From positions 1 to 48,013 of the forward strand of contig JAJKHS010000129.1 of NCBI GenBank assembly GCA_021154885.1: a stretch of DNA of 48,013 bases. Direction: 5' to 3'. Every line of letters begins with the position of its first letter. The first letter of the stretch is position 1. The notes under the pieces are model-generated. The model was given only the letters and a program-made list of their open reading frames with translations, did no database searches and was not told where the DNA came from. Origin of the DNA: Thermoanaerobaculum sp. (GTDB lineage Bacteria > Acidobacteriota > Thermoanaerobaculia > Multivoradales > UBA5704). Below are positions 1 through 48,013 of the stretch, piece after piece. The position numbers and the translations under genes are program-made.

Positions 1-260
1 AGATTCTGCTCGTTGCCGGGCAGGCCGTGCAGCAGCAGCAGAGTCGGTTTGAGACCGCTGCCGGCCGCCAGGAAGAACAGCGCGTTCATGCCGACGCCGC
101 CGCTCGGTATCAACAACTGGCGGTTGGCGGCCGGATGCCTGGCATCGCGCGCATTGTCCGTCACGACGGCGCGCGGCACCGGAGCGGTGGCCGCCTGCGC
201 GGCGACAGAGGACAGCAGCAATGCCGCCGCCAAGGTAGGAACATGCCACGCTGCTTTCAT
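1..260 (-). CDS. Alpha/beta hydrolase, N-terminal part only
   Basis: The gene runs off the left edge of the window, so only about 86 N-terminal residues are visible. The start ATG at 260 follows a GGAG ribosome binding site. The first ~24 residues form a signal peptide (charged start, Leu/Ala core, ending AAQAA), so the enzyme is probably exported. The visible mature part ends in a hydrophobic strand followed by HGLPGNE. This HG-x-PG pattern is typical of the oxyanion-hole strand of alpha/beta hydrolases and prolyl oligopeptidase-like esterases. The nucleophile and catalytic His lie outside the window, so the substrate cannot be inferred. Confidence 0.75.
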   Translation of the reverse strand, partial: MKAAWHVPTLAAALLLSSVAAQAATAPVPRAVVTDNARDARHPAANRQLLIPSGGVGMNALFFLAAGSGLKPTLLLLHGLPGNEQN

Positions 261-479
261 AGAGGTCTCCGATCCGAGGTATCGGCCGATTCTAGCCGAT
301 GAGCCACGCCGGTTACACGCTGCACTGGACCGGCATGGACGGAGCGCGGGAGGCCCGTGGCGTCGCCTGCCGCGGGCAGTTCGTGGCGGACCTTCTCGCA
401 GGCGAGGCGCGGAGCTCCGGAGCCCATAGACGGTCGCTGGGGCAGGCCTGGTTCGCCGGCCTGTTCTGATGACGAGAAA

Positions 480-549
480 AGGAGGGAACGCCACGTTCCC
501 TCCTCTCCCGTGGCCAGGAGAGCAGGGAAGATCACGTTCCCTCCTCTCC
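480..549. repeat. Hairpin with an extra direct copy, in a gene-free stretch
   Basis: Positions 480-504 form an 11-bp perfect inverted repeat with a 3-base loop (AGGAGGGAACG / CGTTCCCTCCT). The right arm is repeated directly at about 533-548 (CACGTTCCCTCCTCTCC). It lies in the ~390-base stretch 261-651, where I see no convincing gene. There is no T-run, so it is not a typical terminator; it may be a degraded repeat. Confidence 0.5.
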
Positions 550-651
550 GGAGCGCGAGCCAACATCCGGCCCGCTTTTTACCATCGCCTGGTGATCATG
601 GCACACGCTTTGCCTGACGAATCCCACGAACTGGAGAGCAAGGAGGACCTC

Positions 652-1494
652 ATGAGCGTGAAGATCGAGCCCTCTGGACGCCGGCTGGTCGTGGTTGAAG
701 TCGAAGTCCCCGGGACACCTGAGGAGGTCTGGCAGGCCATTGCGACGGGACCCGGAGTCTCGTGCTGGTTCGTGCCGACCGAGATCGAGGAGCACGTAGG
801 CGGCGCCATCGTCTCCCACTTCGGTCAGGGCATGGACGCGCGCGCGACCGTAACTTCCTGGGAGCCGCCCCACCGGTTCTCGGCCGAGAGCCGGGACTGG
901 GGGAAGGAGGCTCCGGCCCTCGCCACGGAGTGGGTCGTGGAGCCGCGCTCCGGCGGCTCTTGCGTCGTCCGCGTGGTGCACAGCCTGTTCGCAAGCGACG
1001 ACGACTGGGACGGTCAGCTCGAGAGCGTCGAATCCGGCTGGCCGAGGTTCTTCCGCATTCTCGGTCTGTATCTCACCCACTACCGAGGCCAGCGCGGCTC
1101 GAACCTTCGGCTTCTGGCCGCTGCTTCCGAACCGGAGCCGAAGGCGTGGGAGTCGCTGATCGAGGCGCTGGGCCTCGGGGGCGCCGCCGTGGGCTTGCGG
1201 CGGAGCTCGCCCACGGGCGTGCCTCCTCTCACCGGGTGCGTCGAATGGCGCGGCGAGCACGCCCTCCTCCTTCGGCTCGACGAGCCGGCGCCGGGCATCG
1301 GCTCGCTTTTCGCCCACATCATGGGCGGCAAGGTCTTCGTCGTGATCGATCTGTATTTGTACGACGACCAGGCGGCGGAAGCCGCCGCCAGGAACGAGCC
1401 CCTGTGGAATGCTTGGATGAGTGAGCGTTTCCCGCCGCCGGCCGAGAAGCCCAAGGACACAGAGGACAAAAAAGACGTCGAGGGCAATCAATGA
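652..1494 (+). CDS. SRPBCC (AHSA1/START-fold) domain protein
   Basis: A 280-residue cytoplasmic protein. Residues ~10-150 resemble the SRPBCC/AHSA1 ligand-binding fold: an early strand, then VPGTPEEVWQAIATGPGVSCWFVP, later TVTSWEPPHRF and a C-terminal helix ending in LGLYLTHYRG. The second half (~160-270) resembles a partial second copy or an accessory domain. The tail is charged (PPAEKPKDTEDKKDVEGNQ). The start at 652 is chosen because AAGGAGG sits 6 bases upstream; an in-frame ATG at 598 lacks such a site. Such proteins often bind hydrophobic ligands or work with ArsR-type regulators, but no partner is adjacent. The substrate is unknown. Confidence 0.8.
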   Translation: MSVKIEPSGRRLVVVEVEVPGTPEEVWQAIATGPGVSCWFVPTEIEEHVGGAIVSHFGQGMDARATVTSWEPPHRFSAESRDWGKEAPALATEWVVEPRSGGSCVVRVVHSLFASDDDWDGQLESVESGWPRFFRILGLYLTHYRGQRGSNLRLLAAASEPEPKAWESLIEALGLGGAAVGLRRSSPTGVPPLTGCVEWRGEHALLLRLDEPAPGIGSLFAHIMGGKVFVVIDLYLYDDQAAEAAARNEPLWNAWMSERFPPPAEKPKDTEDKKDVEGNQ

Positions 1495-1504
1495 TACGAA
1501 GGGC

Positions 1505-1524
1505 GACCGACCGACCGACCGACC
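1505..1524. repeat. Tandem GACC tetranucleotide x5
   Basis: Five perfect tandem copies of GACC lie just after the SRPBCC stop codon and before the transposase. This is a simple-sequence tract; no function is implied. Confidence 0.7.
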
Positions 1525-1679
1525 GGACACCCCGGACCAGGCAGCCCCGAAAGGTGTCACGTTTCTCAAAACGTATCCAGTAGCTTGGATTGAATCCGCA
1601 TATATCCGTTCGTGGCCTGTGGGGCAGACGAGTGAAAATAGTTGTAAGACGGGAGCGAGTTTTTCCGTCTTTAGAGGGT

Positions 1680-2600
1680 ATGGCCAGAAAACTTCGCTTC
1701 CTACCCGACCCTCCAACCCTCGTCTCCATCACCTGCCGCACCGTCCAGGGGCGCTTCCTGTTCCTGCCCGGTCCAACCTTCAACAACCGCTTCCTCGGCA
1801 TCCTCGGCCGCGCTCAGCGGCGCCACAACCTCACCCTGATCGCAATTTCAGTCTTGTCAAACCACCTCCACATTCTGGCCGTCCCTGAAAGCGCGCGCCA
1901 ACTCGCCGCCTTCATGCGCGACCTCAAATCCAAACTGGCAAGGGAGACCAACCGCCTCACCGGCTGGAGCGGGACCGTCTTCGATCGCCGCTACGAGATG
2001 ACCGTGGTCACGGATGAAGAGGCCGCCCAGGTCGAGCGCCTCGGCTATGTGCTCGCGCAGTCGGTCAAGGAAGGCTTTGTCGAACGCGTCAGCGAGTGGC
2101 CCGGCGTGCACTCGGCGGGAGCCTTGATCGCCGGCACACCCCTCGTGGGGCATTGGTTCGACCGCACCCGGGAGTACGCCGCGCGCAATCAGCGGGAAGA
2201 GATCACGCCACTGCAGTTCGCCACGGAAGAATCCGTCACCTTCTCGCCGATCCCCTGCTGGGCACACCTGCCACCCGAAGTCTATCGCGCACGCGTCGCC
2301 GCCCTTGTCAAGGACGTCGAGGCGGAGGCAGCCCGCTTGAGGAGCCTCGAAGGGAAGTCCGTGCTGGGCGTGGAGGCAGTCCTGGCAAAGCACCCGCAAC
2401 ATCGACCGGCCTCGCTTGCCCGCTCGCCGGCGCCGCTCGTCCACGCAGCCACCAGAGCGGCTCGCAAGGCCTTCTACGACGCCTACGCCTGGTTCGTGGC
2501 CGCCTTCCGGCAAGCCGCCGAGAGACTGCGCCAGGGCGACCGTAACGCTCCGTTCCCCAGCGGCAGCTTCCCGCCGGCCCTGCCGTTCGTAGCGGGATAG
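1680..2600 (+). CDS. REP-associated tyrosine transposase (Y1/HUH family)
   Basis: A 306-residue protein of the TnpA_REP/RAYT type. These enzymes nick single-stranded DNA at REP palindromes with a single catalytic tyrosine. The HUH metal motif is visible as NHLHIL (H62, H64). The candidate nucleophile is Y123 in LGYVLAQSVKEGF. The N-terminus (MARKLRFLPDPPTLVSITCRTVQGR) is typical of the long Acidobacterial/proteobacterial subgroup, and the C-terminus ends SFPPALPFVAG. ATG 1680 is chosen because the family fold starts there; upstream in-frame sequence lacks similarity and GAGGG is close to the ATG. The frame is intact, so the enzyme may be active. A C-terminal fragment of a second copy lies at 14524-14727, and short GC-rich palindromes plus CCTGGCACCT motifs nearby are candidate substrates. 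Confidence 0.88.
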   Translation: MARKLRFLPDPPTLVSITCRTVQGRFLFLPGPTFNNRFLGILGRAQRRHNLTLIAISVLSNHLHILAVPESARQLAAFMRDLKSKLARETNRLTGWSGTVFDRRYEMTVVTDEEAAQVERLGYVLAQSVKEGFVERVSEWPGVHSAGALIAGTPLVGHWFDRTREYAARNQREEITPLQFATEESVTFSPIPCWAHLPPEVYRARVAALVKDVEAEAARLRSLEGKSVLGVEAVLAKHPQHRPASLARSPAPLVHAATRAARKAFYDAYAWFVAAFRQAAERLRQGDRNAPFPSGSFPPALPFVAG

Positions 2601-2690
2601 CCCCTCGCCTGCGCTCTTTGCCAGCCGCACCGCCCGCCGGAGGGCCAGATTTCCGAGCTTCGAGCTCGCGTGGGGAGAGGTGTGTGCAGA

Positions 2691-2710
2691 TCGGCTGGTG
2701 TGCCAGCCGA
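2691..2710. repeat. Short REP-like palindrome downstream of the transposase
   Basis: A perfect 8-bp inverted repeat (TCGGCTGG / CCAGCCGA) with a 4-base loop lies 91 bases after the RAYT stop. It is a plausible REP hairpin recognised by that enzyme. The rest of 2601-2816 holds no gene apart from a CCTGGCACCT motif at 2797-2806. Confidence 0.45.
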
Positions 2711-2816
2711 AAAGACGCCGAAGACGCCGAGGACCCGCTCCTCGTCGCTACGAAGGGTCAATACCGCGCGATCGACGCACTGAGCTTCAATAGAAGCCTG
2801 GCACCTTTGCTGCCGC

Positions 2817-2876
2817 GGCCAACGCTATGCCCCTCACCGGCTGCGTCAGCAGTCCGGTGCAGGGGCCGGGTTGGGC
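2817..2876 (-). other. attC-like recombination site A (integron cassette)
   Basis: Read on the minus strand, the site begins GCCCAAC (R'' consensus RYYYAAC) six bases after the stop of the 2882-3526 gene and ends GTTGGCC (degenerate R'). The arms pair as GCCCCTGCACCGG with CCGGTGAGGGGC. One unpaired G gives the extrahelical base typical of attC hairpins. At 60 bp it falls in the usual attC size range. Confidence 0.65.
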
Positions 2877-2881
2877 ACCTC

Positions 2882-3526
2882 TTATCCATTATCCGCCTTC
2901 TGCTCGGCTTGAACCTCATCTCTCAGTCGCAGGTACTCAAGACCTCTGTCCGTGATTCTGCAGTACTCTGTTAAATCTCCCTGCCTTGGAATCTGGGCAA
3001 TCCACCAGTTAGCAATCATCGCGATCAGGCCTAGGCTTCGCAAACGGCGAAGTTCATCACGGAGAATGTTCTGGTCCCACTCGTCTTTTACATTGAACTT
3101 AGACTCTACTTTACCAGCAAGCTTCTTTAGATGTATCAATTCCGATTCCGACACAAAATAGCTGATCAGAAACTTTAGTGACGAGATTTCGGCTTGCTGC
3201 TTCCTTTGTTCCTCTCGTACTTGTTGCAGCTGAAACTCCACACCCTTACCAGAAAATGAGAACCGCTCCAAGCGCGTGACAAGAACCGAGTTGAAAAATA
3301 GAAGAGAGACAAACACGACTGCCTCTGTCGTGCCAAATCGATTGTCCCTGATCCAGCCAAGAGGAACCGCCACGAGATATAGGGCTCCGAGAAGTGTGAT
3401 CCCAGCCGAGAGAATCTTGGGAAGGAGCGGTTCCTTCTTACCCTTGCTCTCACCGACGAGGGTTGCTGCCTTTCCTCCCTCTCTTGAACTGACCTCCGCC
3501 ATTCTTTCCTCCACAGTCCTCTCCAA
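2882..3526 (-). CDS. Cassette-borne membrane protein, two TM helices plus coiled coil
   Basis: A 214-residue protein of no family I recognise. Residues ~36-56 and ~68-86 form two transmembrane helices (ILSAGITLLGALYLVAVPLGW; AVVFVSLLFFNSVLVTRL). They are followed by a Gln/Glu-rich coiled coil (~98-118) and a C-terminal helical domain with a winged-helix feel (RDELRRLRSLGLIAMIAN, ITDRGLEYLRLRDEV). The base composition is clearly less GC-rich than the surrounding chromosome. The gene starts ~46 bases after attC-like site B and ends six bases before site A, the arrangement of an integron gene cassette. The start could also be the second Met (residue 9). Confidence 0.7.
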   Translation of the reverse strand: MERTVEERMAEVSSREGGKAATLVGESKGKKEPLLPKILSAGITLLGALYLVAVPLGWIRDNRFGTTEAVVFVSLLFFNSVLVTRLERFSFSGKGVEFQLQQVREEQRKQQAEISSLKFLISYFVSESELIHLKKLAGKVESKFNVKDEWDQNILRDELRRLRSLGLIAMIANWWIAQIPRQGDLTEYCRITDRGLEYLRLRDEVQAEQKADNG

Positions 3527-3571
3527 CTCAAGTACGTACTAGGCCCCACAAACTACGGCCTTCGGGTGCGC

Positions 3572-3629
3572 GCCCAACGCTCGGCATGCAGCGGCGCGCG
3601 AAGCGCGTCCGCTGCATGCGTTGTTAGGC
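3572..3629 (-). other. attC-like recombination site B (integron cassette)
   Basis: The 58-bp site starts on the minus strand with GCCTAAC (R'') nine bases after the stop of the SRPBCC cassette gene and ends with GTTGGGC (R'), both perfect consensus matches. Between them GCATGCAGCGG pairs with CCGCTGCATGC. The spacing and near-perfect inverted symmetry make this the clearest of the three sites. Confidence 0.8.
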
Positions 3630-3638
3630 CGCAATCGA

Positions 3639-4088
3639 TCATTCCTGTTCAACTGCGGACTTAATATCGTTTAGGTCTTGCAGGAGGGCCTTTTTCGCCA
3701 CGCCCTTGAACAGAAACCCCATCGGGATCGACAGTAATCTTGCAATGATTCCTTGAGGCTTGGAATCATGAGAACTAGCCAACGTAATGCCGCCACTGCT
3801 CTCTGAAATACTAGTGGTGGATAAGAATACAAATCCATCACTTTCTGCTCTGGTTTTGTAGAACTCATTCTCAGCAGCATCAGTGATCCACTTTTCCGCG
3901 GTAGCTGGCTTGCCGAAAAGCATTCGGGTCTCTCGCCACTTTAGTCCTACGAGCCCGTTTGCCGGTTTTTCGAGAACCTCAATGTTTTCGATTCCGCTGA
4001 TGGTTTCCGAGGCGTTCTCGATGTTGGTGATTGCGGCCCAGATCGCCGCCTTGGATCCGTTGATGGTTACCTGTGCTTCAACGATCAT
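3639..4088 (-). CDS. Cassette-borne SRPBCC (polyketide cyclase-like) protein
   Basis: A 149-residue single-domain protein with the SRPBCC pattern: N-terminal strand MIVEAQVTINGSKAAIWAAI with the NIENASETISGIENIEVLE segment, central strands, and a long C-terminal helix ending DLNDIKSAVEQE. GGAG lies six to seven bases before the ATG. Such small START-fold proteins bind hydrophobic ligands; the ligand here is unknown. The gene sits between attC-like sites C and B on the minus strand and has lower GC than its surroundings, so it was probably acquired as a mobile cassette. Confidence 0.82.
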   Translation of the reverse strand: MIVEAQVTINGSKAAIWAAITNIENASETISGIENIEVLEKPANGLVGLKWRETRMLFGKPATAEKWITDAAENEFYKTRAESDGFVFLSTTSISESSGGITLASSHDSKPQGIIARLLSIPMGFLFKGVAKKALLQDLNDIKSAVEQE

Positions 4089-4169
4089 GGTTTCTCCTAG
4101 GATTCGAGTGATGGTCTATAGCCCATGGGCAACACGGGGCGTCGATATCGGCGGTGACGCGCGTCTGTC

Positions 4170-4293
4170 GGCCAACGTGCTGCCGTTCAGCGGCGCCGCT
4201 CGAAGGCCACCACCGTCCCTCGAAGCCGCCGCCCATCGCAGGCCACTACAGTTGAGAATGCCTCAGGCGTCCGCTGCAACTGCTGTGTTGGAC
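4170..4293 (-). other. attC-like recombination site C (longer, degenerate)
   Basis: On the minus strand the site begins GTCCAAC (R'') and ends GTTGGCC. Inner segments GGCGTCCGCTG and CAGCGGCGCC pair imperfectly with one extra base on one arm. It is 124 bp, long but within the known attC range. It follows the 4380-5042 gene by 86 bases, more than the other two sites do, so this is the least certain of the three. Confidence 0.5.
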
Positions 4294-4379
4294 GGCCTGT
4301 CCTTGCTTGCTGCAATTGTACCACGCCTGGGACGCCACTGTTCAGCGAGCAAGGCTGCGGGGTTGGGTGGCCGGGCATC

Positions 4380-5042
4380 TCATTGGAAGGGGAGCTTGGG
4401 TGATTCTGGTGCATCAGGCGATAGGGAGATTCTGCGCAACGTGAGAGAGCCGCGCTCTTGGCTGCCCATGTGCCACCTCTTTTGAAGGCGTAGGTTTACG
4501 TCTCCAACCTGCCACTCGCGAATCTCTTGATCTCTGTCGGGGGAGGAGCGGGCGAAGCTGGTTTGCCCATACGCCTCGGCTAGCTTCGGCTCAAGGAAGT
4601 CGAAGTGGCCGCTAAGAAAGCTAACCTCGAAGAGGTAGAGCGCGTCGTTGGCGAACAGTACAGTTACCGGGAAAGAGCCTGCGAGTTGCTCACCAAAATT
4701 GGCGAACCAACCAGGTCCAGTTGCGAGTTCGCTGAGAAAGCAGACCTTTCCTTTGCAGTCGGACAGGCCGAGGGCTTGGCTCAGAGATTCCGGCGAGACG
4801 CCCCACTCGGCCTTCACAATTCGGCCCACGGACCCGGGATGAAATGGATCGTACCAGCGTAGCTCAAGGCCAGTGGGTTCTGCTGCCCGTTGTGTGTCAG
4901 TTTGAGCGCCCCCGGCTGATTCCGGTACGGGCGTAGATGCCGCAGCCATCATGGTCGATCCAAGGGCACCTACAGCTAGTAGACCGGCATACATGATGAT
5001 GAGAAGGACGAATCTACCTGAAGTGTGACTCTGCTTCTTCAC
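4380..5042 (-). CDS. Cassette-borne exported or membrane-anchored hypothetical protein
   Basis: About 220 residues, no recognised family. A GTG start at 5042 is preferred: AGGAG lies ten bases upstream, and it gives the start VKKQSHTSGR followed by a hydrophobic signal or anchor segment (FVLLIIMYAGLLAVGALGSTMMAAAS). A longer ATG start at 5072 is possible. The rest is soluble, with two Cys (GLSDCKGKVCFLS) that could form a disulphide, and a predominantly beta-strand pattern. It is the third minus-strand gene of the cassette-like block and precedes attC-like site C. Confidence 0.6.
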   Translation of the reverse strand: MKKQSHTSGRFVLLIIMYAGLLAVGALGSTMMAAASTPVPESAGGAQTDTQRAAEPTGLELRWYDPFHPGSVGRIVKAEWGVSPESLSQALGLSDCKGKVCFLSELATGPGWFANFGEQLAGSFPVTVLFANDALYLFEVSFLSGHFDFLEPKLAEAYGQTSFARSSPDRDQEIREWQVGDVNLRLQKRWHMGSQERGSLTLRRISLSPDAPESPKLPFQ

Positions 5043-5055
5043 GCTTTGCTCTCTC

Positions 5056-5409
5056 CTAGCGCTCCTGATCATTACTGCGGTCGCTCTTCGGGGCCGCCCA
5101 ACCTCGCTCTGAACTTCTCCGCCTTATCCCCTGAGTCCTTCGCGATTCGCCGCAGTTCCGGTCCGCATTGCCTTCGGGCTTGGGGGTATCCTCCTCATTC
5201 TTCAGGTTGTTCGGATTATACGCCGGTTTCCTAAACCTCGTCAATGCCTCGGTGGCGAGCGGATAGGCATCCCCGGGTGAGGCGATTGGGCGGTCGCCCT
5301 GCAGGAGCGAGGTCTTGGAGCTATCTTGTTCGAGCCATTGGAGCTGGCAGGACCAGGCGTTCGTATAAGCGTCCGCGATACTCGGGGGCAGGGACGCCGA
5401 CGTGGCCAT
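5056..5409 (-). CDS. Hypothetical protein, possible gene
   Basis: About 117 residues from an ATG at 5409; a GTG at 5478 would add 23 residues. The N-terminal half is ordered-looking (SIADAYTNAWSCQLQWLEQDSS, AYPLATEALTRFRKP). The C-terminal ~50 residues are very hydrophilic (NNLKNEEDTPKPEGNAD, SERGWAAPKSDRSNDQER). It is 13 bases upstream of the previous gene and in the same orientation, so the two may be co-transcribed. No family is recognised, no strong ribosome binding site is seen, and I find no clear attC between the two genes. It could be spurious. Confidence 0.4.
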   Translation of the reverse strand: MATSASLPPSIADAYTNAWSCQLQWLEQDSSKTSLLQGDRPIASPGDAYPLATEALTRFRKPAYNPNNLKNEEDTPKPEGNADRNCGESRRTQGIRRRSSERGWAAPKSDRSNDQER

Positions 5410-5564
5410 CACCGCCGGCAGGGTCGGCGTCCTCTGGTTGGCCAGCACCGAGCCGGCCGCGGACACCCCGGCGGACACGGTCCGGGTCGAAGAGGAATCC
5501 CTCTCTCGAACCGCCTCTCCCGAATCCGGGAGCTGCTCCCGCCGGACCGCGGCCCAGTACCCTC

Positions 5565-5570
5565 TATAAT
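5565..5570 (+). promoter_or_regulatory. Perfect -10 box (TATAAT) for a leaderless hsp70-like transcript
   Basis: TATAAT ends 7 bases before the ATG at 5578. Transcription would then begin at or next to the start codon, giving a leaderless mRNA. This agrees with the lack of a Shine-Dalgarno sequence. No clear -35 is visible. Confidence 0.55.
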
Positions 5571-5577
5571 CTCCTCA

Positions 5578-7254
5578 ATGACCGCTTGGGCGCTCGACCT
5601 GGGGACCACCAACTGCGGCGTGGCGTGCTGGGACGAGGCTCTCGGCCGGCCACGCCTCATCGAGCTGCCCGCGGTCTGCCGCAAGCTGGACGCGAAAGAT
5701 CCGCTGGAGGCGCCGCGCCTGGTGCCGTCGGCCGTCCATCTGCTGGAGAAGCCGGGCTTTCTCGACCGCCTGGGAAGCTGGCCTCCCCTGGAGCGGCGGC
5801 TCTTCCTCGGCCGGCGGGCGCTTATCGGGCGGGCGGCGCTCCAGCACAACGAGGGGACGGTCTATCCGTCGTTCGTGCCCACCTTCAAGCCCGCCTTGAG
5901 CGAAGAGTCGTTGCGTCCGCTGGCGCGGGTGGGACGGGAGAGCGTCACCGCCCGCGACGCCGCGCATGCGTTCCTGCGCGAGCTGCTGTGCGAGGTGAAG
6001 CGGGCGACCGGGCACCGGGTGCGCGACCTGGTGGTGACGTCGCCGGTGACGGCGTTTGAGACCTACCGCGCGGAGGTCCAGCAGGTGCTGCGCCAACTGG
6101 GCGTGCGCCGGGTGCGCTTCATCGACGAGCCGGTGGCGGCGGCGCTCGGCTACGGGATCAGTCTGAACCAGGAGCGGACCGTCCTCGTGGTGGACGTGGG
6201 CGGCGGCACGATGCACGCCGTCCTCGTCCGCCTGTCGCCGCAGGGCGCGGTCAGCGGACAGGCGAACGTGCTCGCGAAGCGGGGGCGGACGGTCGGCGGC
6301 AACGCCGTCGACGGTTGGGTGCTGGACGACCTCTGCCGCCAGATGGGCCACCGGCTCTCCGAGGACGACGACGAGGTCGCCCGCCTCTGGCGGCGGCTCA
6401 TGCTCGCCGAAGCCTGCCGGGTGAAGGAGGCGGTGTTCTTTCAACCGGAGGAGGCCTTCCTGATGAGCCTGGAGAGCTCCCTCCTGCCGGCGGCGCCGCG
6501 CCAGGGCCGGGGGTTCGTCGCGCTCACCCGCGACCGCCTGCGGGAGATCCTCGACGAGCAGGGCTTCTACCGCAGCCTGTCGGCCTCGGTGGACGAGGTC
6601 CTGGAGCAGGGCGGCATGACCGCGGGCGAGGTGGACGACGTATTGCTGGTGGGAGGCTCGACGCTCCTGCCCGGCTTCTTCACCTGGTTCGAGGAGCGTT
6701 TCGAGCGGCGGCGGGTGCGCGCCTGGCAGCCCTTCGAGGCGGTCGCGTTCGGCGCCGCGTGCTTCGCCGGCAACCGGATGGACGCCCTGGACTTCATCGT
6801 CCACGACTATGCGTTCGTCACCCACGACCCGAAGACGGGCGAGGCCCAGCACACCGTCATCGTGCCACGGGGGACGCGCTTCCCCACCTCCCCCGAGCTG
6901 TGGAAGCGGCAGTTGGTCCCCACCTGCGCGCTCGGTGAGCCGGAAAGCCTGTTCAAGCTCCTCATCTGCGAGGTCTCGCGTCCTGACGGCGACCCGAGGC
7001 GCTTCGTCTGGGATGCGGCCGGCGACGTGCACAAGGTGGGCGGCGCCGCCAGCGACGGCCAGGTCGTCGTGCCGCTCAACGCGGCGAGCCCCACCCTCGG
7101 CTACCTCGATCCGCCGCACTCGCCGCGCGACCGCCGCCCCCGCCTCGAAATCGCGTTCGGCGTCAACGCCGAGCGCTGGTTGATGGCCACCGTCCGGGAC
7201 CTCCTCACGCAGCGCGAGCTGATGCATGAGGAGCCCGTCGTGCGGCTGGTGTGA
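5578..7254 (+). CDS. Hsp70/DnaK-like ATPase
   Basis: A 558-residue cytoplasmic protein with the actin/Hsp70 ATPase fold. The phosphate-1 motif is DLGTTNCG (7-14). IDEPVAAALGYG (182-193) is followed by VDVGGGT (205-211, phosphate-2) and LLVGGSTLLPG (~358-368, adenosine motif). The C-terminal ~170 residues are beta-rich in the position of the substrate-binding domain. They lack the classical DnaK lid and EEVD-type tail, so this is a divergent, specialised Hsp70 rather than housekeeping DnaK. A HEAT-repeat protein starts nine bases after its stop, so the two are probably one operon and may act together. Confidence 0.88.
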   Translation: MTAWALDLGTTNCGVACWDEALGRPRLIELPAVCRKLDAKDPLEAPRLVPSAVHLLEKPGFLDRLGSWPPLERRLFLGRRALIGRAALQHNEGTVYPSFVPTFKPALSEESLRPLARVGRESVTARDAAHAFLRELLCEVKRATGHRVRDLVVTSPVTAFETYRAEVQQVLRQLGVRRVRFIDEPVAAALGYGISLNQERTVLVVDVGGGTMHAVLVRLSPQGAVSGQANVLAKRGRTVGGNAVDGWVLDDLCRQMGHRLSEDDDEVARLWRRLMLAEACRVKEAVFFQPEEAFLMSLESSLLPAAPRQGRGFVALTRDRLREILDEQGFYRSLSASVDEVLEQGGMTAGEVDDVLLVGGSTLLPGFFTWFEERFERRRVRAWQPFEAVAFGAACFAGNRMDALDFIVHDYAFVTHDPKTGEAQHTVIVPRGTRFPTSPELWKRQLVPTCALGEPESLFKLLICEVSRPDGDPRRFVWDAAGDVHKVGGAASDGQVVVPLNAASPTLGYLDPPHSPRDRRPRLEIAFGVNAERWLMATVRDLLTQRELMHEEPVVRLV

Positions 7255-7263
7255 GGAGGCCCG

Positions 7264-8610
7264 ATGGGGGAATTGATCGCCGGCCTGTGCTTCGTCCTGT
7301 ACGGCAGCGGCCTGGCCTTGCTCGTATCCCGTCTCGGCCGCAAAACCCTGCAAAGCTGGCAGTCTGCCGTGACGTCCTGCGGTCTGCGGGTTGAGAAAAC
7401 CTCCAACCCTTGGGGACGGCTGTGGCTCGAAGCCCGCGATGGACCGCTGGCGGTGAAGATCCAGGTGCCCGAGGGGCGCAGGAAATACCGCTGCCAGATC
7501 ACAGTCGGGATTCCGCCGGGGCCACCAGGTTTTTCCGGTGTCCGCATCCGCCGCGAGAAGACCAAGCCCTCCGGAGCGCACGAGATCGAGATCGGCGACG
7601 AGCCCTTCGACAAAGCGTTTTACATCGTGGGACCGGAGCGGCTCCTCACGGCGCTGCTGGACGTCGAGATGCGCCAACTGCTGGTCAGCGTGAACGCCCA
7701 GAGCATGGATCTGGAGATCGTCAACGGCGAGCTGGGGGTGGGGACGTTCGGCGGCGGGATCGCCGACCTGCTGCCGTTCCTCCTCGACGTCGCCCGGCGT
7801 TGCGCCCAGCCCTTGGACGTGGCGCAACGGTTGGCCGACAACGCCCGCCAGGATCCCGACGCCGGAGTCCGGCTGCGCAACATGCTCCTCCTGGCCCGTG
7901 AATTCCCCGGCGAGCCGGCGACCCGCGAGGTGCTCCGCACCGCCTGCGCGGACGCGAGCCCGCGGGTCCGGCTGCGGGCGGCCCAGGAGCTGGGCGCCGA
8001 AGGCCGCGCGGTCCTCCTGGAGCTGGCGGAGAGCATCGCGGACGACGAAACGAGCGCGCAGGCGGTGTCGAGCCTGGGTCGAGAGCTGCCGGTCGAGCGG
8101 ACGCGAGCCCTCCTCGTCCAGGCCCTGCGCCGGCGCCTGCACCAGACGGCCCGCGCCTGCCTGGAGGCGCTCGGCGGCAGCACGGCCCCCGAGGACGTCG
8201 ACACGTTGGTCAAGGTCATGGCGCGCGAAAAAAGCGAGCTCGCCGCTGCCGCCGCGACAGCCCTGGGGAAGACCGGCAGCCCTGCCGCCGAGCCGCCGCT
8301 GATCCAGGCTCTCCAGAGCGAGACGAGGGACCTCCAGGTGGCGGCGGCCGACGCGCTGGCGCGCATCGGCACGGTGGCGGCCGTGCTGCCGCTCAAGGAA
8401 GCCGCCGAGCGCTCCGACCGCGACCCCGTTCTGCTCAAAGCCACGCGCCAGGCGATCGCGGAGATCCAGCTCCGGCTCCCCGGAGCCTCCCCCGGCCAGC
8501 TCTCCCTCGCCGGCACCGAAGCGGGCCGGTTGTCCCTGGCGCCAACCGAGGCGGGTCAACTGTCGCTCGCGGACGATCCGGCCGGCCAGCTTTCGCTCGG
8601 CGGCTCCTGA
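7264..8610 (+). CDS. HEAT-repeat protein with N-terminal membrane helix and GQLSLA tail
   Basis: A 448-residue protein. Residues ~3-23 form a hydrophobic anchor (LIAGLCFVLYGSGLALLVSRL), followed by a ~170-residue domain I cannot name. Residues ~200-405 are helical HEAT/PBS-lyase-like repeats (VRLRAAQELG, LAAAAATALGKTGS, LQVAAADALARIGT). The last ~38 residues carry four spaced copies of G(Q/R)LSL(A/G). GAGGAGG lies just before the ATG and the gene follows the Hsp70-like gene by nine bases, indicating co-translation. HEAT solenoids bind other proteins, so a scaffold or client-adaptor role with the Hsp70 is plausible but inferred. Confidence 0.82.
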   Translation: MGELIAGLCFVLYGSGLALLVSRLGRKTLQSWQSAVTSCGLRVEKTSNPWGRLWLEARDGPLAVKIQVPEGRRKYRCQITVGIPPGPPGFSGVRIRREKTKPSGAHEIEIGDEPFDKAFYIVGPERLLTALLDVEMRQLLVSVNAQSMDLEIVNGELGVGTFGGGIADLLPFLLDVARRCAQPLDVAQRLADNARQDPDAGVRLRNMLLLAREFPGEPATREVLRTACADASPRVRLRAAQELGAEGRAVLLELAESIADDETSAQAVSSLGRELPVERTRALLVQALRRRLHQTARACLEALGGSTAPEDVDTLVKVMAREKSELAAAAATALGKTGSPAAEPPLIQALQSETRDLQVAAADALARIGTVAAVLPLKEAAERSDRDPVLLKATRQAIAEIQLRLPGASPGQLSLAGTEAGRLSLAPTEAGQLSLADDPAGQLSLGGS

Positions 8611-8649
8611 GCACGGCAGGTACGCTGTCAGACAGACTCGAACATATCC

Positions 8650-10839
8650 TCAAGGACCGCGCTTCTCGAGCTGCTGAATCGCAGCCAAGAGCTGCTCACG
8701 CTCAGCATTGTTGTTCGAGCGCGCGGCGATTTGGCGGAGCCTCTGGATGACGGCTTCCCTCGCGCTCGGAATCTGCACCAAGACCTGGTAGCTGGTCATG
8801 CGTACCAAGAGTCGCGGACTCTCCAGTTCCTTGAGCAGGTCTGGCACAGCCGGCGGGCCGATTTCCAGGAGCGCTCTCGACAAGACGTCGCGTGTGATTC
8901 CTATTCTCATGCCTTGGCCGGCGGTGCCGAGCAGAAAGCCCAACTGCCCGAACGCCTCCAGCGTGCTCGGTTTCTTTGTGGCAGCTTGACGCTTTGCGGC
9001 CTCCGCCAGAATGCGCTCAGCCTCCACGGAGTCCGCCGAAAGCTGATCAAGGATCAATAGGACCGAAGGTTGGCCGATTTGAGTGAGACAATCCTTGGCG
9101 GCCATCATGAACGGTGTCTGCCAGGACGGCGCGCCAAGGGCTCCAGAGAGGAGATCTCCCAAATCCCCTCTGGCAGCCCGACCCATCATGTCAGCAGCCA
9201 CGACTCCAGCCTCTTCGTCGATCGTTTTGACCACTTCGCGGGCGGCATCGCCACCGTAAGGAACCAGACCTTCGACGGCCTGACGGCGCTTGGTGGGATC
9301 ATCGCTCTTGAGATCGAGAGTCAGATGTTGAATGCTCTCTTTTTTCGAGACCCCAGTCTTCGTCATTCCTTCCTTGGCAGCAGCCGTGACCAGGGTGGCC
9401 AATGCAAGGAGAAAGGCCAGTACCATGGCCAGCCGGAAAAAGCGATAGGTCTGTTCGCCATCAAATTTCCCCGGCCTCGCCTTCTTGATGACGGCCATCA
9501 TGATCGCAAAGAAGATTCCCAATGCAAAGGCGACGATGCTCCAGGTGCCCCACATGCTGCCGAATATTTTGGGAATTGTCCAAAGAAAATTCATGCCGAG
9601 ATCCTTTTGCATGGGGTTCATAAGGCTGCCCTGGTGCCGGAATAGGAGCAGGCCCGCCGCGAGGACGAGGGTGGTCGAGGCTGCGGCGACAGCCCACGGC
9701 TTCCGCGCCGTCCGGCGCGGTTCGAAGGGCCTGCCGTCCGGGGCACGCAGAAAGAGGGTCGGTGTCGCCCACTCTGCCGAGTCGGGGAAGTCGCGACGGA
9801 TTGCAAGGCGCCCTTCGGCCACGGCAGAGTCGATGGGATCCCCCAGGGCGAGACGACGGTAAAACGCCACACCGAAGGCTCTCGCGGCGCGATCCGAGAT
9901 GGGGAATTGCATCGCCACCACCGCCGGGAGGCCTGCCTGGAGCAGAGCGGTGGCAACGCCGCCGAAGGGGCCGGGGGCCGCCAGCCTCGCGGTCTGGCAT
10001 GCGTTCAGGACGGCCAGGCGGAGTGAGGTGATATCCCGGAGAAGATCGGCGAGCACTGTCCCTCTCACCGGTGCCGTTCCTCCCGCTCCATCCTCCAGAT
10101 AGAGGAACCCCTCGCCGGTCGCCGCCTCGAACCCTCCATGCCCGAGGAAGTGAAGGACGTGGAAATCGCCTGCGAGCAGCGCATCCCGCAGAGCTTCCAG
10201 AGTGGGTTTGGCGAGCCGCACCATCTCCAGGCTATTCTGCCGGCGCCCCAGGTCCAGCAGAGCGCGCCGCTCCCGCGCCAGGTGTGGAAGGGGCTTGAGC
10301 TCGCGCGGCTGAGCCGCGACCACGAGCACACGCAGAGGGCCGCTGAGAGACGGCCTGCCCCCGGGCAGCGGCAGGTCCAGATAGCGGGTGATCGATGTCC
10401 TGCGCTCGCGGCCGAGAAACGTTCCGTCCTTGGCCCGGTACAGGCACTCCCAGGGCAAGCCCTGGACGGCAGTCAGCCGTGGATCGCCCAGCCCCATCTG
10501 CAGCTTGATTCTCAATCCCAGATCGGGACGTGACCTGAGATCTCCCAAGCTCTGGTAATAGAGGTCGCGGATCGGCTCGGGGAAGAGGGCCCTGAAGAGT
10601 TGGTCTCCGATTGTTTGCTGACGGTCCTTAATAGGGGCTTCTTGCGCATCCAGCTCCCGGAACGGCTCCTCGTCGTCGACGAGCCGTTCGAAGCCTCTCG
10701 CGGCCCGCTTGACCTCCTCTTCGACTGCTGGCATCAGGAACGGGGCCTCGGCCTCCCCGGCCGGCGAGTCGACGAGGCGCACCACGAGACCGTTCCCTTC
10801 GCTGGTATCTATACGCAGTCTCAGATCTAGGTAGTCCAT
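8650..10839 (-). CDS. CHAT-domain protease-like protein with three TM helices and HEAT-like C-terminus
   Basis: A 729-residue protein. Residues ~165-365 are a CHAT (caspase HetF associated with TPRs) domain. The catalytic His/Cys dyad is visible: H234 in HFLGHGG and C281 in LAVLNACQTA. Three transmembrane helices follow at ~383-400, ~431-450 and ~468-487. The C-terminal ~230 residues contain HEAT-like helices (DDPTKRRQAVEGLVPYG, AVPDLLKELESPRLLVRM). CHAT proteases are known in bacterial regulated cell death and antiphage systems (gasdermin- or Craspase-type pathways). Here the protease would be tethered to the membrane with a sensor-like solenoid on the far end. It is convergent with the HEAT-repeat gene. 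No ribosome binding site is evident. Confidence 0.85.
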   Translation of the reverse strand: MDYLDLRLRIDTSEGNGLVVRLVDSPAGEAEAPFLMPAVEEEVKRAARGFERLVDDEEPFRELDAQEAPIKDRQQTIGDQLFRALFPEPIRDLYYQSLGDLRSRPDLGLRIKLQMGLGDPRLTAVQGLPWECLYRAKDGTFLGRERRTSITRYLDLPLPGGRPSLSGPLRVLVVAAQPRELKPLPHLARERRALLDLGRRQNSLEMVRLAKPTLEALRDALLAGDFHVLHFLGHGGFEAATGEGFLYLEDGAGGTAPVRGTVLADLLRDITSLRLAVLNACQTARLAAPGPFGGVATALLQAGLPAVVAMQFPISDRAARAFGVAFYRRLALGDPIDSAVAEGRLAIRRDFPDSAEWATPTLFLRAPDGRPFEPRRTARKPWAVAAASTTLVLAAGLLLFRHQGSLMNPMQKDLGMNFLWTIPKIFGSMWGTWSIVAFALGIFFAIMMAVIKKARPGKFDGEQTYRFFRLAMVLAFLLALATLVTAAAKEGMTKTGVSKKESIQHLTLDLKSDDPTKRRQAVEGLVPYGGDAAREVVKTIDEEAGVVAADMMGRAARGDLGDLLSGALGAPSWQTPFMMAAKDCLTQIGQPSVLLILDQLSADSVEAERILAEAAKRQAATKKPSTLEAFGQLGFLLGTAGQGMRIGITRDVLSRALLEIGPPAVPDLLKELESPRLLVRMTSYQVLVQIPSAREAVIQRLRQIAARSNNNAEREQLLAAIQQLEKRGP

Positions 10840-10987
10840 GCTGGATCGTTAGAGTCTATGCCATAAGTACCTCGAGGTGCTCGCAAGGGCAGGTCATTGG
10901 GAGGCGGGATCGAGCCACCAGAAGAGAAGCCTGGCACCTCGGTCCCCCGGGAAGGCGACTTCTTCGACGACACCGGAGCTGGAGACG

Positions 10988-11180
10988 ATGCATGGGTTGA
11001 TGTATCTATTGCTCAGGACAGCCCCCCTGCGGCTCGTCTACATTCCCAACACCCTGTTCGTATGGGGGAACGCGGCCGCGACGGCCCACAACATCGCCAC
11101 GCACGAGACGCTCTTCCGTCTCGGCATCCTCAGCGATCTCTTCGCCGGAACCGCCTCGACTACCGGCGAAAGGGGCCATC
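10988..11180 (+). pseudogene. DUF4386 family membrane protein fragment
   Basis: About 50 residues after an ATG at 10988 look like an internal part of DUF4386 membrane proteins: PNTLFVWGNAAATAHNI, then AHNIATHETLFRLGILSDL. The similarity starts and stops abruptly and the frame then runs into the promoter region of the next gene, so it is a remnant. It fills most of the 10840-11196 gap together with a CCTGGCACCT motif at 10930-10939. Confidence 0.6.
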
Positions 11181-11196
11181 TGCTAGGCTTGGGCTC

Positions 11197-12960
11197 ATGC
11201 GAAACCTTACCTGTCTTCTACTTGCTGCCAGTGTTTGCTCAGCCGCCTATGCCCAGGACACCTCCGTGGCCGATCGTGTGGCGAAACAGAATGCGCTGTT
11301 CGAGGAGATTTATCAGGCCGGCCTGAAGAGCTCGCCGGAACGGGCGACCTCGGTCGGCGACTATCGCTACAACGCGCAGCTCAGCGATGCGTCGCTGGCG
11401 GAGATCGCGCGCCAGCACGCGGAGAACGATGCCTTCCTGGCGCGGCTGCGCGCCATCCCGACCCCCGGCATGGCGGAGACCGACCGGCTGTCGCACGAGC
11501 TCCTGGAGCGGCAGCTCACCCGCGGCGACGTGAGCTACGAGCTCAAGAACTACGAGATGCCGATCAACCAGCAGGGCGGCATCCATACCGCGCTGGCCGA
11601 CCTGCCGCTGAGCGTGCCGCTGGATTCGGTGCAGCACTATGAGGACTACATTGCGCGCCTCCACCAGATCCCGCGGGTGTTGAAGCAGATCACCGAGGTG
11701 CTGCGCGCCGGCGAGAAGGACGGCCTGATGCCGCCGAAGATCGTCGTCGACCAACTTCCGGGGCAGTGCGAGGGGATCGTCGCGTCGAACCCGTTCCTGC
11801 TGCCGCTGAAGAAGTTTCCGGCGAGCTTCTCGGAGGCGGACCAGCAGCGGCTGACGGCCGCGATGACCAAGGCAGCCCATGAGGAGGTCCTCCCTGCCTA
11901 CAAGGAGCTCGCGGCGTTCCTGCGCGACGAGTACGCGCCGAAAGGGCGGACCGCGATCTCGGTCGAGAGCCTGCCGGACGGCAAGCGGCGCTACACCGAG
12001 GCGGTGAAGGCCATGACCACCGTCGACATCACGCCGGAGGCCGTCCACGAGGTGGGCTTGAAAGAGGTGGCGCGCATCACGGCGGAGATGACCAAGCTGG
12101 CGCAGGCGCAGGGCTACAAGGACCTCGCCTCCTTCCGCGCCGCCATCAACGGCGATCCGAAGTGGAAGCCGAAGAGCGAGGACCAGATCGTCGCCGACTT
12201 CAAGAAATACATCGACCAGATGCAACCGCGGCTGCCGGAGCTCTTCGGGCTGCTGCCCAAGGCGCCGGTGACCGTCGAAGGCATCCCCGACTTTGACAAG
12301 GCCGCGGCGACGCACTACGTCCGCGGCACTCCGGACGGCAAACGGGCCGGGCGCGTGGTGGTCGCCGTCGCCGACCCGACCCACCGCTCACTGGTGAACG
12401 ACGAGGCCGTCGCCTATCACGAGGGCGTGCCCGGGCACCACCTGCAGATCAGCGTGGCGCAGCAACTGAAGGGCTTGCCGAAATTCCGGCTGTTCAGCGG
12501 CGGCCTGTCCGCCTATACCGAGGGATGGGCGCTGTATGCGGAAGAGCTGGGCAAGGAGATCGGCCTCTACAAGGACCCGGTGTCCGACTACGGCCGGCTG
12601 AGCTCGGAGCTGTTCCGCGCGGTGCGGTTGGTGGTCGACACCGGCATTCACGACAAGGGATGGACGCGCGACCAGGTGATCGCCTACATGCGCGAAAACG
12701 ACGTCAACGCCGTCGTCGCGCAGACCGAGACCGATCGCTACATCGCGTGGCCGGGGCAGGCGCTGGCCTACAAGATAGGGCAGTTGAAGATCCGCGAGCT
12801 GCGTGACCGCGCGAAGACGCAGCTCGGACCGCGTTTCGACCTCAAGGCGTTCCATGACGAGATCCTGGACGGCGGAGCCCTGCCGCTCGACCTGCTGGAG
12901 ACGCGCGTGGACGGCTGGATCAAGGCGCAGTTGACACGGAAAGCGGCTGCCGCGCGGTAA
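11197..12960 (+). CDS. DUF885 family exported putative metallopeptidase
   Basis: A 587-residue protein starting MRNLTCLLLAASVCSAAYAQ, a signal peptide ending AYAQ, so it acts in the periplasm or outside. The remainder matches the DUF885 family: YHEGVPGHHLQ around H408-H415 carries the HExxxxHH zinc-binding pattern, followed by SAYTEGWALYAEELGKEIG with the third ligand Glu, and a C-terminal LPLDLLETRVDGWI. DUF885 proteins resemble M3/M32-type metallopeptidases, but substrates are mostly unknown. TAGGCT lies 7 bases before the ATG, so this transcript may also be leaderless. The gene stands alone. Confidence 0.87.
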   Translation: MRNLTCLLLAASVCSAAYAQDTSVADRVAKQNALFEEIYQAGLKSSPERATSVGDYRYNAQLSDASLAEIARQHAENDAFLARLRAIPTPGMAETDRLSHELLERQLTRGDVSYELKNYEMPINQQGGIHTALADLPLSVPLDSVQHYEDYIARLHQIPRVLKQITEVLRAGEKDGLMPPKIVVDQLPGQCEGIVASNPFLLPLKKFPASFSEADQQRLTAAMTKAAHEEVLPAYKELAAFLRDEYAPKGRTAISVESLPDGKRRYTEAVKAMTTVDITPEAVHEVGLKEVARITAEMTKLAQAQGYKDLASFRAAINGDPKWKPKSEDQIVADFKKYIDQMQPRLPELFGLLPKAPVTVEGIPDFDKAAATHYVRGTPDGKRAGRVVVAVADPTHRSLVNDEAVAYHEGVPGHHLQISVAQQLKGLPKFRLFSGGLSAYTEGWALYAEELGKEIGLYKDPVSDYGRLSSELFRAVRLVVDTGIHDKGWTRDQVIAYMRENDVNAVVAQTETDRYIAWPGQALAYKIGQLKIRELRDRAKTQLGPRFDLKAFHDEILDGGALPLDLLETRVDGWIKAQLTRKAAAAR

Positions 12961-13098
12961 AAGCTCGCAGGGCATTACCGTCTGGGTTCTGGTCGTCCAT
13001 GGAGGCGCCGAGGACCCTGGCACCTCGACCGACCGGCAGCTCCCGCGGCGCGTTTCGGCGCCAGCGGCACACCTCGTTCTTTGAGGCCTGAAGCTTTC

Positions 13099-13311
13099 AT
13101 GGCCCGGAAAGGAACGCTCTTGAAGCTCAGAAAGCTTGCTCTCGCCCTGTTCTTGCTGTTGGCCGCCGCCCTCGCGGGGAACACGCCGGCTCCCGTCCAG
13201 GCATGCATCTTCACCTGCCCGCCCGACCTGTGCTCCTACTGTCATCAGCACGGTCAGCAATGCGGGCTGGTAAATTGCCAGTGCGTCTGCCTGCCCACGA
13301 CCCAACCCTGA
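13099..13311 (+). CDS. Small Cys-rich secreted peptide
   Basis: About 70 residues. A strong signal peptide (KLALALFLLLAAALAG) is followed by a ~38-residue mature part with eight Cys: ACIFTCPPDLCSYCHQHG, then CGLVNCQCVC. The dense Cys pattern with interspersed His suggests either a disulphide-stabilised secreted peptide or a metal-binding peptide. ATG 13099 is chosen as the codon that places the basic n-region correctly; an in-frame TTG lies 18 bases upstream. No family recognised. Confidence 0.6.
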   Translation: MARKGTLLKLRKLALALFLLLAAALAGNTPAPVQACIFTCPPDLCSYCHQHGQQCGLVNCQCVCLPTTQP

Positions 13312-13336
13312 GCGGCGATACGGATTTCGTAGACCG

Positions 13337-13412
13337 CTGGGAGCCTGCGCAGCAGAAAAGCCGAACAGGGGCAACAGACCTTGCTCAAGCTCTCTGGCGC
13401 GCAGGCTCCCAG
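13337..13412. repeat. 14-bp perfect inverted repeat
   Basis: CTGGGAGCCTGCGC at 13337-13350 is matched by its reverse complement at 13399-13412, with 48 bases between. A CCTGGCACCT motif follows at 13427. It belongs to the repeat-rich gene-free stretch 13312-13742. Confidence 0.55.
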
Positions 13413-13426
13413 GTTGGGCACCTATG

Positions 13427-13436
13427 CCTGGCACCT
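13427..13436. repeat. CCTGGCACCT dispersed motif
   Basis: One of five exact copies in the window, all intergenic or in gene remnants: 2797-2806, 10930-10939, 13016-13025, 13427-13436 and 14491-14500. Related CTGGCACC copies lie at about 14943, 14959 and 16726. The last copy adjoins a transposase remnant. Probably the core of a REP-like family. Confidence 0.5.
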
Positions 13437-13450
13437 TTGCTGGTGGCACC

Positions 13451-13568
13451 TAAGAGGGTGTCTCGAAAGGGGCGATTCCGTTTGCAATCCCAATGTAGAG
13501 ACGCCCGCGTGGAAACCCCCGTGGGGCGTCTCTACATTGGGGGATACCCCTTCTGAAACACCTTCTAA
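13451..13568. mobile_element. MITE-like element with GAGGGTGTCT-type terminal repeats
   Basis: About 118 bp. The left end AAGAGGGTGTCTCGAAAGG and right end CCTTCTGAAACACCTTCT are imperfect terminal inverted repeats. Inside, 13489-13541 is a strong hairpin (CCCAATGTAGAGACGCC with its complement). The ends resemble those at 34249-34418 and the single end at 32350-32369. They look like IS5-type ends without a transposase. Confidence 0.55.
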
Positions 13569-13742
13569 GGGGCGCACCTCTGCTCTGCTCCGCACCTCTG
13601 ATGGCGCCCCGACCCGCCAGCAGGAAGTGGCTGGCACGTCCCCTGGGAACCTATCTCGGTTGGCCCAACGTCTGCTAGGATCTACTGTTGGGTCGACACG
13701 TGGAATTCGTAAGGGCGGCGGTCGATCCAAAAGGAGCGAGAC

Positions 13743-14006
13743 GTGGCGCGATACACCCGGCGTGCTCAGGTTCTCTTGACGGAGGTTCAATACCGGAGCC
13801 TCCAGACTCTGGCCGAAGCCGAGGAGAAGCCCCTGGGCGCCCTACTGCGCGAGGCGGCCGAGGAGCTGTGCTCCCGGGAGGAGAGACGCGGGCAAAAAGC
13901 CCGAGCGGCGCGCCAGCTCCTCGCTCTACCCGGTACCGATGTCCCCGAGGACTACCAGGAGTGGGAGCGCCGGTACCTCGACCAGCGGGTCGAGACTCAT
14001 GGCTGA
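13743..14006 (+). CDS. Antitoxin-like small protein (ribbon-helix-helix type) upstream of PIN toxin
   Basis: 87 residues with a GTG start at 13743 preceded by AAAGGAG seven bases upstream. The N-terminus (MARYTRRAQVLLTEVQYRSLQTLAEAEEKPLGALLREAAEEL) has the strand-helix-helix pattern of CopG/MetJ-type antitoxins that bind their own promoter. The C-terminal half (LPGTDVPEDYQEWERRYLDQR) would wrap the toxin. Its stop overlaps the start of a PIN toxin gene, the usual VapBC-like layout. Because that toxin is frameshifted, the antitoxin may be a relic. Confidence 0.78.
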   Translation: MARYTRRAQVLLTEVQYRSLQTLAEAEEKPLGALLREAAEELCSREERRGQKARAARQLLALPGTDVPEDYQEWERRYLDQRVETHG

Positions 14007-14425
14007 GGGACACAGGGGGAAGCCTCTCTTCCTCGACGCAACATCCTGATGTACGCCGTGGGGAAGGACCACCCCAACCGAGAATCGTGCCGCGAGGTTC
14101 TTCGCCGGATCGAGGCCGACGACCTGACCGTCGTGACCAGTGTGGAGGTGCTCCAGGAGCTCCTTCACCGCTACCGGTCTCTCGGGCAGCCTGATCTCGC
14201 AACAGGGCTGCCAAGGATCTTTGTGAGGAGATCCTGGCAGTGACCGAGGAAGACCTCGACCACGCGCACGCGATCCTGCAAGCCCACGCGTCGATCAGCG
14301 TCCGGGACGCGGTTCACGCTGCGACCGCTCTGCGCTGCGGCATCAAAAGTATCCTGAGCACCGACCATCACTTCGACGATCTTCCCGAGATCACCCGGTT
14401 GAACCCGGTCGAGCTGGTGGGTTGA
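13999..14425 (+). pseudogene. PIN-domain toxin with two -1 frameshifts
   Basis: The intact protein would read KPLFLDAN-ILMYAVGKDHP, but one A is missing near 14040, shifting the frame after FLDA. A second single-base loss near 14200 separates LQELLHRYRSLGQPDLA from CEEILAVTEEDLDHAHAIL. The last part (SVRDAVHAATALRCGIKSILSTDHHFD) has the PIN acidic residues: D in FLD, E in VEVLQE, and D in RDAVHAA and STDHHFD. The start overlaps the antitoxin stop. Either a decayed toxin or two assembly errors in one gene. Confidence 0.72.
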
Positions 14426-14523
14426 AATTCGGCCTTCGCGTTCCTGCCCTGCGGCATCAGCGCCTTCCGGGAAGCTTCCGATACGAGGAGCCTGGCACCT
14501 CGGCCCCGGCGCAAGATCCTCAC

Positions 14524-14727
14524 AGTCGTCCCGTGCGATCGAAGAAGTCGCCGGCGCCACGTTTCCACGCCTGGAGCCGCGAGGCGCGCCGAGTTCTTTA
14601 TGAAGCCTACGGCCTCTTTGTCGGTGCCTTCCGTGACGCCGCCGAAAAGCGGCGCGCCGGCGATCGCACAGCTCGCTTCCCTCTTGGCAGCTTCCCGCCG
14701 TATCTGCCCTTCGTCCGAGCCAGTTGA
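14524..14727 (+). pseudogene. C-terminal remnant of a REP-associated transposase
   Basis: About 60 residues (SREARRVLYEAYGLFVGAF, then GDRTARFPLGSFPPYLPF) match the C-terminus of the intact RAYT at 1680-2600 (ATRAARKAFYDAYAWFVAAF, GSFPPALPFVAG). The HUH and Tyr regions are absent. The remnant directly follows the PIN pseudogene and a CCTGGCACCT motif at 14491. The following 14728-14932 shows nothing recognisable. Confidence 0.75.
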
Positions 14728-14932
14728 TCGAAACGCTCGCTGTTACAGATCCTCACCGAGTTTCAGAATCAAGAGAGGGAGGAGTTGTGTCCCGAGAGCG
14801 CGGCTCCCTCGCTCTCAGCGCTCGTCGACGGCGCAGAACGCCTGATGAAAGCTTTTCGGCCGTGTTGCCCCAGATATGCCCGAATGCTGGCTGAACAGGT
14901 AAGCTCTCTTGGAACAATCATCCCTAGCTGAA

Positions 14933-16033
14933 TCAAAATTGGCTGGCACCTGAATCAGCTGGCACCCATTCCTCCGGGTTGCTCATAAATGAACGCGCAA
15001 AGGTGCTCTCCAAGCTGATACTCGCGCCGAACTCAGCAGCACTCGGCGTATGGGGCCGATTAGCTGTTGCTTCGGTGATGTACTCTTCAAGAAGATCTCC
15101 GAGTTTCCTTCCCGTAGATGTAGCAACCTCGACGGCTCGATCAAATGCATCAATACCAAGGATGCAGTATAAGCCCTTCTTGGTTCCAGCCAAGGGATGG
15201 TTGAGGTTCGATTTCTCGAACTCGCGGATGACCTCGCCCATTATCGTGACTTCTTCACCGAGCACTGCTACTGTTATAGGCGCTGCTCTGTTCTTGGTTC
15301 GATCAATAATGGCTTGGACATCGGCGAACTCCCGGATACCAGCATAGAGATCGGCGATTTTCGCTTCGCTCTTACGGACTGCTTCAACGGCGCCGCTAAG
15401 ATCACCGAGAAATTCTTCCGGAAGCATGTGAAGCCTCGTTTCCGCCCGCATCCGTTTTGCCTTGGATTCTACAAGAATGAGCCGGTCATCTTCGATCAGT
15501 GTAAGGTCCGCACCTCTAACGGATTGTTTTCCGCGATGATACGGGCGTTCAGGTATGACCGTGACGTTCGGGAGCTGTGTCTCAAGGAGAACTTGGAGAT
15601 AGAGTTCCTGAAGGCCGCCGCGCACCTGATCATAGTTCGGTATCTTCTTCTCCCAGAGAGAGAAGTGAATGATGTCGGCGAAGTTCCGGCCCAAGTACCG
15701 GACGTTCGGGATTACGACCTCGGTGCTACTCAGCCAAACCACGGGATAGCGTTCCAATGGACTCAGGCGCCGAGCAATATCGCCACGGCGGTAGATTGAA
15801 TCATTGCTCCGTAGCTCGCGCAATTCCCGCGTGGTTCGAGCAAAGAGCTCAAAGAACCGAGTCAGCCAAGTTCGCTCTTCTGTTAGTCCAACGGGCAATA
15901 CAAAGCGTGGTTGCCACTCATGCCGATTATCGAGTAAAGCTTTCAAGCACTCTGCCGATCCCATCCTCCCCGCTGTTTCACGGTCAATTCTCGCAAGAAG
16001 CTCCCTATAGGGTCGGCCATAAAGTTCCAGCAA
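14933..16033 (-). CDS. PD-(D/E)XK-like nuclease domain protein, unknown family
   Basis: About 366 residues. D176 in GADLTLIEDD followed by E189-S-K191 in LILVESKAK fits the D-x(n)-(E/D)-x-K metal site of PD-(D/E)XK nucleases, as in restriction and repair enzymes; this is a motif-level call. The N-terminal half is helical. The start is uncertain: the earliest in-frame start is a TTG at 16033, five bases after the previous gene. No ATG with a ribosome site is seen. The C-terminus (VPADSGASQF) is encoded by a repeat, so the natural end may be lost. It is co-directional with the next entry and of lower GC than the chromosome average, suggesting transfer and a possible defence role. Confidence 0.6.
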   Translation of the reverse strand: MLELYGRPYRELLARIDRETAGRMGSAECLKALLDNRHEWQPRFVLPVGLTEERTWLTRFFELFARTTRELRELRSNDSIYRRGDIARRLSPLERYPVVWLSSTEVVIPNVRYLGRNFADIIHFSLWEKKIPNYDQVRGGLQELYLQVLLETQLPNVTVIPERPYHRGKQSVRGADLTLIEDDRLILVESKAKRMRAETRLHMLPEEFLGDLSGAVEAVRKSEAKIADLYAGIREFADVQAIIDRTKNRAAPITVAVLGEEVTIMGEVIREFEKSNLNHPLAGTKKGLYCILGIDAFDRAVEVATSTGRKLGDLLEEYITEATANRPHTPSAAEFGASISLESTFARSFMSNPEEWVPADSGASQF

Positions 16034-16038
16034 CGTGA

Positions 16039-16617
16039 TTATGCAGTTTGCAAGCGAGGAGATTGGGAGCCGATGAAATCTCGCATTGCCTTCAGTGCCG
16101 GATCTGCCATAGTCCAGAACTCCGCGGACATCTTGTGCCGGTGCGTATGCGGTAGTACTTCGATCATTCCAATGAGCCGGCCCGCACGCTCATGAAATCG
16201 ATGATCTTGATATCGCTGTTGAATGTTTCCGAGACGGGAAAGATAGACTAGCAGCGCAAGATCGGAGCTGGCTCGCTCGCGAAGGTCCTCCATAAGACGG
16301 ATTCCTTCATAGTCTGTGAAAGCGCGGTGCCCATAGTTAAGTACGTGGATGATCTGATTGGTGGTGAGATCTCCTATCTTGTAGTCAAGAGCTTTGCTGT
16401 CGAGGACCGCTTCGCAGAGCATCCGTACCTTCTCATGATTAAGATGTGGGAAAAATATAAAATCCTCGATGTTGCTTGTAAATGCTTCCGTGGTCGAGAG
16501 CAGCGCACAGAGTGACCACGCATTCCGGGGATTCGTACGCGAGAGTATGGTAACAGCTTCCCCGAAGGCCTCTTCTGGCCGTAGACGATCGTACCGTGAA
16601 CGTTCGTATGGGTTCAT
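16039..16617 (-). CDS. Hypothetical protein, first gene of nuclease module
   Basis: About 192 residues from the ATG at 16617 (MNPYERSRYDRLRPEEAFGEA); a TTG at 16632 would add five residues. It is largely helical, with segments such as AWSLCALLSTTEAFTSNIEDFIF and HERAGRLIGMIEVLPHTHRHKM. I recognise no family. It ends five bases before the nuclease-like gene, so the two are almost certainly one operon. The downstream frame stays open backwards for dozens of codons into this gene, so a frameshifted single gene cannot be excluded. Confidence 0.55.
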   Translation of the reverse strand: MNPYERSRYDRLRPEEAFGEAVTILSRTNPRNAWSLCALLSTTEAFTSNIEDFIFFPHLNHEKVRMLCEAVLDSKALDYKIGDLTTNQIIHVLNYGHRAFTDYEGIRLMEDLRERASSDLALLVYLSRLGNIQQRYQDHRFHERAGRLIGMIEVLPHTHRHKMSAEFWTMADPALKAMRDFIGSQSPRLQTA

Positions 16618-17042
16618 CGAGAAGAGGAACAACTTGAAGGGCTGCTCTATTCCTCACTTCCAGGAAAGCTAAGAAAACTCCCCACGATCTCTCGTGGGAA
16701 CGGAGGTACGGCGAATCAAAGTTGGCTGGCACCCATTCTTCGCCTCAAATTCGGCCGGCGCCTATGCTGGTGCACCTCTTCTGGGCGCACCCAAGTGGGG
16801 CACCTCTGCTGGGACCAGACACCGCAGCAGCGCTGCAGGGAACAGCCTCGACAAGGCGGTACGCAGGGGAGTAGACTTCTTTGGGGCGGCCATGGGGACG
16901 CCTCTTCTCTGTTCTTGACCAACAAGAGGAAAACACGTAACCATGGTCCCTTGCAAGCGCACCTACCCGCGCAATTAGAGCCTTAAGCGATCACGGATGG
17001 ATCACTCTCCTCGTTGCTTACTACGTCTGAGGGCTCATTATC

Positions 17043-17525
17043 ATGCGCAGGGTCTTCTTCAGCTTCCATCATCAGGGCGACATCCAGCGAGTCGCGCAGA
17101 TCAGGAATAGTTGGGTGACAAAGCCCGATCAGGCGGACGCCGGCTTCGTTGATGCCGCTTCCTGGGAGGCCATCAAGCGGCAGGGGGATGCTGCGGTGAA
17201 GCGCTGGATCGATACTCAGTTGAACGGCACCTCGGTAACCGTTGTCTTGATTGGTTCGGAAACGGCCAACCGCCCATGGGTGCTGTATGAGATTTCTGAG
17301 AGCCACAACAAAGGCAACGGACTTCTTGGAATCTATATCCACAATTGCAAAGATCTCGCTGGACGCACCTGCTACCAGGGGCAGAATCCATTCGAGAACG
17401 TCCACTATACCCAATCCGGCAGATCGTTGGCATCGGATTATCCAGTTTACGACTGGGTGTGGAACGACGGATACAACAATATGGGTCACTGGATAGAAAC
17501 CGCCGCGAGGCAGGCGGGAAGGTGA
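17043..17525 (+). CDS. TIR-like protein of the ThsB/DUF1863 family
   Basis: 160 residues matching the MTH538 TIR-like family: RRVFFSFHHQGDIQRVAQIRN, WVTKPDQADAGFVDAASWE, then WIDTQLNGTSVTVVLIGSET and RPWVLYEISESHNKGNGLLGI. In Thoeris defence, ThsB proteins of this family sense phage and make a cyclic ADP-ribose-type signal from NAD that activates the ThsA effector. No ThsA-like gene (SIR2 or macro effector) is visible nearby, so this may be an orphan sensor or part of a broken system. The upstream gap 16734-17042 holds only GGCACC-rich repeat scraps. Confidence 0.82.
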   Translation: MRRVFFSFHHQGDIQRVAQIRNSWVTKPDQADAGFVDAASWEAIKRQGDAAVKRWIDTQLNGTSVTVVLIGSETANRPWVLYEISESHNKGNGLLGIYIHNCKDLAGRTCYQGQNPFENVHYTQSGRSLASDYPVYDWVWNDGYNNMGHWIETAARQAGR

Positions 17526-17620
17526 GGCTCATGCTTACCTGTGGGATGATCTGAAGGTGAGGCTTGGTGCTCCTTGAAGGTCCTGTGTAGCAGTCAGGCT
17601 CGGGGATGACGGAGAGATTC

Positions 17621-18127
17621 ATGAGCACGCAAACTGTCCTGTGGGCTGCGGCCGCGCAAATCTTTAAAAGTATTCAGGCCTATCTGGCTGAGGAAAGCGT
17701 CCGCAAGGAACTCAACGCCAATCCTCTAAGAATATTCATCTCCTATCAGTCCACGGATAGAGCGAGGGCAAGCAGATTGTGTAGTCGCCTCGCAAGAGAG
17801 GATGGGCGCACAACCAGACGGCCTGACTGGAACGACGACATCCCGTCGCGATCTGCGACGTGCTGGATAGGATCACGCTGGACCGGCAGAAATTCAGACG
17901 CCCTGGATAGAGCCACGACGCCTCGTCATCAAACGAGCGGCGGCGGCGTAAAATCAGCCAGCCTGTCTGGAGCTACGACGCCGCAGCAGGAACGAGATTG
18001 GACAGATGTCCGGCCGCGACGAAGGCGAGCACATCTTCGGGGCACGTCAAGCGGTCCCCCGCTCGTTCATCTTCGTCAGGCAGGCGATGGCTTCGATGCC
18101 AGTCACTGCGCGATCAGTCGCTCGTAG
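17621..18127 (+). pseudogene. Truncated TIR-domain protein
   Basis: GGAG lies six bases before ATG 17621. The first ~60 residues include a helix (AQIFKSIQAYLAEESVRKEL) and then the first strand and helix of a TIR domain (PLRIFISYQSTDRARASRLC). After ~17800 the similarity ends. The remaining frame is low-complexity, Arg/Thr-rich and overlaps the toxin gene on the other strand, so it is not functional protein. It probably belonged to the same TIR locus as the preceding gene. Confidence 0.6.
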
Positions 18128-18360
18128 CGGTCGTGGGGGCCGATCCAGAACCAAACCAGGCCCTCGGGGCGATTCCTTGCCAGTGCACGGAAGCGCAGGC
18201 CGACGCGAGCGGACCAGAAAGTCCCAACCTTCTTGAGTCGCAGAGACGGATGGTGCGGGTCCGCCTGAAGCATCTCGAAGCACCGGTCAGCCAACTCCCG
18301 GGTCTCCGCCGGCAAGCGGCGATAGTGGAACCAGAACTCCGGGGTCGCGAAGTGGTTCAA
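18103..18360 (-). CDS. RelE/ParE-superfamily toxin
   Basis: 85 residues from a TTG start at 18360 whose TTGA overlaps the antitoxin stop. The sequence follows a common RelE-like pattern: NHFATPEFWFHYRRLPAETR, LQADPHHPSLRLKKVGTFW and SARVGLRFRALA, ending LVWFWIGPHDRYERLI. RelE-type toxins are ribosome-dependent mRNA nucleases; ParE types inhibit gyrase. This subgroup is not assigned. The TTG is chosen because it reproduces the usual M-x-HF start and couples translation to the antitoxin. Confidence 0.78.
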   Translation of the reverse strand: MNHFATPEFWFHYRRLPAETRELADRCFEMLQADPHHPSLRLKKVGTFWSARVGLRFRALARNRPEGLVWFWIGPHDRYERLIAQ

Positions 18361-18560
18361 GGGAGGAGTGGCGTGCAGTGCCCGGCCTCGAACTCCTCGT
18401 CGGCCCGGCGACCGGCGGCGTCCAAGCGCCCGGCTAGGATGTCGGCCTCGATTCGCTGGTCCCACTGGTCGGCCAGGAATTCCTCCAACCAGCGCGAAAA
18501 GCGGTCAAGCTCCTCGGCAGGGAGTTGGGCGACTGCGGACTGAAGCTCTTCGACGCTCAT
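18357..18560 (-). CDS. Antitoxin partner of the RelE-like toxin
   Basis: 67 residues (MSVEELQSAVAQLPAEELDRF, then WDQRIEADILAGRLDAAGRRADEEFEAGHC). This acidic helical pattern is the usual small antitoxin found directly upstream of this toxin type. Its stop overlaps the toxin start, so the toxin is translationally coupled. ATG 18560 is chosen; upstream in-frame sequence is Arg/Pro-rich and unlike the family. Confidence 0.78.
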   Translation of the reverse strand: MSVEELQSAVAQLPAEELDRFSRWLEEFLADQWDQRIEADILAGRLDAAGRRADEEFEAGHCTPLLP

Positions 18561-18680
18561 GGGATAGCAGCCTACCGTACGTGTCTGGCGATGGCAAGGG
18601 GACGTCGGGTCGGGCCGTGGCGGCCCTCCGAGGCCGGCGGGACGCCGGCGGTCCCAGGGGGGCGAGCGGGTGGGCCGGTC

Positions 18681-18727
18681 TTGCCAAGCCCCTGGCTCTA
18701 TGGTAGACAGTGCCACGGTCACCATAG
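18681..18727 (+). promoter_or_regulatory. Candidate fdh promoter with operator-like inverted repeat
   Basis: TTGCCA (18681-18686), a 17-base spacer and TAGACA (18704-18709) form a plausible sigma70-type promoter. A perfect 7-bp inverted repeat, CTATGGT at 18698-18704 and ACCATAG at 18721-18727, overlaps the -10 and start region and could bind a dimeric regulator. Inference only. Confidence 0.35.
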
Positions 18728-18778
18728 CGGAGGACGGACGAAGCCACCCTCAAGACTTCGCCTGCGATCTCCGCTCCC

Positions 18779-18820
18779 GTGCGGCCTCTCCGCGGTCCCC
18801 TCGCCCCAGAGGAGCCGCAC
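18779..18820 (+). promoter_or_regulatory. Leader hairpin upstream of fdhA
   Basis: GTGCGGC at 18779-18785 pairs with GCCGCAC at 18814-18820, with a nested CTC/GAG pair. It lies in the presumed 5' leader, 58 bases before fdhA. No T-run follows. Confidence 0.35.
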
Positions 18821-18877
18821 GGCCCGATCCACTGCGGGACCTGTTGACGGCGCTCGGCGCGTCAAGGAGGCTGACCG

Positions 18878-21800
18878 ATGAACCTCACCCGAAGGGACTT
18901 CCTGAAAGTCGGCGCGGTCGGAGGCGTGGGCGCCACGATCTTCGGCTTCGACATGGCTCCCGCCTATGCCCAGATGCGCGAGCTCAAGATCGCGCGCGCC
19001 ACCGAGACCCGCTCGACCTGCCCGTACTGCTCCGTGAGCTGCGGCGTCATCATCTACACGCTGGGCGACAAGGCCAAGAACGTCACCCCGCAGGTGGTCC
19101 ACGTCGAGGGGGACCCGGACCATCCGATCAACCGCGGCACGCTCTGCCCCAAGGGCGCTTCGCTGGAGCAGGACATCCTCAATCCGCGGCGCCTCGTCAA
19201 GCCCCAGGTCCGCCGCCCCGGCTCCGACCACTGGGAGGACATCCCCTGGGACAAGGCCATCGACGAGATCGGCCACTGGGTGAAGAAGACCCGCGACGCC
19301 TCGTTCGTGGACAAGGACGCCCAGGGGGCCACGGTCAACCGCTGCGAGGGGCTCTCCTGGATCGGCGGCTGCACGGACACCAACGAGTTCAACTACCTGG
19401 TGGTCAAGACCATGCGCAGCCTGGGGGTCTGCTACCTGGAGAACCAGGCCCGGGTCTGACACGGCCCCACGGTCTCAAGTTTGGGACCATCATTCGGACG
19501 CGGGGCGATGACCAATGGCTACACCGACATCAAGAACACCGACATGATGTTGATCATGGGTGGCAATCCCGCCGAGAACCACCCCTGCGGCTTCAAGTGG
19601 GCTATCGAGGCGAAGCGGGTGCGCAACGCCAAGATGATCGTGGTGGACCCGCGCTTCACGCGCACGGCGGCCACCGCCGACCTCTTCCTGCAGATCCGCG
19701 CCGGCGCGGACATCGCCTTCCTCGGCGGCCTGCTCCGCTACGCCATCGAGAACAACCGCATCGCCAAGGACTACATCGTCAACTACACGAACGCCGCCTT
19801 CATCGTCAAGGAAGGCTTCAAGCTGCCGGACGACGGTCTCTACTCCGGCTTCGACCCCGCTAAGCAGGTCTACGACAAGTCCACCTGGAACTACGAGGCG
19901 GGAGGCAACGTCGGGCCGATTCCCGCGGCGACCGCCGCTCCGCACCCCGCTCCCGCCGCGGCCGGCGGAGCCGCCAAGTCCGCGGCGGGAGCGACCTCCG
20001 CGACCCCCGCGGTTGCTCATCCTGCGGCCGCGGCCCCGGCCGCCGCCAAGCACGCGGAGACGTCGGCCCCGAAGCCCGGCGCCGGAGCCGGCGGGCACTC
20101 CGCACCGCCCGTCGTTGCGCCCTACTCCATGGGCGCGGCCGCCATCCCGGGGGCCGCCATCCCGGGGGCGGCCGCTCCGCCCGCCAGCCTGCCGCCCAAC
20201 GTCGCCTACGATCTTTCGCTGCAACATCCCCGCTGCGTCTTCCAACTGCTCAAGCAGCAGTACTCCCGCTACACGCCGGAGATGGTCGAGCGCGTCACGG
20301 GCATTCCCAAGGACCAGTTCCTGAAGGCCGCCGAGCTCTTCACCTCCGTGCGCAAAGACGGCGACATGAAGAAGGCCGCCACGATCATCTACGCGGTGGG
20401 GTGGACCCAGCACACCTTCGGCACGCAGATCATCCGCACGGCGGCCATCCTGCAGATGCTGATGGGCAACGTCGGCCGTGCCGGCGGCGGCGTCAATGCC
20501 CTGCGTGGACATTCCAACATCCAGGGCGCGACGGACATGGCCGGCATCTTCGACAACCTGCCGGGCTACCTGAAGGTGCCGACGCCGGCGGACGCCAATT
20601 TCGCGGCCTATGCCCACCGGATCACCCCGACCGCTTCGAAACCGACGGAGTGGGACTCGTTCAATTATTGGTCGAACACACCCAAGTTCGCCGTCTCGCT
20701 GCTCAAAGCCATGTACGGCGACGCGGCCAAGGCGGAGAACGACTGGGCTTTCGATTACCTGCCCAAGGTGGACCGCAACTACTCCTGGACCAACATCTGG
20801 GACAACATGTACCGCGGCACCGTCAAGGGGATGCTCGCCTTCGGCATGAACGGCGTCGCCATCGGCCCGGATTCACAAAAGAACATCGAGGCGCTGAAGA
20901 AAGCCGACTTCCTCGTCGTCGGCGAGATCTATCCGGACGAGACCAGCGAGTTCTGGATGGCGCCGGGCACCAGCAAAGAGGAGATGAAGAAGATCAACAC
21001 CACGGTCTATCGCCTGCCCTGCGCGGGGTTCGCCGAAAAGGACGGATCGATGACCAACTCCTCGCGCTGGCTGCAATGGAAGAACGTGGCCCTGCCACCG
21101 CCCGGGCAGGCGCGGCTGGACCAGGACATCGTGGCGCAGATCTTCTTGAAGGTGCGGGAGCTGTACAAGAAGGAGGGCGGCAAGTTCCCCGACCCCATCC
21201 TCAACCTCACCTGGCCCTACACCGATCCGCTGCATCCATCGCTGTCCGAGCTCGCCAAGGAGGTCAACGGCAAGGCCCTGGCCGACCTCGAGGACCCGAA
21301 GACGAAGCAGCAGATCAAGGCGGGCCAGCAGCTCCCCGGCTTCGCCTGGCTCAAGGACGACGGCACCACCTCCTGCGGCAACTGGCTGTATTGCGGTTCC
21401 TGGACCGAGGCCGGCAACCAGACGGCGCGGCGTGGGACGGAGGACCCGTCTGGCCAAGGCATCCATCAGGGCTGGGCGTGGTCCTGGCCGGCCAACCGCC
21501 GCGTGCTTTACAACCGTGCCTCCTGCGATCCCGCCGGCAAGCCGTGGGATCCCGAACGGCGGCAGGTCTGGTGGAGCGAGGCGGCGCAGAAGTGGGTGGG
21601 CAACGACGTTCCGGACTTCAAGGTGGACTCCCCGCCGCAGGAGCATATGGGGCCGTTCATCATGAACCCGGAGGGGGTGGCGCGCATCTTCGCGCCGCTC
21701 TCCGCCTTCGCGGACGGGCCGTTCCCGGAGCACTACGAGCCGATCGAGAGCCCGATCAAGAACCCGTTCCATCCGCAGCAGTCGACCAATCCGGTGGTCA

Positions 21801-22249
21801 AGAAATTCACCACCGAGGCCGATAAGTACGCCCCGATGGACGGCGAGTTCAAGATCGTCTGCACCACCTACCGCCTGACCGAGCACTACCACTACTGGAC
21901 CAAGAACAATCCGATGAACGTGCAGCTCATCCCCGAGCCGTTCGTCGAGATCCCGGTCGAGCTGGCGGCACAGTTGGGGATTCAGGGTGGCGAGAAGGTG
22001 AAGGTGACGAGCGCGCGCAGCTACTACGTCGCCAAGGCCTTCGTCACCAAGCGCATCAAGCCGATGACGATCGATGGCAAGAAGGTCTACCAGATCGGGA
22101 TTCCGATTCATCAAGGCTACCGCGGTATCGCCGAAGACGAAGGGCGGAACGAGCGCACGCTGGTCAACCGGCTGTCGCCCACCGTCTTCGATCCCAATGC
22201 CTACACGCCCGAGTTCAAGGGCTTCATGGTCAAGCTCGAGAAGGCTTGA
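18878..22249 (+). CDS. fdhA: Formate dehydrogenase-N/O-type catalytic subunit, selenocysteine-containing
   Basis: One 1123-residue protein read through the in-frame TGA at 19457-19459 as selenocysteine U194, in the context NQARV-U-HGPTVSSL that matches E. coli FdnG/FdoG. It oxidises periplasmic formate to CO2 with a molybdopterin cofactor and passes electrons to FdhB. It carries a Tat leader (TRRDFLK, 5-10), a [4Fe-4S] site C48/C51/C55/C90 and FGRGAMTN after the Sec. Residues ~342-441 form an unusual Ala/Pro-rich insertion between WNYE and DLSLQHPRC. AAGGAGG lies seven bases before the ATG. The frame is preserved on both sides of the TGA and a SECIS-like hairpin follows, so this is not a pseudogene. 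First gene of the fdhABCE operon. Confidence 0.95.
19457..19488 (+). promoter_or_regulatory. UGA Sec codon and SECIS-like stem-loop in fdhA
   Basis: Eleven bases after the TGA, GGTCTC (19471-19476) pairs with GGGACC (19483-19488, one G-U pair) around the loop AAGTTT, which contains the GU dinucleotide favoured by SelB. The spacing matches bacterial SECIS elements. Confidence 0.8.
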
Positions 22250-22261
22250 GAGGGAACCGCC

Positions 22262-23161
22262 ATGAGCCAAGCCAATCTGGAAATCCGCAGGATCTCGGCC
22301 CATGCGGGCCCCGTCCCCGGCGTCGGAGTGAAACGAGAGCCGGAGGTCGCCAAGCTGATCGACACCACGACCTGCATCGGCTGCAAGGCCTGCGAGGTCG
22401 CCTGCCTGGAGTGGAACAACCTCTCGTTCAGCGACACCACGTTCCAGAACAGTTATCAGACCATGCCCGAGACGGCCTATAACTTCTGGAACCTGATCAA
22501 GTTCAACGAGTATGAGCCGGACGGCGACGGCGGCAACCTGATGCTGCTGATGCGCAAAGACCAGTGCATGCACTGCGAGGAGCCGGGGTGCCTGATCGCC
22601 TGTCCGGCTGACGGCGCCATCGTCCAGTACGCCAACGGCATCGTCGACTTCCAGCAGGACGCGTGCATCGGCTGCGGCTACTGCATCACCGGCTGCCCCT
22701 TCAATATCCCGAAGTTCGGCCCCTCGCGCAAGGTTTTCAAGTGCACGCTCTGCTCGGACCGCGTCGCCGAAGGCCTCGAGCCCGCCTGCATCAAGGCCTG
22801 CCCCACCGGCTGTCTGCACTTCGGCACCAAGGACGAGATGAAGGCGCTGGGCGAGACCCGCGCGCTGCAGCTCCGCGAGCAATCAGGGTTCGCTCACGCC
22901 GGCGTCTACGATCCCTCCGGCGTCGGCGGCACCCACGTCCTTTACGTCCTGCACGACGCCACCAATCCGGAAGCCTACGGCGGCCTGCCGAGCAACCCGC
23001 ACGTTCCCTGGACGGTCTGGCTGTGGAAGAAGCCGCTCAAGTGGCTCGGCAATCTCGCGATGGTCGGCGGCCTGCTCGGCGTCTTCGTTCACTACCTGCG
23101 CTTCGGGCCGAAGACCGTCGAGGAAGATCAAGAGGTTCCGAAGAAGGGGGAACAGCCATGA
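22262..23161 (+). CDS. fdhB: Formate dehydrogenase iron-sulfur subunit
   Basis: A 299-residue ferredoxin-type electron-transfer subunit like FdnH. Four cysteine clusters bind [4Fe-4S] centres: CIGCKACEVAC, CMHCEEPGCLIACP, CIGCGYCITGCP and the split CTLC...CIKACPTGC. A single C-terminal transmembrane helix (NLAMVGGLLGVFVHYL) anchors it to the membrane next to the cytochrome subunit. It carries electrons from FdhA to FdhC. GAGGG precedes the ATG, and the gene lies 12 bases after fdhA. Its stop overlaps the start of fdhC. Confidence 0.95.
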   Translation: MSQANLEIRRISAHAGPVPGVGVKREPEVAKLIDTTTCIGCKACEVACLEWNNLSFSDTTFQNSYQTMPETAYNFWNLIKFNEYEPDGDGGNLMLLMRKDQCMHCEEPGCLIACPADGAIVQYANGIVDFQQDACIGCGYCITGCPFNIPKFGPSRKVFKCTLCSDRVAEGLEPACIKACPTGCLHFGTKDEMKALGETRALQLREQSGFAHAGVYDPSGVGGTHVLYVLHDATNPEAYGGLPSNPHVPWTVWLWKKPLKWLGNLAMVGGLLGVFVHYLRFGPKTVEEDQEVPKKGEQP

Positions 23162-23820
23162 GAGACGAATCGCACCTGCTGCCGAACGGCCGCGTCCTGC
23201 GGTACACCTTCCGCGAGCGGCTCATGCACTGGCTGGCGGGGTTGTCCTATGTCTACCTGCTGATCACCGGCCTCGCCTTCTGGTCTCCCTGGCTGTACGG
23301 GCTCTCCGCGATCACGGGCGGGCCCACGATCTCGCGCGTGCTGCATCCGTGGGCCGGCCTGATCTTCACGCTGGCGGTCGTGTGGATGGATCGCATCTGG
23401 AGCGCGCAGATGCGCAGCACGCCGCGCGATCGGGAGTGGTGGCACGCGGTGAAGCATTACATCCGCAACGAGGACGATCAGGTTCCTCCCGAGGATCGGT
23501 TCAACCCCGGCCAGAAGCTGCTCTTCTGGGGTTTCTTCTGGTGCGGCATCGTGCTGTTCCTCACCGGGCTGATCCTCTGGGTGCCGAACTGGATCCCGTG
23601 GAGCCTGCGCTTCCTGCGGCTGATCGCCGTGATCGTGCATCCCATCGCCGCGTTGCTGACGATCGCCCTGTTCATCATTCATGTTTACATGGGCACGGCG
23701 GTCGAGCGTGGCGCCTTCGGGTCGATCGTCCGCGGGGACGTGTCCCGCAAGTGGGCGGCGAGGTACCATCGCGCCTGGTATGACCAGACCGCAGCACGGG
23801 ATCCCGCGGCCAAAGAATGA
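23158..23820 (+). CDS. fdhC: Formate dehydrogenase cytochrome b556 subunit
   Basis: A 220-residue membrane protein like FdnI with four transmembrane helices (e.g. WLAGLSYVYLLITGLAFW, GFFWCGIVLFLTGLILWV, VHPIAALLTIALFIIHVYMG). Candidate haem ligands are H in ERLMHW, H in RVLHPWAG, and the two H of IVHPIAAL and FIIHVYMG. It takes electrons from FdhB to quinone, giving energy-conserving formate oxidation. The start overlaps the fdhB stop (ATGA) and its own stop overlaps fdhE. Confidence 0.94.
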   Translation: MRDESHLLPNGRVLRYTFRERLMHWLAGLSYVYLLITGLAFWSPWLYGLSAITGGPTISRVLHPWAGLIFTLAVVWMDRIWSAQMRSTPRDREWWHAVKHYIRNEDDQVPPEDRFNPGQKLLFWGFFWCGIVLFLTGLILWVPNWIPWSLRFLRLIAVIVHPIAALLTIALFIIHVYMGTAVERGAFGSIVRGDVSRKWAARYHRAWYDQTAARDPAAKE

Positions 23821-24647
23821 CGGGCAGTCTTGGTAGCATCGGCAGGCAGTGGGACCAGCGGATCCAGCGCGCGAATGAGCTCGCCGCGAGGCATCCCTTT
23901 GCCGCCGAGGCCCTGCGCTTCTACGAGCGCATCGCCAGCTTTCAGAAATCGCTCTACGAAAATCTCGCGGCCGGGAACGGCGAGGCGAAGAAGGTTCGTG
24001 CGCCGGGCTCGCTGCGCGACGAGCTCAATCTGATCACGCTGCTTCCGTGGTTCGCGTCGTTCCTCGCCTTCGTCGAGGACGTCGCTCCGCCCCCTCTCGC
24101 GCAGTCCGCCGCCGAGCTGAACGCCGCGGGTGGGATGCGCTGGGAGGAGGTGCTCGACGAATTCTGGCACTCAGGCGAAGACGCCGCGCTCACCGCCCCC
24201 GAAGCCCTGATTTCCTGGGCCTTCCTGCAACCCTACGCCGAGCATCTCGCCGACCACACGGAGCGTTCCGAGGCGGAAGAGGAGACGCCGTCTCTCTGTC
24301 CTCTCTGCTCCGGCAGTCCGCAGGCCGGGGCCTTGCGGCCGCTGGGAGACGGCGCCAAGCGCTCGCTGATCTGCTCGCTCTGCGCCACGGAGTGGGAGTA
24401 CCGGCGGATCGTCTGTCCCGCCTGCGGCGAAGAGAACGTGGACAAGCTCCCCGTCTACGTCGCCGAGGAGCTGCCTCACATCCGCGTCGAAGCCTGCGAC
24501 ACCTGCCATCACTACATCAAGACGATCGACTTGACGAAGGACGGCCGGGCCGTGCCGGTGGTGGACGAGCTGGCGGCCATCCCCTTGAGCCTGTGGGCGG
24601 CGGAGAAGGGGTATGAGAAGTTGAGCAGTAATCTGCTGGGGATCTGA
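23817..24647 (+). CDS. fdhE: Formate dehydrogenase accessory protein FdhE
   Basis: 276 residues. FdhE is a cytoplasmic rubredoxin-like protein needed for maturation of Tat-exported formate dehydrogenases. Paired Cys motifs are clear: CPLC, CSLC, CPAC and CDTC in the second half, suited to iron binding. The N-terminal half is helical with LPWFASFLAFVED. The start overlaps the fdhC stop (ATGA), so it is translationally coupled and ends the operon. pstB ends 21 bases away on the other strand. No selenocysteine-insertion genes (selA, selB, selC) are in the window. Confidence 0.93.
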   Translation: MTGSLGSIGRQWDQRIQRANELAARHPFAAEALRFYERIASFQKSLYENLAAGNGEAKKVRAPGSLRDELNLITLLPWFASFLAFVEDVAPPPLAQSAAELNAAGGMRWEEVLDEFWHSGEDAALTAPEALISWAFLQPYAEHLADHTERSEAEEETPSLCPLCSGSPQAGALRPLGDGAKRSLICSLCATEWEYRRIVCPACGEENVDKLPVYVAEELPHIRVEACDTCHHYIKTIDLTKDGRAVPVVDELAAIPLSLWAAEKGYEKLSSNLLGI

Positions 24648-24668
24648 AATCTCATCGCCTCAAACCGT

Positions 24669-25511
24669 TTACCCAAACCGCCCCGTAATGTAATCCTCCG
24701 TCTGCTTCTTCATCGGATTGATGAAGATCTTCTCCGTCGGTCCGTATTCGATCAGCTTGCCGAGGTAGAGGAAGGCGGTAAGGTCGGAGACGCGGGAGGC
24801 CTGCTGCATATTGTGGGTGACGATGACCTGCGTGTACTGGGTCTTCAGGTCCTGCATCAGTTCCTCGATGCGTGCCGTGGCGATGGGGTCGAGGGCCGAG
24901 CAGGGCTCGTCGAGCAGAATCACCTCGGGCTCGACGGCGATCGCCCGCGCGATGCACAGCCGCTGCTGCTGGCCGCCGGACATCCCCAGGGCGCTCTCGT
25001 CCAGACGGTCCTTGACCTCGTCCCAGAGCGCCGCGCTCTTCAGGCTCTTCTCCACGATCTCGTCCAGGTCCCGCTTCTTGTTGATCCCCTGGATGCGGCA
25101 GCCGTAGGCCACGTTCTCGTAAATCGACTTGGGAAACGGGTTCGACTTCTGGAATACCATGCCGATGCGCTTGCGCAGGGCGTTGATGTCCAGCCGCGGA
25201 TCGAAGATGCTGCCGTCCTCGAAGCGGATGTCCCCCTCGATGCGCACGCCGTCGATCAGGTCGTTGAGCCGGTTGATGCAGCGCAGCAGCGTCGACTTGC
25301 CGCAACCCGAGGGACCGATGAACGCCGTGATCTGTTTCTCCGGGATCTCGAGCGAGATCTCGTTCAGCGCCTTCTTCTCCCCGTACCAGAGGGAGAGGTC
25401 CTCGATGCGCAGGATCGGGTTGTCGATCTGCGGCCGGACGGCCCGGTCACGTTCGGCCGCAGTGGCTGCAGCGGTCGCGGCGGTCGCGGTAACTGTCTGG
25501 GTATCAGCCAT
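24669..25511 (-). CDS. pstB: Phosphate ABC transporter ATP-binding protein
   Basis: 280 residues. Walker A is GPSGCGKST, the signature motif is [16 protein letters not shown], Walker B is [14 protein letters not shown] and the switch His is in VTHNMQQA. The family hallmark [20 protein letters not shown] is present. An extra Ala/Thr-rich N-terminus of ~30 residues precedes the domain. The cytoplasmic ATPase powers PstCA. Last gene of the pstSCAB operon; phoU is not found after it. Confidence 0.95.
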
Positions 25512-25528
25512 GGCCAGGTTTTCTCTTT

Positions 25529-27247
25529 CTAGACGGCGCTGCCCGCGTACTTGCGCCGCAGGTGGTTGCGCAACGAGATCGCCACCAGGTTCATCAGCGT
25601 CACCACCACGATCAGCAGCAGGGCCGTGGCGAACACCAGCGGCGTCGTAGCCTCGACGTTGGGGCTCTGGAAACCCACGTCATAAATGTGGAAGCCGAGG
25701 TGCATGAACTTCCGCTCGAGGTGGAGGAAAGGGGGCTTGCCGTCGAGCGGCAGGGCCGGAGCCAGCTTGACCATGCCCACGATCATCAGCGGCGCCACCT
25801 CGCCGGCGGCCCGCGCCATGGCCAGGATCATACCGGTGAGAATGCCCGGCGCCGCCGCCGGCACCACCACCCGCCGGATGGTTTCGAACTTGGTGGCGCC
25901 CAGGGCCAGGGAGCCTTCGCGCACGATGCGCGGCACCGCCGCCAGCCCCTCCTCCGCCGCCACGATGACCACCGGCACGGTCAGCAGGGCGAGCGTCAGC
26001 GCCGCCCACAGGATGCCGCCGGTGCCGAAGGTGGGCGCGGGCAGCGACTCCGGGAAGAACAGACGGTCGATGGAGCCGCCCAGCAGGTAGACGAAGAAGC
26101 CCAGGCCGAACATGCCGAAGACGATCGACGGCACGCCCGCCAGGTTGTTGACGGCGATGCGCACCAGCCGCACCAGGAAGCCCTGCCTGGCGTACTCCCG
26201 CAGGTAGAGGGCGGCGAGCACGCCCAAGGGCGCCACGGCGAAGGACATCAAGAAGACCATCATCACCGTGCCGAAGATGGCGGGGAAGATGCCGCCTTCG
26301 GTGTTGGACTCCCGGGGGTCCTGGCTGACGAGCTCCCCCACCCGCCCGACATAGACGCGGAGCTTGGAAAGGGTTCCCATCGCGTTGGGTCGCAGCGCCT
26401 GGAGCACAGTGCCCACCGCCATCTCCTTGGTCTGGCCGTCGGCCGTGCGCATCACCAGTGTCTCAGCCGAGAACCGTTCGCGCAGGGCGGTGAGACGCGA
26501 CGCCAGCTTGTCATACGCCGCTTGGCGCTCGGCGAGCCCGGCGTCGAGGACCGCCTTGCGCCGCGACCGCTCGGCGGCCGGCAGCTTCTGGAGATCGAGC
26601 TTTTTCTCGGCGAGGCGCAGCCGCTCGATCTCGTAGTTGACGTCGCCGATCCCACCCTTCTCCAAATCGTGGATCTTCGCGAGCTCCCGGAGCTTCTGCT
26701 CGTGGAGGGGACCGAACGCCTTCCACACCGCCTCGGGGCCCGAGGCGAGCACCCGGCCGCCACGCCGCAGCTCCGCCATCGTGCCGTAGAAGTTTCCCCA
26801 CTCCAAACGCTCAAGCATCACGACACCCGCCGGGCGGGAGCGCGCGGCGACGTCCTTGGCGTCGAGCCAGACGAAGTCGAGGCCGCTCACGTCGCGGTTG
26901 CCGATCTTCATCCGGATGCGGTCGATGGCTGCCTCCGGTCCCTGAGTGGCGGTGGCCTTGACCTTCGCCGCCTGTTCGACCTCCCAGATTTCGCCGAGGA
27001 CTTTGCGGCCGTCCTTGAGGTCCAGCTCCACCAGGTCGCGCTGCCAGAAATAGCTCAGCCCGTTGACGGCCAGGAGCGTCAGGATGGCGATCACCAGCAG
27101 CAGGTTGAAGGCGAGGGCGCCGCCGCACAGCCAGGTGAGGGCCTTGCCCATGGCCTCGGTGCGGCCCGGCGAGCGTCCGAAGAGGGTGCCGGTGCGGGAG
27201 GCGCGGCCGGCCAGGGCTCCGGAAAGGGAGTGGGAAGCGACGCTCAT
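25529..27247 (-). CDS. pstA: Phosphate ABC transporter permease PstA, long form
   Basis: About 572 residues, roughly twice the length of E. coli PstA. After a first transmembrane helix ([20 protein letters not shown]) there is a ~210-residue periplasmic region with a coiled-coil-like, Arg/Lys/Glu-rich stretch. The permease domain (from ~275) has the EAA-type segment [26 protein letters not shown]. Similar N-terminal extensions occur in DUF3333-type PstA proteins. The start at 27247 is preferred because GGGAG is nine bases upstream; an ATG at 27265 overlapping the pstC stop is the alternative. Confidence 0.92.
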
Positions 27248-27264
27248 CTTGGCAGGCTCCCGCA

Positions 27265-29523
27265 TCAGAGCTGAGAGTATCGCTCGCGCAGCCGCTGCCG
27301 CACGAGCTCGGCCACTGTGTTGATGATGAAGGTGATGACGAAGAGGAGCAGCCCGGCCAGGAACAGGGTGCGGTAGAGGGTGCCGCCCTGCGGCGCCTCG
27401 GGGATCTCGACCGCGATGTTGGCCGAGAGGGTGCGGAAACCGTTGAACGGATTCCAGCTCATGATCGGGGTGTTGCCGGTGGCCATGAGGACGATCATCG
27501 TCTCCCCCACCGCGCGGCCGAAGCCGATCATGATCGCCGAAAAGATTCCAGGTGAGGCCGTGGGGAACACCACCTTCGTCACCGTCTGCCAGCGGTTGGC
27601 GCCCAGGGCGAGCGAGCCCGCCACCAGGTTCCGGGGCACGTTCGAGAAGGCGTCCTCGGCGATGGCGAAGATGATCGGGATGACCGCGAAGCCCATGGCG
27701 AGCCCCACCACCACGGCGTTGCGCTGATCGAATCCGAGACCGGTCGAGCGCAGCAGCCACGACTGGAAGTCGCCGGCGAAGGCGAGCTTCTCGAAGCCGC
27801 GCGACAGGGCCACGCAGAGCCAGATGCCCCCGGCCAGCGTGACGACGAACAGCAGCACCTCCGTCCCCACCGGGAAGCGGCCGCGAAAGGCCCGCGGCAG
27901 CGCGTTCCAGAGATACCCCGTCAGCAGTACGGTCAGCGGCAGCACGATCAGGGCCAGGATCAGCGCCGGCACCGCCCTCTCGATGCGGGGCGCCAGCCAC
28001 AGGCCGGCCAGGAACCCGAGCACCACGCTGGGCAGCGACGCCATGATCTCGATCACCGGCTTCAGGTAGCGCTTGTAAGCCGGGTGCATGAACTGCGAGG
28101 TGTACATCGCCCCGAAGACGCCCAGGGGGATGGCCAGCAGCAGCGAGTAGAAAGTCCCTTTGAGCGTGCCCGCCATCAGCGGCACCAGCGACAGCTTGGG
28201 CTCCAGGTCGTTCGAGGCGCCGCTCGATTGCCAGACGTACTGCGGCTCGTTGTAGCCCTCGTACCAGACCTTGCCGAACAGAGACTTCAGGGTCACCTCG
28301 GGGTGGGGGTTGGCGATGGCGAGCTCGGCAATGGTCCCAGCACCCGCCTGGCCGGTCCCGGCCATGAAGGCGCCGTCGGCCTTGGGGGAATAGAACATCG
28401 CCGTCAAGTTCGCCACCGGGGCCGGTCCCGTCCACAGGGTGCGGTCGGCGGTGGAGAAGAAGAGGCCGAGATGATTGCCGCTCGCGGCCAGGAAGCTCTT
28501 GTCGCGCTGCGACGGGGCAATCACTCGCACGGCGGCCGGCTGGCGGGGGAACTCGTGAACGCGCTCGAGCCGCTGCGTGTCGTCCGGCTGGCGCACCGCG
28601 AACCATACGGAGAGGGCGCCGTTGTCCTGGCCCACGGCCAGCGACTTGCCGCCGAGCAGCAGGTTGAGCGCGGTCACCGGCGCGCCGGCGTTCGCCACCT
28701 TGAGCTCGCCCGGCTGGGCGCCTTCGAGCGGCCACCAGAGCAGGTCGCCGCCCGCGGTGCCGGCGTAGAGGTTGCGCTGCTGCGGATCGAGGACCATGGC
28801 CGTCACCTGGCCCGGCACGGCGATCTCGGCGCGGCTCAGCGACTCGCTGCTCTCGCCGGTCATCTCGTTCTTTTCCAGGGCCCGCCGCACCACGGCCAGC
28901 TTGCCATCGGCCAGCACGGCGGCGGCGGTGGCGGCGCCTTCGTCGTCGATCTGGGCGGCGAAGGCGCTCAAAGGTCGGTGCTGGGGATCGAGCTCCAGGA
29001 AGACGGGCGGCGTCACGTCCGGCGTCACCACCCGGTCGCTGCCCTGGAAGGTGACGCTGAACTCCATCTTCTTGATCAGCACCCGGCCGTCGCCGGTGGC
29101 GGCGGCGAAGGCCCGGCTCTGCGCCGGCACGGTCATGCCGGCCAGGACGGGCGCCAGCGCGGGGGAGGAGTAGACCTCCTTGCCGTCGTCCAGACGGACG
29201 ACGCGGACGACTCCCCCCGCGTCCAGAGAGGCCACGTGGGTGCGGTGCTCGTCGGCGAGCAGAGCTCCGATCCGGCTGGCGCCGGGCACGGCCACCTGAC
29301 GCACCAGCGTGACCTTCGCCGGGAACGTCATGGGCGCGACCTCGATCAGGATGAAGATCAGGATGCCCAGGATACTGGCGATGATGGCGATGCCGCCCGC
29401 CGAGACCACCCAGCGGGCGGCGCGGTCCGCCACCAGCCGCCGGCGGGGCGTCTCGCGGCTGCGGTTGCGCAGCCGGAGACGGGCTTCCGGTGAGTCGGCG
29501 ACTCTCTCCTCCGGGTTCGCCAT
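27265..29523 (-). CDS. pstC: Phosphate ABC transporter permease PstC with periplasmic beta-propeller-like insert
   Basis: 752 residues. One transmembrane helix (~38-62) is followed by ~380 residues of repeated beta-strand units resembling a WD40/propeller fold (HVASLDAGGVVRVVRLDDG, NLYAGTAGGDLLWWPLEG, KSLAVGQDNGALSVWF). The permease domain (~445-752) carries AGSLALGANRWQTVTKVVFPTASPGIFS. The insert should lie in the periplasm, facing PstS. The stop overlaps or abuts pstA, and the start is four bases from the pstS stop. The combination is longer than E. coli PstC (319 aa) but resembles long PstC forms of other bacteria. Confidence 0.92.
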   Translation of the reverse strand: MANPEERVADSPEARLRLRNRSRETPRRRLVADRAARWVVSAGGIAIIASILGILIFILIEVAPMTFPAKVTLVRQVAVPGASRIGALLADEHRTHVASLDAGGVVRVVRLDDGKEVYSSPALAPVLAGMTVPAQSRAFAAATGDGRVLIKKMEFSVTFQGSDRVVTPDVTPPVFLELDPQHRPLSAFAAQIDDEGAATAAAVLADGKLAVVRRALEKNEMTGESSESLSRAEIAVPGQVTAMVLDPQQRNLYAGTAGGDLLWWPLEGAQPGELKVANAGAPVTALNLLLGGKSLAVGQDNGALSVWFAVRQPDDTQRLERVHEFPRQPAAVRVIAPSQRDKSFLAASGNHLGLFFSTADRTLWTGPAPVANLTAMFYSPKADGAFMAGTGQAGAGTIAELAIANPHPEVTLKSLFGKVWYEGYNEPQYVWQSSGASNDLEPKLSLVPLMAGTLKGTFYSLLLAIPLGVFGAMYTSQFMHPAYKRYLKPVIEIMASLPSVVLGFLAGLWLAPRIERAVPALILALIVLPLTVLLTGYLWNALPRAFRGRFPVGTEVLLFVVTLAGGIWLCVALSRGFEKLAFAGDFQSWLLRSTGLGFDQRNAVVVGLAMGFAVIPIIFAIAEDAFSNVPRNLVAGSLALGANRWQTVTKVVFPTASPGIFSAIMIGFGRAVGETMIVLMATGNTPIMSWNPFNGFRTLSANIAVEIPEAPQGGTLYRTLFLAGLLLFVITFIINTVAELVRQRLRERYSQL

Positions 29524-29527
29524 TCGT

Positions 29528-30508
29528 TTACTGGAGCTTCGCCAGCTCCTCCTGGACGATCTTGGAGGTGAGGGGGATGAAGCCGTCCTTGACGACCGTC
29601 TGCTGCCCCTGCTGCGACAGGACGTATTTGAGGAACTCGCGGACGAGAGGATCGAAAGGTTTATTGGGGGCCTTGTTGACATAGACGTAGAGGAAACGCG
29701 CCAGCGGGTACTTGCCAGAGATCACGTTCTCCGCGCTGTCGTCGATGCACTGGCCGGGCTTGGCGGCCACCGGCACGGCCCGCACGCCTGAGGTCTTGTA
29801 GCCGATGCCGCTGTAGCCGATGGCATACTTGTCCTCGGTGACACCCTGCACCACCGAGGCCGAGCCCGGCTGCTCCTTGACCGTGGCCTTGTAGTCGCCT
29901 TTGCAGAGCGCGTGCTCCTTGAAGTAGCCGTAGGTGCCGGAGGCGGAGTTGCGGCCGTAGAGGCTGATCGGCTGACTCGCCCAGCCGCCCTCGGTCACCC
30001 CGGCGTCGCCCCACTTGTTGATCGCCTTGCCGCCGCAGGCGCGGCCCTGCGAGAAGATGCCGTCGATCTGCTGCATCGTCAGGCATTTGACCGGGTTGTC
30101 CTTGTTCACGAAGACGCCGATGCCGTCCACCGCGACACGGACCGCCGTGGGCTTGTAGCCGTACTTCTTCTCGAAGGCGTCGATCTCCTCCGCCTTCATG
30201 GTGCGGCTCATGGGGCCGAGCTGCGAGGTGCCCTGGATGAGCGCCGGCGGCGCCGTCGTCGAGCCCTTGCCCTCGATCTGGATGCGGATGTTGGGATACT
30301 CCTTCTTGTAACCCTCGGCCCACAACGTCATCAGGTTGTTGAGTGTATCCGAGCCCACCGAGCTCAGGTTGCCCGACACGCCGCTCGTCTTGCTGTAAGC
30401 CGGGATGCTCGCGTCGACCTTGACGGCCTGGGCCTGCGCCATGCTCCCGATGCTCGCGCCAAGGGCCAGCGCCAGGGCCAAGGGAGCTATCTTGCGATTC
30501 CGCATCAT
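29528..30508 (-). CDS. pstS: Periplasmic phosphate-binding protein
   Basis: 326 residues with a signal peptide ([21 protein letters not shown]). Phosphate-contacting loops are visible: [21 protein letters not shown] and [12 protein letters not shown]. The protein binds inorganic phosphate and delivers it to PstCA. AAGGAG sits six bases before ATG 30508. It is the first gene of the operon, with a Pho box on its own strand ~110 bases upstream, so strong induction under phosphate limitation is expected. Confidence 0.95.
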
Positions 30509-30617
30509 CAATCTCTCCTTATCGTCAGGGTTGAATTGGCTGCGCTTTGGGCGGAGCGGTTCCACCAGTCCGCAGGAGGAGTCTCGCAAAAGGGTTTGGC
30601 AGCCCGCCTACCGTCGT

Positions 30618-30635
30618 GTGACAGCGGCGTGACAA
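30618..30635 (-). promoter_or_regulatory. Pho box for the pst operon
   Basis: On the minus strand, TTGTCAC-GCCG-CTGTCAC matches the PhoB consensus of two CTGTCA(T/C) 7-mers separated by four bases. It points towards pstS and lies 110 bases upstream of its start. Confidence 0.75.
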
Positions 30636-30640
30636 CGCTC

Positions 30641-30658
30641 CTGTCGCAGGGCTGTCAC
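30641..30658 (+). promoter_or_regulatory. Pho box for the divergent porin gene
   Basis: CTGTCGC-AGGG-CTGTCAC on the plus strand follows the same 7-4-7 pattern, five bases from the opposite-strand box and 102 bases before the porin ATG. A TATGCT at 30691-30696 could be its -10. Confidence 0.72.
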
Positions 30659-30760
30659 CAGAGCGTCGCAAGACCGTACATCGCGGTCCCTATGCTGACG
30701 CCAACTCGCAAGAGCCAGAGAGCACCTCAACTGAAAAATCCCATGGAAAAGGAGAGCAGG

Positions 30761-32074
30761 ATGCGCAGAACCGCTCTATTCAAGGCTGGCCTGCTGGCGC
30801 TCGTCCTGACGCTGCCGGCCGCCTCCGTCGCCACGGCGCAGGTGACGGGCTTGTATTACCAGGAGGTTGAGAAGGACGGCCGCTTGTACGTGTTCAACAC
30901 CCCGGAGCGGTATCAGTCCTGGCAGTCGTCCGGCGACGTCGGCACGGCCATCACCCTGGTCGGCCGCGGCCCCAACGGCGAGACGATCGTCGCCGAGAAC
31001 GAGACCGCGATGGACCTCTACCTCTTCAAGCACAACCTTCCCGCCTACGACCGCCCGACACCGAAGCCGGCCAAGGCCGCGGACTATCCGGCCAACAAAT
31101 TCGGCATCCGCGTCTACGCCGACGCGAGCTCGAAGGAGAACAAGGACGATTTCACGGGCAAGAAGAGCAACGACAGCGGCGTGGGCGTCGACGTCAAGCG
31201 CACCTACTTCACCTTCACCCATCAGTTCGACCCCGTGTGGTCCGCCCAGTTCCAGTCCGACATCGGCGACCAGGGCGCCCGCCGCTTCGACGTGTTCGTG
31301 AAGAAGGCTTATATCCAGGCTCAGCTCAACCCGCTCGCCACCTTGCGCCTCGGCTCCGCCGACACGCCGTGGGTACCCTACGTCGAGGGCCTCTACGGCC
31401 TGCGCTACGTCGAGCAGGAGATCGCCGACCGCCTGAGCTTCGGCACCTCGGCCGAGTGGGGTTTCCACGTCCTCGGCGGCAGCCCTCTCGTGAGCTATTA
31501 CGTGACTGTTGGCAACGGCCGCGGCTACAGCAACCCCACGCGCAGCAAGAGCGTCGACTTCGAGGGCCGGCTCGCCGTCACTCCCGTCGCCGGCCTGGCC
31601 CTCGCGGTCGGCGGCTACAGCGGCAAGCGCGGTCAGGACACCGACCAGGTCCCGGCCCTGCACACCGCCACCCGCAGCGACGCCCTGATCGCCTACAGCA
31701 ACAGTTTTTTCAAGATCGGCGGCGAATATTTCCAGTCGGACAACTGGAACAACGTGACCACGATCGCCAAGGACAAGGCCGACGGCACGTCGGTCTGGGC
31801 CCAGGTCAACTTCAACCCCGAGTGGTCCATCTTCGGCCGTTACGACACCGCCAAGCTCAGCAAGGATTTGAAACCGAACCTCAAAGAAACCTATTACAAC
31901 GCCGGTCTTCAATGGACGATCAACAAGGCGTTCGCCGCCTCGCTGGTCTACAAGTACGACGAGGTCAAGGGCGGCACCTTCTCAACCGGCGACGCCGGCA
32001 CCACCGGCTCGGTGAACGCGGGCAGCAAGGGCAAGTTCCAGGAGATCGGCGTCTACACGGTCTACAACTTCTAG
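30761..32074 (+). CDS. Outer-membrane porin, probably phosphate-selective
   Basis: 437 residues with a signal peptide (KAGLLALVLTLPAASVATA). The mature protein is rich in alternating aromatic beta-strands (FGIRVYADASSKENKDDF, RTYFTFTHQFDPVWSAQFQ, LIAYSNSFFKIGGEYFQS) and ends with the barrel signature VYTVYNF, with a terminal Phe. AAGGAG is six bases before ATG 30761. The Pho box and divergent pst operon imply phosphate or polyphosphate uptake, similar in role to OprP/OprO. The sequence itself does not prove selectivity. A strong terminator follows, so it is monocistronic. Confidence 0.82.
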   Translation: MRRTALFKAGLLALVLTLPAASVATAQVTGLYYQEVEKDGRLYVFNTPERYQSWQSSGDVGTAITLVGRGPNGETIVAENETAMDLYLFKHNLPAYDRPTPKPAKAADYPANKFGIRVYADASSKENKDDFTGKKSNDSGVGVDVKRTYFTFTHQFDPVWSAQFQSDIGDQGARRFDVFVKKAYIQAQLNPLATLRLGSADTPWVPYVEGLYGLRYVEQEIADRLSFGTSAEWGFHVLGGSPLVSYYVTVGNGRGYSNPTRSKSVDFEGRLAVTPVAGLALAVGGYSGKRGQDTDQVPALHTATRSDALIAYSNSFFKIGGEYFQSDNWNNVTTIAKDKADGTSVWAQVNFNPEWSIFGRYDTAKLSKDLKPNLKETYYNAGLQWTINKAFAASLVYKYDEVKGGTFSTGDAGTTGSVNAGSKGKFQEIGVYTVYNF

Positions 32075-32095
32075 AACCGGTCTCCTTCTCTATAC

Positions 32096-32127
32096 GGGGA
32101 TGCCGCTCGCTCGGCATCCCCTTTTTT
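32096..32127 (+). terminator. Rho-independent terminator after the porin gene
   Basis: A GGGGATGCCG / CGGCATCCCC stem with a six-base loop is followed by six T's. It lies 22 bases after the porin stop. Confidence 0.9.
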
Positions 32128-32153
32128 ATTGCCCGATCACAACGTCGCCAACG

Positions 32154-32335
32154 CCCCTTCGGGGCTGACCCTCACTCTCCCAACCCTCTCTCTCCCGGCC
32201 TCCCCCCCGGCCGCCGGGAGAGAGAGGGCTAAAACAGCCTCTTCTTGTCTTTTCTTTCAGACTAACCCCTCCCTCTTCTCCCGGCGGCCGGGGGGGAGGC
32301 CGGGAGAAGAGGGCCGGGGTGATGAGGGTCCCCGA
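32154..32335. repeat. Long GC-rich dispersed repeat, copy 1
   Basis: About 180 bp of nested palindromes: CCTCACTCTCCCAACCC near the start, inner CTCTCTCTCCCGGC with its complement, and GAGGGCCGGGGTGATGAGGG at the end. A second copy is at 36753-36971. Non-coding. Confidence 0.7.
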
Positions 32336-32349
32336 CGGTGCGAGTAGAA

Positions 32350-32369
32350 CTAAGAGCGTGTCTCGAAAG
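32350..32369. repeat. Isolated MITE-type terminal repeat
   Basis: TAAGAGCGTGTCTCGAAAGT resembles the terminal repeat of the elements at 13451 and 34249. No partner end is visible, so it is a solo end, 15 bases beyond the stop of the next gene. Confidence 0.45.
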
Positions 32370-32383
32370 TACGGTTTCTTCCA

Positions 32384-33736
32384 TCAGATCTTCACCCGCA
32401 AAAACCCCATCCACGAAAACGGCGTGTCGCCGTAATCTCCCTTCAGCTCCCGCGGTACCAGGGCCACGCTGCCGAGGACGCCCAGGCCGCCGCGGAAGCT
32501 CGCCATTCGCACGCCATCCCAGATGTAGCCGAGGGAGAGCTTGCCCACGTCGAAGGTCCTCCCCGTTCCGTGGCCGGCCAGCTCGTCGTTCTCCTGACGC
32601 TCGACCCGTCCGAACAGGGTGTTCCGCTCTCCGAGGGTGGCGGCCGATTCCAGCAGAAAGCTGTTCGTGCTCCGCCCGGGATTGCGGTCGTTGCGCCCCC
32701 AGGCGAACGTGGTCTGCCAGTTGCCCGCGGCGAGAGGGCGGTTCAGGACCGCCGACGCCGTGGTGCGATCGACGTCGATCTCGGGCTCGAGTTGCTCCGG
32801 GCTGTGGAGATGGCCGCGGCTCACCTGGAAGGACCAGTCCGGCGTCGGGTTCAACGTCAGCCGCACAGACCAGGAATCCATCTTGGGGCTCTCGATGTCG
32901 TTGCGGTTCTGGTCCGGCTCGCGGCCGGTGAAGATCGAGCCCTCCAGCTTGAAACCGTCATGGATCCAGCCCAGAGTGGCGACGCCGAAGGTGACGTGGG
33001 TGGAGTCGAGCCAGTGGTGGCCGAGGGGCGCCTCCGGATTGTCCACACCTGAGAAGCGGTGCATGTAGGTGGCCGGACCCAGGGCCGGCTCGCCCGGCAG
33101 GCCGGCGTAGATGAAGACCGAGCTGTGGTCGTCCGCGGCACCCAGAGGCACGCTCCAGGTCGCGGCCAGCTCCATGAACAGGTCGTGCGGATGCTGGTGA
33201 TCCACCAGAGGCGTGACACCGTTGGCCGTCTCGCCGGTCTGCAGAAGCAGCGGATAACCTTCGCGGCCGAGGGTCCCGGGCTCGGCGGAGAGCATGGCCC
33301 GCAGACCCAGCCGGCCGGAGCCGAGGGGCCGCGTCGCCATGCCCATGAGCATGTTCTCGCTGAAGGTCTTGGTGTCCCCCCGGGGGCCGCCCTGGCGGTC
33401 ATAGATCAGGTTGGCGAAGCCGTGGGTCATCAGGTGCCAGCCGTTCCACTCCGTGTGGACGCCGGTGTGCGGGGTCGAGTCCGGCTGCCAGGCCGTCCCC
33501 GAAGTCTCGCGTGACATGCTGTAGGAGCCGAGCATGCCCGGCATCTCGTGCATGTGCTCCATGCCAGGCATGTCCTTCATGCCCTTCATGTTCTTCATGT
33601 CGTGTCCTTCCATACCCGACATGTCGTGCTGATGCTCCGGCGGAGCGGGCGCGGGCGTCGGCTCCTGGGCCCGGAGGGGAACCGTGATCGAGAGGGAAAG
33701 CGCCAAGGCGCTGAGGGCTTGGAAAATTCGCATCAT
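32384..33736 (-). CDS. Outer-membrane beta-barrel with Met/His-rich N-terminus
   Basis: 450 residues. A signal peptide (LSALALSLSITVPLRAQ) is followed by a Met/His-rich stretch (HQHDMSGMEGHDMKNMKG, MPGMEHMHEMPGML), a typical copper- or silver-binding sequence. The rest is a predicted barrel with many aromatic strands and HLMTHGFANLIYD. It ends FLRVKI. AGGAG lies nine bases before the ATG. The Met-rich segment is like that of CopB/PcoB-type copper proteins, but the barrel itself I place only as an outer-membrane protein. A Cys/His-rich secreted protein is encoded just upstream on the same strand. Confidence 0.75.
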   Translation of the reverse strand: MMRIFQALSALALSLSITVPLRAQEPTPAPAPPEHQHDMSGMEGHDMKNMKGMKDMPGMEHMHEMPGMLGSYSMSRETSGTAWQPDSTPHTGVHTEWNGWHLMTHGFANLIYDRQGGPRGDTKTFSENMLMGMATRPLGSGRLGLRAMLSAEPGTLGREGYPLLLQTGETANGVTPLVDHQHPHDLFMELAATWSVPLGAADDHSSVFIYAGLPGEPALGPATYMHRFSGVDNPEAPLGHHWLDSTHVTFGVATLGWIHDGFKLEGSIFTGREPDQNRNDIESPKMDSWSVRLTLNPTPDWSFQVSRGHLHSPEQLEPEIDVDRTTASAVLNRPLAAGNWQTTFAWGRNDRNPGRSTNSFLLESAATLGERNTLFGRVERQENDELAGHGTGRTFDVGKLSLGYIWDGVRMASFRGGLGVLGSVALVPRELKGDYGDTPFSWMGFLRVKI

Positions 33737-33829
33737 GACCAGAAACTCCTGAAGAAAGTTCGCTCCACGCGCCGCCTGGCGAGCACGAGCCCGCCACGAC
33801 GGCGCCGCTACGGCGGAGGGTCAGGAGCT

Positions 33830-34171
33830 TCAGGTCAGGGGAACGTGGTCGATCGAGGGGACGAACAGGGAGCCCAACCGGTCCGGGACCGGTGCCGCCA
33901 GATCCTGGAAGGACAGGACTCCGGGCAGGGTCGGCGCGACGCCAATCACCGCCGCGCCCTGGCACGCCTGATCGCACAGGATGTGGCCGCCCTTCACCGG
34001 ATCGCAGCAGTCGTGATCGCTCTTCGCGGGTTTCGGAGAAGGCTGTTCATGGCAGGACGCATGGCTCGCCATCACGGCCGGCCGCGCCGCCGCATGGCAG
34101 GGGTGGGGCCCGGCGCTCAACCCCAGGGTGAGCGCCAGCAACAGGAGAAGGGTGACGGAAAGGCGTCGCAT
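33830..34171 (-). CDS. Secreted Cys/His-rich protein, possibly metal-binding
   Basis: 113 residues. A signal peptide (LSVTLLLLLALTLGLSAG) is followed by a region with PHPCHAA, MASHASCHEQ, SDHDCCDPVKGGHILCDQAC. These Cys/His clusters are usual in small periplasmic proteins of copper loci. ATG 34171 is chosen because it places the signal peptide at the N-terminus; the in-frame ATG at 34210 adds a charged extension. It lies 93 bases upstream of the Met-rich barrel gene and is probably co-transcribed. Confidence 0.65.
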   Translation of the reverse strand: MRRLSVTLLLLLALTLGLSAGPHPCHAAARPAVMASHASCHEQPSPKPAKSDHDCCDPVKGGHILCDQACQGAAVIGVAPTLPGVLSFQDLAAPVPDRLGSLFVPSIDHVPLT

Positions 34172-34248
34172 GGCTTCGGTCCGGCCGCGAGGCGACCGGA
34201 GAGGAATCATACCTCACGGCAATAGGAACCAGGTGATCCAGATCTCTC

Positions 34249-34418
34249 TGAGAGGGTGTCTGAAAGTCTCGACAGCGGCACCGCGCCCGGGATTGAAATC
34301 CCGGGCTACCGACGGTGGTCCCTGCGGGACCGCAGTTTTCGTTCTCTTTGGTCCCGCAGGGACCACCGTCGGTAGCCCGGGTCTTCAGCCCCGGGCCGCC
34401 TTTCCAGACACCCTCTAA
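34249..34418. mobile_element. MITE-like element with 32-bp perfect inner inverted repeat
   Basis: The ends GAGAGGGTGTCTGAAAG (left) and CTTTCCAGACACCCTC (right) are terminal inverted repeats. Inside, 34300-34331 is perfectly complementary to 34350-34381 (CCCGGGCTACC...). There is no coding sequence. It is related by its ends to 13451-13568. Confidence 0.7.
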
Positions 34419-34487
34419 GAGAAAAGATCGCGAAGTTGGACCGGAGACGACTCCTGGAAGAGGCAGCCAAGCTGGATCCTGAGGAGG

Positions 34488-35461
34488 GTCGCAATCCCAC
34501 CGTACTGCTCAGGGCACTTCCGAGGAATAGCAGAACCATCCATCGGTGCCAACGCACCACTGTCGCAATCCCACCGTACTGCTCAGGGCAATTCCGAGGA
34601 TGTGCACCGTACATACCACGGTGCACATATCCCAACCCCAAAGGTCGCAATCCCACCGTACTGCTCAGGGCAATTCCGAGACACCGATCCAGAGCGCGGG
34701 GAGATCCTTCTCATCATGTACACAGGTCGCAATCCCACCGTACTGCTCAGGGCAATTCCGAGCCACACGAAAGCAATCTTGAAATCACCCAATAAGCAGT
34801 TTCTCTGTCGCAATCCCACCGTACTGCTCAGGGCAATTCCGAGAGATTGTAACGAGGAGATCGCAACGTTTCGGATCGCGTGTTTGTCGCAATCCCACCG
34901 TACTGCTCAGGGCAATTCCGAGATGGTAAAACTCACTCGAGACAACGGCGGACAATTCAGTCGCAATCCCACCGTACTGCTCAGGGCAATTCCGAGGTTG
35001 ACATGGGGGATGGAAAGACCTTCGTTACTGATCACGGGTCGCAATCCCACCGTACTGCTCAGGGCAATTCCGAGAAGAGCCGGAAGAAGCGAATCAGGAA
35101 AGTGAAGCTCCGACTTGTCGCAATCCCACCGTACTGCTCAGGGCAATTCCGAGCAAGACCGTTCTCAAGGTCCTGGGAAAGCTTATTACGCTTATGTCGC
35201 AATCCCACCGTACTGCTCAGGGCAATTCCGAGACAGATGTACTTTGGTGCTAATGCATGCACCGAAAGGAGAGTCGCAATCCCACCGTACTGCTCAGGGC
35301 AATTCCGAGGGATACCAGTTCTGCCCGATCTTGGAGGGCTTCTGCTCGTCGCAATCCCACCGTACTGCTCAGGGCAATTCCGAGAAAGCACGATTACCGG
35401 ATAGGCGGTGAGGCCCATCTGGAAGTCGCAATCCCACCGTACTGCTCAGGGCAATTCCGAG
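34488..35461 (-). CRISPR. CRISPR array: 13 repeats of 37 bp, 12 spacers of 37-45 bp
   Basis: The 37-bp repeat (plus-strand start GTCGCAATCCCACCG, end GGCAATTCCGAG) occurs at 34488, 34562, 34644, 34726, 34807, 34886, 34960, 35038, 35117, 35196, 35273, 35348 and 35425. Twelve copies are identical; the first has one substitution (CAC for CAA). That degenerate copy marks the old, leader-distal end, so the leader is on the right and transcription runs on the minus strand. There the repeat ends GGGATTGCGAC, reminiscent of the ATTGAAAC-type 5' handle of type I/III systems. The long, variable spacers also fit those types. No cas gene lies within the window. Confidence 0.97.
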
Positions 35462-35757
35462 GGACCCACTTCCAACCCTTTGAATCCATGTGGGTTAAGT
35501 GGCCTGTTTTTCCAACCCCCTCGGAACGACGACGTTTTTTCTCTTCGGCGCTTCGTCCCGGCCTGCTTCAAGATCAGGTAACTCTTTGAAGAGACTCGGG
35601 TTAGCGTCCGATTTCCAACCGATGTGCCAAAATGGCGAATCGGCGCTGGCATGACTCTTGCCAAACAAGGCGTTTCAGTTGTCAAGGAACGGGACTTCTC
35701 GTGCGTCCATCTTAAAAGACTCTGACCGGCAAGGCAAGCCCGCTCCCAAGGCGCGGC
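35462..35757 (-). promoter_or_regulatory. Presumed CRISPR leader region
   Basis: About 300 bases without a gene, less GC-rich than the chromosome and with T/A tracts (CCTGTTTTTCC, GACGTTTTTTCTC). It adjoins the conserved end of the array, as expected for a leader carrying the array promoter. Confidence 0.55.
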
Positions 35758-36345
35758 CTACACGTACCCGACGCTCACCAGCCGCCGCGCGCTCCTGTCA
35801 TAGCCCGTGCGGTCCGCGGCCTCGAAGCCCAGGGAGTCGGCGACCCGGTTGATGACGTTGAACAGCGCGCAGACGTGGACGGCGCTCTTGATCTCCTCGT
35901 CCGAGAGGCCCGCCGCCCGCAACGGCGCGGCGTCGTCCGGCCCCACCTCCGCCGGCCGCAGGGTCAGCTTCTCCAGGAATCCGAGCATCGCCCGCAGCTT
36001 CTCGGAGATGGGCGCCGTGCGGTAGTCCGCCAGCACCGCCTGAATCAGCGCTTCACCTTCTTCACCGTGGGCCATCGACGCGACCGCGCCGTGCTGGTCC
36101 CGTCAGAAGACGCATTCATTGCAGCGCGATGTGAAGGAGGCGAAGAGCTCCCGTTCCCAGACGCTCCACGGCGACGGCCCGCGCAGGACCGCCTGGATCC
36201 ACCGGCCGTAAGCCCGGCCGAAGATCTCCGGCCGGTACAGGAGGGTGCGGACGACGTCCGGCAGCCGGGTCCTGATCTTCCAGCCCATGATGGGAAAGAG
36301 CAGCCGCTTGATCCCCTGCCCGCGCCGCACCTTCTCCAGTCTCAT
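35758..36345 (-). CDS. AhpD-like peroxidase-family selenoprotein (CxxU)
   Basis: A 195-residue protein, provided the in-frame TGA at 36103-36105 is read as selenocysteine U81. The sequence around it, ERELFASFTSRCNECVF-U-RDQHGA, is the alkylhydroperoxidase D / carboxymuconolactone decarboxylase motif CxxC-x3-H with the second Cys replaced: C78, U81, H85. Downstream, the same frame continues the fold (MLGFLEKLTLRPAEV, LSDEEIKSAVHVCALFNVINRVADSLGFE). The fold reduces peroxides through the CxxC/U pair. A UGA in place of a catalytic Cys with no frame disruption argues for Sec, and fdhA shows the organism probably decodes UGA. A SECIS-like hairpin follows. Start overlaps the previous gene (ATGA). 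Alternative: nonsense mutation. Confidence 0.8.
36078..36105 (-). promoter_or_regulatory. UGA Sec codon and candidate SECIS in the AhpD-like gene
   Basis: Ten bases after the TGA, ACGGCGCGGUCGCGU (36092 to 36078) can fold as ACG[G]CG / CGCGU with a CGGU loop and a bulged G. This is weaker than the fdhA element but at a similar distance. Confidence 0.45.
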
Positions 36346-36680
36346 CGCGCACCTCCTCGCAGGACGGCGAGACCGCCCTCCAGCCGGGCGAGCCCGGCGC
36401 CCACCGCGGCGCTGACCGCGACCTCGAAGATCTCGTCCTCGGAGCAGCCGGCCCGGAGCAGGGCCGCGACGTCCTCGTCGGTGATCCGGTAGGCGTGGAG
36501 GGCGATGGCGTCGACGTACTCCCGGAGCTTCTCGGGGATCTCCCCCGTCCCGGCCGCCGGCCCGCCGCTCAGCGCCGCCGCGCGCGCCGCCACGGCCTGC
36601 CGCAGCGCGGGGTCCGTCAACCCCTGGCGGCTCAGCACGGCCCGGCGCTGGTTCTCCGCCAGCTCGTCATAGCGTTCCAT
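36342..36680 (-). CDS. AhpD-fold companion protein without catalytic Cys motif
   Basis: 112 residues, all helical, resembling one domain of the carboxymuconolactone decarboxylase / AhpD superfamily (ALHAYRITDEDVAALLRAG, DEIFEVAVSAAVGAGLARLE). It lacks a CxxC motif, so it is probably a structural or regulatory partner of the selenoprotein rather than a peroxidase. GGGAGG is five bases before the ATG. Its stop overlaps the start of the selenoprotein gene, so translation is coupled. Confidence 0.75.
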   Translation of the reverse strand: MERYDELAENQRRAVLSRQGLTDPALRQAVAARAAALSGGPAAGTGEIPEKLREYVDAIALHAYRITDEDVAALLRAGCSEDEIFEVAVSAAVGAGLARLEGGLAVLRGGAR

Positions 36681-36752
36681 CCTGTCCTCCCTGGGCGGGT
36701 GGGCCCATCAATCTACTAAGTGCATTCTAAGGCCGGTGCCGGGCTGGGGGCA

Positions 36753-36971
36753 CGCCCCTTCGGGGCGGACCCTCACTCTCCCAACCCTCTCTCTCCCAGC
36801 CTCCCCCCACCCGCCGGGAGAGAGAGGGCTAAGAAAAACGGAGTTAGTGGCCGGCGGGACGCCGGCGGTCCCAGGGGGGTCTTGCTTCTGCTGGTTTCTG
36901 ACTAACCACTCCCTCTTCTCCCGGCGGACGGGGGGGAGGCTGGGAGAAGAGGGCCGGGGTGATGAGGGTCC
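36753..36971. repeat. Long GC-rich dispersed repeat, copy 2
   Basis: Homologous to 32154-32335 at both ends, with ~65 extra bases in the middle including GGCGGGACGCCGGCGGTCCC. The same inner segment also occurs alone at about 18634-18660. Non-coding. Confidence 0.7.
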
Positions 36972-36980
36972 TGGCCCGCC

Positions 36981-38372
36981 TCAAACCCCCTGCGAGGTCA
37001 GCACGATCTTCACCGTGCGCAGCAGGATCGACAGGTCCAGCCAGAGGGTCCAGTTTGCCATGTAGGCGAGGTCGTAGCGCAGCTTGTTCTGCGGGCTGGA
37101 GTGGTAGTCGCCGTTGACCTGGGCGAGGCCGGTGAGGCCGGGGGCCAGCGAGAAGCGCTCGGCGTAGCCCGGCACCTCTTTGAGAAAGCGCTGGACGAAC
37201 CCGGGGCGCTCCGGCCGCGGCCCCACCAGGCTCATCGAGCCCGCGAGCACGTTGAAGATCTGCGGCAGCTCGTCCAGCCGGAAGCGGCGCAGGAAGGCGC
37301 CGATCGAGGTCAGCCGCGGATCGCCCGGCTGGGCCAGCACCTCGCCGGAGTCCCCCTCGGCATCCAGCCGCATGGTGCGCAGCTTGTAGAGCGTGAACGG
37401 CTTCTGGCCGCGGCCGACGCGGATCTGCCGGTAGAGCACGCCGCCCGGCGAGGTCAGCCGCACGGCCAGGGCGCAGAGACCGATCACCGGCAGCGAGAGC
37501 AGGAGCAGCACAGCGCCGCCGGCGAGGTCGAGCAGTCGCTTCAGGGGCCAGTTGATCCGCCACTCCGTCTCCCGCACCACCTCGATCAAGGGCAGGTCGT
37601 GCACCCAGCGATAGCGCATGCGACCGATGAGGCTCTCGAAGGGGCCGGGAAGGAGGAGGACGCTGGTGTGGTCCGGCCGCGTCCCGGCCAAGCCGTCGAT
37701 CAGCCGCGTCTGCCACGAGTCGTCGCTCCCCACCAGCAGGATGTCGTCGATCCGTCCCGCGGCGAGCAGGGCCGGCAGATCTTCCGTGGTGCCCAGCCGG
37801 GGTCCCAGCGCCGGCGGCTCCGCCTCGCCGGGCACCTCGCGGGGCACCTCGCCGGGGACCTCCACCCAGCCCGCGACCGTCAGGCCGTGCCAGGGCTCGG
37901 CGGCCAGCGTCAAGGCGAGCTCGCGGGCTGCCGCGCCGCCGCCGGCGATGGCCACCCGCCGCTCCTGCCGCCGCTCCGTGCGGTCGAGGAGGAGCCGCCA
38001 GAGCAGCAGCAGGGAGAAGTCGCAGGCCACGAACAGCAGCAGCACCGAGCGCGGGAACTCGCGGTTGGCCAGGAACCACCAGGCCGCAAGGCCCATGGCC
38101 TGGAACACCGCAGCGGCGGCCAGCCGGCGGGCGAGCTCAGACCGGCTGCGCGGCCGGGGCGGATCGTAGAAGCCGAAGAAGTACAGGCTGGCGAATTGCA
38201 CCAGCAGCACCACCAGCCACTCCCGGGAGAGGAACCGGAGGCGATCGCCGGGCAGCAGGCCGCGAGTCCAGGGGACGGCCAGGTGCACCCGGACCACGAA
38301 GGCGGCCCAGAGCGAGACGACGGCCGCCGCGCCATCGCCCACCAGCCGTAGCGACCGCCGGCGAGAGGTCAT
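36981..38372 (-). CDS. Polyprenyl-phosphate sugar-1-phosphate transferase (WcaJ/WbaP type)
   Basis: 463 residues. The N-terminal part has four transmembrane helices and a Rossmann-like soluble domain ([14 protein letters not shown]). The C-terminal ~190 residues form the bacterial sugar transferase domain: a membrane hairpin ([20 protein letters not shown]), [53 protein letters not shown] and [12 protein letters not shown]. It starts exopolysaccharide or capsule repeat units on undecaprenyl phosphate. It stands alone. TAGAGT lies six bases before the ATG, so its mRNA may be leaderless. Confidence 0.9.
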
Positions 38373-38439
38373 TGGGGGACTCTACAATACCGCCCTGGCT
38401 GCGGGCGTACAGGGGGCTGGGAGAGGATCGAGGGAGTCT

Positions 38440-38634
38440 GCCCTCCGAAGCCTCACCCCCGTCCCCTCTCCCGGAGGGAGAGGGGGGACTTGGCTGAGAG
38501 GATGGAGCTTGTAGGAGGCGCTTGGTGTTTCAACACCGGACGTGGAGCGACAGCACGTCCTATTGGCAATCCCCCTCCGCATGAGACCCCCCTCTCCCCC
38601 CGGGAGAGGGGACGGGGGTGAGGCTTCGGAGGGC
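38440..38634. repeat. Long imperfect inverted repeat
   Basis: GCCCTCCGAAGCCTCACCCC at the left is complementary to the right end (GGGGTGAGGCTTCGGAGGGC). The arms are ~35 bp with ~125 bases between. The gene-free stretch 38373-38717 contains nothing else except the metF promoter. Confidence 0.65.
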
Positions 38635-38717
38635 ACCCGCCTTCATCCGCGTACCGGCCTCTGGATTCTCGCGCGGATTCTCGTGTCCGCCGGCCTCTGA
38701 TACTCTCTCCCTCCACC

Positions 38718-39665
38718 ATGAAAGTCATCGATCACCTGGCCAACGCCAAAGAGCCGCTGATCAGCTTCGAGATCATCCCGCCCATGCGCGGCGGCGACGT
38801 CAAGGGGCTCCTGGCGCTGATTGACGACCTGGTCAAGTACCATCCGCCGTTCATCGACATCACGAGCCATGCGGCGGAGGTCATCTACGAGGAGACGCCG
38901 CAGGGCATCCAGCGCCGGGTCAAGCGCAAGCGGCCGGGCACGCTGGGAGTGTGCGCGCTGATCCAGAACAAGTACCACATCGACGCCGTACCCCACATCC
39001 TCTGCCAGGGCTTCACCCGCGAGGAGACCGAGGACTTCCTGATCGAGCTGCGCTACCTGGGGATCGACAACGTCCTCGCCGTGCGCGGCGACGACAGCGG
39101 CTTTCAGAAACCCCTTCAATACGGCCGCAGCGCCAACCGCTTCGCCTGCGACCTGGTGGGCCAGATCGCCGCCATGAACCGCGGCCGCTACCTCGAGCAG
39201 GACCTCCTGGACGCCGAGCCCACCAGCTTCTGCATCGGCGTCGGCGGCTACCCCGAGAAGCACTTCGAGGCGCCCAACCTGATGCTCGACGCCAAGCGGG
39301 TGAAGGAGAAGGTCGACAACGGCGCCGACTATGTGGTGACCCAGATGTTCTTCGACAACCGGCACTACTTCCACTACGTGGACATCTGCCGCCAGCAGGG
39401 GATCGACGTGCCGATCATTCCGGGCTTGAAGATCCTGACCTCCGAAAAACAGCTCACCTCGATCCCCCGCACCTTCTACGTCGAAGTCCCCGCCGAGCTG
39501 GCCGACGAGGTGCTCGCTCACCCCGACCGCGTGGTGGACATCGGCGTCGAGTGGGCCGCCCGGCAGGCCCAGGAGCTCCTGGACCGCGGCGTCCCCTCTG
39601 TCCATTTCTACGTCATGCAGAGCGCCGCGGCGATCAAGAAGCTGATGGCGAAGCTGAAAATCTGA
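38718..39665 (+). CDS. metF: Methylenetetrahydrofolate reductase
   Basis: 315 residues. It reduces 5,10-methylene-THF to 5-methyl-THF for methionine synthesis, using FAD. The family features are FEIIPPMRGGD at the N-terminus, VRGDDS (FAD/folate region), FCIGVGGYPEKH and GADYVVTQMFFDN near the active site, and PIIPGLKILTS. The length is normal. TACTCT ends 11 bases before the ATG and no ribosome binding site is seen, so the leader is very short. No other methionine gene is adjacent. Confidence 0.93.
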   Translation: MKVIDHLANAKEPLISFEIIPPMRGGDVKGLLALIDDLVKYHPPFIDITSHAAEVIYEETPQGIQRRVKRKRPGTLGVCALIQNKYHIDAVPHILCQGFTREETEDFLIELRYLGIDNVLAVRGDDSGFQKPLQYGRSANRFACDLVGQIAAMNRGRYLEQDLLDAEPTSFCIGVGGYPEKHFEAPNLMLDAKRVKEKVDNGADYVVTQMFFDNRHYFHYVDICRQQGIDVPIIPGLKILTSEKQLTSIPRTFYVEVPAELADEVLAHPDRVVDIGVEWAARQAQELLDRGVPSVHFYVMQSAAAIKKLMAKLKI

Positions 39666-39667
39666 TC

Positions 39668-40597
39668 TTACGTCTCCCCCGCCAGCAGGAAATTCGACAG
39701 CAGGATCAGGAACCCGCCGGCCAGGGTGTGCAAGCCGAGCGGCTGCCGGAAGAGCAGAGCGGCCATCAGACTGGCGCTGACCGGCTCCAGGAGCAGGATG
39801 ATGCCGGCCGTCGACGCCGGGACCGTCTGCAGGCCGCGAAACAGCAGCAGGCTCGGCAGCACCCCGGCGATCAGAGCGAAGACGGCCAGGAAGAGCCAGT
39901 ATTTCCATTCGAAGCTCAGGGACAGGCGCGACAACGCCCGGTCCCGAGTCATCGCAAAGAACACGGGCCACAAGACGATCAGCCAGGCGGACGAAAAAGC
40001 GGACCAGCCGAGGGTCGTCGTGACGGAATGCTGCTGGTGAATTCCACTTTTCCGTCCCCAGATCACCCAGAGCGCGACGAAGACGCCGCCCAGTGTCGCG
40101 GCGGCGATCCCCCGGACGTCGCCGCCGATCCCGAGCTCCCCCTGGATCAGCACGACGGCACCGCAGAAGGCCAGGATGACGGCGAGCGTCTTGCGCCACG
40201 TGATCCTCTCCTGAAGCAGGAGCTTCCCCAGCAGACTGGTCCAGATGGGCTGGGTATAGAGCAGGAGGGAGACGGTCGCGACCGGCACACCCAGCACGAT
40301 GCCGCCGAACTGCGCCAGCTCGGCGAGCGCGCCGATCAATCCATACACCGCGAAGAAGGGGAGCATCTCCTTGCGCAGGCTGTACTTCCTGCCTCGCCCC
40401 AGGACGGGCAGGAGCATCAGAAAGGTGAGGATCAGAGGGTAGAGCGCGATCTCATAGAGCGAGAAACCCGATTGATGAAAGAAGCTGCCGCCGACCGTCA
40501 CCGTGCCGAAAAGGACCGCGGCGCCCGCGATGAGGGCCTGAGATCTCCAGGCTGCCGTCTTGTGGAAGTCGTCGCCGCCGGTTGGGGGGAGGGTCAT
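39668..40597 (-). CDS. EamA/DMT-family transporter
   Basis: 309 residues with ten predicted transmembrane helices in two EamA halves. The family motif appears near the end of each half: VPVATVSLLLYTQPIWTSLLG and VPASTAGIILLLEPVSASLM. Such carriers export amino acids or metabolites; the substrate is unknown. It is convergent with metF and divergent from the ADOP permease gene. Confidence 0.88.
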   Translation of the reverse strand: MTLPPTGGDDFHKTAAWRSQALIAGAAVLFGTVTVGGSFFHQSGFSLYEIALYPLILTFLMLLPVLGRGRKYSLRKEMLPFFAVYGLIGALAELAQFGGIVLGVPVATVSLLLYTQPIWTSLLGKLLLQERITWRKTLAVILAFCGAVVLIQGELGIGGDVRGIAAATLGGVFVALWVIWGRKSGIHQQHSVTTTLGWSAFSSAWLIVLWPVFFAMTRDRALSRLSLSFEWKYWLFLAVFALIAGVLPSLLLFRGLQTVPASTAGIILLLEPVSASLMAALLFRQPLGLHTLAGGFLILLSNFLLAGET

Positions 40598-40676
40598 GGA
40601 GGGGTGAATCTAGATGGGAACAAGTAGGTATTTCTATGAAATTCTACCACTCCATGAGGAGTCAGCCGAGGGGACT

Positions 40677-43118
40677 ATGAGCAGCTTCGGCCTCGATCTC
40701 CGCGCTGCGGTTCGGGGTCTGCTACGCAACCGCTCGTTGACGGTCATGGCGCTTGTCTGTCTGGCGCTGGGATTGGGCACCAGCTCGGCCATGCTCGGCC
40801 TTCTCGATGCCCTCCTGTTCCGTCCCCCCGCGCATGTCGAGCAGCCTGAGCGGGTCCGGCGCGTCTACTTCACCGACACGGTCTCCGGCCTTGGCGAGGT
40901 CACCGCGAGCCAGGCGTCCTATCCGATCCTCCGCGAACTGGAGAAGGTCCGAGCCTTCTCGTCCGCCGGCGCCTTCTTTGCGACGGAGATGCCGCAGGGA
41001 CGGGGCGTCGAGGCGCGGAAGCTCAGGACCGTGCTCGCCACGCCGGGTTTCTTCCGGCTGCTGGGAGCTCAGCCCGTCCGGGGGCGCCTCTTCGCCGCGG
41101 CCGAGGGGGAGCCCGGCAGGCCGGCGCTCGTCGCGTTGCTGGGCTACGACCTGTGGCGGCGGGGCTTCGGCGGCGCGGACGTGTTGGGACGGCAGATCGT
41201 CCTCGGAAGCGATTCCTATACCATCGTCGGCGTCCTCCCCAGCCGCTTCACGGGAGTGGACCTGGAGACCGCGGACCTCTGGCTGCCGATGAACGCTGCC
41301 TCCCGGCTCCTTGGACCTCGCTGGGCAGAAAGGCGCGGCAACAAGTTCCTCGAGATCGTCGTTCGTCTGCGGAACGAGGTCGCCGCGGGCCCCGCGGGCC
41401 AGGAGGCGACGACCGTGTTTCGGGCCGGCGCTGCCGAGGCGGGCCGGCCCAGCCCGCAGGCCCGCGTGCGCCTCACCCCCATTCAGCGGGCCCAGGGACC
41501 CGACGCCCCGAGCTCGCTGCCGGTCGTGGTCTGGCTGGCCGGCCTCTCCTGGATCGTGCTCCTCGTCTCGTGCGCGAACGTGGCGAGCCTGCTCCTCCTG
41601 CGCGGGCTGGACCGTCGCCGCGAGCTCGGTCTGAGACTGGCGCTGGGAGCCGGAAGCGGCCGGCTGGCCCGGCTGATGGTGTGCGAAGGGGTCGTGCTGG
41701 CTGGTCTGGGCGGCATCGCGGCCCTCCTGGCCTGCCCCGCGATGAGCATCGTCCTGCAGCGATGGATCCTGCCCGAGATCAAAGCCGAGGTCGTGCCGCT
41801 CGACCTTCGCACTCTCGGCCTCGTCGCCGTTCTGGTGGCGATTGCCGCCTTGCTCTCGGGAGCGGTCCCGGCCCTGTGGGCGAGCCGGAGGGATTTGACC
41901 TCCGCCATTCGGAGCGGCGGCCGGGAGCGGTCCACGGGAAGCCTCCGGCTGGACGTCGCTCTCGCCGCGACACAGGTCGCCCTGACGCTCGCCCTGCTCG
42001 TCGGCGCGGGCGTGTTCGCCCGGAGCCTCTACAACGTCCTCCACCTCGATCTCGGGATCGACACGGACCGGCTCGTCCTGGTGACCCTGTACCTGGAGAG
42101 CACTGGGTATCCCCCCGCGCGAGTGAACGAGATCCTCCATCGGGCCGCGGAGCGGGTGCGCCTGCTGGCGGGAGTGAGGCACCAGAGCCTCGCCGCGACC
42201 ATCCCCTTCGCGACCAGCCGGGAGGAGGAGCTGATCGTGCCCGGGGTCGAAAGAGTACCGGAGACCGAATCCGGAGGGCCTTCCATCAACGCCGTCGCCG
42301 AGAGCTTCTTCGTCACCACCGGCACCCGCCTCCTGAGGGGACGAGCCTTCACAAGCCAGGACCGGACGGGCGCGGCGCCGGTGGCGATCGTCAACCAGAC
42401 TATGGCCCGCCGGCTCTGGCCGGGCCGGGACGCTCTGGGCGAGTGCCTCAAGATCGGCGGCAACGCCTCGCCCTGCTCGACTGTCGTGGGAGTCGTCCAG
42501 GACGCCCGGCGCTCGGACATCCAGGAGAGTCCGGCCCTGCAATATTACGTTCCTCTCCGCCAGGCTCCGGCCGCGCTGGCCGCCCGGGCCCTCCTGGTGC
42601 GCGCCGCGGGCGATCCGTCAGCGCTGATCGGGCCGGTGCGGCGCGCGGTGCTGGCCGTGGCGCCCGACCTCCCCTTCGTCGAGGTCCAGTCGCTGTCGGA
42701 CCTGGTCGCTCCCCAGATGCGCCCCTGGCGCATGGGCGCGGCGGTCCTGACGCTCTTCGGTCTCCTGGCGCTGGCTCTGGCGAGCGTTGGCCTGTATGGA
42801 GTCGTGGCCCATGCGCTGGCGCGGCGACATTACGAGATGGGAGTACGGATGGCCCTCGGAGCCCGGTGGCGCCAAGTGCTCTGGCTCGCTCTGCGCCACG
42901 GGCTGGCCATCGGCGGGCTCGGCGCGCTGACCGGCCTGGTGTTGGCGCTCGGAGCCGCCCGCTACCTTCAACCTCTCCTTTTCCGAGTCTCGGCGAACGA
43001 CCCGCTGGTGCTGGCTGGCGCGACGCTCCTGGTATTCGCTCTGGCGCTTCTCGCGAGCTACGTCCCCAGCCGCCGGCTCCGCCGCCTCGGTCTCGCGACG
43101 GTGCTCCGCGTGGAGTAG
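40677..43118 (+). CDS. ADOP-type MacB-like ABC permease
   Basis: 813 residues in the Acidobacterial duplicated orphan permease layout: two FtsX/MacB permease halves, each with a MacB periplasmic core-like domain. The first half starts MSSFGLDLRAAVRGLLRNRSLTVMALVCLALG, with PILRELEKVRAF and GYDLWRRGFGGADVLGRQI. Later comes VNQTMARRLWPGRDALGECL and the C-terminal LALASVGLYGVVAHALARRHYEMGVRMALGA. No ATPase gene is adjacent, as usual for ADOPs. The start at 40677 begins the family consensus; an upstream in-frame ATG at 40614 is less likely. ADOPs are abundant in Acidobacteriota, which informs the taxonomic guess. Confidence 0.9.
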   Translation: MSSFGLDLRAAVRGLLRNRSLTVMALVCLALGLGTSSAMLGLLDALLFRPPAHVEQPERVRRVYFTDTVSGLGEVTASQASYPILRELEKVRAFSSAGAFFATEMPQGRGVEARKLRTVLATPGFFRLLGAQPVRGRLFAAAEGEPGRPALVALLGYDLWRRGFGGADVLGRQIVLGSDSYTIVGVLPSRFTGVDLETADLWLPMNAASRLLGPRWAERRGNKFLEIVVRLRNEVAAGPAGQEATTVFRAGAAEAGRPSPQARVRLTPIQRAQGPDAPSSLPVVVWLAGLSWIVLLVSCANVASLLLLRGLDRRRELGLRLALGAGSGRLARLMVCEGVVLAGLGGIAALLACPAMSIVLQRWILPEIKAEVVPLDLRTLGLVAVLVAIAALLSGAVPALWASRRDLTSAIRSGGRERSTGSLRLDVALAATQVALTLALLVGAGVFARSLYNVLHLDLGIDTDRLVLVTLYLESTGYPPARVNEILHRAAERVRLLAGVRHQSLAATIPFATSREEELIVPGVERVPETESGGPSINAVAESFFVTTGTRLLRGRAFTSQDRTGAAPVAIVNQTMARRLWPGRDALGECLKIGGNASPCSTVVGVVQDARRSDIQESPALQYYVPLRQAPAALAARALLVRAAGDPSALIGPVRRAVLAVAPDLPFVEVQSLSDLVAPQMRPWRMGAAVLTLFGLLALALASVGLYGVVAHALARRHYEMGVRMALGARWRQVLWLALRHGLAIGGLGALTGLVLALGAARYLQPLLFRVSANDPLVLAGATLLVFALALLASYVPSRRLRRLGLATVLRVE

Positions 43119-43140
43119 GAGCTCGTCCCGCTCAATTCCG

Positions 43141-43169
43141 TTGCAGCAACTTACCGATCGCGCTACATT
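43141..43169 (+). promoter_or_regulatory. Promoter of the AbiE pair
   Basis: TTGCAG (43141-43146), a 17-base spacer and TACATT (43164-43169). The start codon at 43176 is six bases after the -10 box, so transcription would begin at or within the ATG and the mRNA would be leaderless. Confidence 0.65.
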
Positions 43170-43175
43170 GGCGCC

Positions 43176-43817
43176 ATGAGATTCGAGGACCTCCTCGGCA
43201 TCGTGGGTAGCGAGCCGGTGTTCGAGACCGGTCTCCTCCTGGCCGGGGACGTCGACCCCGTGGACGTCCGCCGCCAGCTCTCCCGCTGGACGCGAGCCGG
43301 CCGGCTTTACCAGCTCCGGCGCGGCCTCTACGCCCTGGCGCCGCCGTTCCAGAAGGTCCGCCCCCACCCGTTCCTGGTGGCGAACCGGCTGGTCCCGGGT
43401 TCCTACGTCAGCCTGCAGTCGGTCCTGGCGCAGCACTCGCTGATTCCCGAGTACGTCCCGGTGACCACCAGCATCACCACGGGCCGGCCTGGCCGGTGGG
43501 ACACACCGCTCGGGGTCTACGATTTCCGGCATCTCCAGGTTGATCTCTTCACCGGGTTCCTGAAGACGGACCTGGGCGGAGGGCAGGAAGCTTTTCTGGC
43601 AACGCCCGAAAAGGCCCTCCTGGACCTCGTCTACCTGGAACCGGACGCCGACTCCCCCGAGTACCTTTCCGAGCTGCGCTTGCAGAACCTGGAGGTCCTC
43701 GACAAGACGGAGCTTCGCCGGCTGGCGGCGGCTTCGGCCAAGCCCAAGCTCCTCCGCGCCGCCGAGCGGATCGTCGAACTGGCGGAGACCGAGGCGAGGG
43801 AGTACAAGATCCTATGA
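43176..43817 (+). CDS. AbiEi-like antitoxin / transcriptional regulator
   Basis: 213 residues. The N-terminal winged-helix part (VDVRRQLSRWTRAGRLYQLRRGLYALAPP) matches AbiEi-type antitoxins, which bind the operon promoter and counter a nucleotidyltransferase toxin. The central part (YVSLQSVLAQHSLIPEY) and C-terminal helical domain are also typical (FLATPEKALLDLVYL). The stop overlaps the toxin start (ATGA). Confidence 0.85.
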   Translation: MRFEDLLGIVGSEPVFETGLLLAGDVDPVDVRRQLSRWTRAGRLYQLRRGLYALAPPFQKVRPHPFLVANRLVPGSYVSLQSVLAQHSLIPEYVPVTTSITTGRPGRWDTPLGVYDFRHLQVDLFTGFLKTDLGGGQEAFLATPEKALLDLVYLEPDADSPEYLSELRLQNLEVLDKTELRRLAAASAKPKLLRAAERIVELAETEAREYKIL

Positions 43818-44632
43818 AAGAGGATCTGAAGAGCCGTCTCCAAGCCTCGCGGACGCCCACCGAAGCGAAAAACCGGGCTCGCGAGTACCTCCAGGCCCGG
43901 ATCTTGTCCTCGCTCCAGCGAGCAGGCGCCATGGTCCCCCTCGCCTTCCAGGGAGGAACCGCCCTCCGCTTCCTGTATTCGATTCGCCGCTACTCCGAAG
44001 ACCTCGACTTCGCCTTGGAGCGTCCCGATCGCGGCTACGACTTTGAATCCTACCTCGAGGCCATCCGCTCCGACTTGCAACGGGAGGGATACGAAATTGA
44101 GATCAAGGCGAACGCCCAGCGGGTGGTGCACAGCGCGTTCGTTCGCTTTCCACGGCTCCTCTTAGAGTTGGGGTTGTCCCCACACCCCAACGAGATCCTC
44201 GCCGTGAAGGTCGAAGTGGACACAAACCCACCTCCAGGCGCGATCCTGGCGACCACCATTATCCGGCGCCAGGTGACGCTCCATCTCCAGCACCATGACC
44301 CGGCTTCGCTGCTGGCCGGAAAGCTCCACGCGGTGCTCCAGCGCGCCTTTCCGAAGGGCAGAGACTTCTACGATCTCCTCTGGTACCTGAGCGATCCGGC
44401 CTGGCCCTCGCCGAACCTCGTGCTGCTCAACAACGCCTTGCGCCAGACCGGCTGGAACGGGCCCGAGATTGCCGGTGAGAGCTGGAAGGAACCGGTCCTC
44501 GAGCGCATCCAGACCGCAGACTGGCGACGGATCGTGGCCGACGTGAAGACGTTCCTCGAAGATCCTGCGGAGATCGAGCTGCTGACGATGGAGAATCTCT
44601 CCCGGCTGCTCTCCGGTCCCCTTTCTCCATAG
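43814..44632 (+). CDS. AbiEii/AbiGii-type nucleotidyltransferase toxin
   Basis: 272 residues. The DNA polymerase beta-like motif is clear: FQGGTALRFLYSI with G47-G48-T49, then RRYSEDLDFAL with S61, D63 and D65. A second acidic region (ILAVKVEVDTNP) and LLAGKLHAVLQR follow. These toxins modify tRNA or other targets with a nucleotide and can abort phage infection in the type IV AbiE system. Translation is coupled to the antitoxin, and the catalytic motif is intact, so the pair is probably functional. Confidence 0.88.
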   Translation: MKEDLKSRLQASRTPTEAKNRAREYLQARILSSLQRAGAMVPLAFQGGTALRFLYSIRRYSEDLDFALERPDRGYDFESYLEAIRSDLQREGYEIEIKANAQRVVHSAFVRFPRLLLELGLSPHPNEILAVKVEVDTNPPPGAILATTIIRRQVTLHLQHHDPASLLAGKLHAVLQRAFPKGRDFYDLLWYLSDPAWPSPNLVLLNNALRQTGWNGPEIAGESWKEPVLERIQTADWRRIVADVKTFLEDPAEIELLTMENLSRLLSGPLSP

Positions 44633-44785
44633 ACGTTCCATCGCTGACTGTCGCTTCACCGGCCCGCAGTGTACGCGCTCGGCGGCGTCTTCCAGGCATC
44701 GAGACGCCGAGCTCCTCAGGAGCTCTTGGGAATTCCAGAGAACTGTCCGTCTACTCCAATGGCTCTCCATCGAGAGGAGGTTCAG

Positions 44786-45916
44786 GTGACTAAGCTTGAT
44801 TCGTTCTTGGAAAAATTCAAAGCCTTTCGACGATTGCGTTTGCCACGTCGCGACCAGGTCCTCGACGACTACTACACGCAGCTTCACGTGGAATACGAGC
44901 GTCTCGACCCAGAGAAGCTACCTGATTCGGTCAAGCGCTTTGCCGCTGAAGCCAAGGCGCTTCATGAAAAAGATCGGCTCACCTGGGCCACGGCCTTTGC
45001 TTTCCAGAGGATGATCCTCATGTTCCTGCCGGACGCCGAAGTCGCTGCCCGCGCGTGGTATCTGCGCGACCGCTACCGGAGCATCGTGACGAAAGATCAA
45101 TACGCGCTGTACGAGAAGACTCACGACCCGGACGCCAAGGGTGACGTTCTTCGGAACGACATGGCGTCCCTGCTTCTTGCGCTCACCGAATACTACGCCG
45201 TGCGTCAAGGGATCGAGGTGGAAAGAACAGGCTTCTCCCATCGGGTTCAAGTGATGACAGGCGTCCTGCTGCTCATTCTGGGTCTGTCATATCCAGTCAT
45301 AGGCCGCCTGTTGACAAATCTTAAAGGCATTCCCATAGTTGCGGCCCTCTTCCTTGGAGCGATGGTTTTCGTCACGGGGTGGTGGACAGGAAACGGTGGC
45401 TGGAAGAATAGTGGAGTCGCCATTCTGGCGCTTGCCCTTGTCGGATCACTGGTCGCCATCATCAACAGATACGGCGGCGATAGTCCTTTTTTCACGACGC
45501 TCGTCATGGTCATCATTGCCGGGCTCTTGGGAGGTGCCTTCAGCATGCTCCAGAGAGTCCAGTCGCCAATTCAAGATGGTGACCCGCTCAGCAATTTGCT
45601 GGCCTTGCGGACAGCCAAGCGAGAGATCCTTCTGTCACCGATTCTGGGCGCGGTGGGCGCTCTCGTGTTGTATTGTGTTTTTGACGCAGGGCTTTTGAAG
45701 GGTGATCTCTTCCCCACGATGTACACTGTTCCAAAACCGGCCCAGGGAAGTCTGAGCTTCGAAAAATATCTGTTCGCGGCCGGACCCTCGGCTGGGATTG
45801 ATCATGCCAAATTACTGGTCTGGTCGTTCCTGGCGGGTTTCTCCGAACGGCTGCTCCCTGACGCCCTTGATCGACTCACGAAACAGGCGTCATCGAACAA
45901 TACGGCGAAGAAATGA
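44786..45916 (+). CDS. Five-TM membrane protein of unknown function
   Basis: 376 residues. GTG 44786 is chosen because AGGAGG lies five bases upstream; an ATG at 44759 in frame has no such site. The N-terminal ~150 residues are soluble and helical (FKAFRRLRLPRRDQVLDDYY). Five transmembrane helices follow (VMTGVLLLILGLSYPVIG, IVAALFLGAMVFVTGWW, VAILALALVGSLVAII, LVMVIIAGLLGGAFSML, ILGAVGALVLYCVF). The C-terminus KLLVWSFLAGFSERLLPDAL is a motif I have seen in other bacterial membrane proteins of unknown role. No partner gene is obvious. Confidence 0.72.
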   Translation: MTKLDSFLEKFKAFRRLRLPRRDQVLDDYYTQLHVEYERLDPEKLPDSVKRFAAEAKALHEKDRLTWATAFAFQRMILMFLPDAEVAARAWYLRDRYRSIVTKDQYALYEKTHDPDAKGDVLRNDMASLLLALTEYYAVRQGIEVERTGFSHRVQVMTGVLLLILGLSYPVIGRLLTNLKGIPIVAALFLGAMVFVTGWWTGNGGWKNSGVAILALALVGSLVAIINRYGGDSPFFTTLVMVIIAGLLGGAFSMLQRVQSPIQDGDPLSNLLALRTAKREILLSPILGAVGALVLYCVFDAGLLKGDLFPTMYTVPKPAQGSLSFEKYLFAAGPSAGIDHAKLLVWSFLAGFSERLLPDALDRLTKQASSNNTAKK

Positions 45917-46060
45917 AGGATCAGCGAGCAAAGGCGAGCTCGGGTTAGCCGCTTTGAGGAGGAGTCTGCACCTCGCTTCCATGGGATTCTGGGGTGCCCC
46001 TCTCACTCTGGTTTCGCGATTTTTCTCCCGGACTGCCCCCATCCGCTGCACTCTTAGTGG

Positions 46061-46121
46061 AGAGACGAACCCTCCGCCCCGTGGTGGGGCGGCACCGGCG
46101 TTCGTCCCGGAGGGAGTCTCT
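46061..46121 (+). promoter_or_regulatory. Potential bistable mRNA leader covering the ribosome site
   Basis: Two mutually exclusive structures can form. Structure A pairs GACGAAC (46064-46070) with GTTCGTC (46100-46106) around a CCGCCCC/GGGGCGG hairpin and leaves GGAGGGAG free. Structure B pairs AGAGAC and CCCTCCG (46061-46076) with CGGAGGG and GTCTCT (46108-46121), sequestering the ribosome binding site of the 46124 gene. Confidence 0.45.
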
Positions 46122-46123
46122 CC

Positions 46124-46405
46124 ATGATCCGCAATGCAGGGTTTCGTACCTTCGTCCTCCTCCTCTTTGTCCTCCTCCTGGCGGCCTCGCCGGCGATGGC
46201 GGCCGGCAAGGAGCCCGCGCGGCAGAAGGCGCCCAGCCTCGTGACCTGGCTCCAAAAGGCGCTCGACCGGCTCGTCCCCTGGATCGCCGAGGGCCGCGAT
46301 GGGATGGACCCCGACGGGAGCCCCGCACCCACGTCCGGCACCGCCCCCACGGCGGGGACCCCGACGGACGGCCGGGATGGCATGGACCCCAACGGCCGCA
46401 ACTAG
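46124..46405 (+). CDS. Small secreted protein with duplicated GRDGMDP(D/N)G motif
   Basis: 93 residues. A signal peptide (FVLLLFVLLLAASPAMA) precedes a ~66-residue mature part with a helix (SLVTWLQKALDRLVPWIAE). The C-terminal half carries two copies of GRDGMDP(D/N)G, the first followed by [25 protein letters not shown] is six to seven bases before the ATG. It is 117 bases upstream of a TPR-protein gene on the same strand, separated by a terminator. The repeat-bearing, exported tail suggests a processed peptide or signal, but no such family is known to me. Confidence 0.6.
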   Translation: MIRNAGFRTFVLLLFVLLLAASPAMAAGKEPARQKAPSLVTWLQKALDRLVPWIAEGRDGMDPDGSPAPTSGTAPTAGTPTDGRDGMDPNGRN

Positions 46406-46431
46406 CCGCACGTCGAGCCTGCTTCGGATTC

Positions 46432-46459
46432 CCGCCGGCACGCTCCGGCGGTCTTTTTG
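46432..46459 (+). terminator. Rho-independent terminator after the small secreted protein
   Basis: A CCGCCGG / CCGGCGG stem with a six-base loop is followed by a TCTTTTTG tract. It separates the peptide gene from the TPR gene, so the two have separate transcripts. Confidence 0.75.
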
Positions 46460-46485
46460 TCTTCCTTCCCTCCTTCGAGTAGAAT
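46457..46485 (+). promoter_or_regulatory. Promoter of the TPR gene
   Basis: TTGTCT (46457-46462), a 17-base spacer and TAGAAT (46480-46485). The start would lie near 46492, downstream of the ATG at 46484, which supports ATG 46523 as the true start. Confidence 0.5.
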
Positions 46486-46522
46486 GGCCGACACGGAAAC
46501 AGGGAAGACAAAGGGGGGATCC

Positions 46523-47860
46523 ATGGCAGAGTGGCACGTCCAGGAGGAACTGATGGGTCGCTTTCTCCGCGCCGAGGCTTCGAGGGAGGAGTCGCAGCGT
46601 ATCGTCCGGCACCTGTTGAGCGGCTGCCCGCAGTGCTTCGAGAGGACCCACCGGGCCATCTCCGAGATCGGCCTCTGGTCCTCCGGTTGGGAGGAAGCGT
46701 ACGAGGAGGTATTCCAGCGGGCCCTGGCCTTCGCGACCCGGGAGGAGCAGAGGCTGGCGTTGGAGAGGCTCCGGGGCTGGGAGCAGTGGTCCTCCCTGGA
46801 GCCCCTGAATCCGCAGACTCGATTTGCCGTCGTGGAGGCGGACGAGAGCTTCCACACCTGGGGATTCTACGACCGGCTCCTCGAAGCGGGCCGCTGGCAC
46901 ATGCGGACGGAGCCCGCAGAGGCCATCGACGTCGTGCGGCTGGCGATCACCGTGGCCGAGCGGCTCGACCCGGCCACGCTGGGCGAGCAGCGCGTCGCCG
47001 ACCTCCTCGCCCGCGCCTGGGCTGCGCTCGGCAATGTAAAGCGAATCGCGGCCGATTTCGAAGGCGCGCGTCGAGCGTTCAACGAGGCGTGGCGAATCGC
47101 GGCGGGTGGAACCGGCGATCCCCTGGAGGCGGCCCATATCATCGGCCTTGAAGCCTCGTACATCAAAGACATCGGAGAGTTCGAGACCGCGGAGTCGACG
47201 CTCGAGGAGGCGCTGGAAATCTACCGGAAAGCCCGTGATCCCCATCAGCAGGGGCGCATTCTTCTCCAAATGGGCGATGTCATCGGGTATGTAAATCCCG
47301 AGCGGGGCCTTGCTCACATCAGGAAGGCCCTGGCGCTCATCGATACTGCCAGGGACCCGCGGCTGGAGCTCTGCGCTCAGCATGACCTCGCCAAGTTTTT
47401 GAATGAAAGCGGTCGAGCAGAGGGAGCGCTGGTCATCCTCGACCGTGCCCGTCCTCTGTACAAAAAGTTCCAGGACGACTTCACTCAGCTCCGCCTGCAC
47501 TGGCTGGAAGGGAAAATCGCGGCGAACCTCGGGGACTTGGCCGGGGCGGAGAGCATCCTCGGACAGCTCTGGGAGGAGCTCCGGGTCCGGGACCTCAACC
47601 AGGAGGTCGTGCTCGTCTCGATCGATTTGGCCAAAGTGCTCACGTGGAAGGGAGAGGTCGCTCGCGCTGCCGAGCTGGTGGCGCAGTGCTACGCGATCAT
47701 GAAGGGCTGGGGGCTGCACCGCGACGCTCTCGCCGCCTGGCTCGTGCTCCAGAAGACTCTCGCCCAAGGGCACGCCCTCGGCGACATCTTCCAGCGCATC
47801 GAAGTCTACTACCGGCGGCATTGGGTAAAGCCGGCGGAGTTCGAGCAGGTTGAAGAGTAG
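46523..47860 (+). CDS. TPR protein with ZAS-like zinc-finger N-terminus
   Basis: 445 residues. The N-terminal ~45 residues (EELMGRFLRAEASREESQR, then VRHLLSGCPQCFE) contain an HxxxCxxC pattern like the zinc-binding domain of anti-sigma factors. The rest is a tetratricopeptide solenoid from ~120 to 430 (RAFNEAWRIAAGGTGDPL, AESTLEEALEIYRKARDPHQ, AHIRKALALIDTARDPRLE). GGGGGG lies before ATG 46523 and promoter evidence agrees. TPR solenoids bind peptides and partner proteins. Adjacency to the small secreted peptide gene suggests a receptor role, inferred. The gene has its own promoter. Confidence 0.85.
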   Translation: MAEWHVQEELMGRFLRAEASREESQRIVRHLLSGCPQCFERTHRAISEIGLWSSGWEEAYEEVFQRALAFATREEQRLALERLRGWEQWSSLEPLNPQTRFAVVEADESFHTWGFYDRLLEAGRWHMRTEPAEAIDVVRLAITVAERLDPATLGEQRVADLLARAWAALGNVKRIAADFEGARRAFNEAWRIAAGGTGDPLEAAHIIGLEASYIKDIGEFETAESTLEEALEIYRKARDPHQQGRILLQMGDVIGYVNPERGLAHIRKALALIDTARDPRLELCAQHDLAKFLNESGRAEGALVILDRARPLYKKFQDDFTQLRLHWLEGKIAANLGDLAGAESILGQLWEELRVRDLNQEVVLVSIDLAKVLTWKGEVARAAELVAQCYAIMKGWGLHRDALAAWLVLQKTLAQGHALGDIFQRIEVYYRRHWVKPAEFEQVEE

Positions 47861-48013
47861 GCCCTACCAGGGCGAGGATGGGTCTATTTCGTTGCGATCC
47901 AGCCTACCTCGGCGGTATTTGTTTACCGGCCTATCCCAGCGCTACGGCATAGCTCGCCCCTTGGAGGGATGGTCACCCGCAAACGCAGGTCCGCTACGCC
48001 GACAGAGAATTCA

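Follow-up and report, generated by a model that had tools for sequence, protein, structure and literature searches.

An AhpD-like selenoprotein gene overlapped by a half-domain companion gene in a Thermoanaerobaculum genome

An AhpD-like gene with an in-frame TGA codon

In a draft genome of Thermoanaerobaculum sp. a TGA codon interrupts an AhpD-like gene exactly where a catalytic cysteine would be expected, and the start of the same gene is overlapped by a second, smaller gene. This raised the question whether the TGA is decoded as selenocysteine (Sec) and what the overlapping gene might contribute. The window, i.e. the whole stretch of 48,013 nucleotides that was analysed, is contig C129 (JAJKHS010000129.1) of an 8.2-Mb genome in 161 contigs with a completeness of 96.6%. 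On its minus strand, positions 36345 to 35758 form a single reading of 195 aa from an ATG at 36345 to a stop codon TAG at 35760-35758, with the in-frame TGA at 36103-36105 (minus strand) read as Sec (U81). The coordinates and the frame open on both sides of the TGA had been reported in a first-pass annotation of the DNA, which left the strand unstated. As had been foreseen there, gene finding splits the gene: translation with table 11 gave two ORFs (36345-36103 and 36075-35758), and standard annotation thereby hides a selenoprotein by breaking its gene in two.

The TGA takes the place of the second Cys in the AhpD motif, in agreement with the first-pass annotation (C78-V-F-U81-R-D-Q-H85). In the AhpD protein PA0269 the motif residues are Glu36, Cys48, Tyr50, Cys51 and His55 (PMC3141380). 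Residues E66, C78, F80, U81 and H85 of the protein encoded here match these in spacing, giving the motif E-x11-C-x-[YFH]-C-x3-H with Sec in place of Cys; Sec occupies the second-Cys site of its E-x11-C-x-[YF]-C-x3-H form. By this spacing the minus-strand codons at 36148-36150 and 36091-36093 encode the proton-relay residues Glu66 and His85 (motif from PMC3141380), and the codon at 36112-36114, on the same strand, encodes Cys78, the first Cys of CxxU. E66, C78, position 81 and H85 were invariant in all 11 species of the clade described below, and F80 was nearly so.

With C substituted for U, the protein passed the family model TIGR01926 with 108.8 bits (curated cut-off 81.8). Against the Pfam family CMD (PF02627, gathering score 23) it scored just under the threshold with 21.8 bits, and the companion protein over it with 25.0 bits. 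The AF2 model of the enzyme (pLDDT 86.8) showed its best Foldseek match to the AhpD structure 6k40 of Deinococcus radiodurans (E 3e-9; sequence E 1.3e-26). This protein, DR1765, and the other best PDB matches (2oyo, 3c1l, 2pfx and 2prr) have the same fold and catalytic spacing but carry Cys where the enzyme described here has Sec. We know of no companion for an AhpD of the DR1765 type. A D. radiodurans AhpD mutant is sensitive to H2O2 and is poorly complemented by CxxC variants, and the AhpD of other bacteria takes electrons from lipoyl proteins (PMC8945050). Based on the family chemistry, the catalytic spacing and the D. radiodurans data, the enzyme is most likely a thiol/selenol peroxidase or disulfide reductase. 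By analogy with the family, Sec81, activated by E66 and H85, would most likely attack a hydroperoxide or a disulfide, Cys78 would then resolve Sec81 by forming a selenenylsulfide, which a dithiol donor of the lipoyl protein or thioredoxin type would re-reduce.

Selenium machinery and conservation of the TGA codon

The genome encoded the complete Sec machinery, with all hits above the respective family cut-offs: selA (451.8 bits), selB (308.2 bits, or 351.1 for the joined frame), selC, i.e. the tRNA-Sec (67.3 bits, anticodon tca according to ARAGORN), and a selD containing one in-frame TGA (331.6 bits). ARAGORN found no tRNA within the window. In the selD gene (L082, contig C8, 12122-13054) the in-frame TGA was followed by a predicted hairpin, and SelD of this genome is probably itself a selenoprotein. 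Two more AhpD-like genes of the same genome carried a TGA at the second Cys (L085, contig C136, 56081-56545; L086, contig C53, 66600-67034), the latter within an open frame of 730 aa that may represent a fusion. AhpD-type genes with in-frame TGA recur in this Acidobacteriota order, with three in this genome, and Sec use in the order may therefore be under-annotated. Genome-wide recoding of TGA was set aside, since the companion gene ends in TGA and the Sec machinery is complete.

We found the TGA at the Sec codon in 11 out of 11 distinct species of a companion-bearing clade spread over Acidobacteriota, Chloroflexota and Myxococcota, with Dictyobacter kobayashii as an isolate among them. A scan of 84,980 species genomes yielded eight of these loci, all eight with TGA. 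When 72 genomes of the order were searched with read-through of stops, five clade members with one TGA each were obtained, four of them from genomes already among the eight, and a companion search of 396 phylum genomes added two further species. The order search did not return TGA in every match, and its weaker matches included the Cys forms L031, L033 and L035. The nearest relatives in these searches were apparently Acidobacteriota of the Thermoanaerobaculia kind, and the protein stretches from the same-genus genomes G069 and G070 were those also obtained from L018 and L019. Alignment with homologues, which the first-pass annotation had proposed as a check, showed either Cys or Sec at the U81 site. 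Both forms occurred outside the companion-bearing clade, as read from 30 loci fetched out of a longer set of matches, and among the matches examined inside it none was a Cys form. In a maximum-likelihood tree of 79 sequences the companion-bearing ones made up one side of a branch with support of 100/96 that was present in 100% of 200 bootstrap trees. This tree omitted repeats (L101, L102, L103, L091 and L129), the contig-edge sequence L094, and sequences without the motif pattern (L033, L035, L092, L093, L110, L130 and part of L113).

Compared with two same-genus sequences, dN/dS was 0.159/0.505 and 0.176/0.499 before the TGA, and 0.150/0.472 and 0.151/0.610 after it (hairpin codons excluded). 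Judged by these rates, the TGA is followed by sequence that evolves like a coding region, under purifying selection similar to that on the stretch before. The locus thus has one mark of a selenoprotein gene, a conserved in-frame UGA at a site where homologues have Cys.

A SECIS hairpin downstream of the UGA

The candidate SECIS hairpin (CGGCGC-GGUC-GCGUCG, 36076-36091, minus strand) has a 6-bp stem, an apical GGUC loop at 36082-36085 and a free energy of -8.1 kcal/mol. Counting from the UGA it occupies nt 15-30, with the loop at nt 21-24, and it falls within the codons for H85-G-A-V-A-S90. The published model for bacterial SECIS elements specifies a loop of 3-9 nt, a stem of 4-16 bp, a G in the first two loop positions, a distance of 16-37 nt from the UGA and an MFE <= -7.5 (PMC13188914). 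All values of the window's hairpin lie within this model (6 bp, GGUC, UGA-to-loop distance 17 nt, -8.1 kcal/mol), and the minimal hairpin of Dictyobacter (5 bp, -6.9 kcal/mol) misses the -7.5 limit. The GGUC loop is similar to that of the SECIS in formate dehydrogenase of E. coli. No Rfam family matched the window at gathering scores. Against shuffled sequences the hairpin had a z of -2.3, with 11 of 200 shuffles equally stable.

Across the 11 clade species 65 of 66 pair cells were formed, one pair was changed on both sides in two species, and the covariation of 0.109 was matched by 12 of 500 shuffles. A larger set of 19 Sec genes comprised the 11 clade members and eight other Sec genes with an H-A-A-type peptide. 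In this set 111 of 114 pair cells were formed, 12 cells carried changes on both sides, against a mean of 4.5 in shuffles, and the covariation reached 0.273 vs 0.087 in shuffles; none of 500 shuffles attained either value, and slid registers of the hairpin scored <= 0.096. Two cruder measures showed no excess in these 19 genes, namely the number of pairs in which both sides had changed (2 vs 1.2 in shuffles; 111 of 500 as high) and further pair types (3 vs 3.1; 443 of 500 as high). The eight additional Sec genes of the wider family retained five or all six of the hairpin pairs. A change from C-G to U-A at the fourth pair was present in L104 and L109 and probably arose twice, because these two are not sisters in the tree.

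The complete 6-bp helix was found in 16 of the 19 Sec genes vs none of 26 Cys homologues with like peptides (Mann-Whitney p 1.4e-5, on 8 vs 21 distinct 18-mers from related sequences); since the 19 Sec genes hold only eight distinct 18-mers, this test covers few independent events. The Cys homologues were chosen by peptide pattern, and several were tandem genes within a single genome. The motif pattern hit the first Cys in L031 and its copies, L096 and L097, and these sequences stood outside the hairpin test. Also left out were L110, whose HTAG peptide is missed by the pattern, and the Sec paralogues of the other main branch (27 in the tree, plus L094), because their hairpin, if any, would lie in another register. 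Most Sec paralogues of the order carry an HGEDLR-type peptide where the hairpin lies in the HGAVAS codons here. Third-base identity was 0.88 in the five hairpin codons vs 0.39 in 51 other columns, and no window of the gene was higher. In the hairpin test with synonymous codons shuffled, 0 of 2000 shuffles scored as high (in a set that includes the three duplicates L101-L103). A SECIS element, for which the first-pass annotation had suggested a search, is therefore present after the UGA, is conserved at synonymous sites and shows paired changes. For models of bacterial SECIS elements, these matched homologues, Sec or Cys and either carrying or lacking the full helix, also offer a natural test set. 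UGA 81 is, on comparative sequence evidence, decoded as Sec, and the decoding would be carried out by SelB and tRNA-Sec under direction of the hairpin.

The companion gene

Directly upstream of the selenoprotein gene, a companion gene (36342-36680, minus strand) encodes a protein of 112 aa, a half-AhpD domain that lacks the catalytic CxxC/U hairpin and with it the catalytic half. Its stop codon and the start codon of the selenoprotein gene overlap in an ATGA at 36342-36345 (minus strand), and an AGGAGG sequence resembling a Shine-Dalgarno site for the selenoprotein gene lies within the companion's end (36352-36357, minus strand, assigned from sequence context). The same arrangement, with stop and start overlapping, was found in 11 of 11 species (8 ATGA, 2 TAATG, 1 longer), and a GGAG stretch preceded the selenoprotein start in 8 of 11 (judged by eye). 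The two genes hence form a distinct operon, as first proposed. Of the translational coupling proposed along with it, the overlap was borne out, and the overlap suggests the coupling itself. The genes flanking the pair differed between species (by eye, from ORF translations only), so the neighbourhood gave no clue to a substrate.

The selenoprotein observation is confirmed with one correction, as the companion had been called Cys-less. A single Cys occurs in the companions of 4 of 11 species, including C79 in the window, and none is conserved in the aligned parts, which for five of the 11 (L022, L024, L025, L057 and L058) were counted rather than whole ORFs. In all other respects the reading of the locus in the first-pass annotation is supported, the alignment, the SECIS and the machinery all being favourable.

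The companion is homologous to the enzyme's own C-terminal half, after the UGA (hhalign E 1e-8), and its HMM also matched halves of other AhpD proteins (best 1.6e-10). L74 and A92 were invariant and A77, G78, D82, R99 and others nearly so, and dN/dS (0.30/0.58 and 0.28/0.48) was looser than that of the enzyme. AF2 gave a confident five-helix model (pLDDT 90.7), for which AhpD structures ranked first in Foldseek with a probability of 1.0 and weak E-values (best 0.016).

Matches to the companion profile were found in 3 of 396 phylum genomes (best 11 first-look candidates per genome scored) and in 5 of 148 class genomes (best 32 per genome), two partly overlapping sets; matches inside AhpD genes were left uncounted (G399 in the phylum set, and G038 and G342, both weak, in the class set). 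Among these best 11 and best 32 candidates per genome of the 396 phylum and 148 class genomes no companion was found apart from a Sec gene, and diverged companions could be missed because of the limited number scored. In the fetched companion-less Sec and Cys loci no match of the companion HMM exceeded 40 bits vs 82 to 163 bits for companions, and those weaker matches that could be placed fell in the C-terminal halves of AhpD genes. A search of 72,556 plasmid records gave no match to the companion, and viral contigs gave no confirmed one. With the enzyme profile two relatives with 33% identity were found on viral contigs.

Alternative explanations and a proposed two-gene selenoenzyme

For the TGA itself, two readings other than Sec have to be weighed. 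Seven of the eight relatives from the species-genome scan are metagenome-assembled genomes and the genome studied here is a draft of 161 contigs, so that the TGA could be a sequencing or assembly error in place of TGC or TGT, or the mark of a decaying gene. The same codon is, however, TGA in 11 of 11 species including the isolate, the hairpin is tied to the TGA, and purifying selection acts on both sides of it, and a read error or pseudogene is so improbable on these grounds that we regard it as ruled out. The UGA might also be a true or leaky regulatory stop, with the function lying either in the 80-aa product or in a switch between a short and a long form that depends on selenium. UGA decoding in bacteria competes with the release factor, table 11 gives an 80-aa ORF that ends at the TGA, and this short form would be without Sec and His85. 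Against such a stop stand the catalytic His located after the TGA and the codons there, which are selected like those before it, and we consider a functional stop very unlikely. Sec decoding, together with a half-domain companion, makes up our favoured explanation: a two-gene selenoenzyme unit of a SECIS-directed Sec81 AhpD-like enzyme and its companion, which we regard as probable.

What the companion does in such a unit is less certain. Via the overlapping stop and start, the two proteins would be translated as a coupled pair, and the companion might act as a catalytically empty subunit in a trimer or hexamer of the AhpD type, shaping or shielding the selenium site. We give its assembly with the selenoprotein an even chance. 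The main rival is that the companion is a separate protein of the CMD fold, for example a regulator, or a leader that opens the selenoprotein start and is kept only for translational coupling. The stop/start overlap in 11 of 11 species, the GGAG stretch in 8 of 11 (by eye) and the faster evolution of the companion relative to the enzyme would all fit, but a mere leader would not need a conserved amino-acid sequence with L74 and A92 invariant, the companion shows homology to the domain of its own partner, and AhpD domains form oligomers (PMC3141380); a leader or separate function thus appears possible but rather unlikely. Alternatively, the pair could be NF041238 (AhpD_rel_CFYUT), the fused selenoprotein with two domains, in split form. 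In 10 of 11 of these proteins an N-terminal part without CxxC stands beside a C-terminal CxxU domain (the exception, L062, has CDHC), the C-terminal domains of NF041238 and of the enzyme match (E 5.5e-11), and the NF041238 profile matches the enzyme with 35.8 bits and, weakly, the companion with 13.1 bits. These scores are nevertheless far below the family cut-off of 175 bits, the genome itself had no NF041238 match at E <= 1e-15, and the companion, which does match its partner's C-terminal half at E 1e-8, compared with the N-terminal domain of NF041238 only at an E of 0.093 and a probability of 0.6% (from shallow alignments). An origin of the pair by splitting is accordingly improbable, and fused NF041238 as its ancestor was unsupported by the profile comparison, in which the N-domain alignment was shallow.

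Returning to assembly of the companion with the enzyme, the companion stood beside a Sec enzyme in 11 of 11 species and none was found beside a Cys enzyme. We therefore tentatively suggest, at less than even odds, an obligate heteromer in which a duplicated half-domain, stripped of its catalytic hairpin, is a subunit kept only with a selenium active site. If true, the empty half-subunit would be a selenium-specific adaptation, e.g. by protecting a selenenic or selenenylsulfide intermediate or by docking the reductant. With Dictyobacter kobayashii as a named isolate carrier, this two-gene system can be used to test if a non-catalytic subunit evolved for a selenium site.

Relation to known AhpD-like proteins

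Selenoproteins of the AhpD-like CxxU type have been described in the literature since 2005 (PMC1088965, PMC2398784, PMC1794560, PMC9312934, PMC13188914), and, as stated in the first-pass annotation, they were reported from metagenomic surveys, including those of the Sargasso Sea in 2005 and GOS in 2008 (PMC1088965, PMC2398784). TIGR01926 is named for CxxU selenoproteins in a 2026 review (PMC13188914). With the AhpD-like selenoproteins of TIGR01926 / COG2128 the present gene shares the family, Sec at the second Cys and a SECIS just after the UGA (PMC1088965, PMC2398784, PMC13188914), but it belongs to a distinct clade with a coupled half-domain companion. The one AhpD operon named in that literature combines Prx-like and AhpD-like selenoproteins, and no mention of a half-domain companion was found in the AhpD selenoprotein papers, mostly those available without subscription. 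The selenoprotein itself is of a known kind; what is new is its coupled half-domain partner.

NF041238 (AhpD-related CFYUT, 'hypothetical protein 1') likewise pairs an extra N-terminal part with a CxxU domain, but in one chain of 357 aa where the locus described here has two chains (35.8 and 13.1 bits vs the cut-off of 175); no homology between its N-terminal domain and the companion was detected in the profile comparison, which used a shallow alignment. Fused NF041238 genes (L062-L072) were present over the cut-off in 11 of 247 Acidobacteriota genomes, ten of them in one genus, and all had one TGA. Tandem Cys CMD genes on a Spirosoma plasmid and in several Acidobacteriota genomes are similar in that two CMD/AhpD genes neighbour each other, but both genes are full length, those tested were without the full SECIS helix, and no half-domain companion was found with them. 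On the Spirosoma plasmid (L100, 1504-2670) the first tandem gene retained just one of the two motif Cys. This locus and further same-strand neighbours of the CMD/AhpD Cys type (L112-L115, L117-L121, L123 and L125) could possibly represent other heteromeric pairs.

Two further plasmid loci concern related enzymes. Plasmid 2 of the Gemmatimonadota species Gemmatirosa kalamazoonensis (L098, 1501-1971) encoded a Sec-form AhpD gene with the same SECIS-type helix, beside which no companion was found. On a plasmid of Streptomyces finlayi (L096, 1067-1977) a Cys 'peroxidase-related enzyme' gene overlapped a small DUF6187 gene in a parallel arrangement of two genes, and this was rejected as a companion with a Cys enzyme as no relation of the small gene to the companion was detected (hhalign E 0.62).

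Within the window, a CRISPR-like array lies just downstream of the selenoprotein gene (34482-35470; 13 repeats with a shared core of ~37 nt at a spacing of 74-82 nt). Beside the array are large inverted repeats (34245-34422), with 47-nt arms that are 91% complementary and nested in 21-nt arms.
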